Assembly (NCBI GenBank): GCA_947588605.1
Contig: CANPYK010000004.1
Location: forward strand, 1 to 64,000
Reading direction: 5' to 3'
Source: an uncultured Oscillospiraceae bacterium
GTDB taxonomy: Bacteria; Bacillota; Clostridia; Oscillospirales; Oscillospiraceae
Length of the DNA: 64,000 bases
Below the pieces are notes generated by a model. It searched no databases and was not told the origin of the DNA. It was given only the letters and a program-made list of their open reading frames with translations. A program made the translations under genes and the position numbers. Positions 1 to 64,000 of the stretch are shown here, piece after piece; within the stretch, counting starts at the first letter, position 1; the number at the start of each line of letters is the position of its first letter.

Positions 1-2015
1 CAGACCTGGCAGTAGTCGGACTTGGTGTTGAGCTCGGCGTAGATGATGTTGTCGTAGATGAACTTCATCACCTGCAACACGGCCTCCAGGTTGTTCTGCA
101 TGTCCGGCACCTCCACGTAGCTGATGGCGCCGCCGGGGCTGAGATGCTGGAACTGGGCCTCGAACTTGAGCTTCGTGAAGGCGTCGATGTTCTCCGTCAC
201 ATGGACGTGGTAGGAGTTGGTGATGTACCCCTTGTCGGTGATGCCCTTGATGACACCGAAGCGCTTCTGGAGGCACTTGGCGAACTTGTAGGTGGTGGAC
301 TCCAGGGGCGTGCCGTAGAGGGAGTAGTCGATGTTCTCCGCCGTCTTCCACTCCTTGCACTTATCGTTCATCTTCTGCATGATGGAGAGGGCGAAGGGCG
401 TGGCCTCCGGGTCTGTGTGGGATCTGCCGGTCATGTACTTGACGCACTCATAAAGGCCGGCGTAGCCGAGACTGATGGTGGAGTAGCCGTTATAGAGGAG
501 CTTGTCGATGGGCTCGCCCTTGTCGAGCCGCGCCAGCGCCCCGTACTGCCAGAGGATGGGGGCCACGTCGGAGGGGGTGCCCAGGAGCCTGTCGTGCCGG
601 CACCGGAGGGCCCGGTGGCACAGCTCCAGGCGGTCCTCGAAGATCTTCCAGAACTTGTCCACGTCGCCGCCGGAGGAGAGGGCCACGTCGGGCAGGTTGA
701 TGGTGACGACGCCCTGGTTGAAGCGGCCGTAGTATTTATGCTTGCCCGGCTCGTAGTTGCGGGCCTTGGCGATGTTGCCGACGCCCGCGTCGGTGAACCG
801 GTCGGGGGTGAGGAAGGAGCGGCAGCCCATGCAGGTGTAGACGTCGCCCTTGAGCTCCTTCATCTTCTTTTCGGAGATGTAATCGGGGACCATCCTCCGG
901 GCGGTGCACTTGGCGGCCAGCTTCGTCAGCTCCCAGTACCGGGACCCCTCGGTGATGTTGTCCTCCTCCAGCACGTAGATGAGCTTGGGGAAGGCGGGGG
1001 TGACCCAGACGCCGTCCTCGTTCTTGGTGCCCTCGTAGCGCTGCTCCAGGACCTCCCGGATGATGAGGGCCAGGTCCTCCCGCTCCCGCTCGTTTCTGGC
1101 CTCGCCCAGGTACATGAAGACGGTGACGAAGGGCGCCTGCCCGTTGGTGGTCAGAAGCGTCACCACCTGATACTGGATGGTCTGGACGCCCCGGCGGATC
1201 TCCTCCAGAAGGCGGCCCTCCACGATCTCCTGGATCTTCTCCTCGGTGGAGGTGACGCCCAGCGTCTCCAGCTCCTGCTCCACGACCTTCCGGATCTTCT
1301 GCCGGGAGATGTCCACAAAGGGGGCCAGGTGCGTGAGGGAGATGGACTGGCCGCCATACTGGTTGGAGGCCACCTGGGCGATGATCTGCGTGGCGATGTT
1401 GCAGGCGGTGGAGAAGCTGTGGGGCCGCTCGATGAGGGTCCCGGTGATGACCGTGCCGTTCTGGAGCATGTCCTCCAGATTCACCAGGTCGCAGTTGTGC
1501 ATATGCTGGGCGTAGTAGTCGGTGTCGTGGAAGTGGATGATGCCGGCCTCGTGGGCCTCCACGATGTCCCGGGGCAGGAGGATGCGCTCGGAAAGGTCGC
1601 GGCTGACCTCGCCGGCCATGTAGTCGCGCTGGGTGGAGTTGACCACCGGGTTCTTGTTGGAGTTCTCCTGCTTGGCCTCCTCGTTGCAGCACTCGATGAG
1701 GGACAAGATCTTCTCGTCGGTGGTGTTGCTCTGGCGCACCAGGGACCGGGTGTAGCGGTAGGTGATGTAGTTCTTGGCCACCTCGAAGGCCCCGTGGGCC
1801 ATGATCTGCTTCTCCACCAGGTCCTGGATCTCCTCCACGGAGGGGCTGCGGCCCATGTTCTCACAGTCCAGGGCCACGGACTCGGAAATGCGCTTTATCT
1901 GCAGGGCTGTCATCCGGGAGGGCTCCTCCACGGACATGTTGGCCTTCCGGATGGCGTTCTCGATCTTTTTGATGTCGAAATCCATCTCCATGCCGTTTCT
2001 CTTTATGATCTTCAT
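1..2015 (-). CDS. nrdD: Anaerobic (class III) ribonucleoside-triphosphate reductase, 3' end missing
   Basis: Reduces ribonucleoside triphosphates to dNTPs anaerobically with a glycyl radical installed by NrdG. About 671 codons are present from an ATG at 2015 preceded by GAGGTG; the gene runs off the left edge, so the C-terminal glycyl-radical site is not visible. The N-terminus (MKIIKRNGMEMDFDIKKIE) is the start of an ATP-cone allosteric domain (roughly residues 1-95). Downstream are family stretches such as NPVVNSTQRDYMAGEVSRDL, the HFHDTDYY segment and, close to the edge, KSDYCQVC, the first cysteine pair of the zinc site that precedes the radical loop. The large open frames on the opposite strand here are shadows of this gene. 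It is transcribed from its own promoter, which is overlaid by NrdR-like boxes. Confidence 0.95.
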   Translation of the reverse strand, partial: MKIIKRNGMEMDFDIKKIENAIRKANMSVEEPSRMTALQIKRISESVALDCENMGRSPSVEEIQDLVEKQIMAHGAFEVAKNYITYRYTRSLVRQSNTTDEKILSLIECCNEEAKQENSNKNPVVNSTQRDYMAGEVSRDLSERILLPRDIVEAHEAGIIHFHDTDYYAQHMHNCDLVNLEDMLQNGTVITGTLIERPHSFSTACNIATQIIAQVASNQYGGQSISLTHLAPFVDISRQKIRKVVEQELETLGVTSTEEKIQEIVEGRLLEEIRRGVQTIQYQVVTLLTTNGQAPFVTVFMYLGEARNEREREDLALIIREVLEQRYEGTKNEDGVWVTPAFPKLIYVLEEDNITEGSRYWELTKLAAKCTARRMVPDYISEKKMKELKGDVYTCMGCRSFLTPDRFTDAGVGNIAKARNYEPGKHKYYGRFNQGVVTINLPDVALSSGGDVDKFWKIFEDRLELCHRALRCRHDRLLGTPSDVAPILWQYGALARLDKGEPIDKLLYNGYSTISLGYAGLYECVKYMTGRSHTDPEATPFALSIMQKMNDKCKEWKTAENIDYSLYGTPLESTTYKFAKCLQKRFGVIKGITDKGYITNSYHVHVTENIDAFTKLKFEAQFQHLSPGGAISYVEVPDMQNNLEAVLQVMKFIYDNIIYAELNTKSDYCQV

Positions 2016-2044
2016 TTGTATCACCTCGGGCGAAAGTACCATCA

Positions 2045-2096
2045 AATATACCACATCTTGTGTCTCCGGTCAAGAGCAAAAACATACATCTTGTGT
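2045..2096 (-). promoter_or_regulatory. nrdD promoter with two NrdR-like boxes
   Basis: On the minus strand a -35 TTGACC (2068-2073) is separated by 17 bp from a -10 TATATT (2045-2050), about 30 bp before the nrdD ATG. Two related 16-mers, both containing ACACAAGATGT, lie at 2048-2063 (in the spacer and overlapping the -10) and 2081-2096 (just upstream of the -35). Their centres are 33 bp apart, about three helical turns. NrdR boxes are known to be such tandem 16-mers spaced by whole helical turns; these copies match the published consensus at about 12 and 11 of 16 positions. Inference: repression of nrdD by the zinc/ATP-cone regulator NrdR. Confidence 0.75.
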
Positions 2097-2238
2097 TTTT
2101 GTGATTTGGCATCAATCGCCCCGCCATTTTTCGCGATTTTTCGTGTTTTTTTCGGGTTTGCCGCACAAAAAAGTCGATTTTCGGAAGAAAATGGGCGCGA
2201 GCGCCTGAGAAAAATTGTAGATTTGCACAAATTGACAA

Positions 2239-2919
2239 TTAAATAATGATAGGGACCGGCTTTCCTATCTCCATGCTCTCCGGCGTCACGGCGCAGTCGT
2301 AGGAAAGCACCCTCACCCCCGCGTTCCGGGCCCTCTCCAGCGCCTCGGCGAAGGCCGGATGGGTCCGGCGGTTGGGCGTAAAATATTGGACGTCCGCCAT
2401 CTGGACCACGAAGACGGCATAGGCCTCGAACCCCGCCCGCACGGCCTCCGTGAGCCCCAGAAGGTGCTTGACGCCGCGCTGGGTGGGCGCGTCGGGGAAG
2501 AGGACCACGCCGTCCTCCTCCAACGTCACGCCCTTGACCTCCAAAAACGCCCTCCGCTCCCCCGCCTCCACGTAGAAGTCGAAGCGCGAGTCGCCGAAAA
2601 CCGTCTCCGGCCGGATAAACTCCGGCCGCTCAAAGAGCCCCCCGGCGGCCAGGAACTCGCCGAAGGCCCGGTTGGGCGCGGCGGCGTCCATATTGATGAG
2701 CCGCGCCCCCTTCCGGACGGCCACCAGGTCAAATTTCGTCCGCCGCGCGCTGTTGCCGGCCTCGGCCAGCCACACCTTCGCCCCGGGGACCAGCAGCTCC
2801 CGGCACCGGCCGGTATTCTTGACGTGGCAGACCGCCGGCACGCCCTCCAGCGAGACCTCCGCGATAAACCGGTTGGGCCGGGCGAGAAAAACGCCCTCCC
2901 GGACGCGAGCATAACGCAT
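2239..2919 (-). CDS. sfsA: SfsA family protein
   Basis: 226 aa. SfsA ('sugar fermentation stimulation') proteins are nuclease-fold proteins reported as DNA binding; the physiological role is unclear. The family signature is visible: an FDFYVEAG segment, the catalytic-like E-V-K in FLEVKGVTL, and FPDAPTQRGVKHL. The N-terminus has the expected RPNRFIAEV segment with the HVKNTGRCREL motif after it. I chose ATG 2919 because the transcription start predicted from the promoter at 2937-2965 lies near 2930 and a G-rich ribosome binding site (GGGGGG) sits 6 nt upstream; the in-frame ATG at 2946 would lie upstream of that start. It is divergent from trkA. Confidence 0.9.
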   Translation of the reverse strand: MRYARVREGVFLARPNRFIAEVSLEGVPAVCHVKNTGRCRELLVPGAKVWLAEAGNSARRTKFDLVAVRKGARLINMDAAAPNRAFGEFLAAGGLFERPEFIRPETVFGDSRFDFYVEAGERRAFLEVKGVTLEEDGVVLFPDAPTQRGVKHLLGLTEAVRAGFEAYAVFVVQMADVQYFTPNRRTHPAFAEALERARNAGVRVLSYDCAVTPESMEIGKPVPIII

Positions 2920-2936
2920 GACCATCCCCCCGCGCC

Positions 2937-2965
2937 AGTATGCCACGGAAAAGGGGCGGTGTCAA
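2937..2965 (-). promoter_or_regulatory. sfsA promoter
   Basis: TTGACA (2960-2965), 17 bp, CATACT (2937-2942) on the minus strand. It implies a very short leader of about 10 nt before the sfsA ATG at 2919. Confidence 0.7.
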
Positions 2966-2978
2966 GAGCGGAAAACTC

Positions 2979-3006
2979 TTGCTTTTTCGGGTATTCTTGG
3001 TATAAT
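2979..3006 (+). promoter_or_regulatory. trkA promoter
   Basis: TTGCTT (2979-2984), 16 bp, TATAAT (3001-3006). It is divergent from the sfsA promoter, with only 13 bp between the two -35 boxes. Transcription would start near 3013, ahead of the trkA ribosome binding site. Confidence 0.7.
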
Positions 3007-3044
3007 CTAACCAAAACTATCTGTTGCTTGTGGAGGAACGACCC

Positions 3045-4415
3045 TTGAACATCATCATTGTAGGCGCCGGGGGCGTGGGCTACGTGCTGGCGGACAGCCT
3101 GAACGGCGAAAATCACCAGATCACCCTCATCGACACCGACGCCGACCGCCTCAACGCCGCTCTGGAGAAGCTGGACGTCCAGGGCCTGGTGGGCAACGGC
3201 GTCAGCCACGAGGTACTGGAGGAGGCGGGCATCGCCGGCGCGGACCTCCTGATCGCCGTCACCGACCAGGACGAGGTCAACATGCTCTGCTGCCTCATGG
3301 CCAAGAAGCTCTCCGGCTGTCAGACCATCGCCCGTGTGCGCAATCCCGTCTATTACCGCCAGATCGACACCCTCAAGGACGAGCTGGGCCTGAGCATGGC
3401 CATCAACCCGGAGCTCACCACCGCCGGGGAGATCTGGGACCTCATCCAGGTCCCCGGCGCCCAGTCCCGGGAGTCCTTCGCCAAGGGGCGGGTGAGCCTC
3501 ATCGGCATCGTCATTCCCCCCAATTCCGTGGCGGACAACATGACGGTGGCGGACTTTGCCGCCAGAATCAGCCGGGGCACCCTCATCTGCGTCCTGGAGC
3601 GCCGGGACACCCACGAGGTCATCATCCCCAAGGGCGACACGGTCCTCCACACCGGGGACAGCATCTACGTCATCGTCCCGCCCCGGGAGCTGACGCCCCT
3701 CTTCAAAATGCTGGGCTTCCAGGTCAAGCCCTCCCGGAGCGTGATGGTGGTGGGCGGGGGCCGCACCGGCTTTTACCTGGCCGAGATGCTTTTAGGCGCG
3801 GGCAACCGGGTGAAGGTCATCGAGAAAAACCGGGCCCTCTGCGAGGAGCTGGCCGCCGGCCTTCCCGGCGCGGAGGTGGTCTGCGGCGACGCGGTGGACC
3901 GCCAGCTCCTTCTGGAGGAGGGCATCGCCGGCCAGGATGTCTTCGTCTCCCTCACCGACCTTGACGAGGAGAACATCCTCCTCTCCCTCTACGCCAAAAA
4001 GATCTCCGACGTGCGCGCCATCACCAAGGTATCCACCGTGGGCTTCACCGAGGTCACGGAGGAGCTGTCCGTGGGGAGCATCGTCAACCCCAAGGAGATC
4101 ACCGCCTCCCGCATCCTCCGGTACGTGCGGGCCATGTCCAACTCCTCCGACTCCTCCAACATCGAGTCCCTCTATTATCTGGCAAACCGCCAGGCGGAGG
4201 CGCTGGAGTTCACCATCCGCGCCCAGAGCCCCGTGACGGACGTGGCCCTCTCCGAGCTGGGGCCCCGGATGATCCCCAACACCCTCGTCTGCTGTATCTA
4301 CCGGGGCGGACGCCTCATCATCCCCCGCGGCAACGATAGGATCATGAAGGGCGACACCGTCATCGTGGTGACCACCGCCCGGATGCTCCGGTCCATCAAC
4401 GACATTCTGAGGTGA
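3045..4415 (+). CDS. trkA: Trk potassium uptake system NAD-binding subunit TrkA
   Basis: 456 aa cytoplasmic gating subunit of the Trk potassium transporter, binding nucleotides through RCK domains and docking on the TrkH membrane subunit. Two tandem RCK units are visible: a Rossmann GAGGVG loop at residues 7-12 with the acidic ribose-binding IDTDADRL, followed by a TrkA-C domain (about 140-220), then a second Rossmann loop VGGGRTGFYLAE near residue 233 and a second TrkA-C domain at the end. The start is TTG at 3045, placed by GGAGG 8 nt upstream; an in-frame upstream start at 3024 has no ribosome binding site. The trkH ATG follows 4 nt after the stop, so the two are translationally coupled. 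Confidence 0.95.
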   Translation: MNIIIVGAGGVGYVLADSLNGENHQITLIDTDADRLNAALEKLDVQGLVGNGVSHEVLEEAGIAGADLLIAVTDQDEVNMLCCLMAKKLSGCQTIARVRNPVYYRQIDTLKDELGLSMAINPELTTAGEIWDLIQVPGAQSRESFAKGRVSLIGIVIPPNSVADNMTVADFAARISRGTLICVLERRDTHEVIIPKGDTVLHTGDSIYVIVPPRELTPLFKMLGFQVKPSRSVMVVGGGRTGFYLAEMLLGAGNRVKVIEKNRALCEELAAGLPGAEVVCGDAVDRQLLLEEGIAGQDVFVSLTDLDEENILLSLYAKKISDVRAITKVSTVGFTEVTEELSVGSIVNPKEITASRILRYVRAMSNSSDSSNIESLYYLANRQAEALEFTIRAQSPVTDVALSELGPRMIPNTLVCCIYRGGRLIIPRGNDRIMKGDTVIVVTTARMLRSINDILR

Positions 4416-4418
4416 CAA

Positions 4419-5859
4419 ATGAACTATTCCGTCATTCGTTGGCTGGTGGGCTGGGTCCTGTGCATCGAGGCGGCGTTTCTCCTCATCCCCCTGGCCCTCT
4501 GCCTGGGCTACGGGGAGCCCTACGCCGTGGATTACCTCATCGCCATCGCCATCGCCGCCGTCCCCGGCGTCCTCATGGCCCGCCGGCGGCCCAAGAATAT
4601 GGCCTTCTACGCCCGGGAGGGCTTTGTCGCCACCGCCCTTTCCTGGATCGTCCTGTCCCTGGCCGGGGCCATGCCCTTCTACATCTCCCGGTGCGTCCCC
4701 CGGTTCGTGGACGCCCTCTTTGAGGTCATCTCCGGCTTCACCACCACCGGCGCGTCCATTCTCGCCGACGTGGAGGCCATGCCCCGGTCCCTCCTTTTCT
4801 GGCGCAGCTTCACCCACTGGTTAGGCGGCATGGGGGTCTTAGTGTTTCTCCTGGCCCTTTTGCCCATGACCGGCGGGCAGAGCATCCTCATCATGCGCGC
4901 CGAGTCCCCCGGCCCCAGCGTGGGCAAGCTCATGCCGCGCCTGCGGCGCACCGCCGTGACGCTCTACGGCATTTACCTGGGCATGACGCTTCTGGAGGTC
5001 GTCTTTTTGCTCTTTGGCGGGCTCGACCTCTTCTCCGCCTTCTGCGTCTCCTTCGGCACCGCCGGCACCGGCGGCTTCGGCATCCTCAACGACTCCTTCG
5101 CCAGCTACTCGGCCTACATCCAGATCGTGGTCACCGTCTTCATGTTCGCCTTCGGCGTCAACTTCAACTTCTATTTCTTCCTTCTCATCCGCAAGCTCCG
5201 CGCCGCCTTCTCCATGGAGGAGGTCCGGGGGTACCTTTTCATCTTCCTGGCGGCCTTCGCCCTGGTGGCCGTGAACCTCATGACCCAGGGGGGGCATGGA
5301 CCCGGGCGGAGCCCTTCTCCACGCCGCCTTCCAATGCTCCTCCATCATGACCACCACCGGCTTTTCCTCCGTGGACTTCGACCTCTGGCCCACCTTCTCC
5401 AAGACGGTGCTCATCTGCCTCATGTTCGTGGGGGCCTGCGCCGGCTCCACCGGCGGCGGCATCAAGGTCAGCCGCATCCTCATGTACTTCAAGAACATCG
5501 GCGCCGAGCTCAAGCGCCTCATCCACCCCCGCTCCGTCCCCGTGGCGCGCCTGGACGGCAAGGCCCTGGACAAGGCCATGGTGGGCTCCGTCAACATGTG
5601 GCTCCTGGCCTACACCGCCGTGTTCTTCGGCTCCATGCTCCTGGTGAGCTTCGATAACTTCGACTTCACCACCAACTTCTCCGCCGTAGCCGCCACCCTC
5701 AACAACATCGGCCCCGGCCTCAACCTCGTAGGCCCCAGCCGCAACTTCGACGACTACTCCGCCTTCTCCAAGCTCGTCCTCATGTTCGATATGCTGGCCG
5801 GGCGGCTCGAGATCTTCCCCATGCTCCTGCTTTTAAGGCCCGCCACCTGGCGGAAATAG
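4419..5859 (+). pseudogene. trkH: Trk potassium transporter membrane subunit TrkH, frameshifted
   Basis: TrkH forms the potassium-translocating pore. The reading frame that starts at ATG 4419 (GAGGTG just upstream) encodes about 290 residues with the expected membrane segments and filter-loop stretches (VISGFTTTGASIL, SFGTAGTGGFGIL). It then loses homology after VNLMTQGG at a run of seven G (5288-5294). The homology resumes one frame over at ATG 5296 (MDPGGALLHAAFQCSSIMTT, then GACAGSTGGGIKV) and continues to the family C-terminus LEIFPMLLLLRP...WRK at 5859. Joined, it would be about 480 aa, full length for TrkH. Removing one base in the G run restores a single frame. Either a real disruption, slippage-dependent expression, or a sequencing or assembly error. 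Confidence 0.85.
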
Positions 5860-5889
5860 ACAGCCAACAAAATCAGGGAGGAAACCGAC

Positions 5890-7923
5890 ATGAAAAAATT
5901 GATCCGCGTCCTTTTGGCGCTGGGACTGGTCCTGGCCGCCCTTCTCGGGCTTTCGGGGAACGCGCTGGCGCTGTCCGCCTCGGGTAAACCCGGGGCGGCC
6001 TTTGACGGCGTCGCCTACCACGGGGACCCGGCGCTGTGCGCCATGGACGCCGGCGAGGCCCGCGCCCTGGCGGCGAAGCTGGGGGAGCTGATAGGGACCT
6101 ACAGCGACGACCAGTACACGGAGGGCTTCGTCCGCCGCGCGGCCCTGGCGGACATGGGCTCCGGCATCCCGGCGCTCTTCTACTACGAGGGCGTCCGCAA
6201 ACAGGAGACGCCCAATCCCCTCGGTCCCGGCCTCAACGGCACGATGGACTTTGACGGGTGGAAGGTTTCCGCCTGGGAGTTCATCGACGGCGAGCTCATC
6301 GAGTTCATGCCCGGATGGTACTACGACGGGTACATGGTCTATGAGGACCTGAGCGGCAACGGCAGGAGCGGCGCCACCTACGTGGTCCCCATCCGGGACG
6401 GCGTGATGGAGCTTCTGCCCGACGAGGACGGGTATCTCTGGATCGATACCGACGACTGTGTCGCCTGGTACGAATGGGCCCTGGGCTCCTGGAACGAATA
6501 CGACGAGGGCTATGACGGCTATGAGAACATGTACGCCGGGGAGAACGACGAGTACCGGGAGGTCCTGGAAAACCCCGGCAAAGGCTCCGCCCTGGGCATC
6601 TACGGGTACAACTACGTGGGCCTGGGCGACGCCGTCCAGCTTTGGCTGGCGCTGGACGCCTACGCGGCGGCGCGGGAGACGGCGGACGCCTCCGATCCCG
6701 CCGCCCTTGTCGACGGCTACGGCGGCGTGGACATAAGCTCCCTGCCCGCCGGGCTCCTGCGGGGCTATGCCAGGACGCTGAGGGAGCTTCCCGATGCGGT
6801 GGAGCGGGAATACAGCGGCGAAGCCCACGCGCTTTACAACTTCGCCACCCTCCTGCGGGGCGGCGACGGGACGGTGCTCCTCTGGGTCATCCCCGCCATC
6901 ATGAACTCCGACTGGTGGGGCCAGGAGCAGTATTTCAACTACAACGGCGCGGCCTTCATCGGGCAGGACCACCTGCTCTTCGGCTGGGACGGCGAAAGCG
7001 TCCGGGACCTGGGCGTCCCCGGCGTTAACGAGATCCGGTACTGGCCCGGAGAGGGCGTGGAGCTCCGGCAGGTCTACTACGGCACCGACGTGGGCGGACA
7101 GCCCTGGGAGCTTATGTACAGCGTAGAGGACGGCGGGCTTGCCGCCCAGCCCCGGTGGTGTCACGCCAGCGGCTTCTTCTATACGTATGAGATGGAGGAG
7201 GCGGGCCTTATGGATTGGATCCCCACCGATTATGAGACGCGGCGCGACGTGGTCCGGGCCTACTTCGACGAATACATGGCGGGCCGGGGCGAATGGCCCC
7301 TCCTACCCCTGGACTGGGACACCTTCACCAGCCGTGAGATGCTGACGGACGCCATTGACTTCGACGTCTACAGCGGCGATTACCCGTCCTTCCGGCAGGC
7401 CCACGAGACTTACAACGCCCAGTACGACTATACCTATTTCGACGCCTCCGCCGCGGGGAGCTATGCGGACATCGGGAAACTGCCGGGGCGGTGGCTCACG
7501 GCCGGCGTGCTGGCCGACCGCCTGGACGCCATGGCGGACCTGCTGGAGTCCAGCCTGCCCCCGGAGGACCCGGACACCGAAGAGCCGGACGCCGGGGAGG
7601 GTCCCGGCGGCGTGACGGACGAGGACCCCGAACAGGACCGGCCCACCGACCCCGAGGACGAGCGGGACACCGGGCGCGACAGGGATGACCGCGAGGACCG
7701 GGAGGAGGAGAAAAAGGACTTCCCCACGGGGCTCGTCGTCGGCCTTACGTCCGGCGCCGTGGTCCTGGGCGGAGGCGGCGCCGCAGCGGCGGTGCTCCTC
7801 TCCAAAAAGCGCCGGACCAAGCCCGCCCGGAAGCCTTCCGCCCAACCGTCCTTCTGCACCAACTGCGGCGCCCCCCTGCCCCCCGGCGCGAGCTTCTGCA
7901 CCAGATGCGGTAAAAAGCTGTAA
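5890..7923 (+). CDS. Exported single-pass membrane protein with C-terminal zinc ribbon, function unknown
   Basis: 677 aa; I do not recognise the main domain. The ribosome binding site is GGGAGGAA before ATG 5890. Layout: signal peptide (residues 1-27, ending ALA); a long extracytoplasmic part (about 28-550) rich in Trp, Tyr, Asp and Gly; an acidic, low-complexity Asp/Glu/Arg linker (about 555-610); one membrane segment (about 613-638, GLVVGLTSGAVVLGGGG...); a basic stop-transfer KKRR; and a zinc ribbon at 656-677 with CxxC...CxxC (CTNCG...CTRCG). The topology puts the ribbon in the cytoplasm. It follows trkH by 30 bp and may be cotranscribed, but nothing in it suggests potassium transport. 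Confidence 0.8.
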   Translation: MKKLIRVLLALGLVLAALLGLSGNALALSASGKPGAAFDGVAYHGDPALCAMDAGEARALAAKLGELIGTYSDDQYTEGFVRRAALADMGSGIPALFYYEGVRKQETPNPLGPGLNGTMDFDGWKVSAWEFIDGELIEFMPGWYYDGYMVYEDLSGNGRSGATYVVPIRDGVMELLPDEDGYLWIDTDDCVAWYEWALGSWNEYDEGYDGYENMYAGENDEYREVLENPGKGSALGIYGYNYVGLGDAVQLWLALDAYAAARETADASDPAALVDGYGGVDISSLPAGLLRGYARTLRELPDAVEREYSGEAHALYNFATLLRGGDGTVLLWVIPAIMNSDWWGQEQYFNYNGAAFIGQDHLLFGWDGESVRDLGVPGVNEIRYWPGEGVELRQVYYGTDVGGQPWELMYSVEDGGLAAQPRWCHASGFFYTYEMEEAGLMDWIPTDYETRRDVVRAYFDEYMAGRGEWPLLPLDWDTFTSREMLTDAIDFDVYSGDYPSFRQAHETYNAQYDYTYFDASAAGSYADIGKLPGRWLTAGVLADRLDAMADLLESSLPPEDPDTEEPDAGEGPGGVTDEDPEQDRPTDPEDERDTGRDRDDREDREEEKKDFPTGLVVGLTSGAVVLGGGGAAAAVLLSKKRRTKPARKPSAQPSFCTNCGAPLPPGASFCTRCGKKL

Positions 7924-7959
7924 AAGGTCAGTTGGGGCGGTTGCGGGTCGCCGATACCG

Positions 7960-8603
7960 CCCCATCATCCGACGTTCGCTTCCCCCCCTGCCCCCCTCCT
8001 ATAAGGGGGGGCAGGGCGGGTTTAGAACCCGCCCGTGCCACGTTGCATAACGGAAACGGTTCCGATAAAACGGGAAATGCCGGTCAACCGGGGCATGGGC
8101 CGCCGTGGGCGGCGGCCCGTACGGCGGTGATTGGAATGTGTCAATTATCGAGGGGCGGGTCGCCGGGGACGGCGACCCCTACATGGGCGCATTATCGGAA
8201 CCGCTCTGTCAACCACCCTTCGCTGCCCCCTGCCCCCCTCCTACGAGGAGGGGGCTTAAAAAGGTTTGCGCCGCTTTGCGGCGCAATTTTTTATAAACGC
8301 GGCGCAAAGCGCCGCATCCTTATTCCCCTCGACCCCTTTTTCGGAAAAAGGGGTGCCGCCGCGGCGGCGGGGTATTCGAGCCCGTTGCCCGTCGCTGGGG
8401 CTTCCGGGAAGCGGTAGGGGCGGGTTCCAAACCCGCCCGTGCCACGTTGCGTAACGGAACGCTTCCGAAAATACGCACCCGCCCGCGTCTCAGGGCCCCC
8501 TCCTCGTAGGAGGGGGGCAGGGGGGAAGCGAAGGTGGGTTGATAGAGCGTTATCGAAAAAAACGGGCGGGTTCTAGCCCCGCCAGTGCTTTATTATACTA
8601 AAT
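7960..8603. repeat. Intergenic palindromic repeat array
   Basis: Non-coding gap filled with hairpins. Short GTAGGGG-type hairpins occur near 8013-8033 (arms GGGCGGGTT/AACCCGCCC), 8100-8127 (GGGCCGCC/GGCGGCCC), 8156-8178 (GGGTCGCC/GGCGACCC) and 8416-8438. A composite element occupies about 8212-8402: CTCCTACGAGGAG, then GCGCCGCTTTGCGGCGC, then GCGGCGC...GCGCCGC, then CCCCTTTTTCGGAAAAAGGGG split by its loop, then a GCCGCC/GGCGGC palindrome. A reverse copy of its first part lies at 8496-8538. Confidence 0.85.
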
Positions 8604-8619
8604 TGTTCCACGTGGAACA
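8604..8619. promoter_or_regulatory. parS-like centromere site
   Basis: A perfect 16-bp palindrome TGTTCCACGTGGAACA. The ParB/Spo0J site in Bacillus is TGTTTCACGTGAAACA, so this copy differs only by a symmetric T-to-C / A-to-G pair. It is flanked on both sides by the AT-rich direct repeat TTATTATACTAAA (about 8588-8601 and 8621-8634), and lies between a repeat array and the 3' end of asnB, not in a coding region. Chromosomal parS sites normally lie in the origin-proximal part of the chromosome. Confidence 0.7.
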
Positions 8620-8640
8620 TTTTATTATACTAAAGTCTCC

Positions 8641-10455
8641 TCACTCCATCCGAACCCTGTACGTCCTCAGCCAGTGGTTGAGCTGCAAAAACCAGGCGAC
8701 GGTCTGGGGGGTGGTCATGAGCTGGCCGTACCAGGGGGTGGAGACGTCGGAGGCCATCAGCTCCCGGAGGGCCTCCGGGCGGACGATGGCGTGGAGAGGC
8801 TGGGTCGGGTCGTCCAGGACCGTTTGGAGCTCCCGGCAGACGGCGGCGAGGTAGGCGGGGTTGTGGGTCTTGGGGTAGGGGCTTTTCTTGCGCCAGAGGA
8901 CCTCGTCCGGGAGCCACCCCCGCATGGCCTCCCGCAAAAGGCCCTTTTCGAAGCCGTCGTGGTCCTTGTAGGCCCAGGGGACGGTGTAGAGGTACTCCGC
9001 GATCCGGTGGTCGCAGAAGGGAACGCGGATCTCGAGAGAGCTCCACATGGACATTCTGTCCTTCCGATCCAACAGCGTCTGCATAAACCAGTCCACGTTG
9101 AGGTTCATCATCTCCTTCATCCGTTTTTCCAGGGGGTCCGTGCCGGGGAGGATGTCGCTGTGGGCGCAGGTATCCCGGTAGAAGCTGTCCACGAACTCGA
9201 AGGGCTCGATGGAGCCGAGGACCCCGTCTCTCAAAAAGCCCGCCCGCCAGAGGGTGGACTGGGCCCAGGGGAAGCCCTCCCGCTCCCTGATCGTGGGGTC
9301 CCTGTACCAGGGGTAGCCGCCGAAAATCTCGTCGGCGCACTCGCCGGACACCGCCACGGTGGCGAGGCCCTTGATATCCCGGCAGAATAGGAGCAAAGAC
9401 GAGTCCACGTCCGCCATGCCGGGCAGGTCCCGGGCCTCCACCGCCTCATAGAGGGCCTGAACCAGCTCCGGGGTGTCGAGGACGGTGAGATGGTGCTCGC
9501 CGGGGAGATAGTCCCACATCCGCTTAATGAACGCCGGGTCCGAGGTGGGCTGGAATTTCCCGGCGCGGAAGAATTTTTCGTTGTCCCGGTAGTCCACGGA
9601 CACGGTCCGCAGCGTCTCCCCGCGCTCTTCGAAGTACTTTGCCGCCACGGAGGAGATGAGGGAGGAATCCAGCCCCCCGGAGAGGAACGTGCACACCGGC
9701 ACGTCGGACACCAGCTGCCGCCGGATGGCGTCGGTGACGAGGAAGCGCACCTTCTCCGCCGCCTCCTCGAAGGTGTCCCGGTTCTCCCCGTCCCTGAGAC
9801 GCCAGTAGCGGCGCAGGCGCAGGCGGCCCTCCTCAAAAACGCCGCACTCCCCCGGCAAAAGCTCGAAGACGCCCTTGAAAACGCCGCTTCCCGGCACGCG
9901 CCCCGGCCCCAGGAGCATCACCTGGGCCAGCCCCTCCCGGTCAAGGATGGGCTCAATGTCCGGGTGGCACAAAAGCGCCTTGAGCTCGGAGGCGAAAATC
10001 AGCGCCTCCCCCCGCAGGGCGTAGAAAAGGGGCTTGACGCCCATCCTGTCCCGGCAGAGGAAGAGCCGCCTTCGCTCCTCGTCCCAGACGGCAAAGGCGT
10101 AAATACCGTTGAGACGGTCAACGCACGCCTCGCCCCACTGGGCGTAGGCATGGAGGAGCACCTCCGTGTCCGAGCGCGTCTCAAACCGATGGCCCAGCGC
10201 CTCCAGCTCCGCCTTCAGCTCCGGGGTGTTGTAAAGCTCCCCGTTGTAGACCATGGTGAGCGGCCCAAGCCGCATGGGCTGACGCCCGTTTTCCGGGTCC
10301 ATGACGGACAGGCGCGCGTGGACCAGCACCGCCCCATCCGTCACCGCCGCGCCCTTCTGGTCCGGCCCCCGGCGGGAGAGGACCGCGCGCATTTTTTCAA
10401 AAACCGGCAGGAGCGGACGCACATCTCCGCCCACCTGCCCCGCGATACCGCACAT
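8641..10455 (-). CDS. asnB: Asparagine synthase (glutamine-hydrolysing)
   Basis: 604 aa. Makes asparagine from aspartate, ATP and glutamine. The N-terminal class II glutamine amidotransferase domain begins MCGIAG with the catalytic Cys2 and has the RRGPDQ and YNGELYN motifs. The C-terminal synthetase domain has the ATP-pyrophosphatase P-loop SGGLDSSLIS near residue 260 and SGECADEIFGGYPWY. Ribosome binding site GGAGG before ATG 10455. It is the last gene of the right-to-left series, separated from ispA by a terminator-like hairpin, so it may have its own promoter that I could not place. Confidence 0.95.
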   Translation of the reverse strand: MCGIAGQVGGDVRPLLPVFEKMRAVLSRRGPDQKGAAVTDGAVLVHARLSVMDPENGRQPMRLGPLTMVYNGELYNTPELKAELEALGHRFETRSDTEVLLHAYAQWGEACVDRLNGIYAFAVWDEERRRLFLCRDRMGVKPLFYALRGEALIFASELKALLCHPDIEPILDREGLAQVMLLGPGRVPGSGVFKGVFELLPGECGVFEEGRLRLRRYWRLRDGENRDTFEEAAEKVRFLVTDAIRRQLVSDVPVCTFLSGGLDSSLISSVAAKYFEERGETLRTVSVDYRDNEKFFRAGKFQPTSDPAFIKRMWDYLPGEHHLTVLDTPELVQALYEAVEARDLPGMADVDSSLLLFCRDIKGLATVAVSGECADEIFGGYPWYRDPTIREREGFPWAQSTLWRAGFLRDGVLGSIEPFEFVDSFYRDTCAHSDILPGTDPLEKRMKEMMNLNVDWFMQTLLDRKDRMSMWSSLEIRVPFCDHRIAEYLYTVPWAYKDHDGFEKGLLREAMRGWLPDEVLWRKKSPYPKTHNPAYLAAVCRELQTVLDDPTQPLHAIVRPEALRELMASDVSTPWYGQLMTTPQTVAWFLQLNHWLRTYRVRME

Positions 10456-10468
10456 AAGCTGCCTCCAT

Positions 10469-10500
10469 AAAAAGGGCGTCCACCGGTGGGGGTGAACGCC
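10469..10500 (-). terminator. Terminator between ispA and asnB
   Basis: On the minus strand GGCGTTCACC and GGTGGACGCC form a near-perfect stem (10475-10500) followed by TTTTT (10469-10473). It would end transcripts from ispA just before the asnB ribosome binding site, or attenuate them. Confidence 0.65.
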
Positions 10501-10554
10501 GTTGTTCGATATAGTCTATGCGCCGGGACGGAAAAGTGCGCGGCGAAAGCGTTG

Positions 10555-11430
10555 TCAGCTCTCCCGCGCGGCGAGGGCGTCGGCGAGGGCCGGGAGGAAG
10601 GCGTTTTCCGAAAAGGCCCCTTTGAGGGCGGCTTTGGCAAGCTCCGTCTCCCGGAGGACCCGGTCCTCCGCGGCCTCCACACCCAGAAGGGAGGCGTAGG
10701 TGGGCTTGCTGTTTTGTTCATCCGAGCCAATGGGCTTGCCCAGCACCTCCGGGGTGGAGGTGATGTCCAGGATGTCGTCCCGGATCTGGAAGGCCCGGGC
10801 CAAGTGAAGGCCGTAGCCCTCGGCGGCGGCCAGCTTCGCCTCGTCTCCGCCGGCGGCGAGGACGCCCATGGCGCAGGCGGCGCGCAGGAGGGCGCCGGTT
10901 TTCAGGTCGTTTGTTCTCGTCAGGGACTCCAGCGTGGGGTCCGGCTCCCCCGCCGTGTCCAGCTCCTGCCCGCCGCACATGCCCTCGGGTCCGGCGGCGG
11001 CGGCTAAAGCCCGCGCGGCGCGGACCACCCGCTCCGCCGGGAGGGGCGCGGACAGCGCCAATTCAAAGGCGGCGGCCTGGAGGGCGTCCCCGGCCAGCAC
11101 CGCCCGGGCCTCCCCGAACACCACGTGGCTGGTGGGCCTGCCCCGGCGCAGATCGTCGTCGTCCATGCAGGGAAGGTCGTCGTGGATGAGGGAGTAGGTG
11201 TGGATAAGCTCCAGCGCCAGGGCCAGAGGCATGGCCTTTTCCGGCTCGCCGCCGGCGGCCTCGCAGAATTTCAGCGTCAAAATAGGCCGCAGGCGCTTGC
11301 CGCCGGCCAGAAGCGAGTAGCGCATGGCCTCGCGAAGCCGCCCGCAGGGCGCGCCGGCGGTGAAGAGCCCTTCCAGCTCCCCGTCCACTCTGGTCTTCAG
11401 GGCCGCGAGCTCCTTTTGGAGGTCCATCAT
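10555..11430 (-). CDS. ispA: Polyprenyl (farnesyl-type) diphosphate synthase
   Basis: 291 aa. Condenses isopentenyl diphosphate with allylic diphosphates to give farnesyl or geranylgeranyl diphosphate for quinone and undecaprenyl lipids. Both Asp-rich metal-binding motifs are present: DDLPCMDDDDLRRGRP near residue 85 and DDILD in the last third, with the GGKRLRP motif near residue 45. The ATG at 11430 overlaps the xseB stop codon (a second Met follows at 11427), so the two are translationally coupled. The xseA-xseB-ispA order is typical of clostridia and bacilli. Product chain length cannot be read from the sequence. Confidence 0.93.
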   Translation of the reverse strand: MMDLQKELAALKTRVDGELEGLFTAGAPCGRLREAMRYSLLAGGKRLRPILTLKFCEAAGGEPEKAMPLALALELIHTYSLIHDDLPCMDDDDLRRGRPTSHVVFGEARAVLAGDALQAAAFELALSAPLPAERVVRAARALAAAAGPEGMCGGQELDTAGEPDPTLESLTRTNDLKTGALLRAACAMGVLAAGGDEAKLAAAEGYGLHLARAFQIRDDILDITSTPEVLGKPIGSDEQNSKPTYASLLGVEAAEDRVLRETELAKAALKGAFSENAFLPALADALAARES

Positions 11431-11660
11431 TCGACCTCCTCGAAGGGCGTCTCCTCCGGCGCGCCCTCGGGGCCCCGGCGGAGCTTCACCACCTTCTGTT
11501 CCGCCTCGTCCAGCGTCTTCCCGCAGGAGCGGATGAGCCGGGTGCCCTCCTCAAAGAGCGCCAGCGCCTCCTCCAGGGGCTTGTCCCCCCGCTCCAGGGT
11601 CTTCACGATCTCGTCGAGCCGTGCGACGGATTCCTCAAACGTCATTTTCTTTGCGGCCAT
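11427..11660 (-). CDS. xseB: Exodeoxyribonuclease VII small subunit
   Basis: 77 aa, full length for the family. Small accessory subunit of exonuclease VII, which degrades single-stranded DNA into short oligonucleotides. The family pattern is visible: FEESVARLDEIVKTLERGD, PLEEALALFEEGTRLI and the C-terminal LDEAEQKV. The start lies inside xseA (26-nt overlap) and the stop overlaps the ispA start. Confidence 0.93.
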   Translation of the reverse strand: MAAKKMTFEESVARLDEIVKTLERGDKPLEEALALFEEGTRLIRSCGKTLDEAEQKVVKLRRGPEGAPEETPFEEVE

Positions 11661-12864
11661 AGTCGATGCCCTCCAAAACCTGGCAGCGGATCTCGTCCGC
11701 GCGCAGTCTGATCTTCACTTCGTCCCCCGGTTTCACGTCGCCGGCGCGTCTCACGACGCCGCCATCCTCACGCAGGGCGATGGCGTAGCCCCGGCTCAGG
11801 ACCTTCAGGGGGCTCATGGCGTCCAGCTTCCCGGAAAGCTCGGCAAAGCGCCGGCGCTGGGCGGCTAAAAGCGCGGCGGTGAGGCCCGCCATTTTCTCGC
11901 CACGGGAATCCAGCATAAGGCGGCACTCGTCGATGTAGTTTTTCGGGTCCTGCAAAACCCTGGCCGAGGCCAGCGTATCCAGCCTCTCCCGCGCCAGCCC
12001 CAGCCTCTTTGTCATGGCGGCGGCGGAGCGCTCGGCGCACCCGGAGACGAAGCCGCCGATCTCGGCGATGTCCGGGGCGCACAGCTCGGCGGCGTTGGAG
12101 GGCGTGGCGGCCCGGAGGTCGGCCACGAAGTCGGCGATGGTCACGTCCGGCTCGTGTCCCACGCCGGAGATGACGGGGATGGAGCACTCATATATGGCCC
12201 GGGCCACCCGCTCGTCGTTGAAGCACCACAGGTCCTCCATGCTCCCGCCGCCGCGCCCCACGATCAGCGTGTCGCAGACCCGCCACCGGTCGGCGTAGCG
12301 GACGGCCGCCGCGATCTCCGGCGGGGCCTCCGCCCCCTGCACCCGCACGGGCAGGAGGATCACCTTCGCCACGGGCCAGCGCTTGCGCAGGACCCGGATG
12401 ATGTCGTGGATGGCCGCGCCGGCGGCGCTGGTCACCACCCCCACCCGCATGGGGAAGGCGGGGATGGGCTTTTTGTGGGCCGGGTCGAAAAGCCCCTCCT
12501 TGTAGAGCTTCTCCTTGAGCTGCTCGAAGGCCATTTGCAGGTCCCCCACGCCGTCGGGGGTGAGGGAAGCGGCGTACAGCTGATAGACCCCGTCCCGTGG
12601 GTAGACGCTGACCCGCCCCACCGCCAGGACCTTCATCCCGTCCTGGGGCCGGAAGCGCAAGCGCGCGGCGGCGGACTTGAACATCACGCACCGCAACGCG
12701 CCGGTCTGGTCCTTCATGGTGAAATAGCGGTGCCCGGAGGGGTAAATTTTGTAGTTGGAAAGCTCCCCCCGGACGCAGATGCCGTCCAGCCTCGGCATGG
12801 AGTCAAAGACGTTCTTCAGATACTCGTTGAGCTCGCTCACCGAGACGATGTTCCGGTCATCCAC
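11635..12864 (-). CDS. xseA: Exodeoxyribonuclease VII large subunit
   Basis: 409 aa catalytic subunit. An N-terminal OB fold (about 1-100, with VRGELSNYKIYPSGHRYFTMKD) binds single-stranded DNA. The catalytic core contains VVTSAAGAAIHDI, the GRGGGSMEDLWCFNDE motif near residue 190 and GVGHEPDVTIADFVADLRAATPSNAAE. The ATG at 12864 overlaps the stop of the Kae1-like gene by 8 nt. A coiled region of normal length connects the core to the C-terminal LSRGYAI segment. Confidence 0.95.
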   Translation of the reverse strand: MDDRNIVSVSELNEYLKNVFDSMPRLDGICVRGELSNYKIYPSGHRYFTMKDQTGALRCVMFKSAAARLRFRPQDGMKVLAVGRVSVYPRDGVYQLYAASLTPDGVGDLQMAFEQLKEKLYKEGLFDPAHKKPIPAFPMRVGVVTSAAGAAIHDIIRVLRKRWPVAKVILLPVRVQGAEAPPEIAAAVRYADRWRVCDTLIVGRGGGSMEDLWCFNDERVARAIYECSIPVISGVGHEPDVTIADFVADLRAATPSNAAELCAPDIAEIGGFVSGCAERSAAAMTKRLGLARERLDTLASARVLQDPKNYIDECRLMLDSRGEKMAGLTAALLAAQRRRFAELSGKLDAMSPLKVLSRGYAIALREDGGVVRRAGDVKPGDEVKIRLRADEIRCQVLEGIDYGRKENDV

Positions 12865-13774
12865 GGGCCGTCACCGCCCTCCAGGTGAGAATGGCCGTGC
12901 CCATGGCGTTGTCGGTGGAATATTGGGGCGCGGCGAAGATGCCCTCGGGCGTCAGCGCCCGCAGGAGCGAATTGGAGGCCACGCCGCCGGAGTAGAGAAC
13001 CGGCAGATCGCCGTAGAGCTTTTTGGCCTCCCCGGCGGCCTGATGGACGGCGCGGACGACGGAGGCTAAAGAGAAGTACGCGATCTCCGCGTCCGGCTCC
13101 CCGCGCTCCCGCATCTCCTTCATCTTGTGCTCCACGCCGGAGAGGGAGAAAAAGCACCCGTCCTTTTTGGGAAGGTACGAGCTTTTCTCCGCCGCCTCCC
13201 CGGAGAGCTTGTCCAGCGCCTTTCCGGCGGGGAATGGCAGCCCCAGCAGCTGACCGGTGCGGTCGATGAGCTGTCCGGCGGACACGTCCCTGGTGCCGCC
13301 GACGATCTCACACCGCACGGCCACCCCGTCCGGGACTACGCGCAAAAGCTCCGTGGTCCCGCCGGAGAGGTGCCACGCCAGATGGGGCGTTTCCAGAAGC
13401 TCCATGTGCCCGGCCGACCAGGCCGCGGCGGCGATGTGCCCCTGCTGGTGGGAAAAGCCGAAGTAGGGGACCTTCAAAAAATGCGCCAGCGCCCGGGCCT
13501 GGGCCACGCCGGCCAGGAAGCAGGGCATATAGCTGCCCTCCACCTCCCGGGGCGTCTCGGAGGCGCCCACGGCGATGATGTCCCCCTCAAAGGGGAGGGC
13601 GTCCACGAGCTCCGGCAACCGACGGACATGGGAAAAAAGGGCGTCCGACTGGCGAAGGCCCAGCTCGCCAGGCCTCACGTCCAGAAGGCGTCCCACATTC
13701 GTCCCCCGCTCCCCGTCAAAGACGGCGCAGGAGGTGGTATAGTTCGAGGTATCAAAAGCGACAACGATGCTCAT
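12857..13774 (-). CDS. Kae1/TsaD-like ASKHA-fold protein (peptidase M22 family paralogue)
   Basis: 305 aa. Related to TsaD, the ATPase of tRNA threonylcarbamoyl-adenosine synthesis, but shorter and more divergent. The N-terminal VAFDTSNYTTSCAVFD phosphate-binding strand, the metal-binding HQQGH (HxxxH) near residues 107-111, the HLSGGTTELL loop and a C-terminal YSGGVASN glycine loop are visible. This paralogue is commonly found between nusB and xseA in clostridia and its function is not established, so I do not call it tsaD. ATGA overlap with nusB. Confidence 0.82.
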   Translation of the reverse strand: MSIVVAFDTSNYTTSCAVFDGERGTNVGRLLDVRPGELGLRQSDALFSHVRRLPELVDALPFEGDIIAVGASETPREVEGSYMPCFLAGVAQARALAHFLKVPYFGFSHQQGHIAAAAWSAGHMELLETPHLAWHLSGGTTELLRVVPDGVAVRCEIVGGTRDVSAGQLIDRTGQLLGLPFPAGKALDKLSGEAAEKSSYLPKKDGCFFSLSGVEHKMKEMRERGEPDAEIAYFSLASVVRAVHQAAGEAKKLYGDLPVLYSGGVASNSLLRALTPEGIFAAPQYSTDNAMGTAILTWRAVTARG

Positions 13775-14220
13775 TTGGGTATTTCTTCCCTGACGAAGGA
13801 GCCGAGGATGCCGTTTACGAAGCTCACCGTCTCCGGCTCGTCGTATTTCTTGGCGATCTCCACGGCCTCGTTGATGGCCGCGCCGTTGGGGATCTCCGGC
13901 ATATACAGGATCTCGTACATGGCGGTCTTCACCACCGCCACGGCGGTGCGGGAGATGCGCCCGAAGGCCCAGCCCCTGGCGTATTTGTCGATGTACCCGT
14001 CCAGCTCCGCCGAGTGCTCCCCCACGCCCCGGACCAGCCGCTCGATGTACTGGCGGTGGTTGGCCTGGGGGCGGGATTCGTAGAGCTTGTCCTCCGGGGC
14101 CAGGGACTCATAGTAGTCCCCCTCGAAAAAGTGCTCCAGCACCTCCCCGGCGTCGCACTCACGGCTGGATATCTCAAAGCACAGCCTCACCGCGATCTCT
14201 CTGGCTTCCGATCTGTTCAT
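13771..14220 (-). CDS. nusB: Transcription antitermination factor NusB
   Basis: 149 aa all-helical RNA-binding protein that acts with NusE (S10) at boxA sequences in rRNA transcription antitermination. Family features: the N-terminal RSEAREIAVRLCFE, RTAVAVVKTAMYEIL, IPNGAAINEAVEIAKKYDEPETVSFVNGILG. It overlaps the following gene by 4 nt (ATGA) and follows the Asp23 gene by 11 bp. Confidence 0.95.
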   Translation of the reverse strand: MNRSEAREIAVRLCFEISSRECDAGEVLEHFFEGDYYESLAPEDKLYESRPQANHRQYIERLVRGVGEHSAELDGYIDKYARGWAFGRISRTAVAVVKTAMYEILYMPEIPNGAAINEAVEIAKKYDEPETVSFVNGILGSFVREEIPK

Positions 14221-14231
14221 GGCTTCACCGC

Positions 14232-14594
14232 TTATTTCTTGAGATTGACGCCGATGACGTGGACGTTGACCTCCCGGACGGTGAAGCCCGTGGCGGACTC
14301 CACGGCGGAGGCCACGGCCTCCTGGACCTTCCGGCCCACCTTGTTGACGGACACGCCCATGCGCACGGTGAGCCAGACGTCCACCCGCAGGTTCTCGCCC
14401 TCCACCGTGAGCTTCACGCCCTTGGCCAGGTTCTTCTTCCCCAAAAGCTCGCCCAGGTCGAGCCCGGCGGACAGCGCCGCCACGCCCTCCGTCTCCAGCG
14501 CCGCCGTAGCGGCGATGACGGCGATGACCTCCTCCGAGATGTTGACGCTCCCCTTTTCGTCGGGGTGGGTGATGTAATCCCTGTTTTCGCCCAT
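14232..14594 (-). CDS. Asp23/Gls24 family envelope stress response protein
   Basis: 120 aa. Members of this family are small envelope-associated proteins in Firmicutes and are often encoded directly upstream of nusB, as here. The family core is visible: VNISEEVIAVIAATAALETEGV, the central LTVRMGVSVNKVGRKVQEAVASAVE and the terminal VREVNVHVIGV. I chose ATG 14594 because GGAGGA lies 4-10 nt upstream; the frame stays open upstream but without a ribosome binding site. Between it and spoIIIAH is a 460-bp hairpin array. Confidence 0.9.
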   Translation of the reverse strand: MGENRDYITHPDEKGSVNISEEVIAVIAATAALETEGVAALSAGLDLGELLGKKNLAKGVKLTVEGENLRVDVWLTVRMGVSVNKVGRKVQEAVASAVESATGFTVREVNVHVIGVNLKK

Positions 14595-14724
14595 TTCATC
14601 CTCCGATTCTCCGTGCCAGCGGCACCTTTTTTGCACATGGGACCATTTTAGCACAGGTCGGGGAAAAAATAAAGGAAAAGTTCTGTGTTTCGAAAAAAAC
14701 CGGGGGTTGGTGGGACGGGGACGA

Positions 14725-15035
14725 AGGAAGGGCGGGTTTGGAACCCGCCCCTACAGTTTTAAATTGCGTTCAATTCATGCCGTACGGGCCGCCGCCCACG
14801 GCGGCCCGCGTTGCAGGTTTCGGATTGCCCCCGATAAACGCCGTAGGGGTCGCCGTCTCGGCGACCCGCGTTACGATGACCTCCCATGTCATTTGATTGG
14901 GATAACCTTCCAAGTTTCCTGTAGGGGCGGGTTCCAAACCCGCCCGTGCGCGGTTGCCGGACGGGAACGGTTCCGATAAAACGGTACATGTCGGTCGTCC
15001 GGGCCTGGGTCGCCGGGGACGGCGACCCCTACGGC
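14725..15035. repeat. Array of five co-varying hairpins
   Basis: Five hairpins at 14730-14750 (GGGCGGGTT/AACCCGCCC), 14786-14807 (GGGCCGCC/GGCGGCCC), 14847-14867 (GGGTCGCC/GGCGACCC), 14925-14945 (GGGCGGGTT/AACCCGCCC) and 15007-15028 (GGGTCGCC/GGCGACCC). The linkers between them (for instance GTTGCAGGTTTCGGATTGCC) recur nearly unchanged at 42293-42315. It lies between spoIIIAH and the Asp23 gene in the direction of transcription. Confidence 0.85.
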
Positions 15036-15058
15036 GGGATTTCGGGGCGGGCGCGGGT

Positions 15059-15682
15059 TTATTTGATCTCCGACACCGTCAGCTTATCTGCCGGTAGGCC
15101 CGTTTCGGCCTTGACGATGTCGGTGATCTTCGCCACGGCGGACTGGTCGAGGCCGCCCTCGGCGGCTACGGTGACGCTGACGCGCTCGTCGGTGAGGTAG
15201 ACCACGCAGTCGATGAAGCCCTTGGCTTTGATCTTGCTCTCGATCTCCGCCTCCTTCACCGCCCGGTCGGCAAGCTGGGTCATGGCCTTCAACGCCCCGT
15301 CCACCGTCTCCTGGCTGGCCCCGTCGGCGGCGGCCACGGCGGAGAGGGTGGCGGCGGCCTCGTCACGGGCCTCGCCGCGCTTTAGGCGCACGTCGGCGAA
15401 ATACTCGGCCAGGACCCGGGCGGCGGCGTCCGCGGAGGCGTCGGCGTTGTCCTCGGTGTCCTTCCCCGCCACGGTGTAGTAAAGCCCCGCGCCGCCCTCG
15501 CTCACCGCCGCCCCGGCGGGCTTTGTCGTCTCCGCGGTCCCGGTGGGGTCGGTGACCTTCCCCTTGTCCCCGGAGGCGGACGCCTCCTCCACCTGCTTGT
15601 TGTACGACCAATTGAGGTACACGGCGGCGCAGATGAACAGCATGACGGTGAGGATCACCGCGTTTTTCTTGATGGATTTCAT
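15059..15682 (-). CDS. spoIIIAH: Stage III sporulation protein AH
   Basis: 207 aa. Mother-cell membrane protein whose extracellular ring-forming domain binds SpoIIQ across the intermembrane space and builds the feeding-tube channel. One N-terminal membrane segment (about residues 4-24), then a charged Ala-rich spacer and a C-terminal YscJ/FliF-like domain ending ...GLPADKLTVSEIK. I chose ATG 15682 because GGAGGAGG lies 7 nt upstream; an in-frame ATG at 15697 lacks one. Last gene of the spoIIIA operon, 16 bp after spoIIIAG. Confidence 0.93.
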   Translation of the reverse strand: MKSIKKNAVILTVMLFICAAVYLNWSYNKQVEEASASGDKGKVTDPTGTAETTKPAGAAVSEGGAGLYYTVAGKDTEDNADASADAAARVLAEYFADVRLKRGEARDEAAATLSAVAAADGASQETVDGALKAMTQLADRAVKEAEIESKIKAKGFIDCVVYLTDERVSVTVAAEGGLDQSAVAKITDIVKAETGLPADKLTVSEIK

Positions 15683-15698
15683 AGTAGCCTCCTCCATT

Positions 15699-16226
15699 TT
15701 AAGGGGTCGCCCCCATTTTCACGATCTTGATGGCGTCGCTCCCCAGGCCCGTGGCGGCCCGGACGGCCTCGGTGAGCTCCAGGCGCACCTGGGCGCTCCC
15801 GGCCCCCTCGGCGCAGACGACGGCTCCCCGGTACGCCGGGTAACGGTAGGAGATCTCCACCTCGCCGGTCTTGCCGCTGCCCTGGGAGACGGTGACGGTG
15901 TCCGTCTCCTCCTCCCAGCGCTCTCCGTCCCGGCTGGCGCCGGAATCCTGGGCCAGGACGCGCTGGCCGTCGTCGCCCATCGTCAGCAGGACCTCCACTC
16001 GGCCCGCGCCGTCGATCTTGGACAAAATGGCCTCCAGCCGCGCCTCCAGCGCCTCCGGGTCCTCCCGGAGAACGGGCGTCTCCGGCTGGGTCTGGGCCGT
16101 CTCCTCGTCGCGCCCTGTGGGGATGAGGAGGATGACGAGCCCGGCCAGCAGGAGGAAAAGCACCGCCCGCCGCGCCTTCACCGCCTCCAGGAGCTTATTG
16201 AGCTTTTCCTTTACGCGTTTATCCAT
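15699..16226 (-). CDS. spoIIIAG: Stage III sporulation protein AG
   Basis: 175 aa. Component of the SpoIIIA-SpoIIQ channel between mother cell and forespore, able to form large rings. An N-terminal cytoplasmic segment is followed by one membrane helix (about 22-37, AVLFLLLAGLVILLIP) and a ring-building domain (LEAILSKIDGAGRVEVLLTMGDD ... EISYRYPAYRGAVVCAEGA ... LTEAVRAATGLGSDAIKIVKM). The start overlaps the spoIIIAF stop by 8 nt. Confidence 0.93.
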   Translation of the reverse strand: MDKRVKEKLNKLLEAVKARRAVLFLLLAGLVILLIPTGRDEETAQTQPETPVLREDPEALEARLEAILSKIDGAGRVEVLLTMGDDGQRVLAQDSGASRDGERWEEETDTVTVSQGSGKTGEVEISYRYPAYRGAVVCAEGAGSAQVRLELTEAVRAATGLGSDAIKIVKMGATP

Positions 16227-16698
16227 CGGTCGTTCTCCAGGTCTGCCTCTCCCGGGGGATCCCCAGGTCCGAGGCGACAGCGGCGGCCAGGGCGGCGTCG
16301 GGCTCCGCGCCCAGGCGGCACGATTCCGGCACCCAGAACCCCTCGGCGCTCCAGCCGGCGGTGACGGACACGGCCGTGAGCGTAAGGCCGAGGCTCGCCG
16401 CTTTGTCCCATATATATGCTTCGCACTTCTCCTCTATGATAAATCGTGTCTGATTCCTCCCCTCCTCCTGGGCGCGGCGGGCGAAGTCCTCCGCCTCCCT
16501 GGTGAAGCCCTCCAGGTCCTCCAGCGGGTCCCCGGCGGAGGGCAGGCGCGCGCCCATCAGCGCCCCCAGGAGGGCAAAACCGCACACCGCCGCCAGGACC
16601 TTCTTGCCCATCCCCTCCGGCGCCAGCGCCCGGACAAGGGCGCAGACAAGGGACGTGCCCACAATGGCCAGCAGCCAGGACCGCAAGGCTGAAAGCAT
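16219..16698 (-). CDS. spoIIIAF: Stage III sporulation protein AF
   Basis: 159 aa. Membrane protein of the SpoIIIA complex: two N-terminal membrane helices (about 5-25 and 32-50) and a C-terminal soluble domain. Identified mainly by position in the intact spoIIIAA-AH order together with size and topology; sequence conservation in this family is low. GGAGG precedes the ATG, 12 bp after spoIIIAE. Confidence 0.88.
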   Translation of the reverse strand: MLSALRSWLLAIVGTSLVCALVRALAPEGMGKKVLAAVCGFALLGALMGARLPSAGDPLEDLEGFTREAEDFARRAQEEGRNQTRFIIEEKCEAYIWDKAASLGLTLTAVSVTAGWSAEGFWVPESCRLGAEPDAALAAAVASDLGIPRERQTWRTTDG

Positions 16699-16710
16699 CT
16701 GGAACCTCCT

Positions 16711-17799
16711 TTAAAGTCCGGTCAGCTTGGCCCCGGAGATGATGGAGACAAGCAGGATCACCGCCTCGGTGCCCGCCAGGCCCAGGGCCATGGCGTAAGC
16801 GCCGGAGACTGTCTCGATGAGGCCGGTGAGCTTTCTGTCCGCCACGGCGGAGGCCAGGGCCGCCGCGATCTTGAAGAGCACAGACCCCACCGCCAGCCGC
16901 AAAAAGGGCAGGGCGCAGACGGCCAGCACCGCCACCACCCCGAAGGCCCCGGCGGCGGCGCGGATGACCCCCAGGCCCGAGGCCACGGCGTCCGACGCCT
17001 GGGAGACCATGCCCCCCACCACCGGCAGGAGGGTGGAGATGGCGGTCTTGGTGAGCTTCACCGCCGCCGCGTCCGCCGAGGAGGCGATGAGCCCCGTGGC
17101 GGTGAGGTAGACGGTGAAGGCCAGCACAAGGCCGGTGAGGGCGTACTTCACGGCGCTCTTCAAGAGCTTCGCCGGCCCCGCCAGCCCCCCGAAGGCCGCC
17201 TCCCCCGCCCCGGCGGCGAGGTAGAGGTAGATCATGGGCAGGACCAGCTTCTCCCCCAACGCCATGAGGATATCGAGGAAGAGCATGGACGCGGCGTACT
17301 TGGCCGCTCCGGCCATGGCCGCCCCCGACGCCGCCGAGGCGGAGGCCAGCACCGGGAGCATCACCTTGGAGAAGTCGTGCAACTCCCGCACGCACTGTTC
17401 CGCCTCGCCGATGAGGGTCCGCACGCCCCCCACCGAGGCCGAGAGGATCACGAAAACGCCCACCAGGTTCACGTAGTCGATCCCCTCGGCGCTTTTCCCC
17501 GCCAGGGGCGCGGCCACGGAACAGACCGCCGCGGCGGCCAGCACCGCCGCCGCGCCCCCCAGCGCCCCCCGGAAGACCTCCCGGAGGTGGTCCCGGACGG
17601 TACTTAGGACCCGGCCCAGGGCCGCGCTCACGTCCAGGGACTCGTCCACGCTCTGCCCGTCCAGGGCCTCCCGGGCCCCGTCGGGAAGGCCGTCCTCCAG
17701 CGCCTCCAGGCCGAGGAAGCCGTTGTCCGCCGCCAGGGCATGTCCCGCCAGCAGGAGGGCCAGCGCGGCGATGAGCAAAACCCGTACCGCCGCCCTCAT
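16711..17799 (-). CDS. spoIIIAE: Stage III sporulation protein AE
   Basis: 362 aa polytopic membrane protein of the SpoIIIA channel complex. A signal-like N-terminal helix (1-22) is followed by a short soluble part and about seven membrane segments rich in Ala, Gly and Val. Family stretches include [25 protein letters not shown] and [28 protein letters not shown]. The start overlaps the spoIIIAD stop by 4 nt (ATGA). Confidence 0.94.
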
Positions 17800-18182
17800 A
17801 AAAGCTCCCTCACCGTCTCGAAGACGCCGCGCATCACGGGAAGCGCCGCCCAGAGGGCCGCCGCCGCGCCGGCAAGCTCGGCGGCCGACGCCGCCGCGCC
17901 CATGCCCGCGTCCCGGCAGAGGTCCGCCGTCAGCCGGGAGGCCACCGCCAGGCCCAGGGCTTTGACGAGAGCCGTCAGGGCCGTCTCGGACACGCCGGCG
18001 GCGCCGGCCACCTCCTCCACAAAGGCCAGCACCTCCCCGGCGGCCCCCAGGGCCGAGCCCAGCACCACCAGCGCCGCCGCCAGGGCGATGAGCAGGGCCA
18101 TGGCCGGGGAGTCGCGCTTCAAAACCCCCGCGAACAGCGCCGCCGGCACGCAGACCGCGGCGATCTTCACCAGCACCCCCAT
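17796..18182 (-). CDS. spoIIIAD: Stage III sporulation protein AD
   Basis: 128 aa, four predicted membrane helices. Start ATG 18182 (MGVLVKIAAVCVPAALFAG) lies 1 nt after the spoIIIAC stop; the upstream extension of the frame is the shadow of spoIIIAC. The ribosome binding site is weak (GGGCTG), which suggests coupling to spoIIIAC translation. Confidence 0.92.
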   Translation of the reverse strand: MGVLVKIAAVCVPAALFAGVLKRDSPAMALLIALAAALVVLGSALGAAGEVLAFVEEVAGAAGVSETALTALVKALGLAVASRLTADLCRDAGMGAAASAAELAGAAAALWAALPVMRGVFETVRELL

Positions 18183-18183
18183 G

Positions 18184-18378
18184 TCACAGCCCGAAAAGGG
18201 ACTTGATGAGATCGAAAAGTCCCGAGATCTCCCGCACCAGCACCAGCAGCACCACCACAAGCCCCGCGATGGTGGTCATCAGCGCCTGCTCGTCCCGCCC
18301 CGACCGGCCCAGGAGAAGGTTTAACACCGCTACCAGGATCCCCACGGCGGCGATCTTGAAAATCAGATCTACGTTCAT
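18184..18378 (-). CDS. spoIIIAC: Stage III sporulation protein AC
   Basis: 64 aa, two membrane helices, the normal size for SpoIIIAC: MNVDLIFKIAAVGILVAVLN then LMTTIAGLVVVLLVLV and a C-terminal LFDLIKSLF amphipathic helix. GAGAGGTTGAACG upstream of the ATG provides the ribosome binding site. Unusually, 259 bp containing a duplicated palindromic element separates it from spoIIIAB. Confidence 0.94.
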   Translation of the reverse strand: MNVDLIFKIAAVGILVAVLNLLLGRSGRDEQALMTTIAGLVVVLLVLVREISGLFDLIKSLFGL

Positions 18379-18396
18379 TCGTTCAACCTCTCGTCG

Positions 18397-18626
18397 TCGC
18401 TGAAGCCGCTTTACCTCGCCCTCCCTTGCGGTCGGGCTCAGGCGCGGGCTTCGCTCCTCCTCTCCGCGCCCGACCCGCTTTGCTGGGCTCGGGCGCAGGT
18501 ATTGTAAGTCGCTGAAGCCGCTTTACCTCGCCCTCCCTTGCGGTCGGGCTCAGGCGCGGGCTTCGCTCCTCCTCTCCGCGCCCGACCCGCTTTGCTGGGC
18601 TCGGGCGCAGGTATTGTAAGTCGCTG
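18397..18626. repeat. 112-bp tandem duplication inside the spoIIIA operon
   Basis: Two identical head-to-tail copies of 112 bp, at 18397-18508 and 18509-18620, followed by the first 6 bases of a third (18621-18626). Each copy contains inverted arms (GGTCGGGC and GCCCGACC) and the pair CAGGCGCGGGC / GGGCTCGGGCGCAGG. It separates spoIIIAB from spoIIIAC; the minus-strand frame through it (18438-18641) is repetitive and shows no gene signature. Confidence 0.92.
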
Positions 18627-18637
18627 TAAAGACTGCC

Positions 18638-19156
18638 TCACAGCAATATCACCGCCGCGAAGAGGCCGGAGACGAGGCCGAAGGCGGCGTGGAGCTTGCC
18701 GTCACGGGCCGACTCCTCCTCGGCGCGCTTCAAAAAGATCTCCAGCCGCCGGCGCACACGGCCGATGGCCTCGGCCTGCTCCTTCACGTCATAGCGGCCC
18801 AGGCACAGGCCCAGCTCCGAAAGGCACTGAGCCTCCTCCGGCCGCAGGCGCAGCTCCCGGGCATCCCCCACCGCGCCGTGCCAGATGGCGTAAAAGGAGC
18901 ACCGGCCTATGGCGCTCATGCGCCCGGCGGCCCGGCGGTAAAAGCCCCGGACCGCCTCCGGCGCGGAATCCGAGAGCATGTCCAGCACGTCGGCCATGGG
19001 CGTAAGGCGCGAGCAGATCTCATTCTCCATGAGCTCCAGAGAGACGACCAGCCCCTCCAGCGCCGTCACACGCCGCCGGAGATTAAGCGCCCCCAGCGCC
19101 CCCATGGTCCCGGCTCCGGCCACCACCAGCGCCGCCCCCAAAAGGCGTATCACCAT
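18638..19156 (-). CDS. spoIIIAB: Stage III sporulation protein AB
   Basis: 172 aa. One N-terminal membrane helix, a soluble helical domain resembling type II/IV secretion F components, and a C-terminal membrane helix. Family stretches: LVVSLELMENEICSRLTPMADVLDML and LGLCLGRYDVKEQAEAI. The ATG overlaps the end of spoIIIAA by 7 nt. It is separated from spoIIIAC by the tandem duplication. Confidence 0.93.
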   Translation of the reverse strand: MVIRLLGAALVVAGAGTMGALGALNLRRRVTALEGLVVSLELMENEICSRLTPMADVLDMLSDSAPEAVRGFYRRAAGRMSAIGRCSFYAIWHGAVGDARELRLRPEEAQCLSELGLCLGRYDVKEQAEAIGRVRRRLEIFLKRAEEESARDGKLHAAFGLVSGLFAAVILL

Positions 19157-20058
19157 GTCCTCTCCCCCTTTGTAAGCTGATAGTCCCGCCGGCCCCGGAC
19201 CTCGCGGATGACGATGAGGTTTTCAAAATGCCCCAGGATGTCCCGGTAGAGGGGGCGGCTTTTGAGGTCGGCCGCCGCGGCGGCGTGGGCCGTGGCCATG
19301 AGCTCCACGCCGCAGTTGGCGGCGTACTCGATGGCCCGGACATCCTCGGCGGCGGTGATCTCGTCCAGGGCAATGACCTGGGGGGTCATGGTCCGCAGGA
19401 GCATCATCACCGCCTCGGCCTTGGGACAGGCGTCCAGCACGTCCGTCCGGGGCCCCACGTCCAGCTCCGGCGCGCCGGCCCGCAGGGCGGCGATCTCCCC
19501 CCGCTCGTCGCACAGCCCCACCCGCACCCCCGGCCCGGCGGCGCTCCCGCCGGAGATCTTCCGCACCAGCTCCCGCAGGAGCGTGGTCTTGCCCCCGCCG
19601 GGCGGGGAGACGATGAGGGTGGACCGGGGCATCCCCGCCCGGTAGAGGGCGGGCAGGAGCCCGTCGGCGACGCCCCGGACAGGCCGGGCGATGCGGATGC
19701 AGGCGGAGGACAGGTGGGAAAAGCCGGCGATCCCGCCCTCGGACAGGATGACGGACCCGCACAGCCCCACCCGGACCCCGTCCCGGCAGGAGATGAACCC
19801 CCGCCGCACCGTCTCCCGGGCGGCGTGGGCCGAAGCGCCGGTGGCGATCTCCACCAGCAGCCGGAGGTCCTCCCCGGTCACCCGGTCCCCGCCCAGCGGT
19901 ACCTCCCCCTCCGGCAGCACCGCCGCCACGCACGCCCCCGTCCGGACCCGCAGCTCCGTCGCCAACCGCTTGTCCGCCGCCGGGAGCCGCAGCGCCCGCT
20001 CCCGCAGCCGCCCCGGCAGCAGCCCCGCCGCCGCCTCGAACCTCTCCGCCTCGTCCAC
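19150..20058 (-). CDS. spoIIIAA: Stage III sporulation protein AA (ATPase)
   Basis: 302 aa cytoplasmic ATPase of the mother cell that powers the SpoIIIA channel, related to secretion ATPases. Walker A PPGGGKTTLL near residue 150; Walker B-type VIALDEITA further on. GTG 20058 is chosen as start because GGGAGG lies 7 nt upstream; upstream the frame reads into palindromic repeat DNA. First gene of the eight-gene operon. A CATAAAGT at 20090-20097 (minus strand) resembles a sigma-E -10 element, the expected regulator, but no convincing -35 is visible. Confidence 0.93.
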   Translation of the reverse strand: MDEAERFEAAAGLLPGRLRERALRLPAADKRLATELRVRTGACVAAVLPEGEVPLGGDRVTGEDLRLLVEIATGASAHAARETVRRGFISCRDGVRVGLCGSVILSEGGIAGFSHLSSACIRIARPVRGVADGLLPALYRAGMPRSTLIVSPPGGGKTTLLRELVRKISGGSAAGPGVRVGLCDERGEIAALRAGAPELDVGPRTDVLDACPKAEAVMMLLRTMTPQVIALDEITAAEDVRAIEYAANCGVELMATAHAAAAADLKSRPLYRDILGHFENLIVIREVRGRRDYQLTKGERTW

Positions 20059-20189
20059 GCCGTTCCCTCCCGCTTTTGTTGACTGCTCCACTTTATGCGG
20101 GGTTGTCCGGGGGTAGAACGGGGGAATAAAAAAAGCCCCCGGGAAGGGGGGCGGGAGACGGGGGGATCTTTTTGGTGGGACCGCTCTCA

Positions 20190-20465
20190 TGTCCCACGCT
20201 CGCTTCCCCCCTGCCCCCCTCCTACGAGGAGGGGGCTTAAAAAGGTTTGCGCCGCTTTGCGGCGCAATTTTTATAAACGCGGCGCGAAGCGCCGCAACCT
20301 TATTCCCCCGACCCCTTTTTCGGAAAAAGGGGTGCCGCCGCGGCGGCGGGGTATTCGAGCCCGTGGAGCGTAACTGACGCTTCCGGTAAACGGATTGCGG
20401 CACCGCCCCCGTCTCGGAGCCCCCTCCTCGTAGGAGGGGGGCAGGGGGGAAGCGAACGTTGGATG
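20190..20465. repeat. Composite multi-hairpin repeat element
   Basis: Between spoIIIAA and the SLH gene. Order on the plus strand: GCTTCCCCCCTGCCCCCC, the CTCCTACGAGGAG hairpin, GCGCCGCTTTGCGGCGC, a GCGGCGC/GCGCCGC pair, CCCCTTTTTC/GAAAAAGGGG, GCCGCC/GGCGGC, then GGGGTATTCGAGCC; then a reverse copy of the first module (20410-20462). The same order recurs at 8212, 42690, 51705 and 59276. Confidence 0.88.
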
Positions 20466-20506
20466 ACAGAACGGTTCCGACAAGCGGCGCCCGCCGGGTG
20501 GAGTGT

Positions 20507-21691
20507 TTATGGGACAGCGCGGGTGCGGAGGTAGAGGTAGACGGTGACGGCGGCCTCGGCGCGGGTGGGGACGGCGTGGCCGTGGATGGGGTCGGCGGCG
20601 TAGATGCCGTTGTCCAGCGCCCAGGTGAGCGCGTCGGCGGCATAGGCGCTGACCTCACCGGTCCGCACGGCCTCCTCGGTGTCCAGGCGGAAGGAATCGT
20701 ACTCCTCGCCGGACAGGCGCAGGAGCATGACCAGGAGCTGTTCCCAGGTCAGCGGGTCGCCCGGGGCGAAGAGGCCCCCGCCCACGCCGTTGACGACGCC
20801 CGCGCCGTCAGCCCACAAAACGGCGTCGGCGTACCACGCCCCCTCCGGCACGTCGGTGTAGACGGGGGCATAGGCCGTCTCGGGGCAGTCCATGAGCCGG
20901 TAGAGGATGGTCACCGCCTCGGCCCGGGTCAGGGTCCCGTAGGGGGAAAAGTGCTCCGGGTCCCGGCCGTTGATGACGCCCCGGTCCGTCAGCTCGTCCA
21001 GCGCCATGTGGTACCAGGCGTCCGCCGGGACGTCGGTGAAGCTCTCGCCGGGGCAGTCCTCGTCCGTCCAGCCCGCGGGCCGGATGGCGGCGTAGAGCTT
21101 CACCGGCAGATGCTCCGCCGGGAGGACGAATTCATAATACGCAAATCCGACGGGAGCGGCGTCCTCCGCCGGCCAGGAGGGGATCTCATGAAATTCGCTG
21201 TCCAGCACCGTGAAGGACACAAGCTCGCAGCCCGGGTTTATCGACACCTCCGCCCGGACGGTGTCCCCCTGCCAGGAGTAAGCGTCCGTGACCCATATAC
21301 GGCCGTAGGGCACGGTGCCCTCCTCCACCGTCACCAGCGGCCAAGCGGGGTCGGGCTCCAGGTCCACCCGCTTGAAGATGTGGACGTCCCCCTCCACCCG
21401 GTGCTGAATCTCCTGGTGGGTGTACGCGTAAAAGAGGTCGTCGTACACCCGCACGCCGTTCGCGCCCCGGACGCGGACCTCCATGTCATAGGGTATCGTA
21501 CAGGCCCGGTGGAGCTCCGCCAGAAGCTCGATGACGTCCCCCTCCTTGTAGACCTTCAGCGCCTCGCTGAGGCTCGAGAAATACGTCCCTCCCAGGCGGC
21601 ACTCCATGACGTGCTCCGTCGCCCCGGCGGTCAGGGCCGTGGGCAGGAGCAGCGTCAGGGCCAACATCAGGGCAAAGATCCGTTTTTTCAT
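20507..21691 (-). CDS. Secreted protein with S-layer homology (SLH) domains
   Basis: 394 aa. Signal peptide 1-24 (ending TAGATE). An N-terminal region of unknown function (about 25-210, beginning LGGTYFSSLSEALKVYKEGDVIELL) is followed by two clear SLH repeats (about 215-265, FTDVPADAWYHMALDELTDRG; and 280-330, YTDVPEGAWYADAVLWADGAG) and a third degenerate one at the C-terminus. SLH domains bind secondary cell-wall polymers, so the protein is probably held at the cell surface. It overlaps the end of nth by 4 nt, an odd pairing with a DNA repair gene. Confidence 0.85.
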   Translation of the reverse strand: MKKRIFALMLALTLLLPTALTAGATEHVMECRLGGTYFSSLSEALKVYKEGDVIELLAELHRACTIPYDMEVRVRGANGVRVYDDLFYAYTHQEIQHRVEGDVHIFKRVDLEPDPAWPLVTVEEGTVPYGRIWVTDAYSWQGDTVRAEVSINPGCELVSFTVLDSEFHEIPSWPAEDAAPVGFAYYEFVLPAEHLPVKLYAAIRPAGWTDEDCPGESFTDVPADAWYHMALDELTDRGVINGRDPEHFSPYGTLTRAEAVTILYRLMDCPETAYAPVYTDVPEGAWYADAVLWADGAGVVNGVGGGLFAPGDPLTWEQLLVMLLRLSGEEYDSFRLDTEEAVRTGEVSAYAADALTWALDNGIYAADPIHGHAVPTRAEAAVTVYLYLRTRAVP

Positions 21692-22338
21692 ACCGTTTCC
21701 TCCTCATTTTGTGTGCTGTAATGGCGGCACAGGTCCGCCAGGACGCACTTTTCGCACTGGGGGCGGCGGGCCACACAGACGGCGCGGCCGTGGAGGACCA
21801 TGCGGTGGCAGAAGTCGCTGGACTTGTCCGGAGGTAGAATGGCGCGCAGGATAGGCTCGATCTTCGCCGGGTCCTTGGTGTCCACGTAGCCTAAGAGGTT
21901 GGTGATGCGGATGCAGTGGGTGTCCACCACCACGGCGCCGGGGGCGTTGTAGACGTCGCCTAAAATGAGGTTGGCGCTCTTGCGGCCCACGCCGGGAAGC
22001 TTGAGGAGGTCGTCCATGTTGTCCGGGACCCTCCCCGAAAACCGCGTCTCGATCATGACGGCGGCGTTCACGATGTCCCTGGCCTTGCCGTGGTAAAAGC
22101 CACAGGAGCGGATATACTGCTCCACCTCCGCCACGTCGGCCTGGGCCATATCCTTCACCGTGGGAAAGCGCGCAAAAAGCGCCGGGGTGACCTCGTTGAC
22201 CCGGGCGTCGGTACACTGGGCGGCCAGACGCACGCTCACCAGCAGGTGGTAGGCATCGTCGTAGTCCAAGGTGCACGCCGCCAGGGGGTATTCCTTTTCC
22301 AACCGCGCGACGATCTCGTCCGATGTGGCTCTGTCCAT
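21688..22338 (-). CDS. nth: Endonuclease III (DNA glycosylase/AP lyase)
   Basis: 216 aa. Removes oxidised pyrimidines and nicks abasic sites in base excision repair. The helix-hairpin-helix LPGVGRKSAN carries the catalytic Lys; VVDTHCIRI contains the catalytic Asp; the 4Fe-4S cluster ligands CX6CX2CX5C are at the C-terminus (CVARRPQCEKCVLADLC). The glycosylase region has AAQCTDARVN. The ribosome binding site before ATG 22338 is weak. Confidence 0.95.
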   Translation of the reverse strand: MDRATSDEIVARLEKEYPLAACTLDYDDAYHLLVSVRLAAQCTDARVNEVTPALFARFPTVKDMAQADVAEVEQYIRSCGFYHGKARDIVNAAVMIETRFSGRVPDNMDDLLKLPGVGRKSANLILGDVYNAPGAVVVDTHCIRITNLLGYVDTKDPAKIEPILRAILPPDKSSDFCHRMVLHGRAVCVARRPQCEKCVLADLCRHYSTQNEEETV

Positions 22339-22393
22339 GGGTTCACGACCTTTTTCGATTTGTTTTTCCTATTATAACACCTCCCCGGGAGAC

Positions 22394-22422
22394 TTGCAAC
22401 CGCGGGAGGATAATGATATAAT
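22394..22422 (+). promoter_or_regulatory. Promoter of the exonuclease-rarA operon
   Basis: TTGCAA (22394-22399), 17 bp, TATAAT (22417-22422). It drives the DnaQ-like gene at 22454 and, by tight spacing, rarA and the DUF951 gene. Confidence 0.75.
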
Positions 22423-22453
22423 GCGGAAAAGAGAAGTAGAAAGGGGTGAGGGC

Positions 22454-23005
22454 ATGGAGCGGTTTGTCGTCTTCGACGTGGAGACGCCCAATTTCCGCAA
22501 CGACCGGATGAGCGCCATCGGCGTCTCCGTGGTGGAGGCAGGCCAAATCGTCTGGGAGTACGACACTCTTATAAACCCGGAGACGTTCTTCAGCTCCTTC
22601 AACGTGCGCCTCACCGGCATCACCCCGGAGGCGGCCTCGGAGGCCCCCGCCTTCCCGGAGGTGTGGCGGGCGCTCCGGCCTGTCTTTGACACCGGGACCC
22701 TGGCGGCCCACAACGCGCCCTTCGACATGGGGGTGCTGAGTAAATGTCTGGGGCACTACGGCATCTTCTGGAAGCCCGAGGCCCCGTATGTCTGCACCTG
22801 CCAGATGGCGCGGCGGTGCTATCCCTTTTTGCCGGACAAGAAGCTGAACACGCTTTGTACATACCTGGACATCGCTCTCGACCACCACCGGGCGGGGAGC
22901 GACGCCCACGCGGCGGCGCTGCTGCTTTCAGACGAGCTGACGCGGGTGGATATTGAGGAATTCCGGCGGCGCTGGTATCTGCCGCCGGCGGGAGAGGAGC
23001 TGTGA
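22454..23005 (+). CDS. 3'-5' exonuclease, DnaQ/DEDDh family
   Basis: 183 aa. Stand-alone exonuclease domain like the proofreading subunit of DNA polymerase III. The DEDDh residues are visible: D and E in VVFDVETPN, D in AHNAPFDMGVL, and the H/D pair in HRAGSDAHAAA. ATG 22454 is chosen from AAGGGGTGAGG upstream and the promoter at 22394-22422. Two bases separate its stop from the rarA start, so it is cotranscribed with a replication-restart factor. Substrate specificity is unknown. Confidence 0.88.
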   Translation: MERFVVFDVETPNFRNDRMSAIGVSVVEAGQIVWEYDTLINPETFFSSFNVRLTGITPEAASEAPAFPEVWRALRPVFDTGTLAAHNAPFDMGVLSKCLGHYGIFWKPEAPYVCTCQMARRCYPFLPDKKLNTLCTYLDIALDHHRAGSDAHAAALLLSDELTRVDIEEFRRRWYLPPAGEEL

Positions 23006-23007
23006 CC

Positions 23008-24282
23008 ATGTATAGGCCCCTGGCGGACGAGATACGGCCCCGGACCCTGGACGAGGTCTACGGGCAAAAGCACATTCTGGGGGAAAACGGCCTCCTCCGG
23101 CGCATCATCGCCTCCGGCCAGATCCCCAACATGATCTTCTACGGCCCTTCCGGCTCCGGCAAGACCACGGTAGCCAACATCATCGCGAAGGAGACGAAGC
23201 GGGAGCTGCGCCGCCTCAATGCCACCACCGCGTCCTTACAGGACATCAAGGACATCATCGCCGAGCTCGACACCTTCCTCGTGCCCAACGGGGTGCTTTT
23301 ATACCTCGACGAGATCCAGTACTTCAACAAAAAACAGCAGCAGAGCCTTCTGGAGTTCATCGAGAACGGGAAGATCACCCTCATCGCCTCCACCACGGAG
23401 AACCCCTATTTTTACGTGTACAACGCGGTTCTCAGCCGCTCCACCGTCTTTGAGTTCAAGGAGCTCACCGCCGAGGACGTGCTGTGCGCCGTGAAGCGGG
23501 CGGCGAAAATTGCCGAGGAGCGCTTCGGCGAGGCCGACATCGGGGAGGGCGTCCTGGAGCACATCGCCGCCTCCTCCGGCGGGGACGTGCGAAAGAGTGT
23601 CAACGCCGTGGAGCTCCTCTTCACCGCCGCCGCCAGGGGCGAGGACGGGAGGCTCCAAATCACCCTGGAGGACGCCAAAATCGTGGCCCAGAAGAACGCC
23701 ATGCGCTACGACCGGGACGGGGACCAGCACTTCGACTCCGTCTCCGCCCTCATGAAGTCCCTGCGGGGCTCGGACACCGACGCGGCGCTCCACTATCTGG
23801 CCCGGGCGCTGAGCGCCGGGGACCTGGCGGGGGCGTGCCGGCGGATCCTGTGCTCCGCCAGCGAGGACATCGGCATGGCCTACCCCCAGGCGGCGGCTAT
23901 CGTCAAAGCCTGCGTGGACTCGGCCCTCCAGTTGGGGATGCCGGAGGCCCGGCTGCCCCTGGCCCAGGCCGTCATCCTCCTGGCCACCGCGCCCAAGTCC
24001 AACTCCGTGGTGGAGGCCATTGACCGCGCCTTCGCCGACGTGAACGCCGGGAAGGCCGGGCCCATTCCCCGTGAGCTCCAGAACGTCCACGCCGACGGCA
24101 CGGGCTTTGAGCGGGAGCAGGGGTATCTCTACCCCCACAATTTCCCCAACCACTGGGTGCGGCAGCAGTACCTGCCCGACGGGATACGGGACGCCAAATA
24201 CTACGAGTACGGCGACAACAGGGTGGAACAGCAGGCCAAAAAATACTGGGACGCCATAAAGGGGGAGAACGATGGACGTTAG
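23008..24282 (+). CDS. rarA: Replication-associated recombination protein A (RarA/MgsA)
   Basis: 424 aa AAA+ ATPase related to clamp-loader and RuvB proteins, acting at stalled forks. Walker A GPSGSGKT at residues 46-53, Walker B LLYLDEIQYFNKKQQ, sensor 1 TTENPYF, then a C-terminal tetramerisation domain (DIGMAYPQAAAIVKACVDSA, KSNSVVEAIDRAFADV, PHNFPNHWVRQQYLPD). ATG 23008 is favoured over an in-frame GTG at 23002, which is too close to GGAGAGGAGC. Overlaps the next gene by 11 nt. Confidence 0.95.
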   Translation: MYRPLADEIRPRTLDEVYGQKHILGENGLLRRIIASGQIPNMIFYGPSGSGKTTVANIIAKETKRELRRLNATTASLQDIKDIIAELDTFLVPNGVLLYLDEIQYFNKKQQQSLLEFIENGKITLIASTTENPYFYVYNAVLSRSTVFEFKELTAEDVLCAVKRAAKIAEERFGEADIGEGVLEHIAASSGGDVRKSVNAVELLFTAAARGEDGRLQITLEDAKIVAQKNAMRYDRDGDQHFDSVSALMKSLRGSDTDAALHYLARALSAGDLAGACRRILCSASEDIGMAYPQAAAIVKACVDSALQLGMPEARLPLAQAVILLATAPKSNSVVEAIDRAFADVNAGKAGPIPRELQNVHADGTGFEREQGYLYPHNFPNHWVRQQYLPDGIRDAKYYEYGDNRVEQQAKKYWDAIKGENDGR

Positions 24283-24457
24283 AGTGGGCGATAAGCTCGT
24301 CATGAAAAAGCCCCACCCCTGCGGGTCCTTTGAGTGGCGGGTCACGAGAATCGGCGCGGATTTCAAGCTCACCTGCCTCGGCTGCGGGCGGGAGATCATG
24401 AGCCCCCGGTCCAAGGTGGAGCGGGGCATCAAACGCGTCGTGCGGGAGGAATCGTGA
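24272..24457 (+). CDS. DUF951 domain-containing small protein
   Basis: 61 aa. Matches the DUF951 pattern: VRVGDKLVMKKPHPCGSFEWRVTRIGADFKLTCLGCGR...SKVERGIKRV. The cysteines (PHPCG, CLGCG) could bind a metal. Family function is not known. In many Firmicutes it lies near housekeeping genes; here it overlaps the end of rarA, so translation is coupled. Confidence 0.9.
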   Translation: MDVRVGDKLVMKKPHPCGSFEWRVTRIGADFKLTCLGCGREIMSPRSKVERGIKRVVREES

Positions 24458-24484
24458 AATGAAACACATTTTGGAGGTCAGCCT

Positions 24485-25036
24485 ATGAAAACAGAAACCA
24501 TGAGCCGCTCGCGGCTCGCCACAATGAAGCTCGTCTATTCCGCCCTCTTCCTGGCGCTGGCCATGGTCCTGCCCTTTTTGACGGGCCAGATCCCGGAGGT
24601 CGGCGCGGCGCTGTCGCCCCTGCACATCCCGGCGCTCCTGTGCGGATTCGTCTGCGGCTGGCCCTGGGGGCTGGCGGTGGGGTTCGTGGCGCCGCTTTTG
24701 CGCAACGCCATTTTCGGGATGCCCCCCATGCCCGGGGCGGCCTTCATGGCCTTCGAGATGGCCACCTACGGCGCCGTGGCGGGCCTGGGCTATAAGCTCC
24801 TGCCCAAAAAGCCCTGGGCCGTCTATGTCTCCCTCCTCACCGCCATGGTGGCGGGGCGGCTCGTCTGGGGCGCGGCGCAGTTCGCCTTCGCCGGCCTGCG
24901 GCACACCTCCTTCCCCTTCTCCGCCTTCCTGGCCGGCGCGGTCCTCAACGCCGTCCCCGGCATCATCCTCCATATCGTCCTCATCCCCCTCATCGTCTTC
25001 GCTTTGGAGCGGGCGAAGCTGATGCTGAACCGGTGA
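24485..25036 (+). CDS. ECF transporter S component
   Basis: 183 aa integral membrane protein, about five to six helices. Substrate-binding subunit of an energy-coupling-factor importer that shares an EcfA-EcfA'-EcfT module encoded elsewhere. The stretch LSPLHIPALLCGFVCGWPWGLAVGF, a PPMPGAAFMAFEMATYGAVAGL and a terminal LNAVPGIILHIVLIPL are typical of the pantothenate/vitamin-type S components. The ligand cannot be read from sequence. GGAGGTC precedes the ATG; a terminator follows at 25143-25169. Confidence 0.85.
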   Translation: MKTETMSRSRLATMKLVYSALFLALAMVLPFLTGQIPEVGAALSPLHIPALLCGFVCGWPWGLAVGFVAPLLRNAIFGMPPMPGAAFMAFEMATYGAVAGLGYKLLPKKPWAVYVSLLTAMVAGRLVWGAAQFAFAGLRHTSFPFSAFLAGAVLNAVPGIILHIVLIPLIVFALERAKLMLNR

Positions 25037-25061
25037 AGGCGGGTCCCGGGCGGACACATGG

Positions 25062-25142
25062 GGCCGGCCCATGTGCCGGCCCGTGTTGTTGTTTTGGACG
25101 ACCCCCAATTCCCGCCGTAGGGGCCGCCTCTCTTGGCGGCCC
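25062..25142. repeat. Two short hairpins of the co-varying family
   Basis: GGGCCGGC/GCCGGCCC around a CATGT loop (about 25072-25093) and GGGCCGCC/GGCGGCCC around CTCTCTT (about 25120-25141, preceded by GTAG). The arms differ from those of the other arrays but remain complementary. Confidence 0.8.
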
Positions 25143-25169
25143 GCCCCTCGCAAGGAGGGGCATTTTTTT
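25143..25169 (+). terminator. Rho-independent terminator after the ECF S component
   Basis: GCCCCTC (25143-25149), loop GCAAG, GAGGGGC (25155-25161), then A and seven T (25163-25169). It separates the ECF transporter gene from the sigma factor promoter. Confidence 0.8.
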
Positions 25170-25199
25170 GCCCCTTTTTCTCGAAACTCCCCGAAATTT

Positions 25200-25229
25200 G
25201 TGACAAAACCCGCCTTTATGGTGTATAAT
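25200..25229 (+). promoter_or_regulatory. Promoter of the ECF sigma factor operon
   Basis: GTGACA (25200-25205), 18 bp, TATAAT (25224-25229). The -35 is imperfect; the gene could also be autoregulated by its own sigma factor through an element I cannot recognise. Confidence 0.5.
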
Positions 25230-25257
25230 AGGTGAATGAACGCCGGGAAGAAGGAGG

Positions 25258-25743
25258 GTGGAGAAAACGGACAGGGAGGAATTTGAGCGGTACGCCAGGG
25301 CGTACAAGGACACGGCGTACCGGGTGGCGCTGAACTTCACCGGCAGTCCCGAGGACGCGGAGGACGCGGTGCAGGAGGTGCTCATGCGGCTCTACACGGC
25401 CAAGGGGCCCTTTCACGGGGAGGAGCACGTCAAGCGGTGGATGATCCGGGTGACGCTGAACTACTGCCGGAACCTGGCCCGGGCGGCCAAGCGCCGCGCC
25501 CCCGTGCCGCCGGAGGAGCTGGCGCTGTCGGTGCCCTTTGAGGCGGAGGAGCAGCTGGGGCTTTTCACGGCGGTGATGTCCCTGCCGGAGAGATACCGGG
25601 TGCCGCTGTACCTGTTTTACTATGAGGACTACTCCGTCCGCCAGATCGCGGGGATCCTGGAGCTGACGGAGTCCAACGTCACGACCCGCCTTTCCCGCGC
25701 CAGGGCGATGCTGCGGGCCGAGCTTGTGGAGGAGAGAGTGTGA
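25258..25743 (+). CDS. RNA polymerase sigma factor, ECF (sigma-70) family
   Basis: 161 aa. Region 2 (about 10-75) includes AYRVALNFTGSPEDAEDAVQEVLMRLY; region 4 (about 105-155) has LPERYRVPLYLFYYEDYSVRQIAGILELTESNVTTRLSRARAMLR. Only GTG 25258 is available as start because an in-frame stop lies at 25237; AAGGAGG abuts it directly, which is unusually close for a ribosome binding site. The stop overlaps the start of the 699-residue membrane protein (TGATG), the usual sigma/anti-sigma arrangement. Confidence 0.92.
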   Translation: MEKTDREEFERYARAYKDTAYRVALNFTGSPEDAEDAVQEVLMRLYTAKGPFHGEEHVKRWMIRVTLNYCRNLARAAKRRAPVPPEELALSVPFEAEEQLGLFTAVMSLPERYRVPLYLFYYEDYSVRQIAGILELTESNVTTRLSRARAMLRAELVEERV

Positions 25744-27839
25744 TGGCAGGCAACCTTTTTAAAGAGACCTTTTCCCATGTCCGATCCTCCTACGAGTTCC
25801 GCATGGAGGATTTCGAGCCGAAAAAGCCGGAAAAGCGCGCCCACCGGGCGTTTCCGGTGAAAAAGCTCCTGCTTACCGCCGCGGCGGTGGGGGTGCTGGC
25901 GGCCTTCGGCATCACGGCCTCGGCCACGGGCTTTTTCGGCCTGGCCGAGCCCGCCGCCACCGGCGGACCGGAGCATGAGCCGCCGGCGATCCCGGTGAGC
26001 GGCGACGTGCTCTTTGTGGAGAGCTACAACGAAACCGACGAGGCCAAGGCCTGGGACGACTTCGTCCGGGGCCAGGACCCCCAGGAGGATGTGGCGGCAA
26101 AATACGGCCTCACCGTCTCCCAAAGGAGCGAGGTCTTCACCTACGCGGAGCTCACGGACCTTCTGGGCGGGGAGCTTCTCGCCGCCGGACATACTCCAGC
26201 CGCCGCCGACGTGGAGGAGGACGGGTCCTTCCGGCTGGAGGGGACCTTCCCGGGCCCCGACGGGGAGCGCGTGCCCTACGAGCTGGTCCGGTCCGTGAAG
26301 GGGACCATGAATTATACGCTTCTCTGCCACCTGGAGGGGAGGGACGTCCGCCCCTTTGACGCCGGGGAGCGCACCCTGGCCCTTGTGGAGGGCGGGGGCG
26401 AAACGCTGATGGCCGCGGACCTGGGCTCCTGCTGGGCGGCGGTGCGCCTTGCGGGCGACGCGCCGGACACCGGACTTCTCCGGGCCCTGGGCGGAAGCGT
26501 TAACTGGGGGCTTCTGGAAACCGTCGCCCGTCCCGTCTTCCCGGAGGAGGCCCCGCCCATCGCCTTCGGCGCGGGGGTGGCGCTGAAAACCGAGAACATC
26601 ATCGCCGACCAGAGCTTCCGGGTCAATCTCGTGGGCCTGGGCAAGGTGCGCTTCGTCTCCTACGCCCCCACCCAGGAGTTTACGGACGTGCGCTTCTTCT
26701 TCACCGCCGACGGGGAGACGTCCCTCAGCGAGCTCACCCCCGTGCTCACGGGCCTTGCCTTCCAAAAGGTGGCGGCGGTGAGCTTTGAGGACCTCAACGG
26801 CGACGGGAAGGCCGACATCCTCCTGCTCATCGACTACATCGACGGCGAGGGCGAGCCCTACCGCGTGGCGCGCATCTACACCGCCGTGGGCAACGGCGCC
26901 TTCAACCAGGAGACGCGCATCTCCCGGAACCTCATGGCCGCGGTGGACAACCGCCGCCTCGACGTGGCCGCCGTCCGGGCGTATCTGCGCACGTCCGACG
27001 CCGGGACTCTGGCCGTCGGCCCCGAGGGCTACGCCAGGATCCTCGCGGAAAATCTGGAAACGTATCAGGACGATTATTTCACCCGCTACGCCCTCTTTGA
27101 CCTCACCGGCGACGGGGAGCCGGAGCTTCTGGCCGGCACGGGGACGTGCGAGGCCGACGCCATGTGGGAGGTCTGGACCATGGAGGACGGCCAGGCCCGC
27201 CGGCTCGGCCAGATCGGCGCGGGACACGCGCTCCTTTACGACTGCGGCGGGGAGCTTTGGCGCGTCACCGGCCAGATGGGCCAGGAGAGCGTGGACAAGC
27301 TCCTGTGGAACGGCGAAGCCATTGTGGAGGAGTGCGTCTCCCAGCGGGAATTAGGCGTCTTTGAAAGCTACGTCCGGCCGGGACGGGAACTCCTCATGAT
27401 GCCGGCGGACGACACGTCGCTTTTCGAGCCCATGAGCTTTGAGGAGCTCATCCACAGGACCGGGGCGGTGTACGCCGGCCCCGAGAGTCTGGCGGAGTAC
27501 GCGTTCCTCGACCTCACCGGCGACGGCGGGGAGGAGCTCATTTTGCGGGTGGAGAACGGCAGCGCCGCCGAATACCGCTTCTACGCCCTGTCCCAGGGCC
27601 GCGCCGTGCCCCTGGGGACCCTCGCCGCCGGCGGCGACAACGTCCTGGCGGCCGACGGCGCCACCCTCTACCTCATCGAGCGGGACCTCGCCTCCGGCGC
27701 CGAGCGCATCGACACCGTCACCGTCGCCGACACCATCACCGTCACCCCCCTTACCTCCCGCACGGGCCTCTCCCCCTCCGCCTTCACCGACCCGGAACGC
27801 CTGGGGCAGATCGTCCAAATGAAGCCAACCGGAAAATAA
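25743..27839 (+). CDS. Membrane-anchored sigma-factor partner with repeat-containing extracellular domain
   Basis: 698 aa. A short cytoplasmic N-terminus (about 1-40, FKETFSHVRSSYEFRMEDF), one membrane helix (about 42-62), then a large extracellular part. Three Asp-rich loops of the FG-GAP/EF-hand type lie near residues 350 (DLNGDGKADILLL), 454 (DLTGDGEPELLAG) and 589 (DLTGDGGEELILR). Coupled translation with the sigma gene suggests an anti-sigma or signal-sensing role, as for DUF4179-type partners; the N-terminus is too short and divergent for me to prove it. Confidence 0.75.
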   Translation: MAGNLFKETFSHVRSSYEFRMEDFEPKKPEKRAHRAFPVKKLLLTAAAVGVLAAFGITASATGFFGLAEPAATGGPEHEPPAIPVSGDVLFVESYNETDEAKAWDDFVRGQDPQEDVAAKYGLTVSQRSEVFTYAELTDLLGGELLAAGHTPAAADVEEDGSFRLEGTFPGPDGERVPYELVRSVKGTMNYTLLCHLEGRDVRPFDAGERTLALVEGGGETLMAADLGSCWAAVRLAGDAPDTGLLRALGGSVNWGLLETVARPVFPEEAPPIAFGAGVALKTENIIADQSFRVNLVGLGKVRFVSYAPTQEFTDVRFFFTADGETSLSELTPVLTGLAFQKVAAVSFEDLNGDGKADILLLIDYIDGEGEPYRVARIYTAVGNGAFNQETRISRNLMAAVDNRRLDVAAVRAYLRTSDAGTLAVGPEGYARILAENLETYQDDYFTRYALFDLTGDGEPELLAGTGTCEADAMWEVWTMEDGQARRLGQIGAGHALLYDCGGELWRVTGQMGQESVDKLLWNGEAIVEECVSQRELGVFESYVRPGRELLMMPADDTSLFEPMSFEELIHRTGAVYAGPESLAEYAFLDLTGDGGEELILRVENGSAAEYRFYALSQGRAVPLGTLAAGGDNVLAADGATLYLIERDLASGAERIDTVTVADTITVTPLTSRTGLSPSAFTDPERLGQIVQMKPTGK

Positions 27840-27869
27840 AGCTGACCGCCCAGCTTGTCAAAAAACTCA

Positions 27870-28042
27870 AATCGAGCATTTTTTCCGGCGGCATGTACGT
27901 CGGAAAAAATTCCTTTTGTCACGCAAGTGTGCCGCTTGCGGCGCGCGCAGCGTGACAGCAGAAACCCCCGGCCTGAATTCCGCAGAATTCAGGCCGGGGG
28001 TTTCGCACGTTCCCCTTTGTCGGAAAAGGCCGCAGGCCTTTT
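27870..28042. repeat. Nested hairpin insertion in a repeat shared with 63160-63225
   Basis: The flanks (TTTTTTCCGGCGGCATGTACG up to 27910, then CGCACGTTCCCC from 28004 and GGCCGCAGGCCTTTT) match 63160-63228, where they are contiguous. Here 93 bp (27911-28003) separates them. The inserted DNA has two inverted repeats: GTCACGC (27918-27924) / GCGTGAC (27950-27956), and CCCCCGGCCTGAATTC / GAATTCAGGCCGGGGG (27965-28000). Confidence 0.75.
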
Positions 28043-28055
28043 TTGACAGGCTGTC

Positions 28056-28083
28056 TTGCATTTTCTCCACAACGTGGTATACT
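28056..28083 (+). promoter_or_regulatory. Promoter of the PHP phosphatase gene
   Basis: TTGCAT (28056-28061), 16 bp, TATACT (28078-28083). The same pair of hexamers and spacing is seen for the uracil-DNA glycosylase gene at 45028-45055. Confidence 0.65.
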
Positions 28084-28107
28084 TTAGGAAGAACAGGAGG
28101 CGAGAGG

Positions 28108-28923
28108 ATGCTGGCGGATTACCACACCCACTGTCTGCCCTATTCCCCCGACGCGCAGGTGTCCATGACGGAGCTTTTCCGGGGGGCCTTGGACAAGGGG
28201 ATGACCCACGTGTGCCTCACGAGCCACATGGAAAACTGCGTGCAGGACCCGAAGTTTGAGGGCCAGTTCCCGCCCTTCCGGGAGTGGGACGCGCTTTTTG
28301 ACGAGTTTGAGGCGGCGAAGCGGGAATTTGCCGGGCGGCTGGACCTTCGTTTAGGCGCGGAGATCGGCGCGCCCCACTATCTCCCGGCGGAGGGGCAAAA
28401 GCTCTATACCCACCCCGGCCTTGATTTCGTCATCGGCTCCATCCACAATCTGCGGAACGCGCCGGACTTTTACTTTTACGAGTACCCCAGCTTCGAGGCG
28501 GTGCGGCGGGACGTGGAGACGTACCTGGACGAATACCTGGCGCTTGCCGGGGCGGGGCTGTGCGACGTGCTGGGGCACATCGGCTATATGCAGCGCTACA
28601 TGGCCCGGCAGGGCACCGGCTTTGACATCATGCGTTATTCAGACCGCCTGCAAGCCATTTTCCGGATGTGCATCGACCGGGGCGTGGGCATCGAGGTCAA
28701 CACCTCCGGCCTGCGGGACGCGCTTGGCGACTTCATCCCCCAGCCGGCGGCGCTGAAGCTCTACCGCGACATGGGCGGCGAGATCGTCACCGCCGGGTCC
28801 GACGCCCACAGCGCCGCCGGAGCGGGCCAGGGCATCCGGGAGGCGTACGCGCTTCTGGAAAGCCTTGGGTTCCGCTACGTCTGCCTTTATAAAGAACACA
28901 AGCCCGAATTTGTACGGATATAA
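28108..28923 (+). CDS. PHP-domain histidinol-phosphatase family protein
   Basis: 271 aa metal-dependent phosphoesterase. The N-terminal metal site DYHTHC is at residues 4-9; further PHP motifs are LTSHMEN, GAEIGA, FVIGSIHN, DVLGHIGYMQRY, GIEVNTSGL and GSDAHSAA. It fits the HisJ/HisK type histidinol-phosphatase, the last-but-one phosphate step of histidine synthesis, but no his genes are nearby, so another phosphoester substrate is possible. GGAGGCGAGAGG precedes ATG 28108. Confidence 0.88.
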   Translation: MLADYHTHCLPYSPDAQVSMTELFRGALDKGMTHVCLTSHMENCVQDPKFEGQFPPFREWDALFDEFEAAKREFAGRLDLRLGAEIGAPHYLPAEGQKLYTHPGLDFVIGSIHNLRNAPDFYFYEYPSFEAVRRDVETYLDEYLALAGAGLCDVLGHIGYMQRYMARQGTGFDIMRYSDRLQAIFRMCIDRGVGIEVNTSGLRDALGDFIPQPAALKLYRDMGGEIVTAGSDAHSAAGAGQGIREAYALLESLGFRYVCLYKEHKPEFVRI

Positions 28924-28936
28924 GGAGGAATTTTTC

Positions 28937-29383
28937 ATGAAAATCGCGCTTGGCTGTGACCACGGCGGATTTGATCTCATGCAAAAGGTGAAGGCCCATC
29001 TGGAGGAGCAGGGACACCTGACCTTTTACTTCGGCACCTTCTCCAAGGACAGCTGCCATTACCCGGAATTTGGGGCGAAGGCCGCCCACGCGGTGGCGGA
29101 GGGACAGTGCGACCTGGGCGTCGTCATCTGCACCACCGGCATCGGCATCTCCATCGCCGCCAACAAGGTCCCGGGCATCCGGTGCGCTTTGTGCTCGGAC
29201 TGCTACAGCGCCGAGATGACCCGCCGACACAACAACGCCAATATGCTGGCTCTGGGGGCCAACGTGGTGGGCGAGGGGCTGGCCCTGAAGATCGTGGACA
29301 CCTTCCTCAGCCATGAGTTTGAGGGCGGCCGCCACGCCACGCGGGTGGGCATGATCGCCGCCATCGAGCGCGGGGAGCTTTGA
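28937..29383 (+). CDS. rpiB: Ribose-5-phosphate isomerase B
   Basis: 148 aa. Interconverts ribose 5-phosphate and ribulose 5-phosphate (or a related sugar phosphate, as RpiB/LacAB members vary). Visible: GCDHGGFDL at the N-terminus, catalytic Cys65 in VVICTTGIGISIAANK, and RRHNNANMLALGANVVG. AAGGAGGA lies 8 nt before ATG 28937, which favours it over the open frame upstream. The stop overlaps the next start (TGATG). Confidence 0.94.
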   Translation: MKIALGCDHGGFDLMQKVKAHLEEQGHLTFYFGTFSKDSCHYPEFGAKAAHAVAEGQCDLGVVICTTGIGISIAANKVPGIRCALCSDCYSAEMTRRHNNANMLALGANVVGEGLALKIVDTFLSHEFEGGRHATRVGMIAAIERGEL

Positions 29384-29610
29384 TGGATCGTCCCGTCCGC
29401 ATCTACCGCAGCCGCAAGCCGGTGAAGACGGCGTTCACCGTCCTCTTCGCCCTCCTGGCGGTGCTGATCATTCTTGCGGTGGCTGTCTTCTTCGGCTTCA
29501 AACGGTACATCGTCTACACCTCCGAGGGCGTGAAGCTGGAGGTCCCCTGGCTTTCCGAGCCCGCGCAGACGGAGTCCCCCGCCTCCGGGGGCGAAGGGAC
29601 CGCGCCGTGA
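29383..29610 (+). CDS. Small single-pass membrane protein, unknown
   Basis: 75 aa. A basic N-terminus (MDRPVRIYRSRKPVK), one membrane helix (about 19-41, FTVLFALLAVLIILAVAVFFGF) and a short extracytoplasmic tail of 34 residues (YIVYTSEGVKLEVPWL...). No recognised domain. Coupled by overlap both to rpiB (TGATG) and to apbE (4 nt), so it is part of the apbE / NusG-II / Gx-transporter unit. Confidence 0.75.
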   Translation: MDRPVRIYRSRKPVKTAFTVLFALLAVLIILAVAVFFGFKRYIVYTSEGVKLEVPWLSEPAQTESPASGGEGTAP

Positions 29611-30593
29611 GGCGGGCGCTTTCGGCGTGTCTGGCGCTGTGCCTTGTGCTCGTCTCTTGCGCCGCCCAAAAGCGCGAGGGGACCTTTTTCGCCATGGACA
29701 CCGTGATGGACCTCACCGTCTACGGCGATGAGGACATCCTTACGGACACCGAGGCGCTCATCCGGGACCTGGAGCAAAAACTCTCCGTCACCCGCCCCGA
29801 CAGCGAGATCTACGCCCTCAACGAGGCGGGCACGGCGGCGCTTTCGGAGGATACCCAGGCCCTTTTGCGCCGCGCGCTGGCGATCTGCGCCCTCACCGAC
29901 GGGGCGTTGGACATCACCGTCTACCCCGTGGTCCGTGCCTGGGGCTTCACCACCGGCGCGTACCGGGTGCCGGAGGCGGAGGAGCTTACGGCGCTTTTGG
30001 AAAAGGTGGACTATACGAAGATCGCGGACCTCACCCTCCCGGAGGGCGTCCTCATAGACCTGGGGGCCGTAGCCAAGGGCTGCGCCGCCGACCGCGCGGC
30101 GGCGCTTTGGCGGGAGCGGGGCGTGGAAAGCGGGCTCATGAACCTGGGCGGGAACGTCTACGCCCTGGGGACCAAGCCTAATGGCGGCCCCTGGCGCGTG
30201 GGCCTGCGGGACCCCTTCTCGGAGGCGACCCTGGCCGCCCTGGAGGTCACGGACAGCGCCGTGGTCACCTCCGGCGGGTACGAGCGGTACTTTGAGGAGG
30301 ACGGCGTCCGCTACCACCACATCATCGACCCCGCCGCCGGGACTCCCGCCCGGAGCGGGCTTGCCTCCGTCACCGTCGTCGGGACGGAGGGGACCTTGTG
30401 CGACGGGCTGAGCACCGCCTTTTTCGTGATGGGGCTGGACAGGGCCAGCGCGCTCTGGCGGACGCTGGAGGGCGTGGAGGCGGTGTTCGTCACCGAGGAG
30501 CGGGAAATCTACATCACCGAGGGGCTGGAGGGGCGCTTTCAGCCCATGAACGACTACAAAAACGCGGAAATCAAGGTGATTCGACGTGGCTAG
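29607..30593 (+). CDS. apbE: FAD:protein FMN transferase (ApbE family lipoprotein)
   Basis: 328 aa. Transfers FMN from FAD to a Thr in extracytoplasmic domains of target flavoproteins. Lipoprotein signal with Cys18 (LVLVSC). Motifs: TFFAMDTVMDLTVYG, the IDLGAVAKGCAADRAA core, GLMNLGGNVYALG, DSAVVTSGGYERYF and HHIIDPAAGTPA with the metal-binding Asp. GTG 29607 overlaps the upstream gene. Its target protein is not encoded in the window (no obvious FMN-binding lipoprotein). Confidence 0.93.
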   Translation: MRRALSACLALCLVLVSCAAQKREGTFFAMDTVMDLTVYGDEDILTDTEALIRDLEQKLSVTRPDSEIYALNEAGTAALSEDTQALLRRALAICALTDGALDITVYPVVRAWGFTTGAYRVPEAEELTALLEKVDYTKIADLTLPEGVLIDLGAVAKGCAADRAAALWRERGVESGLMNLGGNVYALGTKPNGGPWRVGLRDPFSEATLAALEVTDSAVVTSGGYERYFEEDGVRYHHIIDPAAGTPARSGLASVTVVGTEGTLCDGLSTAFFVMGLDRASALWRTLEGVEAVFVTEEREIYITEGLEGRFQPMNDYKNAEIKVIRRG

Positions 30594-30957
30594 GACGAGA
30601 ACATGGATCATGGTCATCCTCGCGATCCTCGTGCTCTCCCTGGCCGCGTCCGTCTATCTCTGGACGCGCCGGCCCGACGGGCGCGTGGCGCGGATCTACG
30701 TGGACGGGGAGCTTATACGGGAGATCGACCTGGACGCTCTCGCCGCGCCGGAGCGGTTCACCGTCGCCACGGACCGGGGGGAGAACGTCGTTTTAGCCGA
30801 ACCGGGCCGGATACGGGTAGAAAGCGCCGACTGCCCGGACCAGGTGTGCGTCCGCGCCGGGTGGCTTTCCGATTCCGCGACGCCCATCGTGTGCCTGCCC
30901 CACCGGCTGGTCATCGAGCTTGCCGGGGAGACGTCCTTAGACGCGGAGGTGGGCTGA
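30586..30957 (+). CDS. NusG domain II-containing membrane protein
   Basis: 123 aa. One N-terminal membrane helix (about 7-25, WIMVILAILVLSLAASVYLW), then a small extracytoplasmic domain of the NusG_II type: RIYVDGELIREIDLDAL ... ESADCPDQVCVRAGWLSDSATPIVCLPHRLVIEL. The CPDQ(V)C and a third Cys in VCLPH are typical. Start is GTG 30586, inside the end of apbE; the stop overlaps the next ATG. Related proteins occur beside ApbE in flavin-based extracellular electron transfer loci. Confidence 0.87.
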   Translation: MARTRTWIMVILAILVLSLAASVYLWTRRPDGRVARIYVDGELIREIDLDALAAPERFTVATDRGENVVLAEPGRIRVESADCPDQVCVRAGWLSDSATPIVCLPHRLVIELAGETSLDAEVG

Positions 30958-31457
30958 TGAGCGCCAGGAGACTTGCCCGGGACGGGGTCTTCGCCGCCGT
31001 GGCGACGGTCATCTTCATGGTGGAGCTGCGCCTTCCGGAGCTTACGCCCATCCCCGGCGTGAAGCCGGGCCTTGCCAACATCGTGACGCTGGCGGCGCTC
31101 TACCTCATGGGTCCGGCGGACGCGGCGGGGATCGCGTGTACGCGCATCGTCCTTGGCGGCGTCTTCGCCGGGAATTTGATGGCCGTGGCGTACAGCGCCG
31201 CCGGCGGCGCGGCGGCGTATCTGACGGCGCTATTGATGCGAAAACTGGTGACGGAAAAGCAAATTTGGGTATCCTCCGTCTTCATGGCCCTGGCCCATTG
31301 CCTCGGGCAAATGGCGGCGGCGGTGCTCCTCACCGCCACCCCCGGCCTTACGGTCTATCTGCCGCCCATGCTGGCCGCCGGCGTGGTCACGGGAACGCTC
31401 ACCGGCTTCGCCGCCCAGTTCGCGGTGGGCCGGTTGAAGCCCATTTTGAGGAAATGA
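30957..31457 (+). CDS. Gx transporter family membrane protein
   Basis: 166 aa, about five membrane helices. Resembles the family named Gx transporter / heptaprenyl diphosphate synthase component I: VELRLPELTPIPGVKPGLANIVTLAALYLMGPADA and GGVFAGNLMAVAYSAAGG. The fold is ECF S-component like, so flavin or isoprenoid handling have both been proposed. ATG 30957 overlaps the NusG-II stop. Confidence 0.85.
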   Translation: MSARRLARDGVFAAVATVIFMVELRLPELTPIPGVKPGLANIVTLAALYLMGPADAAGIACTRIVLGGVFAGNLMAVAYSAAGGAAAYLTALLMRKLVTEKQIWVSSVFMALAHCLGQMAAAVLLTATPGLTVYLPPMLAAGVVTGTLTGFAAQFAVGRLKPILRK

Positions 31458-31458
31458 C

Positions 31459-32202
31459 ATGGAAAACGAAGCCCTTTTGAAAAACCGCCTCACGGAGCTG
31501 GCAGGCCGCGCCTGGGGACGGGGGACCTGGGTCTTTTCGGAGTTTCTGACCCTGGCCGAGCAGGACACCCTCCTGCGCCTGCGGCCGGAGTGCCCCTTCA
31601 CCCTCTGGGGCGGCCTTCCCTCCTCGGAGCGGAAGATAGCGTGCTTCGGCTCGGAGGCGCTGTGCGGGTATGTAGAGCCGCCGCCGATAAGCTGTCTGCG
31701 CATCGAGCCTGTCCAGCAGAAATTTGCCGACGCCCTAAGCCACCGGGACTTTCTCGGCTCCCTCATGGCTCTTGGCATCCGCCGGGAGCTTCTGGGGGAC
31801 ATTGAGATCGCGGACAACGTGGGGTACCTCTTCTGCCTGGACGCCATCGCGCCCTACATCACGGAAAGCCTCGCCTCCGTCCGCCATACCACGGTGCGCT
31901 GTACCCCCTCCGCCCCGCCGGAGACGCTGTCCTCTCCCCCGCCGGTCACGGAGCTGGTCGTCGCCTCGGAGCGCCTGGACGCCGCCGTGGCGGCGGTCTA
32001 CCGCCTCTCCCGCGCCCAGGCCCAGGAGCTCATCGACCGGCAGCAGGTCTTCATCTCCGGCCGCCTCGCCCTCTCCCCCTCCGCCGACCTCCCGGAGGGC
32101 GCCATCGTCTCCGTCCGCCACCACGGCCGTTTCCAGTACGAGGGCATCGCCCGCGAAACAAAAAAAGGCCGCCTGCGCATACGCGTCCGGATCTGGGCGT
32201 GA
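31459..32202 (+). CDS. ylmH: S4-domain RNA-binding protein YlmH
   Basis: 247 aa. YlmH-type proteins have an N-terminal domain found near cell-division genes and a C-terminal S4 RNA-binding domain that acts on stalled ribosomal large subunits. Seen here: FLTLAEQDTLLRL at the N-terminus, LGIRRELLGDIEI in the middle, and the S4 domain (about 177-225, SERLDAAVAAVYRLSRAQAQELIDRQQVFISGR). It begins 1 nt after the Gx transporter stop. Confidence 0.88.
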   Translation: MENEALLKNRLTELAGRAWGRGTWVFSEFLTLAEQDTLLRLRPECPFTLWGGLPSSERKIACFGSEALCGYVEPPPISCLRIEPVQQKFADALSHRDFLGSLMALGIRRELLGDIEIADNVGYLFCLDAIAPYITESLASVRHTTVRCTPSAPPETLSSPPPVTELVVASERLDAAVAAVYRLSRAQAQELIDRQQVFISGRLALSPSADLPEGAIVSVRHHGRFQYEGIARETKKGRLRIRVRIWA

Positions 32203-32214
32203 ACGGGCCCTTGC

Positions 32215-32405
32215 GGATAATACAAAAATGCGCCGCTTTGCGGCGCAACCTTTTTAAGCCCCCTCCTCGTAGGAGGGGGGCAGGGGGGAAGCGAAGGTGG
32301 GATGAAAGGACGGTTCCGATGAACGCACCCACCTCATCCGGCGCCTGCGGGCGCCACCTTCCCCGCCCTGCGGGGAAGGCCAGGACGGGGAACGAGGGCT
32401 CGAAT
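32215..32405. repeat. Partial repeat elements between ylmH and sigF
   Basis: Reverse copy of part of the composite element (GCGCCGC/GCGGCGC at about 32228-32248, CTCCTCGTAGGAG at about 32262-32274, GGGGGAAGCGAAGG), then a CCTCATCCGGCGCCTGCGGG module with CCCCGC/GCGGGG arms of the third family (about 32331-32380). This gap is between convergent genes and may serve as a bidirectional transcription end. Confidence 0.8.
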
Positions 32406-32416
32406 ACCCCGCCGGG

Positions 32417-33133
32417 TCAAGGCTCCCCCTCCATCTCCTCCCGCAGCCTCATGACCGCCTTCTTCTCAAGCCTGGACACCTGCACCTGGGACACGCCCAG
32501 GCGCTCGGCCACACGCTGTTGGGTGAGGCCCCGGAAATACCGCAGGGCGATGACCGCCCGCTCCCGGGGCGGCAGGGCGGCGATAGCCTCGCTGAGGGCC
32601 ACCCGCTCCAGCACCCGCTCCTCCTGGCCGTCGTCGCCCAAAACCTCCTCCAGCGTGGGCCCGTCGTCGCCCGCCGGCCGCTGGAGGGACTCCGACGGCG
32701 CGGTGGCCAGCTCGCAGGCCGCGATGTCCTCCGCCGACAGCCCCGTCTTCTCCGCAAGCTCCGACACCGTGGGCTCCCGGCCCAGCGTCTGCTCCAGCTT
32801 CGCCCGCGCCGCCCGCACGGCCTGGGCGCGCTCCTTGAGGCTCCGGCTCACCTTCACCGCCCCGTCGTCCCTCAAAAACCGCCGGATCTCCCCGGCGATC
32901 TTGGGCACGGCGTAGGTGGAAAACTGGGTGCCGAAATCGTCGTCAAACCCCCGGACGGCCTTCAAAAAACCCACGCACCCCAGCTGATAGAGGTCGTCCG
33001 GCTCCACGCCCCGGCCGAAAAACCGCCGCGCCACGCTCCAGATGAGCCCGGAATTTTCCCGGATCATCTCCTCCATGGCGCCGTCGTCCCCCGCCCGCGC
33101 CGCCTTCAGGGACTTAAGCGTCCCCGCCGTCAT
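32417..33133 (-). CDS. sigF: Sporulation RNA polymerase sigma factor F
   Basis: 238 aa, first forespore-specific sigma factor. Region 2 (DLYQLGCVGFLKAVRGFDDDFGTQFSTYAVPKIAGEIRRFLRDDG), region 3 (SRSLKERAQAV ... REPTVSELAEKTGLSAEDI) and region 4 (LPPRERAVIALRYFRGLTQQRVAERLGVSQVQVSRLEKKAV) are all present. Third gene of spoIIA; 4-nt overlap with spoIIAB. Its assignment as sigma F rather than sigma G rests on the linked spoIIAA and spoIIAB. Confidence 0.95.
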   Translation of the reverse strand: MTAGTLKSLKAARAGDDGAMEEMIRENSGLIWSVARRFFGRGVEPDDLYQLGCVGFLKAVRGFDDDFGTQFSTYAVPKIAGEIRRFLRDDGAVKVSRSLKERAQAVRAARAKLEQTLGREPTVSELAEKTGLSAEDIAACELATAPSESLQRPAGDDGPTLEEVLGDDGQEERVLERVALSEAIAALPPRERAVIALRYFRGLTQQRVAERLGVSQVQVSRLEKKAVMRLREEMEGEP

Positions 33134-33570
33134 CGGGCGTGGTTCCTGCGCGCCACACGCTTGCGCATGGTCACCGCCGTGCCGGAACCGGGCTTTGAGC
33201 GGACCTTCACCGAGTCCATGAAGCTCTCCATGATGGTGAAGCCCATGCCGCTCCTGTCCTCCCCGCCGGTGGTGAACAAGGGCTCCCGGGCCTTGTCCAC
33301 GTCCTCGATGCCCCGGCCCTTGTCCTTGACCTGGACCTCCAGCGTGTCCCCCTCCAGGATGCGCAGGCGCAGGGTCACCGTCCCCGGCCCCTCGGGGTAA
33401 CCGTGGACGATGGCGTTGGTCACCGCCTCGGAGACCGCTGTCTTCACGTCGTTGAGCTCCGTCAGCGTCATGTCCAGCTGGGCCGCGAAGGCCCCCACCG
33501 CCGCCCTGGCGTAGCCCTCGTTCACCGACCGGGACGGAAACTCCATTTTGACACAGTTCTGCTCCTTCAT
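33130..33570 (-). CDS. spoIIAB: Anti-sigma F factor (kinase) SpoIIAB
   Basis: 146 aa GHKL-type serine kinase that holds sigma F inactive and phosphorylates SpoIIAA. N box DVKTAVSEAVTNAIVHGY; G1 box VQVKDKGRGIEDV; G2 region TGGEDRSGMGFTIMESFMD. The start follows spoIIAA by 19 bp with AAGGAGATG as ribosome binding site. Confidence 0.96.
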   Translation of the reverse strand: MKEQNCVKMEFPSRSVNEGYARAAVGAFAAQLDMTLTELNDVKTAVSEAVTNAIVHGYPEGPGTVTLRLRILEGDTLEVQVKDKGRGIEDVDKAREPLFTTGGEDRSGMGFTIMESFMDSVKVRSKPGSGTAVTMRKRVARRNHAR

Positions 33571-33589
33571 ATGTACATCTCCTTCCAGG

Positions 33590-33910
33590 TTACTGGTTTT
33601 GTTCCGCTTCGATGCGGATCATCCTGTCGATCCCCGAGGCGTCCAGCACCCGCATGGGCTGGTCCGGGACGTTGACCACGGTGAGCCGCCCGCCAATGGC
33701 CTGGAGCCGCTTATAAAGCCGCAAAATAATGGCGATGCCCGAGGAATCCATGAACTTCAGGCCCCCCAGGTCCAGGACGCACTCCCGGGGCATGGCGGCC
33801 TCCAGGCTCTCCTCAAGCTTGCGCGCCGCCTCCCGCGCCCCGTGGTGGTCCAGCTCCCCCGCCAGCGCCACGGTCAGCTTTCCGCCGCGCTCCGTCGTCA
33901 ACAGCCTCAT
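33590..33910 (-). CDS. spoIIAA: Anti-sigma F factor antagonist SpoIIAA
   Basis: 106 aa STAS-domain protein. The phosphorylated Ser lies in LKFMDSSGIAIILRLYKR. Dephosphorylated SpoIIAA releases sigma F from SpoIIAB. ATG 33910 is chosen from GGGAGTGAGCGC upstream, rather than the in-frame ATG at 33931, which lies within the T-run of the valS terminator. No sigma H promoter was recognisable in the 80 bp upstream. Confidence 0.95.
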   Translation of the reverse strand: MRLLTTERGGKLTVALAGELDHHGAREAARKLEESLEAAMPRECVLDLGGLKFMDSSGIAIILRLYKRLQAIGGRLTVVNVPDQPMRVLDASGIDRMIRIEAEQNQ

Positions 33911-33929
33911 GCGCTCACTCCCTTTTATC

Positions 33930-33963
33930 AAAAATACCCGTGTACAAGCTGTACACGGGTATT
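33930..33963 (-). terminator. valS terminator, just upstream of spoIIAA
   Basis: A perfect 14-bp inverted repeat AATACCCGTGTACA / TGTACACGGGTATT around a 3-nt loop (33933-33963), with five T on the minus strand at 33930-33934. It ends valS transcription about 20 bp before the spoIIAA start, insulating the sporulation operon. Confidence 0.85.
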
Positions 33964-33992
33964 GTAAATGATTGTCAACGCGGATGTTGTCG

Positions 33993-36602
33993 TTATCGGA
34001 GACTCTCCAGGGATTTTTCCAGATTTTCTATGAGGGCGCGGAGTTTTTCGGCCTTGTCCCGCTCGGCGCTGACGACGGCCTCGGGGGCGCGGGAGATGAA
34101 CGCCTCGTTGGAGAGCTTCTTCATCTGGCCCTCCAAAAAGCCCCGGTTCTTTTTGAGCTCCTTTTCGACCCGCTCCCGCTCGGCCTCCAGATCCACCAGC
34201 TCCCGGAGGGGCAGGAACACCCGGGCGGAATGGGTCACCACGGTGACCATGCCCTCCCTGTCGCCGGTCTCGGCGTCGTCCGCGACCTCCACCTCGGAGG
34301 CCGAGGCCAGGCGCATGATATACGGCGCGCCGGCCCGGAAGGGCTCGGGGGTGGCGGTGGCGATGATGACCTTGGCCTTCCGGCTGGGCGGCACGTTCAT
34401 GGCGCTGCGCTGGGACCGGATGGCCCCCACGGCGTCGATGACCTTCTCGAAGTCCGCCTCCTCGGCTTCAAACCGCAGCTCCTCCCGGACCTCCGGGAAG
34501 TCCTCGATGATGAGGGCGCTCTTTTCGTGGGGCAGGGCCTGGTAGATCTCCTCGGTGATATAGGGCATGAAGGGGTGCAGGAGCTTGAGAATGTCCGTGA
34601 GCACGTAGAGAAGCACCCGCTGGGCGTTCTCGTCCCCCTGGGCAAGGCGGGGCTTGGCAAGCTCGATGGTCCAGTCGCAGAAGGTGTCCCAGATGAAGTC
34701 GTAGATCTTCTGGGCGGCGATGCCCAGCTCATAGCGGTCGAAGTTGTCGTTGACCTCCCCGATGAGGGTGTTGAGCTTGGAGAGCACCCACTTGTCGGGA
34801 AGCTCCAGGTCCTCCGGGAGGGTCTTGTCCTCCACGGTGAGGTTCATCATCACGAACCGGCTGGCGTTCCAGATCTTGTTGGCGAAGTTGCGCATGGCCT
34901 CGCACCGCTCCACGTAGAAGCGCATGTCGTTTCCGGGGCTGTTGCCGGTGATGATGTTGAACCGGAGAGCGTCGGCGCCGAAGCGGTCGATCATTTCGAT
35001 GGGGTCCACGCCGTTGCCGGCGGACTTGCTCATCTTCTTGCCCTGGGGGTCCCGGATAAGGCCGTGGATGAGGACGGTCTTGAAGGGCTCCTTTTTCATG
35101 TGCTCCATGCCGGAGAAGATCATCCGGGCCACCCAGAAGAAAATGATGTCGTAGCCCGTCACCAGCACGTCCGTGGGGTAGAAATACTTAAGATCCTCGG
35201 TCTTATCCGGCCAGCCCAGCGTGGAGAAGGGCCACAGGGCGGAAGAAAACCAGGTGTCCAGCACGTCCGGGTCCCGCTCGATGTTGTGAGAGTGGCAGTG
35301 CTCGCACTCCGTGGGATCGGTGCGGCTCACCGTCATGTGTCCGCAGTCTTTGCACGTCCAGGCGGGGATCTGATGGCCCCACCAGAGCTGCCGGGAGATG
35401 CACCAGTCGCGCACGTTGTGCATCCAGTTTAAATACGTCTTGGCAAAGCGCTCCGGGACGAATTTAATGGTCCCGTCCTCCACCACACGGATGGCCTCCT
35501 TCGCCAGAGGCTCCATCTTCACGAACCACTGGTCCGAAGCCAGGGGCTCCACGTCGGAGTGGCAGCGGTAACAGGTGCCCACATTGTGGACGTGGTCCTC
35601 GATCTTCACGAGATACCCCTGCTCCTCCAGATCGGCGACGATCGCTTTCCGCGCCTCGTACCGGTCCATACCGTTGTATTTCCCGCCGTTGATGATCTTC
35701 CCGTCGCCGTCGATGACGAGGATCTGCTCCAAACCGTGCCGCAAACCCACCTCAAAGTCGTTGGGGTCGTGGCAGGGGGTCATCTTCACGCACCCGGTGC
35801 CGAAGGACTTGTCCACGTACTCGTCGGCCACGATGGGGATCTCCCGGTTGACCAGCGGCAAAATGCAGGTCTTGCCCACCATGTGAGTATAGCGCTCGTC
35901 CTCCGGGTTCACCGCCACGCCGGAGTCGCCCAGCATCGTCTCGGGCCTCGTGGTGGCCACGGTGACGTACCCCGACCCGTCGGTGAGCGGATAGCGGATG
36001 TGCCAGAGCTTGCCGGGCTTCTCCTCGTACTCCACCTCGGCGTCGGAGAGGGCCGTGGTGCAGTGGGGGCACCAGTTGATGATGCGCTTGCCCTTGTAGA
36101 TGAGGCCTTTTTCATAGAGGGAGCAGAATACCTCCCGCACGGCCTTGGAGCACCCCTCGTCCATGGTGAAGCGCTGGCGCTCCCAGTCGCAGGAGGAGCC
36201 CAGGGTCTTGAGCTGCTCCACGATCCTGTCGCCGTACTTGTTTTTCCACTCCCAGACACGGTCGAGGAACTTCTCCCGCCCCAGGTCGAAGCGGGTGAGC
36301 CCTTCCTTACGCAGCTGCTCCTCCACCTTGATCTGCGTGGCGATGCCCGCGTGGTCGTAGCCGGGGAGCCACAGGGCGGAGTAGCCCTTCATGCGCTTAT
36401 AGCGGATGAGGATGTCCTGCAATGTCTCGTCAAAGGCGTGGCCCAGGTGGAGCTGGCCCGTGACGTTGGGGGGCGGGATGACGATGGTGAAGGGCTTTTT
36501 CTCAGGGTCGCGCTCGGCGTGGAAGTACCCCCCGTCCAGCCACATCTGATAGATGCGCCCCTCCACCGCCTTGGGGTCGTACACTTTCGGCAGTTCTTTC
36601 AT
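33993..36602 (-). CDS. valS: Valyl-tRNA synthetase
   Basis: 869 aa class I aminoacyl-tRNA synthetase. HIGH-type motif HLGH at residues 52-55 ([17 protein letters not shown]), an editing CP1 domain ([21 protein letters not shown]), and KMSKS near residue 519 ([17 protein letters not shown]). Anticodon-binding domain and the C-terminal coiled-coil arm ([40 protein letters not shown]) are complete. Zinc-type cysteines are visible in [20 protein letters not shown]. Regulated by an upstream T-box. Confidence 0.97.
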
Positions 36603-36631
36603 GTTTTACCTTACCTTTCCGTTTTGGGACG

Positions 36632-36865
36632 AAAAAATCGCCCCAAGCAAAATAGCTCAGGGCGAATGAAGCTCATCCGCGGTACCACCTGAATTCCCCG
36701 CCGCCGGCGGGGCACTCATCGCTCTGTAACGGGAGCACCCGTCGGGGACTACCTATCACCCCCGCGGCTCCGGGACGACCTTTCGCGCGCTTCCCGTCAG
36801 GACCTCGCACCACCCGGTCCCTCTCTGCGACGATCCGCGCCTACTTCTTCCCCTCACAGCCATTT
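36632..36865 (-). promoter_or_regulatory. T-box leader of valS
   Basis: About 230 nt between the valS promoter and ATG. The conserved T-box core GGTGGTACCGCGG is at about 36677-36690 (minus strand), preceded by the antiterminator partner region (GCTCCCGTTACAGAGC, about 36722-36738). A terminator follows: TCGCCCTGAGC (36655-36665) pairs with GCTTGGGGCGA (36638-36648), then six T (36632-36637). The Stem I region contains GGTCGTCCCGG, so GUC (Val) is the candidate specifier codon. Uncharged tRNA-Val would permit readthrough into valS. Confidence 0.92.
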
Positions 36866-36871
36866 GCGGGT

Positions 36872-36900
36872 ATTATATGCGGATTTTTGAGGTTTGTCAA
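36872..36900 (-). promoter_or_regulatory. valS promoter
   Basis: Consensus TTGACA (36895-36900), 17 bp, TATAAT (36872-36877) on the minus strand, immediately upstream of the T-box leader. Confidence 0.88.
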
Positions 36901-36964
36901 GCGAAACTTTTCCCCTCCGCTGGAGGGGCTAACTTGAAGGGGGCGGACGCGATTTATCGGAACC

Positions 36965-37740
36965 TCTCTGTCATCCAACGTTCGCTGCCCCCCTACCCCC
37001 CTCCTACGAGGAGGGGGCTCCGAGACGGAGGTGGGCGCGATTTGTCGGAACCGTTCCCGTTACGCCACGTGGCACGGGCGGGTTTGGAACCCGCCCCTAC
37101 AAAAAAAGGAAGGTTATTCCATTCAACCAGCTCCGGATTTCAACAAAACGTGGGCCAACCTGGGCGGCGGCCCGTACAGCGGAATGGAAACGTATCCCAA
37201 AAACTGTAGGGGCGGGTTCCAAACCCGCCCGACCCCCGTCCCCCGTCCCCGCCGCGCGGGCAAATCAAAACCGCGGCGCAGCCGCAACCTTTTTCGCCCC
37301 CTCCTCGTAGGAGGGGGGGCAGGGGGGAAGCGAAGGTTGGGCGACAGGGCCGTTCCGGCAAAACGGACCGGTTCTTTCCCGCAACGTGGCACGGGCGGGT
37401 TTGGAACCCGCCCCTACAGGGGATATGGAAGGTTATCCTATTCAATTGCCATCGGAAATCATCGCAACGCGGGCCGCCAAGAGTGGCGGCCCCTACGGCG
37501 TTGATCGGGGGCCAATCCGAACCCTGCAACGTGGGCCGCTGTGGGCAGCGGCCCGTACGGCGTTGATTAAACGCAATTCAAACTGTAGGGGCGGACCCAT
37601 GTGTCCGCCCGTCCCCCCGTCCCCCGTCCCCGCCGCGCGGGCAAATCCAAGCCTGCGCCGCAGGCGCAAACCTTTCAAAAAGCCCCCTCCTCGTAGGAGG
37701 GGGGCAGGGGGGCAGCGAACGTATGATACCAGCGCGGTCC
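36965..37740. repeat. Long mixed array of palindromic repeats
   Basis: No gene seen. Composite-element fragments at about 36977-37030, 37270-37340 and 37675-37730 (each with the CTCCTACGAGGAG hairpin or its reverse). Co-varying short hairpins at about 37078-37100, 37160-37178, 37207-37229, 37393-37416, 37470-37490 (GGGCCGCC/GGCGGCCC), 37530-37552 (GGGCCGCT/AGCGGCCC) and 37588-37610 (GGGCGGAC/GTCCGCCC around CATGT). The linker ATGGAAGGTTATCC recurs near 37427 and, inverted, in other arrays. Confidence 0.85.
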
Positions 37741-37769
37741 CGATGAACGCGCCAGCCCGATTATCTCCC

Positions 37770-38843
37770 TCATCGCTCCTCCCCGCCGGGGAGCCGCGCC
37801 GTCAGGCGGTCGATGGCGGCGGTGAGGCGGGGGACGCGCAGGAGCTTGAAGAGACGGATCCGGACAAGCTCCAGGGCCGTGCAGGCGAGATACACTCCCA
37901 GGGCGGTGAGGAGCGCCAGCGCCACGCACTTCACGCCCCCGTAAGACGGAAAGGTCAGGGTAAGCCGGCCCGTAACGGCCCGGTAGAGCCAGGGGCTGAT
38001 GTGGATGAGGTACACTCCCAGCGCCGCCGGGGCCATAACCTCCACGGCGCGGCGCAGGGGCCTTGCCCGCAGCTCCAGCTTGGAGAAGAAGAGCACCAGC
38101 GCCACGCCCTCCAGCAAAACGGTGGGGGACGTGTAGCTCAGCCACCGCCATTCATCCCGCAGGATGCTGACCCAGGTGACGGCCAGGCAGAGAAGATAGA
38201 GGAGGGCGGCCCAGCGCTTTTTCAGCTTCTTCAAAAGCTCCGACCGGCGCAGATATCCCCCCACGACGTACAAAAGCGCCAGCCAGATCACGCTGTACCC
38301 GCCGCCCAGGTTGTAAATGCGGTTGAGGCTCATGGTCGCCGCCGGCGTCAGGAAGGTGCCGGTGACGCTGAGCGCCAGGACCCCCAGCGCCAAAAGCCCC
38401 AGGGACCGTAAGGGCAGGTCCCGGACGCCGGCCTCCAGGAGCGGCATCAGGAGCATCACGCCGAAGTAGGCGGTCATGTACCAGTACTGCCCGGAGATCA
38501 GGGGAAAGGCCGCCCACAACAGCGGGTCCCCGGCCACCTTGGAATGAATGGCCAGGCCCAACAGGGTAAAGCCCAGGGAGTAGAAGGCCGTCTGGAGCCA
38601 CAGCCCCGCCGCCTTGCCCACGCTGACGCTCCTCCCCGCGCCCACCCAGCCGCTGACCAGCCCGAAGCAGTTCACCGCGCAGTAGGCGGCGCTCTCGGCA
38701 AGCCAGGTCATCTCAAAGACCCCCGGCCGCCGGTCCGTCCGGCTGAGGATGGGCAGAAGCATGTGCAGGACCACCACCATGTACATGGAAACGATCCTCA
38801 GCGCCTCGATCCCCATGTTCCTCTCCGCTCGCGTCCGTTCCAT
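37770..38843 (-). CDS. Acyltransferase family membrane protein
   Basis: 357 aa, about ten membrane helices, of the acyltransferase 3 family that O-acylates cell-surface glycans or lipids. The N-terminal MGIEALRIVSMYMVVVLHMLLP with the conserved R and H is typical; further on GQYWYMTAYFGVMLLMPLLE and the C-terminal GVYLIHISPWLY. Acyl donor and acceptor are unknown. Start is the first ATG after GGAGGCGCGCGG. It is followed by no clear operon partner; a HAD phosphatase gene lies 22 bp upstream. Confidence 0.88.
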   Translation of the reverse strand: MERTRAERNMGIEALRIVSMYMVVVLHMLLPILSRTDRRPGVFEMTWLAESAAYCAVNCFGLVSGWVGAGRSVSVGKAAGLWLQTAFYSLGFTLLGLAIHSKVAGDPLLWAAFPLISGQYWYMTAYFGVMLLMPLLEAGVRDLPLRSLGLLALGVLALSVTGTFLTPAATMSLNRIYNLGGGYSVIWLALLYVVGGYLRRSELLKKLKKRWAALLYLLCLAVTWVSILRDEWRWLSYTSPTVLLEGVALVLFFSKLELRARPLRRAVEVMAPAALGVYLIHISPWLYRAVTGRLTLTFPSYGGVKCVALALLTALGVYLACTALELVRIRLFKLLRVPRLTAAIDRLTARLPGGEER

Positions 38844-38865
38844 CCGCGCGCCTCCTTTGTATGTG

Positions 38866-39519
38866 TTAAACCCCGAAAAACTCCATAAGTCCCCAGGCGT
38901 CCTTGACGATGTAGGTCGCGCCGGCGGCGCGGAGCTCCTCCTCGGTGCCGTAGCCGTGGAGGACGCCGACGGTGGCGAGGCCGAAGGGGCGGGCGCCCTC
39001 TACGTCGTACTTGCGGTCGCCTACTAAAACGGCGGTTTTGAGGTCGGTGACGGGGAGGGTGTCGATGATGTAGCGGAGGACGTCGGCCTTCTCCACCCGG
39101 CCCACGGTCGCGTCCGAGCCGCCCAGGAAATCGAAGTATTGGGCAAGGCCGAAGTGGGCCATGACCGTCTCCACGCCGTCCTGGCGCTTGGAGGAGGCGA
39201 TGACCAGGCGCTTGCCGGCGGCGCGAAGCCTCTGAAAAAGCTCCTCCATGCCGGGAAAAACGCTGTTTTCGTAGATGCCCTTGGGGAGATAGTAGCTCAG
39301 ATAGTACTCCATGATCTCCCCGATCCGGTCCTCGGGGACGCCGTAAAAGTTATGAAAAGACCAGCTTAAAGGCGGTCCCACCACCTTTTTGAGCTCGGAA
39401 TGGGTCTCCGGCTCGATGCCGAAGCGTGAAAGGGCGTAGTGGAAGGCGTTCATGACGCCGGGGGCGGAGTCGGTGACGGTGCCGTCCAGGTCAAAGAGGA
39501 TGGTGTTATAGTCCGGCAT
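38866..39519 (-). CDS. HAD-family phosphatase (phosphoglycolate phosphatase-like)
   Basis: 217 aa. Motif I FDLDGTVTDSA with nucleophile Asp10 and Asp12; a helical cap of type C1 (about 20-80); motif II VIASSKRQ; motif III with Lys in ...VLVGDRKYDVEGARPFGLATVGVLHGYG. Close to Gph/PpaX-type enzymes acting on phosphoglycolate or pyrophosphate; the true substrate is not evident. Follows pcrA by 12 bp. Confidence 0.88.
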   Translation of the reverse strand: MPDYNTILFDLDGTVTDSAPGVMNAFHYALSRFGIEPETHSELKKVVGPPLSWSFHNFYGVPEDRIGEIMEYYLSYYLPKGIYENSVFPGMEELFQRLRAAGKRLVIASSKRQDGVETVMAHFGLAQYFDFLGGSDATVGRVEKADVLRYIIDTLPVTDLKTAVLVGDRKYDVEGARPFGLATVGVLHGYGTEEELRAAGATYIVKDAWGLMEFFGV

Positions 39520-39531
39520 AGGCGAAAAACC

Positions 39532-42009
39532 TCATTTTTTCGTGATAAAAGGGGCCGCGGCCTTCAGCATCAGGCGTTTTTGGGTACCGTTGAAGTTCAC
39601 GGTGAGAAGGGCGTCCCCCGGCATGGAGGTGACGGCGACGACGGTGCCCTCGCCGAAGGCCTTGTGGCGGATGACGTCCCCGGCGGAGAGGGTGGGGAGG
39701 GTCTTGGGGGACTGGGAGGCCGTTTTCGGACCCTCGGCGGGGGGTCTCCGGACCCCCTGGGACACCCCTCCGAACCCCCTCCGAGGGGTCTCCGAGCCCC
39801 CGACCAACCCCCTCCGAGGGGCCTCCGGGAAGGGGGTTTTTTCCCGCCGGCGGTACTCCAGCCACTCCGGGTCCGGCTCCCGGGTAAAGCCCTCGGAACC
39901 CATCCTGAGGTCGGCGGGCTTGTCGATGTCCCCGTCCGGGATCTCCTCCACGAAGCGGGAGACGGCGTTGGCGGTGGTGTGGCCGAAGAGAAGCCGGCGG
40001 CGGGCGGCGGTGAGGGTGAGGCGGCGCTTGGCCCTCGTCAGGGCCACGTAGCAAAGGCGGCGCTCCTCCTCCAGGTCCTCCTCGCTGTCGGTGCTCCGGG
40101 AGGAGGGGAAGAGGTTCTCCTCCATGCCCACCAGGAACACCCAGGGGAACTCCAGGCCCTTGGCCGCGTGGATGGTCATCAAAATAACGCTCTCGCCCTG
40201 GGTGTCCACGCTGTCAAGGTCCGAGTAAAGGGCGATCTCGTCGAGGAACCCGGCGAGAGACGGCGTCTCGGCGGAGGCGGCGTAGGAGACGATGTTGGAT
40301 TTAAGCTCCATGATGTTGTCCCGCCGCGCCAAGGCCTCGTCGGAGTCGCCCAGGGCCTCTAAGTACCCCGTCTTCTCCAAAAGGGCGTCGTAGAAGTCCT
40401 CCAGCGGCATGGTTTCGGAGAGGGTCCGCAGCTCCATGATGAGGGCCAGGAATTTCGCAAGCTTCCCGGCGGCGTTTTTGAGCTCCGGGAAGCTCCCGGC
40501 GTCGGCGGCGATGTCCAAAATAGGCCGGCGCTGGGCGGCGGCGAGAGCGCGCAGGCGCTCCACGGTGGTGTCGCCGATGCCCCGGGCGGGGGTGTTGATG
40601 ATCCGCAAAAGCCGCAGGTCGTCGGCGGGGTTGTTGACGACGGCGAGATAACTGGTCATGTCCTTGATCTCGGCCCGGTCGAAGAACCGGGTGCCGCCCA
40701 CCACCTTGTAGGGGATGGCCAGGCGCTTGAAGGCGTATTCCAGGCGGTTGGACTGGACGTTCATCCGGTAGAGGACGGCAAAATCGCTCCAGCGCATCCC
40801 GCCGGCCACGGCGTTGACGATGGAGCTTGCCACGAATTCCGCCTCGGCGTCGTCGCCGTCGCTGACCACGAGCTTCAGCTTCTCCCCGTCCCCGGCGGAG
40901 GTCCACAGGTTCTTTCCCCGGCGCTCGGCGTTATGGCGGATGACGGCGTTGGCGGCGCTTAAAATGTGGCCGGTGGAGCGGTAATTTTGCTCCAGCTTGA
41001 TGACGCGGGCGTTTTTGAAGCGGTTTTCAAAGCTCAGGATGTTCTCGATGGTGGCCCCCCGGAAGCGGTAGATGGACTGGTCGTCGTCGCCAACCACGCA
41101 GATGTTCTCCCGCTCCCCCGCCAGCATGGCCGCCAGGAGGTACTGGGCGTGGCTGGTATCCTGGTACTCGTCCACCAGCACGTAGTGAAAGCGGCGCTGC
41201 CAATAGGCCCGCTCCTCCGGGTAGTCGCGCAGGAGGAGGACAGTGTAGTAGATGAGGTCGTCAAAGTCCAGCGCGTCCGCCGCCAAAAGCCGGCGGGCAT
41301 ACTCGGTGTAGGCCCGGGCTATGTACTTCTGCCGGGGGTCCCAGCCCTTCTCCGCCGCCGCGGCGAAGTCCGCCGGGGACTGGAGCTTGTCCTTGGCGCG
41401 GCTGATGGCACCGAGGACGGACTTGGGCGGAAACTGCTTCTCGTCCAGGTTGAGCTCCCGGAGGACCCGCTTCATCACCGCCACGGAGTCGGCGGCGTCG
41501 TAAATGGTGAAGTTGGGGGAGATGCCCAGGACCTCCACGCTTTTACGCAAAATCCGCACGCAGGCCGAGTGGAAGGTCATGGCCCAGACGTCCCCGGCGC
41601 CGGGACCCAGCTTGCGCTCGAGTCTGGCCTTGAGCTCGTCGGCGGCCTTGTTGGTGAAGGTGATGGCGATGACCCGCCAGGGCTCCACCGGGTCCAGCGC
41701 GCAAAGCTCCCGGACCTCCTCGGGCACGGGGCCCGTACGTCCGGCCTCCGCCTCCAGAAGGGCAAGCTCCGCCTCCCCCATTTCCTCCGGCACCTCGGGG
41801 CTGTCCGAGCCCCGGCCGTAGCGGATGAGGTTGGCAATGCGGTCGATGAGCACCGTGGTCTTCCCGCTCCCCGCCCCGGCCAGCAGCAGCAGCGGGCCCT
41901 CCGTGGCCAGGACGGATTTTTTCTGCATATCGTTGAGGTGGGCAAAGTCCCGCTCGATGACCTGTCTGCGCGCCAGAAAAAAGCGCCGTTCAAATTCGTT
42001 TCTCTCCAT
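39532..42009 (-). CDS. pcrA: ATP-dependent DNA helicase PcrA/UvrD
   Basis: 825 aa superfamily 1A helicase for repair and displacement of proteins from DNA. Walker A AGAGSGKT at residues 44-51; DEXX motif VDEYQDTS; motif III GDDDQSIYRFRGA; motif IV LEQNYRSTGHIL; motif V MTIHAAKGLEFPWVFLVG; motif VI EERRLCYVALTRAKRRL. The C-terminus has the Tudor-like GDVIRHKAFGEGTVV. ATG 42009 is chosen because the frame upstream reads through repeat-rich intergenic sequence. The linker at about 725-762 is unusual: it reads Pro/Arg/Gly repeats encoded by palindromic DNA (39731-39838). Confidence 0.95.
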   Translation of the reverse strand: MERNEFERRFFLARRQVIERDFAHLNDMQKKSVLATEGPLLLLAGAGSGKTTVLIDRIANLIRYGRGSDSPEVPEEMGEAELALLEAEAGRTGPVPEEVRELCALDPVEPWRVIAITFTNKAADELKARLERKLGPGAGDVWAMTFHSACVRILRKSVEVLGISPNFTIYDAADSVAVMKRVLRELNLDEKQFPPKSVLGAISRAKDKLQSPADFAAAAEKGWDPRQKYIARAYTEYARRLLAADALDFDDLIYYTVLLLRDYPEERAYWQRRFHYVLVDEYQDTSHAQYLLAAMLAGERENICVVGDDDQSIYRFRGATIENILSFENRFKNARVIKLEQNYRSTGHILSAANAVIRHNAERRGKNLWTSAGDGEKLKLVVSDGDDAEAEFVASSIVNAVAGGMRWSDFAVLYRMNVQSNRLEYAFKRLAIPYKVVGGTRFFDRAEIKDMTSYLAVVNNPADDLRLLRIINTPARGIGDTTVERLRALAAAQRRPILDIAADAGSFPELKNAAGKLAKFLALIMELRTLSETMPLEDFYDALLEKTGYLEALGDSDEALARRDNIMELKSNIVSYAASAETPSLAGFLDEIALYSDLDSVDTQGESVILMTIHAAKGLEFPWVFLVGMEENLFPSSRSTDSEEDLEEERRLCYVALTRAKRRLTLTAARRRLLFGHTTANAVSRFVEEIPDGDIDKPADLRMGSEGFTREPDPEWLEYRRREKTPFPEAPRRGLVGGSETPRRGFGGVSQGVRRPPAEGPKTASQSPKTLPTLSAGDVIRHKAFGEGTVVAVTSMPGDALLTVNFNGTQKRLMLKAAAPFITKK
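39731..39838. repeat. Palindromic repeat within the pcrA linker
   Basis: Two copies of ACCCCCTCCGAGGGG followed by YCTCCG (39774-39795 and 39807-39826), plus related GGGGTCTCCGGACCCC near 39742-39757. In the pcrA frame this gives repeated PRRG-G segments (PRRGLVGG, PRRGFGG). The length keeps the frame open. Confidence 0.85.
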
Positions 42010-42084
42010 AGCGTTGCGTTCCGTTTCTGAAAGGTTCCCTGACAGTATACACCGGGGGCGGGAAAATGTAAAGGTGGGAAATGG

Positions 42085-43418
42085 GGGCGGGTGATCGGGA
42101 CCGCCCGAAGCCCTCAACGCTCGCTTCCCCCCCGCCCCCCTCCTACGAGGAGGGGGGCGAAAAAGGATGCGGCTAACGCCGCGGTTTGGATTATCCGCTG
42201 CGGCGGGGGACGGGCGGGTTTAGAACCCGCCCCTACATTTTCCAATTTTCCTTCCATCCCCGCTGTAGGGGCCGCCTCTCTTGGCGGCCCGCGTTGCAGG
42301 TTTCGGATTGCCCCAGATTAACGCCGTAGGGGTCGCCGTCTCGGCGACCCGCGTTTCGATGACCTCCGGTGTCGGTTGAATGGGGTAACATTCCATATTC
42401 CCTGTAGGGGCGGGTTCCAAACCCGCCCGTGCCACGTTACGAGACGGAACCGGTTCCGATAAAACGGTAAATGTCGGTTATCGGGACCATGGGCCGCTGT
42501 GGGCCTGCGCCCGCAGGCGCGTTTCGGAGCGCAACCGCCGCGCAGCGGCGGCTCTTAGCGCGGAGATGCGGCCCGTACGGCGTTGTTCGGGACGGGTCAA
42601 TAGACGAAGGGCGGGTCGCCGGGGACGGCGACCCCTACGGCGATGTTTATAACCTGCGGGTCATCGGGACCGCTCTCATGTCCAACGCTCGCTGCCCCCC
42701 TGCCCCCCTCCTACGAGGAGGGGGGCGAAAAAGGATGCGCCGCTTTGCGGCGCAATTTTTATATAAACGCGGCGCGAAGCGCCGCATCCTTGTTCCCCCG
42801 ACCCCTTTTTCGGAAAAAGGGGTGCCGCCGCAGCGGCGGGGTATTCGAGCCCTCGTCCCCCGTCCCCTGTCTTAGCCTTCCCCACGAAGTGGGGAAGGTG
42901 GCGCCCGCAGGCGCCGGATGAGGTGGGTCCGTTCATCGTAGCCGGTTGCAGCCCTCCGGCTGCCACCTCACCCCTCCCCCTCCATCTCCGCGCTAAGAGC
43001 CGCCGCTTCGCGGCGGTTGCGCTCCGAAACGCGCCTGCGGGCGCAGCCGCCCTGCGGGGAGGGCTCTGAGTCGGAGGCGGGTACGATGATTTGGGCGGCG
43101 GGATAGACGGAACCACCCCGGCGCTTCGCGCCACCCCTCCGTGGGAGGGGCAAGACTAGCTGCACGCTCCCTTTTGCCCCTCCTAGGTCGGGGTGGCCGA
43201 GCGCAGCGAGGCCGGGGTGGTGTGTGCGGCGGCGGGGGCGGGCGGGTGGGAAAATTAAAAATGCGGCGAAGCCGCAAACCTTTTCCCGCCGCCGCACGAG
43301 GGACCCTTCCGGCGCTGCGCGCCACCTCCCCCAGGGGGGAGGTCATTAAGCTCCCCACTGGGGGAGGTTTTTTGCCTGATAATAAGAGCGCGGGGACCCG
43401 GTGAAGGGTCCCCGCTAA
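42085..43418. repeat. Largest repeat cluster of the window
   Basis: No gene seen. Contents: reverse composite module (42115-42190); co-varying hairpins at about 42213-42233, 42266-42288, 42328-42348, 42404-42424 and, after a gap, 42487-42580 and 42607-42630; full composite element 42690-42860; third-family modules CCTTCCCCAC/GTGGGGAAGG with GGCGCCCGCAGGCGCC (42873-42925) and CCCTGCGGGGAGGG (43050-43066); CCACCCCGGC...GGAGGGGC and its inverse (43115-43230); CTCCCCCAGGGGGGAGG with CTCCCCACTGGGGGAGG (43326-43370); and a GCGGGGACCC/GGGTCCCCGC hairpin at 43390-43416. Confidence 0.85.
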
Positions 43419-43419
43419 A

Positions 43420-43557
43420 AAGAGGATAAAATGAAAAAGATGAAATCAAGCTTGGTACTTTCTATTGTACAAATGATTTGTTAAGAGAACAACGAAAAAG
43501 TGTTTCAAATATGTGAAATCACACTTAAAATTTGCGTCAAGAGTTTGGAATCTATTG
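43420..43557. other. AT-rich island downstream of the GNAT gene
   Basis: About 138 bp of strikingly low GC compared with its surroundings. Contains an imperfect inverted repeat AAGTGTTTCA / TGAAATCACACTT around AATATG (about 43499-43527). A 17-codon frame with a fair ribosome binding site (43431-43484, starting MKKMKSSLVLS) is present on plus but has nothing else to support it. No gene assigned. Confidence 0.45.
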
Positions 43558-44385
43558 TCATTTGAAGTCGAAGCCCAGCCAGGGGGCGGGGTCGGGGGAC
43601 GGGGGGAGGGGGCCGGAGAGCATGGCGAAGGGGTCGCCGGACTCGCCGGCGGGGGTGCGCAGGACGTAGGCCTCACGGCGGAGGGCGCGGCAGACCAGGC
43701 AGGCGGCGTCGGCCTCGCGGCCGGCGGGGGCGATGAGCTCCCGGAGGAGGGCCGTGTTCCCGTCCAGCTCCACGGCGGCGCAGCAGCGGGCGCCGTCGGC
43801 CACCACGTAGTAAAGGCCGCCGCCGGCGGCGCGGCACAGCAGCTCCCGGTACTCCATGGCGCGGATATCCAGGTCGATGTGGGTCCGGCGGTGGAGAAGC
43901 TCCTCCCGGAGGGCGGCGTAGCCCCGCACCGTCACGCGGGTGACGGCGCCGGAGAGGGGCCGGCCGTCGTCGTCGCGGCGCTCCTCCCGGGCGTAGAAGT
44001 ACGTCCGGAAGCCCCGGTCCCCGTAGGTGTCAAAAAGGGACGCTTCGCCGGGGCAGACGGCGGTGACGCCGGAGACGGCGGCCCGCTCCAGCGCGTTTGC
44101 CAGGACCTTGCCGCCGAAGCCCCGGCCCCGGAAGGCCGAGTCCGTTCCCCAGGCGCAGACGGCCTTGCAGGGCGTCCAGCGCCCGTCGCACACCAGGTCC
44201 CCGAGCCTAAATAAGTACGCCGCGCTGACCGGGCGTCCGTCCAGCAGACAGACCGAGGCCGTCCCCGGCGCGTAGAGCTTTTCAAAAAAGCCGTCTATGA
44301 CCTCATCCGCGTCCCCGAAGACGCTCTTCCACAGCGCCTTCAGCGCCGGCTCGTCACCGGGGAGGGATGTTCTCAGTTCCTCCAT
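43558..44385 (-). CDS. GNAT family N-acetyltransferase
   Basis: 275 aa. The acetyl-CoA binding region is AVCAWGTDSAFRGRGFGGKVLANALERA (motif A, R-G-R-G-F-G), with a preceding AAYLFRLGDLVCDGRWTPCK beta strand. The long C-terminal half (about 140-275) suggests a two-domain enzyme like the Eis type. Substrate unknown. Preceded by AAGGAGACACT before the ATG, 36 bp after the glycosylase stop. Confidence 0.85.
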   Translation of the reverse strand: MEELRTSLPGDEPALKALWKSVFGDADEVIDGFFEKLYAPGTASVCLLDGRPVSAAYLFRLGDLVCDGRWTPCKAVCAWGTDSAFRGRGFGGKVLANALERAAVSGVTAVCPGEASLFDTYGDRGFRTYFYAREERRDDDGRPLSGAVTRVTVRGYAALREELLHRRTHIDLDIRAMEYRELLCRAAGGGLYYVVADGARCCAAVELDGNTALLRELIAPAGREADAACLVCRALRREAYVLRTPAGESGDPFAMLSGPLPPSPDPAPWLGFDFK

Positions 44386-44421
44386 AGTGTCTCCTTTATA
44401 GAATCTGTGCGATTTAACGGT

Positions 44422-44994
44422 TCACCTCTCATAGGTCTCCGGGCAAAGCTCCCGGATCCTGGCCTGGAGGTTTTTGAGGTCCACGAAGGTCTCCGGCTTG
44501 CGCCGGGGGTCCCGGAGAAGCGCCGCCGGGTGGTAGAGGGCCGTCATCTGCACGCCGTTCACGTCAAAGAACTGCCCGTGCTCCTGGGAGATCTTGAAAT
44601 CCGGCTTGATGAGCACCTGGGCGGCGATGCGGCCCAGGCACACCAATATTTTGGGTCGCACCAGCCCGATCTGCGCCCGGAGCCAGCCGATGCACGCCTC
44701 CTGCTCGGTATTGAGGGGGTCCCGGTTTTTGGGCGGGCGGCACTTGACGATGTTGGCGATGTAGACGTTGCGCCGGCGGTCGAGATCGATGATCTCCAGC
44801 ATGGTGTCCAAAAGCTGGCCGCCCCGGCCCACAAAGGGCTCGCCCTGCAGGTCCTCGTTCTCCCCCGGGCCCTCGCCCACAAACATGACCCGGGCGTCCC
44901 GGACGCCCGCGCCGAAGACAAGCTTCGTCCGCGTCTCCCACAGGGCGCACCTCCGGCAGGTCTCCGCCGCGTTTTCCAGCTCTTCCCAGGTCAT
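44422..44994 (-). CDS. Uracil-DNA glycosylase, family 4 (4Fe-4S)
   Basis: 190 aa. Excises uracil from DNA. CRRCALWETR gives the first two cluster Cys; motif A GEGPGENEDLQGEPFVGRGGQLL; NIVKCRPPKNRDPLNTEQEACIGWL gives the other two Cys; motif B ALYHPAALLR near the end. This is the thermostable-type family 4 pattern, not Ung. ATG 44994 is taken from GGGGATGG upstream. Own promoter at 45028-45055. Confidence 0.94.
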   Translation of the reverse strand: MTWEELENAAETCRRCALWETRTKLVFGAGVRDARVMFVGEGPGENEDLQGEPFVGRGGQLLDTMLEIIDLDRRRNVYIANIVKCRPPKNRDPLNTEQEACIGWLRAQIGLVRPKILVCLGRIAAQVLIKPDFKISQEHGQFFDVNGVQMTALYHPAALLRDPRRKPETFVDLKNLQARIRELCPETYER

Positions 44995-45027
44995 GGGACC
45001 ATCCCCTTTTCTTTTTTCTCTGGGGAA

Positions 45028-45055
45028 AGTATACCATATTTCCGTGAAAATGCAA
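45028..45055 (-). promoter_or_regulatory. Uracil-DNA glycosylase promoter
   Basis: TTGCAT (45050-45055), 16 bp, TATACT (45028-45033), minus strand. Confidence 0.68.
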
Positions 45056-45071
45056 GAGGGCGGCAAAGTGG

Positions 45072-45100
45072 TTGAAAATTCCGGCGGGAAATACTATAAT
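45072..45100 (+). promoter_or_regulatory. yhaM promoter
   Basis: TTGAAA (45072-45077), 17 bp, TATAAT (45095-45100). Divergent from the glycosylase promoter. Confidence 0.78.
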
Positions 45101-45129
45101 GGACGCATCAAAAAGAAGGTGGGTTGTCT

Positions 45130-46077
45130 ATGCTTTCCAACATCCGCATCGCCGACATGGCCGTGGGAGACGATCTCGAGGGGTACTACGTCCTGAAGAC
45201 CGCCGTGTCCAAGGTGTCCTCCAACAACAAGCCCTTCCTGGCCGCCACGCTTACCGACGCCACCGGCGAGATCGACGCCAAGGTCTGGGACTACGCCGGT
45301 CCCGTGGGCCAGGGAGACGAGGGGCAGATCGTGAAGCTCCGGGGCTCGGTCAGCGAGTACCGGGGGGCCCTGCAGGTCACGGTGGACAGGTTAAGGCTGG
45401 CGGAGGAGAGTGACCCCTATGACCTCGCCGACCTCGTGCCCGTGGCGCCCATCGACCTGGACGCGGCCTTTCTGGAGCTGGAGGGGTTCGTCAACAACCT
45501 GGACGACGAGGACTACCGGAAGCTCACCCGGAAGCTCCTGAAGGCCCACAAGGAGGCCCTTTTGCGCATCCCGGCGGCGAAGAGCGTCCACCACAGCTTC
45601 CTGGGCGGGCTTTTGATGCACACGCTGAACATGGCGCGGGCGGCGGATTTCCTGGCGGAGCTCTACGCCGACACGGTGGACAGGAGTCTGCTCCTCGCCG
45701 GGGTGTGCCTCCACGATCTGGGCAAGGAGGAGGAGTTTTTGTACTCCGCCCTGGGGCTGGTCACCGACTATTCCGTGAAGGGGGAGCTTCTGGGCCACCT
45801 GGTCATGGGCGCGCAGGAGGTGGCCGACGCCGCCCGTGAGCTGGGGGTCCCGGAGGAAAAATCCGTGCTTTTGCGGCACCTGCTCCTCTCCCACCACGGC
45901 GAGCCGGAGTTCGGCGCCGCCGTTCGCCCCATGACCGCCGAGGCGGAGCTTTTATCCCTCATCGACAAGATCGACAGCCGCATGGAGATCTACCGCGAAA
46001 ACCTCCCCACTGTGGAGCCGGGGACGTTCACGCAGAGGATCTTTGCGCTGGAGAAGAAGATCTATAGGCATGGGTGA
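45130..46077 (+). CDS. yhaM: 3'-5' exoribonuclease YhaM family
   Basis: 315 aa. Nucleic-acid exonuclease with an N-terminal OB fold (about 1-90, KPFLAATLTDATGEIDAKVWDYAG) and an HD domain: H and HD metal ligands in HHSFLGGLLMHTLNM and VCLHDLGKEEEF, later LLLSHHGEPEFGA and a DKIDSR helix. AAGGTGGG precedes ATG 45130. Monocistronic, followed by a repeat region. Confidence 0.93.
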   Translation: MLSNIRIADMAVGDDLEGYYVLKTAVSKVSSNNKPFLAATLTDATGEIDAKVWDYAGPVGQGDEGQIVKLRGSVSEYRGALQVTVDRLRLAEESDPYDLADLVPVAPIDLDAAFLELEGFVNNLDDEDYRKLTRKLLKAHKEALLRIPAAKSVHHSFLGGLLMHTLNMARAADFLAELYADTVDRSLLLAGVCLHDLGKEEEFLYSALGLVTDYSVKGELLGHLVMGAQEVADAARELGVPEEKSVLLRHLLLSHHGEPEFGAAVRPMTAEAELLSLIDKIDSRMEIYRENLPTVEPGTFTQRIFALEKKIYRHG

Positions 46078-46104
46078 GAGGGGGTGAAGGCAAGAGGGCG
46101 CGTT

Positions 46105-46440
46105 TTTCGATTCCGCTCTGTCATCCAACGCTCGCTGCCCCCCTGCCCCCCCTCCTACGAGGAGGGGGCGAAAAAGGTTGCGCCGCAAAGCGGCGCAATT
46201 TTTTATAAAGGGGGCGCGAAGCGCCCCATCCTTTTTAAAAGGCTCCCCTTCGTAAGGGGAGCTGTCGAGCGAAGCGAGACTGAGGGATCGAAGGTTGAGG
46301 TTTTTGAGCGGTCGGATAAACGCCCCCACCCTGCCCATCGCTTCGCTCGGGCACCCCTCCCGGAGGGAGGGGCTTTGGCGGCGGGGGCGGGCGGGTGGGG
46401 AATTTAAATTGCGGCGCAGCCGCAACCTTTTCCCCGCCGC
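46105..46440. repeat. Repeat cluster between yhaM and scfB
   Basis: Composite element variant (46128-46232: CTCCTACGAGGAG, GCGCCGC/GCGGCGC, GGGGCGCGAAGCGCCCC), then a different unit AAGGCTCCCCTTCGTAAGGG...GAGCGAAGCGAGACTGAGGGA (46240-46290), then CCCCTCC/GGAGGGG with CGCTTCGCTCGGGC (46340-46372). Lies between convergent genes. Any scfB terminator is part of it. Confidence 0.8.
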
Positions 46441-46448
46441 TGCGTTTG

Positions 46449-47834
46449 TCACGCCTCTTCCGCTTCCTCGCTTCTGGCGACCTGCATCATGATGGCGCAC
46501 TCCATGCGTTTTTTGAAGAGCTCGCAACCGTACGGATAGACGCCGCGGATGGAGCCGGAGGCGTGGTAGGCGTTGGCGGCGCAGCCGCCGGAGCAGTAAA
46601 GGCGGGCCCAGCAGTGGTCGCACTCGGGGCGGGCGTAGACGTTGCAGAGCTTAAACTCGTCCCGCAGGGCGGTGTTGGTGACGCCGTCCCAGATGTTGCC
46701 CATGAGGTATTTTTCGTCGCCCACGAACTGGTGACAGGGGTAGAGGTCCCCCCAGGGCGTCACGGCCATGTACTCCGTGCCCGAGCCGCAGCCGGAGATG
46801 CGCTTGTAGATGCAGGGGCCGTGGGTAAGGTCGATCATGTAGTGGTAGAAGGTGAAGGGCCGGCCCTCCTTTTCCCTTTTCAGCATCTCCTTCGCCAGGA
46901 TCTCATACTGCTCGAAGAGCACCGGCAGGTCCTCTTTGGTGAGGGCGCAGGGGTCGTCGGGAGCGCAGACCACGGGCTCCATGGAAAGCTCGGTAAAGCC
47001 CAGGTCGGCCAGGTGCAGGATGTCGTTGGTGAAGTCCGTGTTGTAGTGGGTGTAGGTGCCCCGGACGTAGTAGCTCCTGTCCCCCCGCTTTTTGGCGAAG
47101 TCCAGGAATTTGGGGACGACCTTTTCGTAGCTGCCCCGGCCTGCGTAGTCCACCCGGAAGCGGTCGTGAGTATCCGGCCGGCCGTCGATGGACATGACCA
47201 CGTTGTGCATCTCGCGGTTGGCAAAGTCGATGACGTCGTCGTCCACCAGGACGCCGTTGGTGGTGAGGGTGAAGCGGAATTTTTTGTGGCGCTCCTCCTC
47301 AATACCGCGGGCGTAGGCCACCAGGTCCTTCACCACCTGCCAGTTCATCAGGGGCTCGCCGCCGAAGAAGTCCACCTCCAGGTTCGTGCGGGTCCCGGAG
47401 TTCTCCACGAGAAAGTCGAGGGCGCGCTTGCCCACCTCGAAGCTCATGAGGGCGCGCTCCCCGTGGTACTTGCCCTGGGAGGCGAAGCAGTAGGAGCAGT
47501 TGAGGTTGCAGGTGTGGGCCACATGGAGGCACAGGGCCTTCACCACGTTGGAGCGCTTTTTGAAGTCGAAGGCCATGCCGGCGTAGGTGTCCTGGGAGAA
47601 GAGCTTGCCGGCGTCCTTGAGGGCCTCGATGTCCGCAAGGCACTCCCGGAGGTCGGCCTCGGTGACGTCGGGCCGGCCGCCGTATTTCTCCAGCATGGCC
47701 GCCACGATCTCGTCGGGCGTGTGGTCCTCAAAAAGCGCGATCATGTCGTAGGCCACGTCGTCCACCGCGTGGACCGCGCCGGAGTAGACGTCCAGGACGA
47801 TGTTAAAGCCGTTGAGTTTATATTGATGTATCAT
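46449..47834 (-). CDS. scfB: SCIFF (six-cysteine) peptide radical SAM maturase
   Basis: 461 aa. Installs thioether crosslinks in the ScfA peptide. N-terminal peptide-recognition region (about 1-85, MIHQYKLNGFNIVLDVYSGA); radical SAM CX3CX2C at Cys109, Cys113, Cys116 (HTCNLNCSYCFA); FFGGEPLMNW; then a C-terminal SPASM domain with auxiliary-cluster cysteines (ISGCGSGTEYMAVTPWGDLYPCHQF ... CDHCWARLYCSGGCAANAY). ATG 47834 is chosen from GGGGTGA upstream; the in-frame codon at 47873 lies inside the terminator hairpin. Transcribed with scfA but behind a terminator. Confidence 0.95.
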   Translation of the reverse strand: MIHQYKLNGFNIVLDVYSGAVHAVDDVAYDMIALFEDHTPDEIVAAMLEKYGGRPDVTEADLRECLADIEALKDAGKLFSQDTYAGMAFDFKKRSNVVKALCLHVAHTCNLNCSYCFASQGKYHGERALMSFEVGKRALDFLVENSGTRTNLEVDFFGGEPLMNWQVVKDLVAYARGIEEERHKKFRFTLTTNGVLVDDDVIDFANREMHNVVMSIDGRPDTHDRFRVDYAGRGSYEKVVPKFLDFAKKRGDRSYYVRGTYTHYNTDFTNDILHLADLGFTELSMEPVVCAPDDPCALTKEDLPVLFEQYEILAKEMLKREKEGRPFTFYHYMIDLTHGPCIYKRISGCGSGTEYMAVTPWGDLYPCHQFVGDEKYLMGNIWDGVTNTALRDEFKLCNVYARPECDHCWARLYCSGGCAANAYHASGSIRGVYPYGCELFKKRMECAIMMQVARSEEAEEA

Positions 47835-47845
47835 AAAATCACCCC

Positions 47846-47879
47846 AAAAAATACCGCTTGCGTTGAGGCGCAAGCGGTA
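47846..47879 (-). terminator. Terminator between scfA and scfB
   Basis: Perfect 11-bp stem TACCGCTTGCG / CGCAAGCGGTA with a 6-nt loop (47852-47879), followed on the minus strand by six T (47846-47851). It lies in the 63-bp gap, and the scfB ribosome binding site begins directly after the T-run. Confidence 0.9.
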
Positions 47880-47897
47880 CTGTTTCTGCCAATCAAG

Positions 47898-48044
47898 TTA
47901 TTTGCTCTTCTTCTCGCAAAGCTGGTTGGCGACGCCGCAGGAGGTCTTGCAGGCGGACTGGCAGGAGGTCTGGCACTCGCCGCAGCCGCCGGTCCGGACG
48001 CTGGCCTTGAGGTCGCGGGTCTCAACGGTCTTGATCCTCTTCAT
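47898..48044 (-). CDS. scfA: Six-cysteine ranthipeptide SCIFF precursor
   Basis: 48 aa, too short for routine gene calls. Six cysteines at 21, 24, 28, 32, 36 and 43 in the hallmark core GGCGECQTSCQSACKTSC followed by GVANQLCEK; the leader MKRIKTVETRDLKASV is the recognition part. Substrate of ScfB. Position 37 is Gly where, from memory of the characterised SCIFF peptides, the thioether acceptor Thr37 stands. AAGGGGGAGC precedes ATG 48044, and the promoter is at 48083-48111. Confidence 0.96.
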   Translation of the reverse strand: MKRIKTVETRDLKASVRTGGCGECQTSCQSACKTSCGVANQLCEKKSK

Positions 48045-48082
48045 GTGGGTAGCTCCCCCTTTCCCAAATTCTTAACGGTACT

Positions 48083-48111
48083 ATCTTACACCATTTTTCC
48101 CGGAAGGTCAA
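48083..48111 (-). promoter_or_regulatory. scfA promoter, overlapping the decarboxylase 3' end
   Basis: TTGACC (48106-48111), 17 bp, TAAGAT (48083-48088) on the minus strand. The -35 and spacer are inside the last codons of the decarboxylase gene (stop at 48086). Confidence 0.72.
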
Positions 48112-49459
48112 CACAAAAAATCGACTCCGGGCCGTGTTTGTGGGTGAAATGGAGCGTTCCGGCGCGATTCAGCGTCTCCAGGACCCCCTCGTCCACCCGT
48201 TCGCCGGGGACGAGGCAGGGCACCCCCGGCGGGTAGGCCCAGGCGTACTCCCCGGCGACGCGGCCCAGGGCCTCCCGCGCCGGCAGGAGACGCCCCGGCG
48301 CGGCCATGGCCTCATGGAGAGGCAGGACCTGCTCCGGCAGGGCGGGCGCGGGGATGGGGGCGGTCTGGGGCGGCCTCGCCGTCCTGTCCAGCGTAAGGAG
48401 GGCGGTCAGGAGGCGGTCCAGGCTTGCTTTTGTGTCCCCCAGGCCCGTCATGCACAACGTGAGGGGCCCCCGGGCGTACTCCGGCTCGATGCCGTGCTCC
48501 CGCCGGAGGCGCGGGGCCAAAGCTTCCTCGCCCATGAGGAGGAGCTTGGACGGGTCCAGGGCGAAGACGCCCGCGCCGCCGTTGTAGAGGCGGATATTGT
48601 AAAGCGACCGCGCCCCGGCGCGGAAATCGCGGAGGAGCGCAAGCCAACAATCGGCGGCGGCCTCCCCCTCCCGCTCCATGAACCGGACGCACCCCTCGAT
48701 GGAGGCGCTGAGCAGGTAGGAGGGCGAGGAGGTCTGGAGCATCCCCACAGTCCGGCGGACCCTCAAGGGGTCCACAAGGCCGGGGTTTATGTGCAAAAGG
48801 GCGGTCTGGGTGAGGGACGGGAGGGTCTTGTGGAGGCTCTGGACCACCAGGTCCGCCCCGGCGGCCACGGCGCTCCGTGGAAAGCCGCCGAAGCCCAGGT
48901 GCGCCCCGTGGGCCTCGTCCACCAGGAGGGGGACGGCGCGGGCGTGGCAAACCTCGGCGATGGCGGGGATATCGCTGACGACCCCTTCATAGGTGGGGCT
49001 GGTAACGCAGACGAGGCCCACGTCGGGATGCGTCTCCAGCGCCGCCGCCACCGCCTCCGGCGTCACCGAGAGGGGGATGCCCAGGGCCGGGTCCACGGGG
49101 GGCGTGAGGTAGCGCGTCCGCGCCTTTGTGAGCTCGGCGGCGTGGTACACCGACCGGTGGGAGGCGCGGCACATCAAAAGCTCCCGCCCGTCCCCCAGTA
49201 CGGCGAGGACCGAGGCCAGCACCCCTAAGGTGCTCCCGCCCACCAGCGCCACGCTCTCTTTAGCGCCCCAAAGCTCCGCCGCCGCGCGCTCCATAGCGCT
49301 GAAATCTTCGGCGGGGTCGTTTAAGTCGTCAAAGCCCTCGATCTCCGTGATGTCCCGCTCGCAAAGCCCCTTGAGCCACGGAAAGGCCGCGGCGTTGCGC
49401 TTGTGCCCCGGCATGTGCATGGGAAGGGAGGAAAGCGCGTCCAGCTTTTCTAAGATCAT
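48086..49459 (-). CDS. Orn/Lys/Arg decarboxylase family PLP enzyme
   Basis: 457 aa fold-type I PLP enzyme of the YaaO type. N-terminal HMPGHKRN motif; LVGGSTLGVLASVLA; VDEAHGAHLGF (PLP-binding Asp); VVQSLHKTLPSLTQ with the Schiff-base Lys; and a C-terminal domain (PPGVPCLVPGERVDE). Members decarboxylate arginine, lysine or ornithine to polyamines; which one is not evident. ATG 49459 is chosen from GGAGG upstream, not the longer GTG frame. Convergent-free: the neighbouring plus-strand RNA starts just upstream. Confidence 0.9.
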   Translation of the reverse strand: MILEKLDALSSLPMHMPGHKRNAAAFPWLKGLCERDITEIEGFDDLNDPAEDFSAMERAAAELWGAKESVALVGGSTLGVLASVLAVLGDGRELLMCRASHRSVYHAAELTKARTRYLTPPVDPALGIPLSVTPEAVAAALETHPDVGLVCVTSPTYEGVVSDIPAIAEVCHARAVPLLVDEAHGAHLGFGGFPRSAVAAGADLVVQSLHKTLPSLTQTALLHINPGLVDPLRVRRTVGMLQTSSPSYLLSASIEGCVRFMEREGEAAADCWLALLRDFRAGARSLYNIRLYNGGAGVFALDPSKLLLMGEEALAPRLRREHGIEPEYARGPLTLCMTGLGDTKASLDRLLTALLTLDRTARPPQTAPIPAPALPEQVLPLHEAMAAPGRLLPAREALGRVAGEYAWAYPPGVPCLVPGERVDEGVLETLNRAGTLHFTHKHGPESIFCVDLPGKMV

Positions 49460-49491
49460 GGGCAAACCTCCTGAAAAAAGCTCTCCCGCTC

Positions 49492-49520
49492 TTGACAAGC
49501 GGGTTTTGGAAGGGTATAAT
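49492..49520 (+). promoter_or_regulatory. Consensus promoter of an untranslated RNA
   Basis: Perfect TTGACA (49492-49497), 17 bp, TATAAT (49515-49520) on plus. No plausible coding frame follows before the terminator at 49629-49663. Divergent from the decarboxylase gene. Confidence 0.88.
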
Positions 49521-49526
49521 AAAGCT

Positions 49527-49664
49527 GGGCAAGGAAAGAGGGAGCGGCAGGACGCCTTCACCTGACAGCCTGGCCCGATACGAAAAGTTTAGATTTCTTC
49601 ACTGCAACAAAATGTCACAGCAAAGAATAAGACCGTTCGCTATGGGTCAGCGGCGGTCTTTTTC
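49527..49664 (+). ncRNA. Candidate small untranslated RNA (antisense to the 3' part of the peptide mRNA)
   Basis: About 138 nt from the start predicted by the promoter to a rho-independent terminator: AAGACCG (49629-49635), inner stem CGCT/AGCG, CGGTCTT (49654-49660), then T-run. No open frame with a ribosome binding site is present. The last 18 nt are antisense to the end of the peptide frame (stop at 49647), and the first 100 nt are antisense to any run-through of the peptide mRNA. I could not match it to 6S, SRP, tmRNA, RNase P or a known riboswitch. Inference: antitoxin-like or independent regulatory RNA. Confidence 0.7.
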
Positions 49665-49736
49665 TTTATCCTTTACGACCTGAAGCTGAAAGGTAAACCT
49701 ATAGCCCCGGCGGTGAAAGGTAAATGTAAAATACAT
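49647..49736 (-). CDS. 29-residue aromatic, basic peptide (candidate small protein)
   Basis: MYFTFTFHRRGYRFTFQLQV followed by nine mostly charged residues. It has a consensus promoter (49831-49859), an 88-nt leader, and AAAGGAGG 10 nt before the ATG; that combination on so short a frame is hard to explain by chance. The aromatic/Thr alternation suggests an amphipathic beta strand rather than a classical transmembrane helix. The last codons and stop lie in the hairpin that terminates the plus-strand RNA, so both RNAs share this DNA. No recognised family. Confidence 0.65.
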   Translation of the reverse strand: MYFTFTFHRRGYRFTFQLQVVKDKEKDRR

Positions 49737-49830
49737 CTACACACCCCCTCCTTTCGGAAAGAGTGGCCAGACCGTCGTATTGTCGGATCCGGCGCCAGCC
49801 GCGCCCTCCGCCCCTTGCGGGACTGACCGT

Positions 49831-49859
49831 ATTATACCGCCTGTGGCGAAATTTGTCAA
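49831..49859 (-). promoter_or_regulatory. Consensus promoter of the small peptide mRNA
   Basis: Perfect TTGACA (49854-49859), 17 bp, TATAAT (49831-49836) on minus. Predicted start near 49824. It faces the promoter at 49492-49520 across about 310 bp. Confidence 0.9.
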
Positions 49860-49881
49860 CTTCTCCCCGTTGCGCGGAGAT

Positions 49882-49915
49882 AAAAAACCGGGCGGTCCAA
49901 AAAGGCCCGTCCGGT
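49882..49915 (-). terminator. Terminator of the SurA-like gene
   Basis: ACCGGACGGGCC and GGACCGCCCGGT (two mismatches) around a five-T loop (49887-49915), followed on minus by TTTTT (49882-49886). It separates the SurA-like gene from the small peptide promoter. Confidence 0.85.
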
Positions 49916-49931
49916 TCGTTTTGAATCGCGG

Positions 49932-51527
49932 TTAGTTGAGAGACGCCATTTTCTTGGTGAGGGTCATTTCCCACTGCGTGTCGACGGTGAAGGCTTTCAG
50001 CTGTTCCTCGGCCCAGCTGGAGGCGTCGGCGCTGCGGAGGATGGTGTCGGCCAGGACGTTGGCGTAGATGTCGCCGGTACCGGTGTAGTAGACGATATAG
50101 GTGCCGTCGCCCTCCACGTAGATGGCCTCGGTGTCGCCCTCCTGGCGCGAGGCGTCGTAGAACCAGTCGCTCAGCTCCTCGGGCATATCGTACCGGCCGC
50201 CGCGGTCCACGGCGCCGCTGTTGGTCACAAGGTCGCTGTTCTCCTCGCCGGACATGACAGCGGCGAAGGCGTCGGCGCTCTTTTCCGTGCCATTGGTGTA
50301 GCTCGCCAGGACCTCGTGGGCGTACTGGAGGTTGACCAGCTTGATCTGCGCGGCCTTCTCGTCCTCATCCTCCGGCTCCGCGCCCTCCTCGAAGACATCC
50401 GTGTTCTCGGGGATGTAGCCGTACTGGCCGTTGACGCTGGCGTACTGGTTGTTGTCCCGCTCCAGGAAGTAGAGGACGTAGAAGCCGGAACGGCTGTCCT
50501 CGTCGGTGGAGCCCACCACGGTGTGGTCCCCGGCCTTACGGGCGGAGTCGGTGAGCCAGTCATAGGCGGCCTTGATCATATCGGCGCTGACATCCGAGCC
50601 CTGCTTCCGGACAAAGGTGCTCTCGTCGGCGTCGTAATCCTCGTCGTCCTCGTGGAGGGAGGCGGCGTAATCCATGAAGGACTGCTCGTCGGAGACGGCG
50701 GCGTCAAACGCCTTGGCGTCGGCCTCGGCCTTGGCCATGGCGTCCTCCGCGGACAGCGTCTCGTCCTCCTCGGTGGAGGTGTCGTCCGAGACGGCGGCGC
50801 CGGAGAACCAGTAGCTGCGCATGGTGTAGAAGTCCAGGTCGTTGGCCTGCTCGGCGTACTTGGCGGCGATCTCATCGGCGGTATAGGTGAAGCTCTCCTG
50901 CTTGTAGGCGGCGTAGGCGCTGGCGGTGGCCTGGCGCAGGAGGTTTTCCCGGAAGACCTTCTCAGTCATGCCCTTGCCGTAGAGCTGGGTGAGGTAGCTC
51001 TCCAGATCCGGATAGCCGTAGGTCTTGGCCGTGTCCCTCATGCCCTCCACCGTCTCGTCCACCGTGTCCTTGTCCTCCTGGGACAGGGTGAAGCCGGAGT
51101 CGTTTTCGGCGGCGGTGCAGAGCATGGCGATCTGGCGCATGGACGCCAGGGCCTGCTGCTCAAAATAGTCGGCCCAGGTGCCCCCATCGTCGAGAAGGCC
51201 GCATGCCTGCTCGTCCAGAGGCGTGCCGGAGACCGGCAGGACGCCGGTCATGCCCAGCTGGGCATAGTAGGCGTAGGTGTTGTAGTGGGTGTTATACGCC
51301 GTGAAATAGTTGAAGTTGAAGTCCGCCGCGGAGAAATCGTACCCTCCGACAGACACGGCGGTGGTGGTGTTGTAGAAGAGGTTGGAGCTGAAAAGAACAG
51401 CAAATACCACAAGCAGCGCCAGCACCACCACGACGGTGATGACGATGGCGTTGTACCTCCTTCTCTCCTTCAGGGCCTGGGCCTCCTCGGCCTTGCGGTT
51501 GGCCTTTGCGGAGCTCGGTTCGCTCAT
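49932..51527 (-). CDS. Membrane-anchored SurA/PrsA-like chaperone, degenerate PPIase domains
   Basis: 531 aa. A charged cytoplasmic N-terminus (1-25), one membrane helix (about 27-50, NAIVITVVVVLALLVVFAVLF), then an extracellular SurA-N-like helical region (YGYPDLESYLTQLYGKGMTEKVFRENLLRQATASAYAAYK). Two rotamase-like segments occur: DWLTDSARKAGDHTVV...GFYVLYFLERD and DWFYDASRQEGDTEAIYVEGDGTYIVYY. They keep the W(L/F).-A-R-GD pattern but are short. Probably a folding factor for exported proteins. ATG 51527 follows AAAGGA; own promoter at 51592-51620. Confidence 0.8.
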   Translation of the reverse strand: MSEPSSAKANRKAEEAQALKERRRYNAIVITVVVVLALLVVFAVLFSSNLFYNTTTAVSVGGYDFSAADFNFNYFTAYNTHYNTYAYYAQLGMTGVLPVSGTPLDEQACGLLDDGGTWADYFEQQALASMRQIAMLCTAAENDSGFTLSQEDKDTVDETVEGMRDTAKTYGYPDLESYLTQLYGKGMTEKVFRENLLRQATASAYAAYKQESFTYTADEIAAKYAEQANDLDFYTMRSYWFSGAAVSDDTSTEEDETLSAEDAMAKAEADAKAFDAAVSDEQSFMDYAASLHEDDEDYDADESTFVRKQGSDVSADMIKAAYDWLTDSARKAGDHTVVGSTDEDSRSGFYVLYFLERDNNQYASVNGQYGYIPENTDVFEEGAEPEDEDEKAAQIKLVNLQYAHEVLASYTNGTEKSADAFAAVMSGEENSDLVTNSGAVDRGGRYDMPEELSDWFYDASRQEGDTEAIYVEGDGTYIVYYTGTGDIYANVLADTILRSADASSWAEEQLKAFTVDTQWEMTLTKKMASLN

Positions 51528-51591
51528 GTGAATCATTCCTTTACTACTTTTGTCTTTCCTTACCAAAGCCGTCTGACCGGCTCGGCATCCT

Positions 51592-51620
51592 ATTATACCC
51601 CATAACCCGCCCTCTTGCAA
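51592..51620 (-). promoter_or_regulatory. Promoter of the SurA-like gene
   Basis: TTGCAA (51615-51620), 17 bp, TATAAT (51592-51597), minus strand. Confidence 0.78.
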
Positions 51621-51694
51621 GTTAAATTTGTATGAATATGAAAAATAAACGGGCGGGAGGGGTTTCGGCGGGTGCGTGTCGCCGGGACCGGTCT

Positions 51695-52412
51695 CATGTC
51701 CCACGCTCGCTGCCCCCCTGCCCCCCTCCTACGAGGAGGGGGGCGAAAAGGTTGCGGCTTCGCCGCAGATTTGATTTGCCCGCGCGGCGGGGACGGGGGC
51801 TCGAATCCCCCCTACCCCCTTTGCCCCAAAGGGGGTAAAAAAGGTTGCGCCTGCGGCGCAGGCTCGATTTGATTGCGCCGGAGGCGCAATTGGATAAAAA
51901 CGCGGCGAAGCCGCATCCTTATTCCCCTCGACCCCTTTTTCGGAAAAAGGGGTGCCGCCGCAGCGGCGGGGTATTCGAGCCTTCGTCCCCCGTCCCCCGT
52001 CCCCCGTCCCAGCCTTCCCCACAAAGTGGGGAAGGTGGCGCCCGCAGGCGCCGGATGAGGTCGGTGCGTTCATCGAAACCGGTTGCAGCCCTTCGGCTCC
52101 CACCTCACCCCTCCCCCTCCCCGCCCCGCGGGGAGGGCTCTGAGTCGGAGGCGGGTGCGATTGTTTGAGCGGTCAGATAGACGGAACCACCCCGGCGCTT
52201 CGCGCCACCCCGACCTGGGAGGGGCTGGATTACCTGTGCGCTTCCTTTAGCCCCTCCTACGGAGGGGTGGCCGAGCGCAGCGAGGCCGGGGTGGTTCCGG
52301 CGGCGGGGGCGGGCGGGCGGGAATCAAAACCTGCGGCGCAAGCCGCAAACCTTTTCCCGCCGCCGCGCGGACCCTTCCGGCGCTGCGCGCCGCCTCCCCC
52401 AGGGGGGAGGTC
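51695..52412. repeat. Repeat cluster between the SurA-like and transglutaminase genes
   Basis: Composite element (51705-51990) in which the inner hairpins vary: GCGGCTTCGCCGC, GCGCCTGCGGCGC, GCGCCGGAGGCGC and GCGGCGAAGCCGC, then CCCCTTTTTC/GAAAAAGGGG. Third-family modules: CCTTCCCCAC/GTGGGGAAGG with GGCGCCCGCAGGCGCC (52012-52060), CCCCGCGGGG (52122-52132), CCACCCCGGC...GGGGTGGT pair (52186-52297) and CCTCCCCCAGGGGGGAGG (52393-52410), which may terminate the transglutaminase gene. No gene seen. Confidence 0.85.
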
Positions 52413-52414
52413 AA

Positions 52415-53758
52415 CTAGCCGTGGTACGCGTATTTCGTTCCCTTTGCCTCCGGGACGTTCTGGGTCCAGATGTGTTCCGTCTCACGGAGGAACTCGTCGG
52501 TGACGTTGAAGTAGAGGTGGGCATAGCGAAGGCGCATGATCATGTCCGGCTGCCAGCCGGTGAAGACCGGGTCGTTCCAGGTGACGTCCACGGCGTACCA
52601 GTCGCCCTCCAGCTCCACCAGGTTCCAGGCGTGCTCGTCCGAGCCGTAGGCGAAGCCGTGGACGGTGAGGCATGGGATGTCCAGGGCGTCCATCATGAGC
52701 TGGAAGGTCGTGGCGTAGCCCAGGCAGATGCCCACGCCCTTCACAAGAAGGCCGTAGGGGCTGTCGTGGTCCGGGTCAGGGACGCCGACGGGGCCGGTGG
52801 TCAGCTCCGCCGGGTCGTACTCGGCGTGGAACACCAGATAGTCGTTGACGGCCAGCTCCTTATCGTAGTCCGTCATATCCGGGGTGAGGATCTCAGAGAA
52901 AACGCGGGTCACCGCGTCGTACACCGCCCGGTTTTTCGGTCGGAGGGACGCGGGGTCCAGCGTCCCCTGAAGGGCGGCGAGGACCTTGTCGTGGTCGTAC
53001 TCGTCCGGCTCCGTGGGGACGGGTTCGGTCTGGGGAGGCTCCGTCTGGGGAGGCTCCGTGTCGACAGGGTCTGTCTGAGGCGGTTCGGTCCGGGGAGGCT
53101 CGGTATCCGTGGGCCGGGTGTCGGCGGGCTCGGTGGGCGCGGACTCCGTGGGGAGGGGCTGCGTGGGATCGTCCGGCTCGTCGTCCGGCTCCTCCAGGTC
53201 CGCCAGGGGCGCGGCGCAGTCGTCGAGGTCCGGCGGCGTGGGGGGATCCTCGGAAAAGGCCTCGTCCAGGGCCTCGTCGGCGGCGTCCCGGTCCTCCAGG
53301 ATGAAGAGCACCGCGTAGCGCCCGAGGACCCGCACCTGGCCGGCCTCGGCCAGGTCCGCCTCCTCCGGGGCGTAGCCGAAGAAGGCCGCCACGCGGGTCG
53401 TGAGGTAGTCGGCCATGGGTTCCGGGGCCTCTTTTGCGTTCCTTGTCCCCAGCTCAAAAACGGCCACCTCGCTGGCGAAGGGCCCCATGGGGTAGCAGAT
53501 GACGCCGGAGCGGACCTGGTCCGCCAGCTCCTCCCCCAGGTAGAGGACGGCGTAGGCGGAGAAGACGGAGTCGTCCTCCGTCACATAGTAAAAATCCGGC
53601 CTGTCCGTCTGGCTGAGGATGAGGGCGGCGGCCAGCTCCGCGGCGGAATAGTCGGTGGAGACGGAGTCGCCGGTCCCGGACTTGTCCCCTTCCCCGCCGC
53701 AGGCGGCGAGAGAGAGGAGCAGGACCAGGGCCAGGAGTATGGAGAGACTTTTTTTCAT
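52415..53758 (-). CDS. Lipoprotein with transglutaminase-like domain
   Basis: 447 aa. Lipoprotein signal (LLSLAACGG, lipid-modified Cys at about residue 20). N-terminal domain (about 30-180) with the DUF4358-like pattern (GVICYPMGPFASEVAVFEL). A Pro/Thr/Glu-rich repeated linker at about 186-254 (units like TEPPQTEP). C-terminal transglutaminase-like domain (about 260-430) with catalytic Cys in GICLGYATTFQ, His in DEHAWNLV and Asp in YAVDVTWNDP. Likely acts on surface proteins or peptides. ATG 53758 is chosen from AAAGGA; the earlier ATG at 53773 lacks it. Confidence 0.85.
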   Translation of the reverse strand: MKKSLSILLALVLLLSLAACGGEGDKSGTGDSVSTDYSAAELAAALILSQTDRPDFYYVTEDDSVFSAYAVLYLGEELADQVRSGVICYPMGPFASEVAVFELGTRNAKEAPEPMADYLTTRVAAFFGYAPEEADLAEAGQVRVLGRYAVLFILEDRDAADEALDEAFSEDPPTPPDLDDCAAPLADLEEPDDEPDDPTQPLPTESAPTEPADTRPTDTEPPRTEPPQTDPVDTEPPQTEPPQTEPVPTEPDEYDHDKVLAALQGTLDPASLRPKNRAVYDAVTRVFSEILTPDMTDYDKELAVNDYLVFHAEYDPAELTTGPVGVPDPDHDSPYGLLVKGVGICLGYATTFQLMMDALDIPCLTVHGFAYGSDEHAWNLVELEGDWYAVDVTWNDPVFTGWQPDMIMRLRYAHLYFNVTDEFLRETEHIWTQNVPEAKGTKYAYHG

Positions 53759-53769
53759 GGCGGTTCCTT

Positions 53770-54402
53770 TCATGCCTCCACCCTTACAGGCCGGAGGCTC
53801 TGGCCGGTGAGCTCGCAGAGGGCTGTGGCGGCGGTGAGCTCGGTGACGCGGGGGAGGAATTTTTCAAAGCTTTCCGGCGTCATGGACAGCGTCAGCTCCA
53901 CGTCCGCGCCGAAGTCCGTTTTCTCCACGCGCGCCTCGAAGCGGGGAAGCTCGGCGCGCAGGCGCTCGTACTGGGGGTAGGAGCAGATGAGGCTGACGTC
54001 GTAAAGCGTGGTCATCCGCGCCCGCCCCGCCGCCTCCAGCGCCAGGGACGCGGCCTTGGAGTAGGCCCGCACAAGGCCCCCCGCCCCTAAAAGGATGCCG
54101 CCGAAGTAGCGGGTCACCACGCAGCAGAAGTCCTGGATGCCCGCCTTGCGGAAGACGTCCAGCACCGGCATCCCGGAGGTGCCGGAGGGCTCGCCGTCGT
54201 CGGAAAACCGTGTGGCGCCGGTGGAGCGCACCGAGTAGGCGTAGACGTTGTGGCTGGCGTCCCAGTGGCGTTCCCTGGTTTCCCGCAGGTGCTCCAGGGC
54301 CTGGGCCTCCGTCTCCACCGGCCAGACGCGGCCGATGAAGCGGGAGCGCTTTTCCGTATATTCAACTTCGCCGAAGCCGGCGGGGAGCAGATAGTCGGAC
54401 AT
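53770..54402 (-). CDS. yigZ: YigZ/IMPACT family protein
   Basis: 210 aa. The N-terminal IMPACT domain has the RSRFIGRVWPV opening, HNVYAYSVRSTGATRFSDDGEPSGTSGMPVLDV and RYFGGILLGAGGLVRAYS. The C-terminal ferredoxin-like DUF1949 half follows. Bacterial members bind nucleic acids or regulate translation, but the function is not settled. It lies 4 bp after hflX and 11 bp before the transglutaminase gene, so the three probably form an operon. Confidence 0.92.
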   Translation of the reverse strand: MSDYLLPAGFGEVEYTEKRSRFIGRVWPVETEAQALEHLRETRERHWDASHNVYAYSVRSTGATRFSDDGEPSGTSGMPVLDVFRKAGIQDFCCVVTRYFGGILLGAGGLVRAYSKAASLALEAAGRARMTTLYDVSLICSYPQYERLRAELPRFEARVEKTDFGADVELTLSMTPESFEKFLPRVTELTAATALCELTGQSLRPVRVEA

Positions 54403-54406
54403 GGTC

Positions 54407-55672
54407 TCACCCCACGTAGTCCCGGACCGCGGGCCACAGGTCGGGCCTCACGGTGACGTCCGCCACGATGCCGGCGTCGGTATAGGAGAGGGCGTGGACC
54501 TGGGCCTCCCGGTGGAGGGTGTCCAGCAGCGCCCCGGCGGCGTAAGGGAGGGTCAGGGTGACGCGCTTTTGGCCCCGGCCCAGGATCTCCGTGAGCATGA
54601 CAAGGAGCCGGTCGGTCCCTTCCCCCGTTTTGGCGGAGATGGCGACGGCGTTTGCTTTGCGCGGGATCCCGGCGGGGTCCGGGCAGAGGTCGGATTTGTT
54701 GTAGCAGTCGATGCACGGCGTGCCCTCGGCGCCAAGCTCGGCGATGAGCCGCCGGACCACGTCCACCTGGGCCTCGCGCTCCGGGGAGGAGGCGTCGATG
54801 ACGTGGATGAGCACGTCGGCGAAGGAAAGCTCCTCCAGGGTGGCCTTGAAGGCCTCCACCAGGTGGTGGGGGAGCTTGCGGATGAAGCCCACGGTGTCGG
54901 ACAGCAGTGCCTCGGACCCGGGGGCTAAAACGAGCTTGCGGGTGGTGGTGTCCAGGGTGTCGAAGAGGCGGTCGTTGGCCTCGATCCCCGCGCCGGTGAG
55001 GCGGTTTAAGAGCGTGGACTTCCCGGCGTTGGTGTAGCCCACCAGGGCGACGACGGGGACGCCGTTTTTCTCCCGGGCCCTGCGCTGGGTGGAGCGGACG
55101 CGGCGGACGTCCTCCAGCTCCTCCTCCAGCTTTTGGATCTTCCGCCGGATGTGGCGGCGGTCCGTCTCCAGCTGCGTCTCGCCGGGGCCGCGTGTGCCGA
55201 TGGGGCTCTTGCCGCCGGAGGCCGTCTGGCGCACAAGGTGCGTCCACATGCCGGTGAGGCGGGGCAGGAGGTAGTTATATTGGGCAAGCTCCACCTGCAA
55301 GCGCCCCTCTCTCGTGCGGGCGCGGGCGGCGAAGATGTCCAGGATGAGCTGGGAGCGGTCCAGCACGTGGACGCCCAGGTCCTCCTCCAGCGCCCGCAGC
55401 TGGGAGGGGGAGAGCTCGTTGTCGAAGACCGCCAGCGTACACTCGTTGGCCTCCAGAAGCTCCTTCACCTCCCGGACCTTCCCCTCGCCGATGAAGCTCC
55501 GGGGGTCCGGCGCGCGCTTATTTTGCAGGATCTTGCCCACGCTGACGCCCCCGGCGGTCTCCAAAAGGGCCTCCAGCTCGTCCAGCGTTATGTCCGTCGA
55601 TCTCTCGCGCTCCTCCATGCTGTCAGCGCAAAGCCCCACCAGCACGGCGCGTTCCGGTGCGTTGTTCTCCAA
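54407..55672 (-). CDS. hflX: Ribosome-associated GTPase HflX
   Basis: 421 aa. N-terminal HflX domain (FIGEGKVREVKELLEANECTLAVFDNELSPSQLR ... VHVLDRSQLILDIFAARARTREGRLQVELAQYNYLLPRL), the GTRGPGETQLETDRR signature, then the G domain: G1 GYTNAGKST near residues 209-217, DTLDTTTRK switch, G3 DTVGFI, G4 NKSD, G5 SAKTG. HflX rescues stalled ribosomes. TTG 55672 is chosen since AAAGGAG lies upstream; the in-frame ATG at 55711 overlaps a -10-like TATACT (55702-55707). Confidence 0.95.
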   Translation of the reverse strand: MENNAPERAVLVGLCADSMEERERSTDITLDELEALLETAGGVSVGKILQNKRAPDPRSFIGEGKVREVKELLEANECTLAVFDNELSPSQLRALEEDLGVHVLDRSQLILDIFAARARTREGRLQVELAQYNYLLPRLTGMWTHLVRQTASGGKSPIGTRGPGETQLETDRRHIRRKIQKLEEELEDVRRVRSTQRRAREKNGVPVVALVGYTNAGKSTLLNRLTGAGIEANDRLFDTLDTTTRKLVLAPGSEALLSDTVGFIRKLPHHLVEAFKATLEELSFADVLIHVIDASSPEREAQVDVVRRLIAELGAEGTPCIDCYNKSDLCPDPAGIPRKANAVAISAKTGEGTDRLLVMLTEILGRGQKRVTLTLPYAAGALLDTLHREAQVHALSYTDAGIVADVTVRPDLWPAVRDYVG

Positions 55673-55774
55673 GGTACTCTCCTTTTCCGGCGTTTTTCTG
55701 TAGTATAGCACGTGTCGCGCAGGTTGGGAAGGGGGAAATTGGGGGGGTGGCGTGAAACGCCGGAAGGGCTCTGT

Positions 55775-56155
55775 CCTCCCACGCTCGCTGCCCCCCTACC
55801 CCCCTCCTACGAGGAGGGGGCGAAAAAGGTTGCGGCTTCGCCGCGGTTTTGATTTGCCCGCGCGGCGGGGACGGGGGGACGAGGGGACGGGCGGGTTTGG
55901 AACCCGCCCCTACAGTGCAAAATGCGTCCAGTCAACGCCGTAGGGGCGGCCTCTCTTGGCCGCCCGCGTTTCGGTGACCTCCCATGTCGGTTGAATGGGA
56001 TAACCTTCCACATTCCCCGTAGGGGCGGGTTCTAAACCCGCCCGGCCCACGTTACGTGACGGAAGCGGTCCCGATAACCCGCACCCGCCCCGTCTCAGGG
56101 CCCCCTCCTCGTAGGAGGGGGGCAGGGGGCAGCGAGCGTTGGTTGACGGACCGGT
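55775..56155. repeat. Repeat cluster upstream of hflX
   Basis: Composite element fragment (55783-55870, with GCGGCTTCGCCGC), co-varying hairpins at about 55889-55909 (GGGCGGGTT/AACCCGCCC), 55945-55965 (GGGCGGCC/GGCCGCCC, arms reversed compared with 25120) and 56023-56043, then a reverse composite fragment (56098-56150). No gene seen. Confidence 0.85.
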
Positions 56156-56195
56156 CCCGACAATCCGTATTCGTCCCAACTACTCCCCCGCCGCG

Positions 56196-57512
56196 TCAAT
56201 TCCCCACGGCCGCCTGGAGGACGGCGTTGGCGACGGGGGCGGCTTGGGAGGCACCGGAGCCGGCGTTTTCGATCGCCACGGCGAAGGCGTAGGGGTGGTC
56301 GGGGTCGGCCAGGTACCCTACGAACCAGGCGGTGGGGTTTTCCGCGCCGGTCTCGGCGGTGCCGGATTTGGCGTGGAGGGGAAGGCCGGGGAAATTGTCC
56401 GCGCCGTAGGTGCGGCGGACGCAGTAGTCCATGGCCTTGTCAAGCTTTTCGGCGGTTTCGGGGGACATGAGCTCCTCAAAATCCCCGGTTTTGCCCAGAA
56501 GCATGGTGAGCGCCGGGGCCGCGCCGTCATGGGCAATGGCGGCGCACAGGCGGGCCATGGCCACGGGGCAGGCCAGGTCGTGATACTGTCCCGCGCCGGA
56601 CCAGGCAAGGTCCAGGCTCCCCGCTTTGGCCGCGTCGTACCGGCCGGCGGCAGAAAACAGGCCGTCGATGTCATGGCGGGCGGTGAGGCCCAGCTTTTCG
56701 GCGTACCGGGCCATGGTCTCCGGGCCCAGCTCCAGGGCCAGGGAGGCGAAGACGCAGTTGCAGGAGGAGGCCAGGGCGTCCTCGATCTTCATGTCCCCGT
56801 GGGCCCGGGGGCAGGTGACCTTGCCGCCGCCGACAGAAAGCTCGCCGGCGCAGGAAAAGTCCCGGTCGTAGAGGTCAGGCAGGCACTCGATGGCCGCCGT
56901 CAGCGTCACCAGCTTGAAGGTAGAGCCGGGGGTGAGGGCGGCGGAGAGGGCGCGGTTCAAATAGACGCCGGGGAGGCTCTCCACGTCCTCCGGCGGGGCG
57001 TCCGGGTCAAAGGTGGGGGCGGAGACGGCGCAGAGGAGCTCGCCGGTGGTGTAGTCGATCACCGCCACGGCCCCGGCCCGGTCCCCCAGGGCCTCCAGGG
57101 CCGTCCGCTGGAGGCCGGCGTCAACGGAGAGGGCCAATGTCCCGCCCTCCCCCGCCGGGTCCCAGAGACCGTTCACCGGGTCCCAGCCGAGGATCAGGTC
57201 CGCGTGGCGGTAGATGACGCCGGCGCCGATCTTATAGCTCCGGTCGCCCACCACGTGGAGCGTGGCGCGGCGGGTGAGCCCGTCGGCGGCGTAGGACGCC
57301 GCGCCGTTTCGGGCGGCGTACAGGACCTCCCCGTTCCGGTCGGTGACCGTTCCGGCGCGCAGGGCGCCGCCCGCGTAAGCGTCCGGGTTGGAGACAAAGG
57401 ACGCCCACGCCCCGCCGCGGGTGACGAAGCGGAAAACGAAGACGCCCAGAAGCGCCAGGATCGCCAGGGCCAAAATCGCCGCCAGCGTGGCGCGGGAGCG
57501 CACCTTTTTCAT
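56196..57512 (-). CDS. Penicillin-binding protein 2-like transpeptidase
   Basis: 438 aa peptidoglycan transpeptidase, short for a class B PBP. One N-terminal membrane helix (about 8-30); a small N-terminal domain (AGTVTDRNGEVLYAARNG ... GAGVIYRHADLILGWDPVNGLW); transpeptidase motifs SxxK in TPGSTFK near residue 195, SxN in ASSCNCVF, and KSG in LHAKSGTAET near residue 382. It matches the PbpA-type proteins paired with FtsW/RodA glycosyltransferases and follows that gene here with a 4-nt overlap, so the two form one synthesis unit. Confidence 0.92.
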   Translation of the reverse strand: MKKVRSRATLAAILALAILALLGVFVFRFVTRGGAWASFVSNPDAYAGGALRAGTVTDRNGEVLYAARNGAASYAADGLTRRATLHVVGDRSYKIGAGVIYRHADLILGWDPVNGLWDPAGEGGTLALSVDAGLQRTALEALGDRAGAVAVIDYTTGELLCAVSAPTFDPDAPPEDVESLPGVYLNRALSAALTPGSTFKLVTLTAAIECLPDLYDRDFSCAGELSVGGGKVTCPRAHGDMKIEDALASSCNCVFASLALELGPETMARYAEKLGLTARHDIDGLFSAAGRYDAAKAGSLDLAWSGAGQYHDLACPVAMARLCAAIAHDGAAPALTMLLGKTGDFEELMSPETAEKLDKAMDYCVRRTYGADNFPGLPLHAKSGTAETGAENPTAWFVGYLADPDHPYAFAVAIENAGSGASQAAPVANAVLQAAVGN

Positions 57513-59194
57513 GCTTCCTCCTCCTTTCCGCGTCCGCGCCAGCGCGCGGGTGGGGGCGGGGCGGGGACGGTAAAGCTGGCGTCCTGCCGGGCGTCGGCGG
57601 CCTTGACGAAGGCCAGGAGCCCCCAGGTCGCGATGAGGCTGGAGCCGCCCCGGGAGACAAGGGGGAAGGTGACGCCGGTGAAGGGCAGGAGGTCCACAGA
57701 GCCGAAGACGTTCAGCGCCAGCTGGGTGAGCATCACCGTCACAGCCGCGCAGGCGGCGATAGCGGTGAAGGTGCTGCGGGCCGAGCCCGCCGCCCGGACG
57801 GCGAAGAGCGCCAGCAGGAGCACCGCCAGGACGCATAAGATCGCCGTCACCAGTCCCAGCTCCTCGCAGACGATGCCGAAGACCATGTCCGTGTCGGCGG
57901 CAAAAATTTTGTAAAGCCGCCCCTGTCCCCCGCCCAGGCCGAAGAGCCCGCCGGAGGCCGCGGCGGCCATGGTGCGGGTCTGCTGGTAGCCGCCGCCGGA
58001 GGGGTCGGCCCAGGCGTTCCCCCAGGCAGCGAAGCGCCGGAGGATATAGGGCCGCGCCGTCACCGCCAAAAAGGCCCCGAAGCCCGCCCCGGCCAGGGAC
58101 AGCACCACCGTGGCGAAGCTCCCGGAGCGCATAAAGGCGATGACGATGTAGGTGACGAAGAAGACCGCCGCCGTGCCGAAGTCGCTCATGGCCGCCAGAC
58201 ACAGCACCGTGGCGGCGGCAAAGCCCACAAAGAGGAGGAGGTTCCGGCGGGTAAAGAGCCTGTCCAGCGTGGCCGCGCCGGCGAAGATGAAGCAAATTTT
58301 GACGAATTCCGAGGGCTGGAAGGAGATGCCCGCCACCTCCAGCCAGTTTTTCGCGCCGAAGATGCTCTTGGCGGTGAGGAGATTCACCAGGAGAAGGGCG
58401 ATGCCGGCGGCGGCCATGGGGACGCTGAGCTTCCGGGCGCGGCCCACGTCGCGCAGATATGTGCCGATGAGGAAGTAGAGGACGAGGCCGGCGGCCAGGA
58501 AGGCCAGCTCCTTCCAAAGGGCGCCGGGGTCGGAGGTGGCGCACACGCCGAAGCCCACCGCCGTGAGCATAAACGCCAGCGTCTCCACCTCAAAGCCCGT
58601 GCGGCGCAGGGCGCGGGTGACGGCGTAGCTGCCCCAGAGGAGCGCCAGAAGCCCCCCGAAGGCCGCCGCCACCGCCGCTCCCGCGCCGGTGAGGAGATGC
58701 TGGGCCGCCACCAGGACCACAAAGGCGGTGAGCAGGAGAACGCTGACGGTGCTGTGGAGCCCTGCCCGGCCGTCCCGCCGTGCCTGGGCCCGGTCCCGCT
58801 CCTCCCGTGCCGTGGCGGCGTGGAAAACGCATTTGGCCCCGCCGAAGGCGAGGGCGTCGCCGGTGCGCACCGGCGCGGGGCCGTCCAGGGCCTTGCCCCG
58901 GAGCTTCACGCCGGCCCTGGAGTCCAGGTCCCGGACGGTCCACCGCCCCGCGCTGTCCCTCAGAAGGGCGGCGTGGGTCCGGGAGACGGACTTGTAGGGC
59001 AGGACCACGTCGGCGGACCGGGCCCTGCCCACAATGTTCTCCCAATGGGCCAGCTCCACCCGCGTGCCATTGCCAAGCTCCAGCCACCCCCACACCTCCG
59101 CCGTCCGGCGGGCGCTGAGCAGAAAGACGCCGCACCGCAGGAGGATCACAGCCCCCAGCGCGGGGATCAGATACCGCGTGGCGGATAAGAGCAT
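57509..59194 (-). CDS. FHA domain fused to an FtsW/RodA/SpoVE family glycosyltransferase
   Basis: 561 aa. An N-terminal membrane helix (about 8-26) precedes a cytoplasmic FHA phosphothreonine-binding domain (about 40-125: ENIVGRARSADVVLPYKSVSRTHAALLRD...VRDLDSRAGVKL). Then about ten membrane helices of the SEDS peptidoglycan polymerase family: AKSIFGAKNWLEVAGISFQPSEFVKICFIFAGA, the AAMSDFGTAAVFFV catalytic-Asp type segment, DTDMVFGIVCEELGLV, TGVTFPLVSRGGSSL. The ribosome binding site is GGAGGTGA before ATG 59194. The fusion suggests control by a Ser/Thr kinase; none is in this window. Confidence 0.9.
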   Translation of the reverse strand: MLLSATRYLIPALGAVILLRCGVFLLSARRTAEVWGWLELGNGTRVELAHWENIVGRARSADVVLPYKSVSRTHAALLRDSAGRWTVRDLDSRAGVKLRGKALDGPAPVRTGDALAFGGAKCVFHAATAREERDRAQARRDGRAGLHSTVSVLLLTAFVVLVAAQHLLTGAGAAVAAAFGGLLALLWGSYAVTRALRRTGFEVETLAFMLTAVGFGVCATSDPGALWKELAFLAAGLVLYFLIGTYLRDVGRARKLSVPMAAAGIALLLVNLLTAKSIFGAKNWLEVAGISFQPSEFVKICFIFAGAATLDRLFTRRNLLLFVGFAAATVLCLAAMSDFGTAAVFFVTYIVIAFMRSGSFATVVLSLAGAGFGAFLAVTARPYILRRFAAWGNAWADPSGGGYQQTRTMAAAASGGLFGLGGGQGRLYKIFAADTDMVFGIVCEELGLVTAILCVLAVLLLALFAVRAAGSARSTFTAIAACAAVTVMLTQLALNVFGSVDLLPFTGVTFPLVSRGGSSLIATWGLLAFVKAADARQDASFTVPAPPPPARWRGRGKEEEA

Positions 59195-59269
59195 GGCGTG
59201 TCACCTCCTGGAGTGGGTGGAGTGGGTAAAGTAGACGGTGGGCGCGGGAGTTCGGGGGGTATACGCGTC

Positions 59270-59835
59270 GTCCCACGCTCGTTGCCCCCCTGCCCCCCCT
59301 CCTACGAGGAGGGGGCGAAAAAGGTTTGCGGCTTCGGCGCATTCTCGATTTTATTGCGCCGGAGGCGCAATTAAATATAAGCGCGGCGAAGCCGCATCCT
59401 TATTCCCCCGACCCCTTTTTCGGAAAAAGGGGTGCCGCCGCAGCGGCGGGGTATTCGAGCCTTCGTCCCTCGTCCCCCGTCCTAGCCTTCCCCACAAAGT
59501 GGGGAAGGTGGCGCCCGCAGGCGCCGGATGAGGTGGGAGGGCGCGTTCATCGAAACCGCTCAAAGCCCTTCGGCTCCCACCTCACCCCTCCCCCTCCCCG
59601 CCCTGCGGGGAGGGCTCTGAGATGGGGGCGGGTGCGATTATTTGAGTGGCGGGATAGACGGAACCACCCCGGCGCTACGCGCCACCCCTCCGTTGGAGGG
59701 GCAAGAGAGTACGTCACTTTAGCCCCTCCAACGGAGGGGTGGCCGAGCGCAGCGAGGCCGGGGTGGTTCGTGCGGCGGCGGGGGCGGGCGGGTGGGAAAT
59801 ATAAATCTGCGGCGAAACCGCAAACCTTTCCCCGC
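59270..59835. repeat. Repeat cluster between the FHA-SEDS gene and gltX
   Basis: Composite element (59276-59470, with GCGCCGGAGGCGC, GCGGCGAAGCCGC and CCCCTTTTTC/GAAAAAGGGG); third-family modules CCTTCCCCAC/GTGGGGAAGG with GGCGCCCGCAGGCGCC (59483-59530), CCCTGCGGGGAGGG (59603-59616) and the CCACCCCGGC pair in inverted copies flanking GCCACCCCTCCGTTGGAGGG (59664-59766). No gene seen; AT-rich sequence starts near 59866 with the gltX promoter. Confidence 0.85.
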
Positions 59836-59890
59836 CGCGGCCTTTTGCCGTGGTTGAGGGTCCATTTCCCGATATTATACCACAATCATC

Positions 59891-59919
59891 TTGAATTTTA
59901 AAGCCCGATGGGATATATT
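59891..59919 (+). promoter_or_regulatory. gltX promoter
   Basis: TTGAAT (59891-59896), 17 bp, TATATT (59914-59919). Predicted start near 59926, giving a leader of about 26 nt containing GGAGG. Confidence 0.75.
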
Positions 59920-59951
59920 AAGGGGTAGACAATCAAAACGGAGGTTTTCTT

Positions 59952-61442
59952 ATGCCTGACAGAGAGTGGCTGGACGCCATGGAGGCGCGGATCCCGCGGG
60001 AGGGGGTACGGACGCGGTTTGCGCCCAGCCCCACGGGGTATATGCACGTGGGCAATCTGCGCACGGCGCTCTATACCTGGCTCATCGCCCGGCACGCCGG
60101 GGGAAAATTCATTTTGCGCATCGAGGACACGGACCAGGGGCGGCTCGTGGAGGGGGCGGTGGACGTCATCTACCGGACGCTTCAGGAATGCGGGCTTGAC
60201 CACGACGAGGGGCCGGACGTAGGCGGGCCCGTGGGGCCGTATATCCAGACCGAGCGGCGGGGCTTTTATAAGGAGTATGCCGAGCTCCTGGTGGAGAAGG
60301 GCGCGGCGTACCGGTGCTTTTGCGAAAAGGCCGCCTCCGAGGAGGACACCGGGAACTTCGATCGGGGGGACGACCCCTGCCGCGCCCTCACGCCGGAGGA
60401 GGCGGACGCCCGCGCCGCCGCCGGGGAGCCCTATGTGATCCGCCAGAAAATGCCCCGCGCCGGCTCCACCACCTTCCACGACGCCGTTTACGGCGACATC
60501 ACCGTGGAAAATAAGGAGCTGGAGGACCAGATCCTCTTAAAATCCGACGGCCTGCCCACCTACAATTTCGCCAACGTCATCGACGACCACCTGATGGGCA
60601 TCACCCACGTGGTGCGGGGGGCGGAATATTTGAGCTCCGCGCCCAAGTATAACCTGCTCTACGAGGCCTTCGGCTGGGAGGTGCCCACCTACGTCCACTG
60701 CTCCTCCGTCATGGTGACGGACCGTGAGACCGGCGCGGCGCGGAAGATGAGCAAGCGCCACGGCGACCCCAGCTACGAGGACCTGATCGCCGACGGCTAT
60801 CTCACCCCGGCGGTGGTGAACTACGTGGCGCTGCTGGGCTGGTCCCCCGGCGGGGAACGGGAGATCTTCAGTCTTCCCGAGCTTGCGGAGGTCTTCGACC
60901 TCCACGGCGTCTCCAAATCCCCGGCGGTCTTCGACATCCAGAAGCTCACCTACTTCAACGCCGAGTACATCCGGGCTATGGCGCCGGAGGACTTCGCCCG
61001 CGTGGCCGAACCGTGGATCCGCCAGAGCGTGAAAAGCCCGTCCGTGGACGTCTCGGCGGTGGCGGCGCTTTTGCAGCAGCGCACGGAAAAGCTCTCGGAC
61101 ATCCCGGAGAAGGTGGACTTCTTCGACGCGGTGCCGGACTATTCCCCGGAGCTTTACGTCCACAAAAAGTCCAAGACCGACATTCCCGGCTCCCTGGAGA
61201 CGCTTCAAAAGCTCCTCCCGGCGCTGGAGGCGGTAGAGTCCTGGGACGACGAGACGCTTTTGAAGCTCCTCACGGACATGGCCGAGGCCCAGGGCGTGAA
61301 AAACGCCAAGCTCATGTGGCCCCTGCGCATCGCCCTCACGGGCAAGGCCGTCACCCCCGGCGGCGCGGTGGAGATCGCGCGGATTTTGGGGAAGAGCGAG
61401 TGCCTTACGCGGGTGAAGGCCGCGATTGCCAAGCTTTCATAA
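59952..61442 (+). CDS. gltX: Glutamyl-tRNA synthetase
   Basis: 496 aa class I synthetase that charges tRNA-Glu (and possibly tRNA-Gln for the amidotransferase route). HIGH-type motif HVGN at residues 32-35 (RFAPSPTGYMHVGNLRTALY); IEDTDQGR; glutamate-binding region HLMGITHVVRGAEYLSS; KMSKR near residue 265 (ARKMSKRHGD). The C-terminal anticodon-binding domain is complete. GGAGG precedes ATG 59952. A terminator at 61460-61500 follows. Confidence 0.97.
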   Translation: MPDREWLDAMEARIPREGVRTRFAPSPTGYMHVGNLRTALYTWLIARHAGGKFILRIEDTDQGRLVEGAVDVIYRTLQECGLDHDEGPDVGGPVGPYIQTERRGFYKEYAELLVEKGAAYRCFCEKAASEEDTGNFDRGDDPCRALTPEEADARAAAGEPYVIRQKMPRAGSTTFHDAVYGDITVENKELEDQILLKSDGLPTYNFANVIDDHLMGITHVVRGAEYLSSAPKYNLLYEAFGWEVPTYVHCSSVMVTDRETGAARKMSKRHGDPSYEDLIADGYLTPAVVNYVALLGWSPGGEREIFSLPELAEVFDLHGVSKSPAVFDIQKLTYFNAEYIRAMAPEDFARVAEPWIRQSVKSPSVDVSAVAALLQQRTEKLSDIPEKVDFFDAVPDYSPELYVHKKSKTDIPGSLETLQKLLPALEAVESWDDETLLKLLTDMAEAQGVKNAKLMWPLRIALTGKAVTPGGAVEIARILGKSECLTRVKAAIAKLS

Positions 61443-61459
61443 TTTTTCAAAGAGTAACG

Positions 61460-61500
61460 CACCCCTTTTGCGCCAAAGCTAGGGCAAAAGGGGTGTTTTT
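61460..61500 (+). terminator. gltX terminator overlapping the ypeB ribosome binding site
   Basis: Perfect 12-bp stem CACCCCTTTTGC (61460-61471) / GCAAAAGGGGTG (61484-61495) followed by five T (61496-61500) and directly by the ypeB ATG at 61501. The only ribosome binding site for ypeB, AAAAGGGGTG, is the 3' arm of this stem. Confidence 0.85.
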
Positions 61501-62862
61501 ATGTGGTATTCCAAGAAAACCGGACGGCTCATCATCGTCTACGCCCTGGCGGCGGTGGCGGTCATGGGCGGCTTTTTGTGGCGGAGCGAGCGGGAGAAGA
61601 CCGCCCTGCGCCGGACGGTGGCCGTCGGCTATGACCACGCCTTCGTGGAGCTGGCCGACGCCGTGGGGGCGCTGGACGCGTCCCTCCAGAAGACCCTCTG
61701 CGCCGCCACGCCCACCATGGTCAGCGACCTGTGCGCCGAGGGGTACGCCCACTGCGCCGCCGCCTCCCAGGCCATCGCCAGCCTCCCCTACGGGAACATT
61801 GAGCTGGAGCACACGGCGGCGTTCCTGGCCAAGACCGGCGACTACCTCTCGTACCTGGGCCGCATGGGGGCTCGCGGCGAGGGGCTGGACGAGGAGACCA
61901 GAACGGCCCTGACGGCCCTCTCCGAAAGCGCCGGACAGGTGGCCGGAACGCTGGCGGACCTGTCCGCGCGGCTCATCGCCGGGGACATCAGCACCGCCGA
62001 GCTGGACCGCGCCGAGGACACCATCGCCGGCGCGGAGGACAAGCTGGTGGACACCGGCTTTGCCGCGAGCTTCAAGGACATGGAGACGGACCTTCCCGAG
62101 ATGCCCTCCCTCATCTACGACGGCCCCTTCTCCCAGCACATCGAGGGCCTGAAGCCTCAGGCGCTCGCCGGCCTTCCGGAGGTCGGCGAGGACGAGGCCA
62201 AAAAGGCGGCGGCCAAATTCCTGGGGGTGGAGGAAAGCAAGCTCACGGTCCTCTATCTCCGGGAGGAGGACGCCATGCCCGTCTACGTCCTCACCTGCCA
62301 GAACGGCAATGAGACGCGGACGCTGGAGGTCACGAAGGCCGGCGGCCGGGTGGTCTGGTACGGCACGGCCAGAGAGACAGCCGAGGGGGACGTGACGCCG
62401 GAGGAGGCCCTGCGTACCGCCCGGGCGTTCCTCGCCGACCACGGCTTTGACCACATGACGTCCACCTACTACACCGCCGAGGGCGGCGAGCTTATGGCCA
62501 ACTTCGCCTATGAGCAGGACGGCGTGCTGTGCTATCCCGACCTTGTGAAGGTCACCGTGGCCCTGGACACCGGCGCGGTCACGGGCCTGGAGGCCCGGGG
62601 GTATCTCATGAACCACACAAAGCGGGACCTGCCCGCCGTCTCCTTCGACCCCGACGCCGTGACCCTCTCCCCCGCCCTCACCGTGGAGTCCCACCGCCCC
62701 GCCCTCATCCCCACGCCGGGCAAGAACGAGGTCCTGTGCGAGGAGTACCTCTGCAAGACCCCGGAGGGCAAGCACGCCCTCGTCTACCTCAACGCCCGAT
62801 CGGGCGCGGAGGAGCGCATTTTGCTCCTGCTGGAAACCGACGCGGGGACACTGACGGTGTAG
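61501..62862 (+). CDS. ypeB: Germination protein YpeB
   Basis: 453 aa. Partner and stabiliser of the spore cortex-lytic enzyme SleB, located at the inner spore membrane. N-terminal membrane helix (about 9-27); a long helical domain (about 30-210); then PepSY-like domains in the C-terminal half (EAKKAAAKFLGVEESKLTVLYLRE; TPEEALRTARAFLADHGFDHMTSTYY; VTVALDTGAVTGLEARGYLMNHTKRDLP). In Bacillus ypeB follows sleB; here no sleB is adjacent. Its ribosome binding site is buried in the gltX terminator stem. Confidence 0.92.
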   Translation: MWYSKKTGRLIIVYALAAVAVMGGFLWRSEREKTALRRTVAVGYDHAFVELADAVGALDASLQKTLCAATPTMVSDLCAEGYAHCAAASQAIASLPYGNIELEHTAAFLAKTGDYLSYLGRMGARGEGLDEETRTALTALSESAGQVAGTLADLSARLIAGDISTAELDRAEDTIAGAEDKLVDTGFAASFKDMETDLPEMPSLIYDGPFSQHIEGLKPQALAGLPEVGEDEAKKAAAKFLGVEESKLTVLYLREEDAMPVYVLTCQNGNETRTLEVTKAGGRVVWYGTARETAEGDVTPEEALRTARAFLADHGFDHMTSTYYTAEGGELMANFAYEQDGVLCYPDLVKVTVALDTGAVTGLEARGYLMNHTKRDLPAVSFDPDAVTLSPALTVESHRPALIPTPGKNEVLCEEYLCKTPEGKHALVYLNARSGAEERILLLLETDAGTLTV

Positions 62863-62884
62863 AACCGGCTTGAAACCCAAAAGG

Positions 62885-63228
62885 AACGGGCGGGTTTAGA
62901 ACCCGCCCCTACTGCTTCCATATTACCTTCAGTCAACGCCGTAGGGGCCGCCACTCCTGGCGGCCCGCGTTTCGATAACCTCCGGCGTCGGTTGAATGGG
63001 ATAACCTCCCATATCCTGTGTAGGGGCGGGTTCCAAACCCGCCCGCGCTACGTTGTGTGACGGGAACGGTTCCGATAAACGGAACCACCCCGGCCTCGCT
63101 TCGCTCGGCCACCCCTCCGTAGGAGGGGCAAGAGAAAGCGTGCGTACCCCTCATCGAGCCATTTTTCCGGCGGCGTGTACGTCGGAAAAAATCGCACGTT
63201 CCCCCTTGGCTTGGAAGGCCGTCAGGCC
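62885..63228. repeat. Repeat array between ypeB and nifU
   Basis: Co-varying hairpins at about 62888-62908 (GGGCGGGTT/AACCCGCCC), 62945-62966 (GGGCCGCC/GGCGGCCC) and 63024-63044; a CCACCCCGGCCTCGCTTCGC unit with CCCCTCCGTAGGAGGGG (63084-63130); and the TTTTTCCGGCGGCGTGTACG / CGGAAAAA unit (63160-63190) that also flanks the insertion at 27870-28042, with GGCCGTCAGGCCTTTT at 63216-63231. No gene seen. Confidence 0.82.
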
Positions 63229-63230
63229 TT

Positions 63231-63671
63231 TTACGCCAGATTCTTCCCGCACGTATCGCAGCACCCGTCGCAGTCGGCGTCGCGAAGCTCGGGGGGGAGG
63301 GGGATGTTCTGGCGCTTGTAGTAGTCGGCGAGGCACGCGCGGATGCCCTCCTCGGCTAAAACCGAGCAGTGGAGCTTCTGGGGGGGCAGGCCGTCCAGGG
63401 CCTCGGCGACGGCCTTGTTGGTGAGCTTCAGGGCCTCCTCGATGGACTTGCCCTTCACAAGCTCCGTGGACATAGAGCTTGTGGCGATGGCGGCGCCGCA
63501 GCCGAAGGTCTTGAAGCTGACCTTCTCGATGATGCCGTTTTCGATCTTCATATAGATTTTCATGATGTCGCCGCAGACGGGATTGCCCACCTGGCCGATG
63601 GCGTTGGCGTCGGGCAGCTCGCCCACGTTGCGGGGGTTGGTGAAGTGGTCCATGACCTTTTCGGAATACAT
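63231..63671 (-). CDS. nifU: Fe-S cluster assembly scaffold protein NifU/IscU type
   Basis: 146 aa. Scaffold on which Fe-S clusters are built from cysteine-desulfurase sulfur. The three conserved ligands are in VGNPVCGDIM (about Cys33), TFGCGAAIATSS (about 58) and KLHCSVLAEEGI (about 102). The C-terminal tail is longer than IscU and adds a Cys-rich DCDGCCDTCGKN. AAGGAGGT lies before ATG 63671. It follows nadA by 12 bp; no nifS/iscS is visible, but it may lie beyond the edge. Confidence 0.92.
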   Translation of the reverse strand: MYSEKVMDHFTNPRNVGELPDANAIGQVGNPVCGDIMKIYMKIENGIIEKVSFKTFGCGAAIATSSMSTELVKGKSIEEALKLTNKAVAEALDGLPPQKLHCSVLAEEGIRACLADYYKRQNIPLPPELRDADCDGCCDTCGKNLA

Positions 63672-63683
63672 GGTGTACCTCCT

Positions 63684-64000
63684 TTAAGAATTTACCATCC
63701 GGTCCAGGCTCACCCGGGCGGCGGAAAGCACGTCCCCGGGCAGCTCGACCTTGGTTTTTTCGTCCCGCAGGCACTCGTAAAGCGCCTCCAGGGTCACCTT
63801 TTTCATGTTGGGGCAGACGAAGGAGCTGCCCACGCCGTAGATCTTCTTCTCCGGCAGCTCCCGGCGGAGGCGCAAGACGATCTCGCTTTCCGTGCCGATG
63901 AGGATCTCCGGGGCGTCGGTCTTGCGGGCGAAATTCAGGATCTCGGCGGTGGAGCCCACCAGATCGCCGTATTTGACCACGTCCTCCCCGCACTCCGGGT
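63684..64000 (-). CDS. nadA: Quinolinate synthase, C-terminal part (5' end beyond window)
   Basis: About 105 C-terminal residues visible; the frame runs off the right edge. NadA condenses iminoaspartate with dihydroxyacetone phosphate to quinolinate in NAD synthesis, using a 4Fe-4S cluster. Seen: PECGEDVVKYGDLVGSTAEIL with a cluster Cys, ILIGTESEIVLRLRRELPEKK, and the second Cys in SFVCPNMKKVTLEALYECLR. Being cotranscribed with nifU fits the need for an Fe-S cluster. Confidence 0.92.
   Translation of the reverse strand, partial: PECGEDVVKYGDLVGSTAEILNFARKTDAPEILIGTESEIVLRLRRELPEKKIYGVGSSFVCPNMKKVTLEALYECLRDEKTKVELPGDVLSAARVSLDRMVNS

Follow-up and report, generated by a model that had tools for sequence, protein, structure and literature searches.

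The window analyzed here, a stretch of 64,000 nucleotides from an uncultured Oscillospiraceae bacterium, contains at positions 49480-49882 (both strands) a compact module in which two promoters face each other across 370 bp. The peptide mRNA promoter (49859-49831, minus strand) is an exact TTGACA-17-TATAAT sequence (12/12), as is the facing small-RNA promoter (49492-49520, plus strand; 12/12), the candidate antitoxin promoter; both lie where a preliminary description of this DNA had placed them. Promoter-like sites in the 10 kb number six, vs. 1.1 expected from shuffles. Since the entire 2.34-Mb genome holds 82 exact TTGACA-N16-18-TATAAT sites, and none matching the reversed control pattern, such a facing pair is unlikely to have arisen by chance. 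About 17 of these 82 promoters have similar spacers (type TTGACAATTTGCTTAATTTGTGGTATAAT), possibly reflecting a shared operator; six of these places were read and gave no Rfam match.

With transcript ends placed by consensus, the minus promoter is predicted to yield an mRNA with an 88-nt leader (49737-49824), comprising a 5' hairpin, a domain designated X (about 49764-49818), and a hairpin (49742-49765, in the fold of 49737-49800) that sequesters the Shine-Dalgarno (SD) sequence AAAGGAGG (49747-49754). The SD sequence precedes a 29-amino acid frame with an ATG start (49736-49647, minus strand; MYFTFTFHRRGYRFTFQLQVVKDKEKDRR), the candidate toxin, whose last codons and stop are contained in a bidirectional terminator hairpin shared by both strands (49629-49660; -15.7 kcal/mol, z -3.1, in the plus sense and -17.3 kcal/mol, z -6.3, in the minus sense). 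In many relatives this terminator takes the form AACCGCCACTCNGNMAAGTGACGGTT. The plus promoter is predicted to yield a 138-nt small RNA (49527-49664), the candidate antitoxin, which consists of a 5' stem-loop X (about 49527-49577), a spacer and the terminator (fold of 49527-49666, z -2.6).

Leader, frame, stop within the terminator hairpin and a terminated plus RNA of about 138 nt had all been proposed in the preliminary description, and are present or predicted at those positions. Two further proposals stood in part. The plus RNA, described as having no frame, contains no plausible gene; a 63-codon TTG frame (49492-49683) does span it, and is implausible as a gene because its start sits inside the -35 box. 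The two RNAs, described as overlapping tail to tail, certainly share the terminator, and their overlap may be longer: a second hairpin lies 3' of the terminator in the minus sense (49597-49625, minus strand), where it may form part of the mRNA 3' end, with folding energies of -14.5 kcal/mol (minus) vs. -4.7 kcal/mol (plus). This hairpin, which sits between the terminator and X and contains UG/GU pairs, recurs in 13 other copies of the genus, and all 14 fold more stably as minus-strand than as plus-strand RNA, a hint that some mRNA reads past the terminator. Elsewhere in the window are a T-box leader (36655-36866, minus strand) and a tRNA-Pro gene (20893-20990, plus strand).

Downstream of the minus RNA lies an Orn/Lys/Arg decarboxylase gene (48086-49462), whose start is about 185 nt beyond the 29-codon frame. 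As the minus RNA is directed at this gene, the frame could in principle be a leader peptide or attenuator for the decarboxylase, a reading that is largely contradicted and hardly credible: a terminator and an opposing promoter lie in between, the flanks differ in other copies (polynucleotide phosphorylase and an HTH gene in Vescimonas), and one relative (G016) has the site without the module. In G016 the entire module is missing as a single piece, with the flanks about 20 bases apart and no evident target duplication, whereas a second relative (G021) carries the module at the same site (86% identity, query 1-717); two further relatives are too diverged at this site for the module edges to be placed. 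The module is therefore gained or lost as a cassette, yet two species have it at an orthologous site.

The frame behaves as a coding sequence. Among 11 distinct frames from the genus (one of which, L024, is frameshifted beyond codon 22), codons 1-22 gave pS 0.61, pN 0.094 and dN/dS 0.079, vs. pN/pS ratios of 1.25 and 1.61 when the same codons were read in the two other frames; the last codons were omitted because the terminator constrains them. The preliminary description had left room for a frame free of purifying selection in relatives; constraint was found instead, and by this substitution pattern the 29-amino acid frame is a gene under purifying selection.

The encoded peptides differ in character from the known membrane toxins of type I systems. 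Of 93 profile-intact peptides, 92 have a greater hydrophobic moment at 160-180 degrees than at 90-110 degrees, and this beta-range moment exceeds that of shuffles (p<0.05) in 59 of the 93; the test was rerun on this unfiltered set because the first set (88 peptides) had passed a pattern filter favoring such sequence. Net charge ranges from +3 to +7 across the 93 peptides, and mean hydropathy over the best 15 residues reaches at least 1.6 in 13 of them. The window peptide has a corresponding hydropathy of -0.37, and its own beta moment does not beat shuffles (0.195). Family peptides lack the alpha-helical transmembrane domain of membrane type I toxins; they are predicted to be cationic, beta-patterned, roughly 25-38 amino acids long and without a membrane helix, bearing out an earlier doubt that the peptide is a plain membrane helix. 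Membrane type I toxins are described as alpha-helical in the relevant part of a published survey (PMC8309996), with RalR and SymE as cytosolic exceptions; a table legend in the same source also marks beta-sheet for some entries.

Copies of the module are numerous. The host genome contains four clear copies at the DNA level and six places matched by the peptide profile. Searches with the single peptide gave matches, some of them weak, in 14 of 60 genomes (E<=10, own genome counted), and among the 34 genus genomes a profile built mostly from genus peptides matched 21 at E<=1 and 15 at E<=1e-3 (own genome counted). At the order level, profile A2 (E<=0.01, own genome counted) matched 25 of 394 genomes; the figures for class and phylum are 5 of 391 and 7 of 398, and include G443, G528, G1031 and G1082 (weak) on profile match alone. 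Distribution across class and phylum is patchy, with 11 places in a single genome outside the class. Both promoters are retained in every one of the 14 strongest genus copies. Relative to the match start, the peptide promoter is positioned at -111 to -123 in 12 of them and at about -290 in the two that bear an insert; the facing promoter is about 156-168 nt beyond the match. When 12 loci were read from four of the genomes found in the order, class and phylum searches, both promoters were present in 10 and the facing promoter in 11; one class match (L226), with no promoters, looks like chance and was rejected, and another (L227) is a relic without a frame that has kept its small-RNA promoter.

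Outside the genus, the peptide takes the form MPITLTFHxxxxTVTIxVKSRNRHSAK or MRITLHIGRFTVTIIVKSRNRHSAK, in which the last codons, NRHSAK-stop, are the terminator itself (AACCGCCACTC...AAGTGACGGTT). The terminator DNA pattern is found in at least 120 stretches of named genome contigs; of 80 titles among the matches listed, 75 are labeled e.g. Oscillospiraceae, Lachnospiraceae or Clostridia, and five just ‘Firmicutes’ or ‘bacterium’. It also matches 10 putative viral contigs. The sole record in the plasmid collection is the 861-kb replicon of Vescimonas fastidiosa, with four places; the PLSDB table, which is incomplete, shows no annotated feature at the two of these examined. Tandem module arrays occur at two loci, L095 (five sites) and L195 (three sites). 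Promoters, peptide and terminator recur together across genera, the joint conservation about which the preliminary description had asked, and the best reading is that the module is one copy of a multi-copy, undescribed family in Clostridia.

Multiple copies, inverted 5' domains, presence or absence at one site and tandem arrays are also what a small MITE-like mobile cassette would display, an element bounded by inverted ends, with promoters pointing inward, that persists by transposing and not through any function. We consider this improbable: the parts that resemble each other are found inside the promoters, away from the outer edge, and vary greatly from module to module; the frame is under coding constraint; two species have an orthologous site in common; and the single empty site compared in detail shows no clear target duplication.

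In order to compare retention of the two halves of the module, we collected 141 terminator sites from 130 loci, viral contigs among them (139 distinct; 127 with enough flank); because these were found by a fixed terminator pattern, the set is biased in the terminator and the C-terminus. Of the 127 sites, 120 have a facing promoter (<=2.5 mismatches); the same criterion picks one up at 12 of 381 random positions within these loci and in 11 of 381 shuffles. Counting frames as intact by profile, and limiting the distance of the small-RNA promoter, 95 sites have both frame and small-RNA promoter, 24 the promoter only, 4 the frame only and 4 neither, an asymmetry (24 vs. 4) with p 1.8e-4 that is partly a matter of target size, as a frame offers more positions for damaging mutation than a promoter does. 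In 21 of the 95 sites that have both, however, the promoter of the peptide itself falls below threshold, so that the small-RNA promoter is better kept even at equal target size. Among the four sites with the frame only, two (L144, L147) have a facing promoter with 3 mismatches at the usual distance, and at a third (L156) a near-consensus promoter lies at a distance of 39 nt, leaving a single site (L124) without any facing promoter. Frames have been lost by frameshift (L135, L204 and, by eye, L137), in-frame stop (L107), loss of the start (L122) and truncation. Of the six frames in the host genome, three are broken: an insert with inverted ends interrupts two, and the third has lost its leader and start. 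The facing promoter hexamers are exact in all six. The short insert (ATACTAATATCTAATT...AATAGATATTAGTAT) lies in the first codons of the frame in two copies of this genome (L015, L023), and a similar one is found in a relative (L020); the small-RNA part is intact in all three. At L005, L018 and L207, extra partial copies carry the small-RNA part beside a full module.

This pattern of retention is as expected if the peptide, without its RNA, would harm the cell. A less satisfying and, in our judgment, unlikely account is that the small protein is useful and harmless, that an antisense RNA adjusts its synthesis, and that some copies tolerate loss of the frame while the RNA lingers; purifying selection on the frame, a peptide unlike typical membrane toxins and the same-locus orthologue of the window copy in G021 all favor it, but it fits poorly with the loss of frames beside near-consensus antisense promoters (24 vs. 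4), with the three of six broken frames in the host genome that keep their promoter, and with sequestration of the SD. The small RNA might alternatively be the functional product, a regulator acting in trans, with the peptide secondary, as could be read from the 24 of 127 sites with a promoter and no intact frame and from the partial duplications that carry the small RNA only; strong conservation of the peptide, and a small-RNA 5' end that matches the leader of its own module rather than a common sequence, make this very improbable, more so than a purely mobile element.

RNA anatomy was examined in 77 modules with a frame and both promoters, 70 after removal of near-duplicates, with the window copy excluded. 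RNAalifold returned no structure (energy 0) on the X domain and SD region, and single-sequence folds, with mononucleotide shuffles, were used instead. In these, 64 of the 69 leaders with a recognizable SD have at least 80% of it paired, and the small RNA forms a 5' stem-loop X (type GAGCACUGC-GACAA-GCGGUUAGCUC) of at least 6 pairs in 63 of 69, the cognate arms fitting each other better than swapped sets (0/20000). The mRNA leader carries a sequence homologous to X, in the same sense as the 5' end of the small RNA: X identity averages 12.8 within modules and 7.9 between them (0/20000 permutations), whereas the spacer of the small RNA, used as a control, gives no signal (5132/20000). Same-sense identity dominates, with reverse-complement scores of 6.4 vs. 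6.0 (73/20000); predicted pairing of leader with X is -23.1 kcal/mol for cognate vs. -21.6 kcal/mol for non-cognate combinations (0/20000). Pairing that involves the SD region, the frame or the spacer shows no clear module specificity (lowest for SD with spacer, 504/20000). At five loci (L217, L220, L221, L234, L074), the small RNA carries ACCUCCUUUC, complementary to an SD sequence, near the X loop (by eye).

Module-specific matching of this kind could reflect an exchange of arms between the two RNAs. When the arms, cut by a crude pattern, were tested one by one, pairing in trans of the mRNA 5' arm with the small-RNA 3' arm gave 134/20000 and the other trans combination 3721, with controls at 115 and 777; arm exchange as the full cause of the matching 5' ends is weakly supported at best in these tests, and was set aside. 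Within the mRNA, cognate X arms pair no better than swapped sets (19654/20000), so that support for a stem-loop at X is confined to the small RNA. Nor is X specific copy by copy within the genus: across 24 genus copies cognate X identity averages 17.6 vs. 11.8, a match that separates subgroups and not single copies, and the pair from the window comes 12th of the 24. The matching 5' ends of the two RNAs are solid; their meaning is not.

Searches against known families returned little. Rfam 15, at gathering thresholds, gave no match over any module in the window and 29 further loci, and among the matches listed were T-box, tRNA, tmRNA and group II intron families, which lie outside the modules by position (L195 checked); a permissive Rfam search on the modules gave chance-level matches only. 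The plus RNA has no Rfam family, and the idea that it might prove to be a known RNA such as 6S did not hold. No match over cut-off was found for 12 peptides in Pfam or 11 in NCBIfam, Fst/Ldr and Hol_Tox included, and PHROGs and PADLOC gave the peptides nothing that passed a cut-off or had an E value under 0.001. Nothing in the phage collection matches the MRITLHIG peptide; for the MPITLTFH peptide there are two matching fecal phage records, both unannotated and one matched only in part. YrzI (PF09501/TIGR02413) was considered and rejected: two variants fall below cut-off (Pfam 14.5 and 14.6/23 bits, E 0.04 and 0.038; NCBIfam 16/47.05 bits, E 0.01), the 10 other peptides in Pfam and the 10 others in NCBIfam give no match, the host genome has no YrzI match, and a literature search on YrzI toxicity gave no lead. 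The peptide strings appear in no paper of the literature searched, and the listings and abstracts retrieved on Clostridia, gut or novel type I modules, beta-type toxins and inverted-repeat layouts mention no such family. For human microbiomes, Fremin and Bhatt 2021 (PMC8040213) list 3161 + 2022 candidate RNAs, all anonymous; members of this module family could be among them.

We propose that the locus is a type I toxin-antitoxin-like module, composed of an SD-locked cationic beta peptide and a small RNA that share a terminator, and would put the probability of this reading at roughly two in three. Antisense control of a small, possibly toxic peptide was the candidate function named in the preliminary description, and recurrence of the unit, purifying selection and uneven retention, all observed in silico, lend it support. 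In the proposed mechanism, the minus promoter would produce an mRNA for a cationic, period-2 (beta-strand) peptide, with its SD held shut by a hairpin, and the facing promoter would produce the small RNA in excess over the mRNA. Because both RNAs would end in the same bidirectional terminator, their terminator hairpins would be complementary, and first contact may be made by kissing of the complementary terminator loops. The small RNA would next pair with the X domain of the mRNA, which would hold the leader in its SD-closed form and leave the duplex open to RNase III; were the small RNA exhausted, the peptide would be made and the cell harmed. Terminator kissing followed by X pairing is suggested by analogy with par, and pairing is the weakest step. 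Counting against the type I reading are the weak pairing of the arms, an X domain that is not copy-specific, and a peptide with no membrane helix. That these modules constitute a large new type I family of Clostridia, in which the toxin is an amphipathic cationic beta-strand or hairpin peptide and the same-sense 5' domain common to both RNAs sets specificity between modules, the antitoxin matching the ends of its mRNA (through strand exchange or mimicry) in place of a long antisense overlap, is a more tentative suggestion, which we hold at somewhat less than even odds.

Being short and divergent, type I toxins easily escape detection, and this family, present in many gut Clostridia, carried no annotation at the places looked up. 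A beta-type peptide, if true, would broaden the concept of a type I toxin. With their co-varying 5' domains, the modules supply natural pairs of related RNAs for studying the specificity of paralogous antisense RNAs, and the 24 copies that lack an intact frame represent natural losses of the putative toxin.

Comparison with known systems begins in the same genome, where a Hol_Tox-like module is present in two tandem copies (L277, G000:C18:28700-29800), with one more seen by eye (L278, G000:C40:1400-2000). It resembles the present module in having a consensus promoter that faces a short frame, but its 36-amino acid peptide (MAMELSLGDLLQFALVIIAVIKLVLYIVDRNQPKKK; PF16935, E 0.0013, 19.0/23.3 bits, below cut-off) is hydrophobic, unlike the cationic family, and no sequence relation is seen. 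Likeness to the YrzI small proteins amounts to weak, sub-cut-off similarity of two variants only. In the TxpA/RatA and BsrG/SR4 systems of Bacillus, a toxin mRNA and an antisense RNA are transcribed convergently, with overlapping 3' ends. The present module shares with them the convergent layout with 3' overlap and a small peptide, and, as described in part of PMC6563280, a charged C-terminus; it differs in that the sure overlap is the terminator, the peptide has no transmembrane domain and the two RNAs are similar in the same sense at their 5' ends. The preliminary description had likened the layout to these; par(pAD1)/Fst is closer, with its shared terminator and its repeats near both 5' ends. 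Differences from par/Fst are nevertheless clear: its repeats are direct in the DNA and complementary near the 5' ends, whereas here they are inverted and of the same sense in both RNAs; its small RNA is about 40 nt, vs. a predicted range of roughly 80-160 nt across this family; and Fst is a membrane-helix peptide, whereas here there is none, and no Fst or Hol_Tox match. The sections of PMC7472228 on this system describe convergent promoters with a shared bidirectional terminator at which contact begins, a toxin mRNA with a stabilizing 5' structure and an SD-sequestering stem-loop, and repeats that are poorly conserved among paralogues, presumably conferring specificity. Each has a counterpart in the module described here: a 5' structure and an SD-sequestering stem-loop in the putative toxin mRNA, repeats that vary among paralogues, and convergent promoters whose transcripts are predicted to end in one shared bidirectional terminator.
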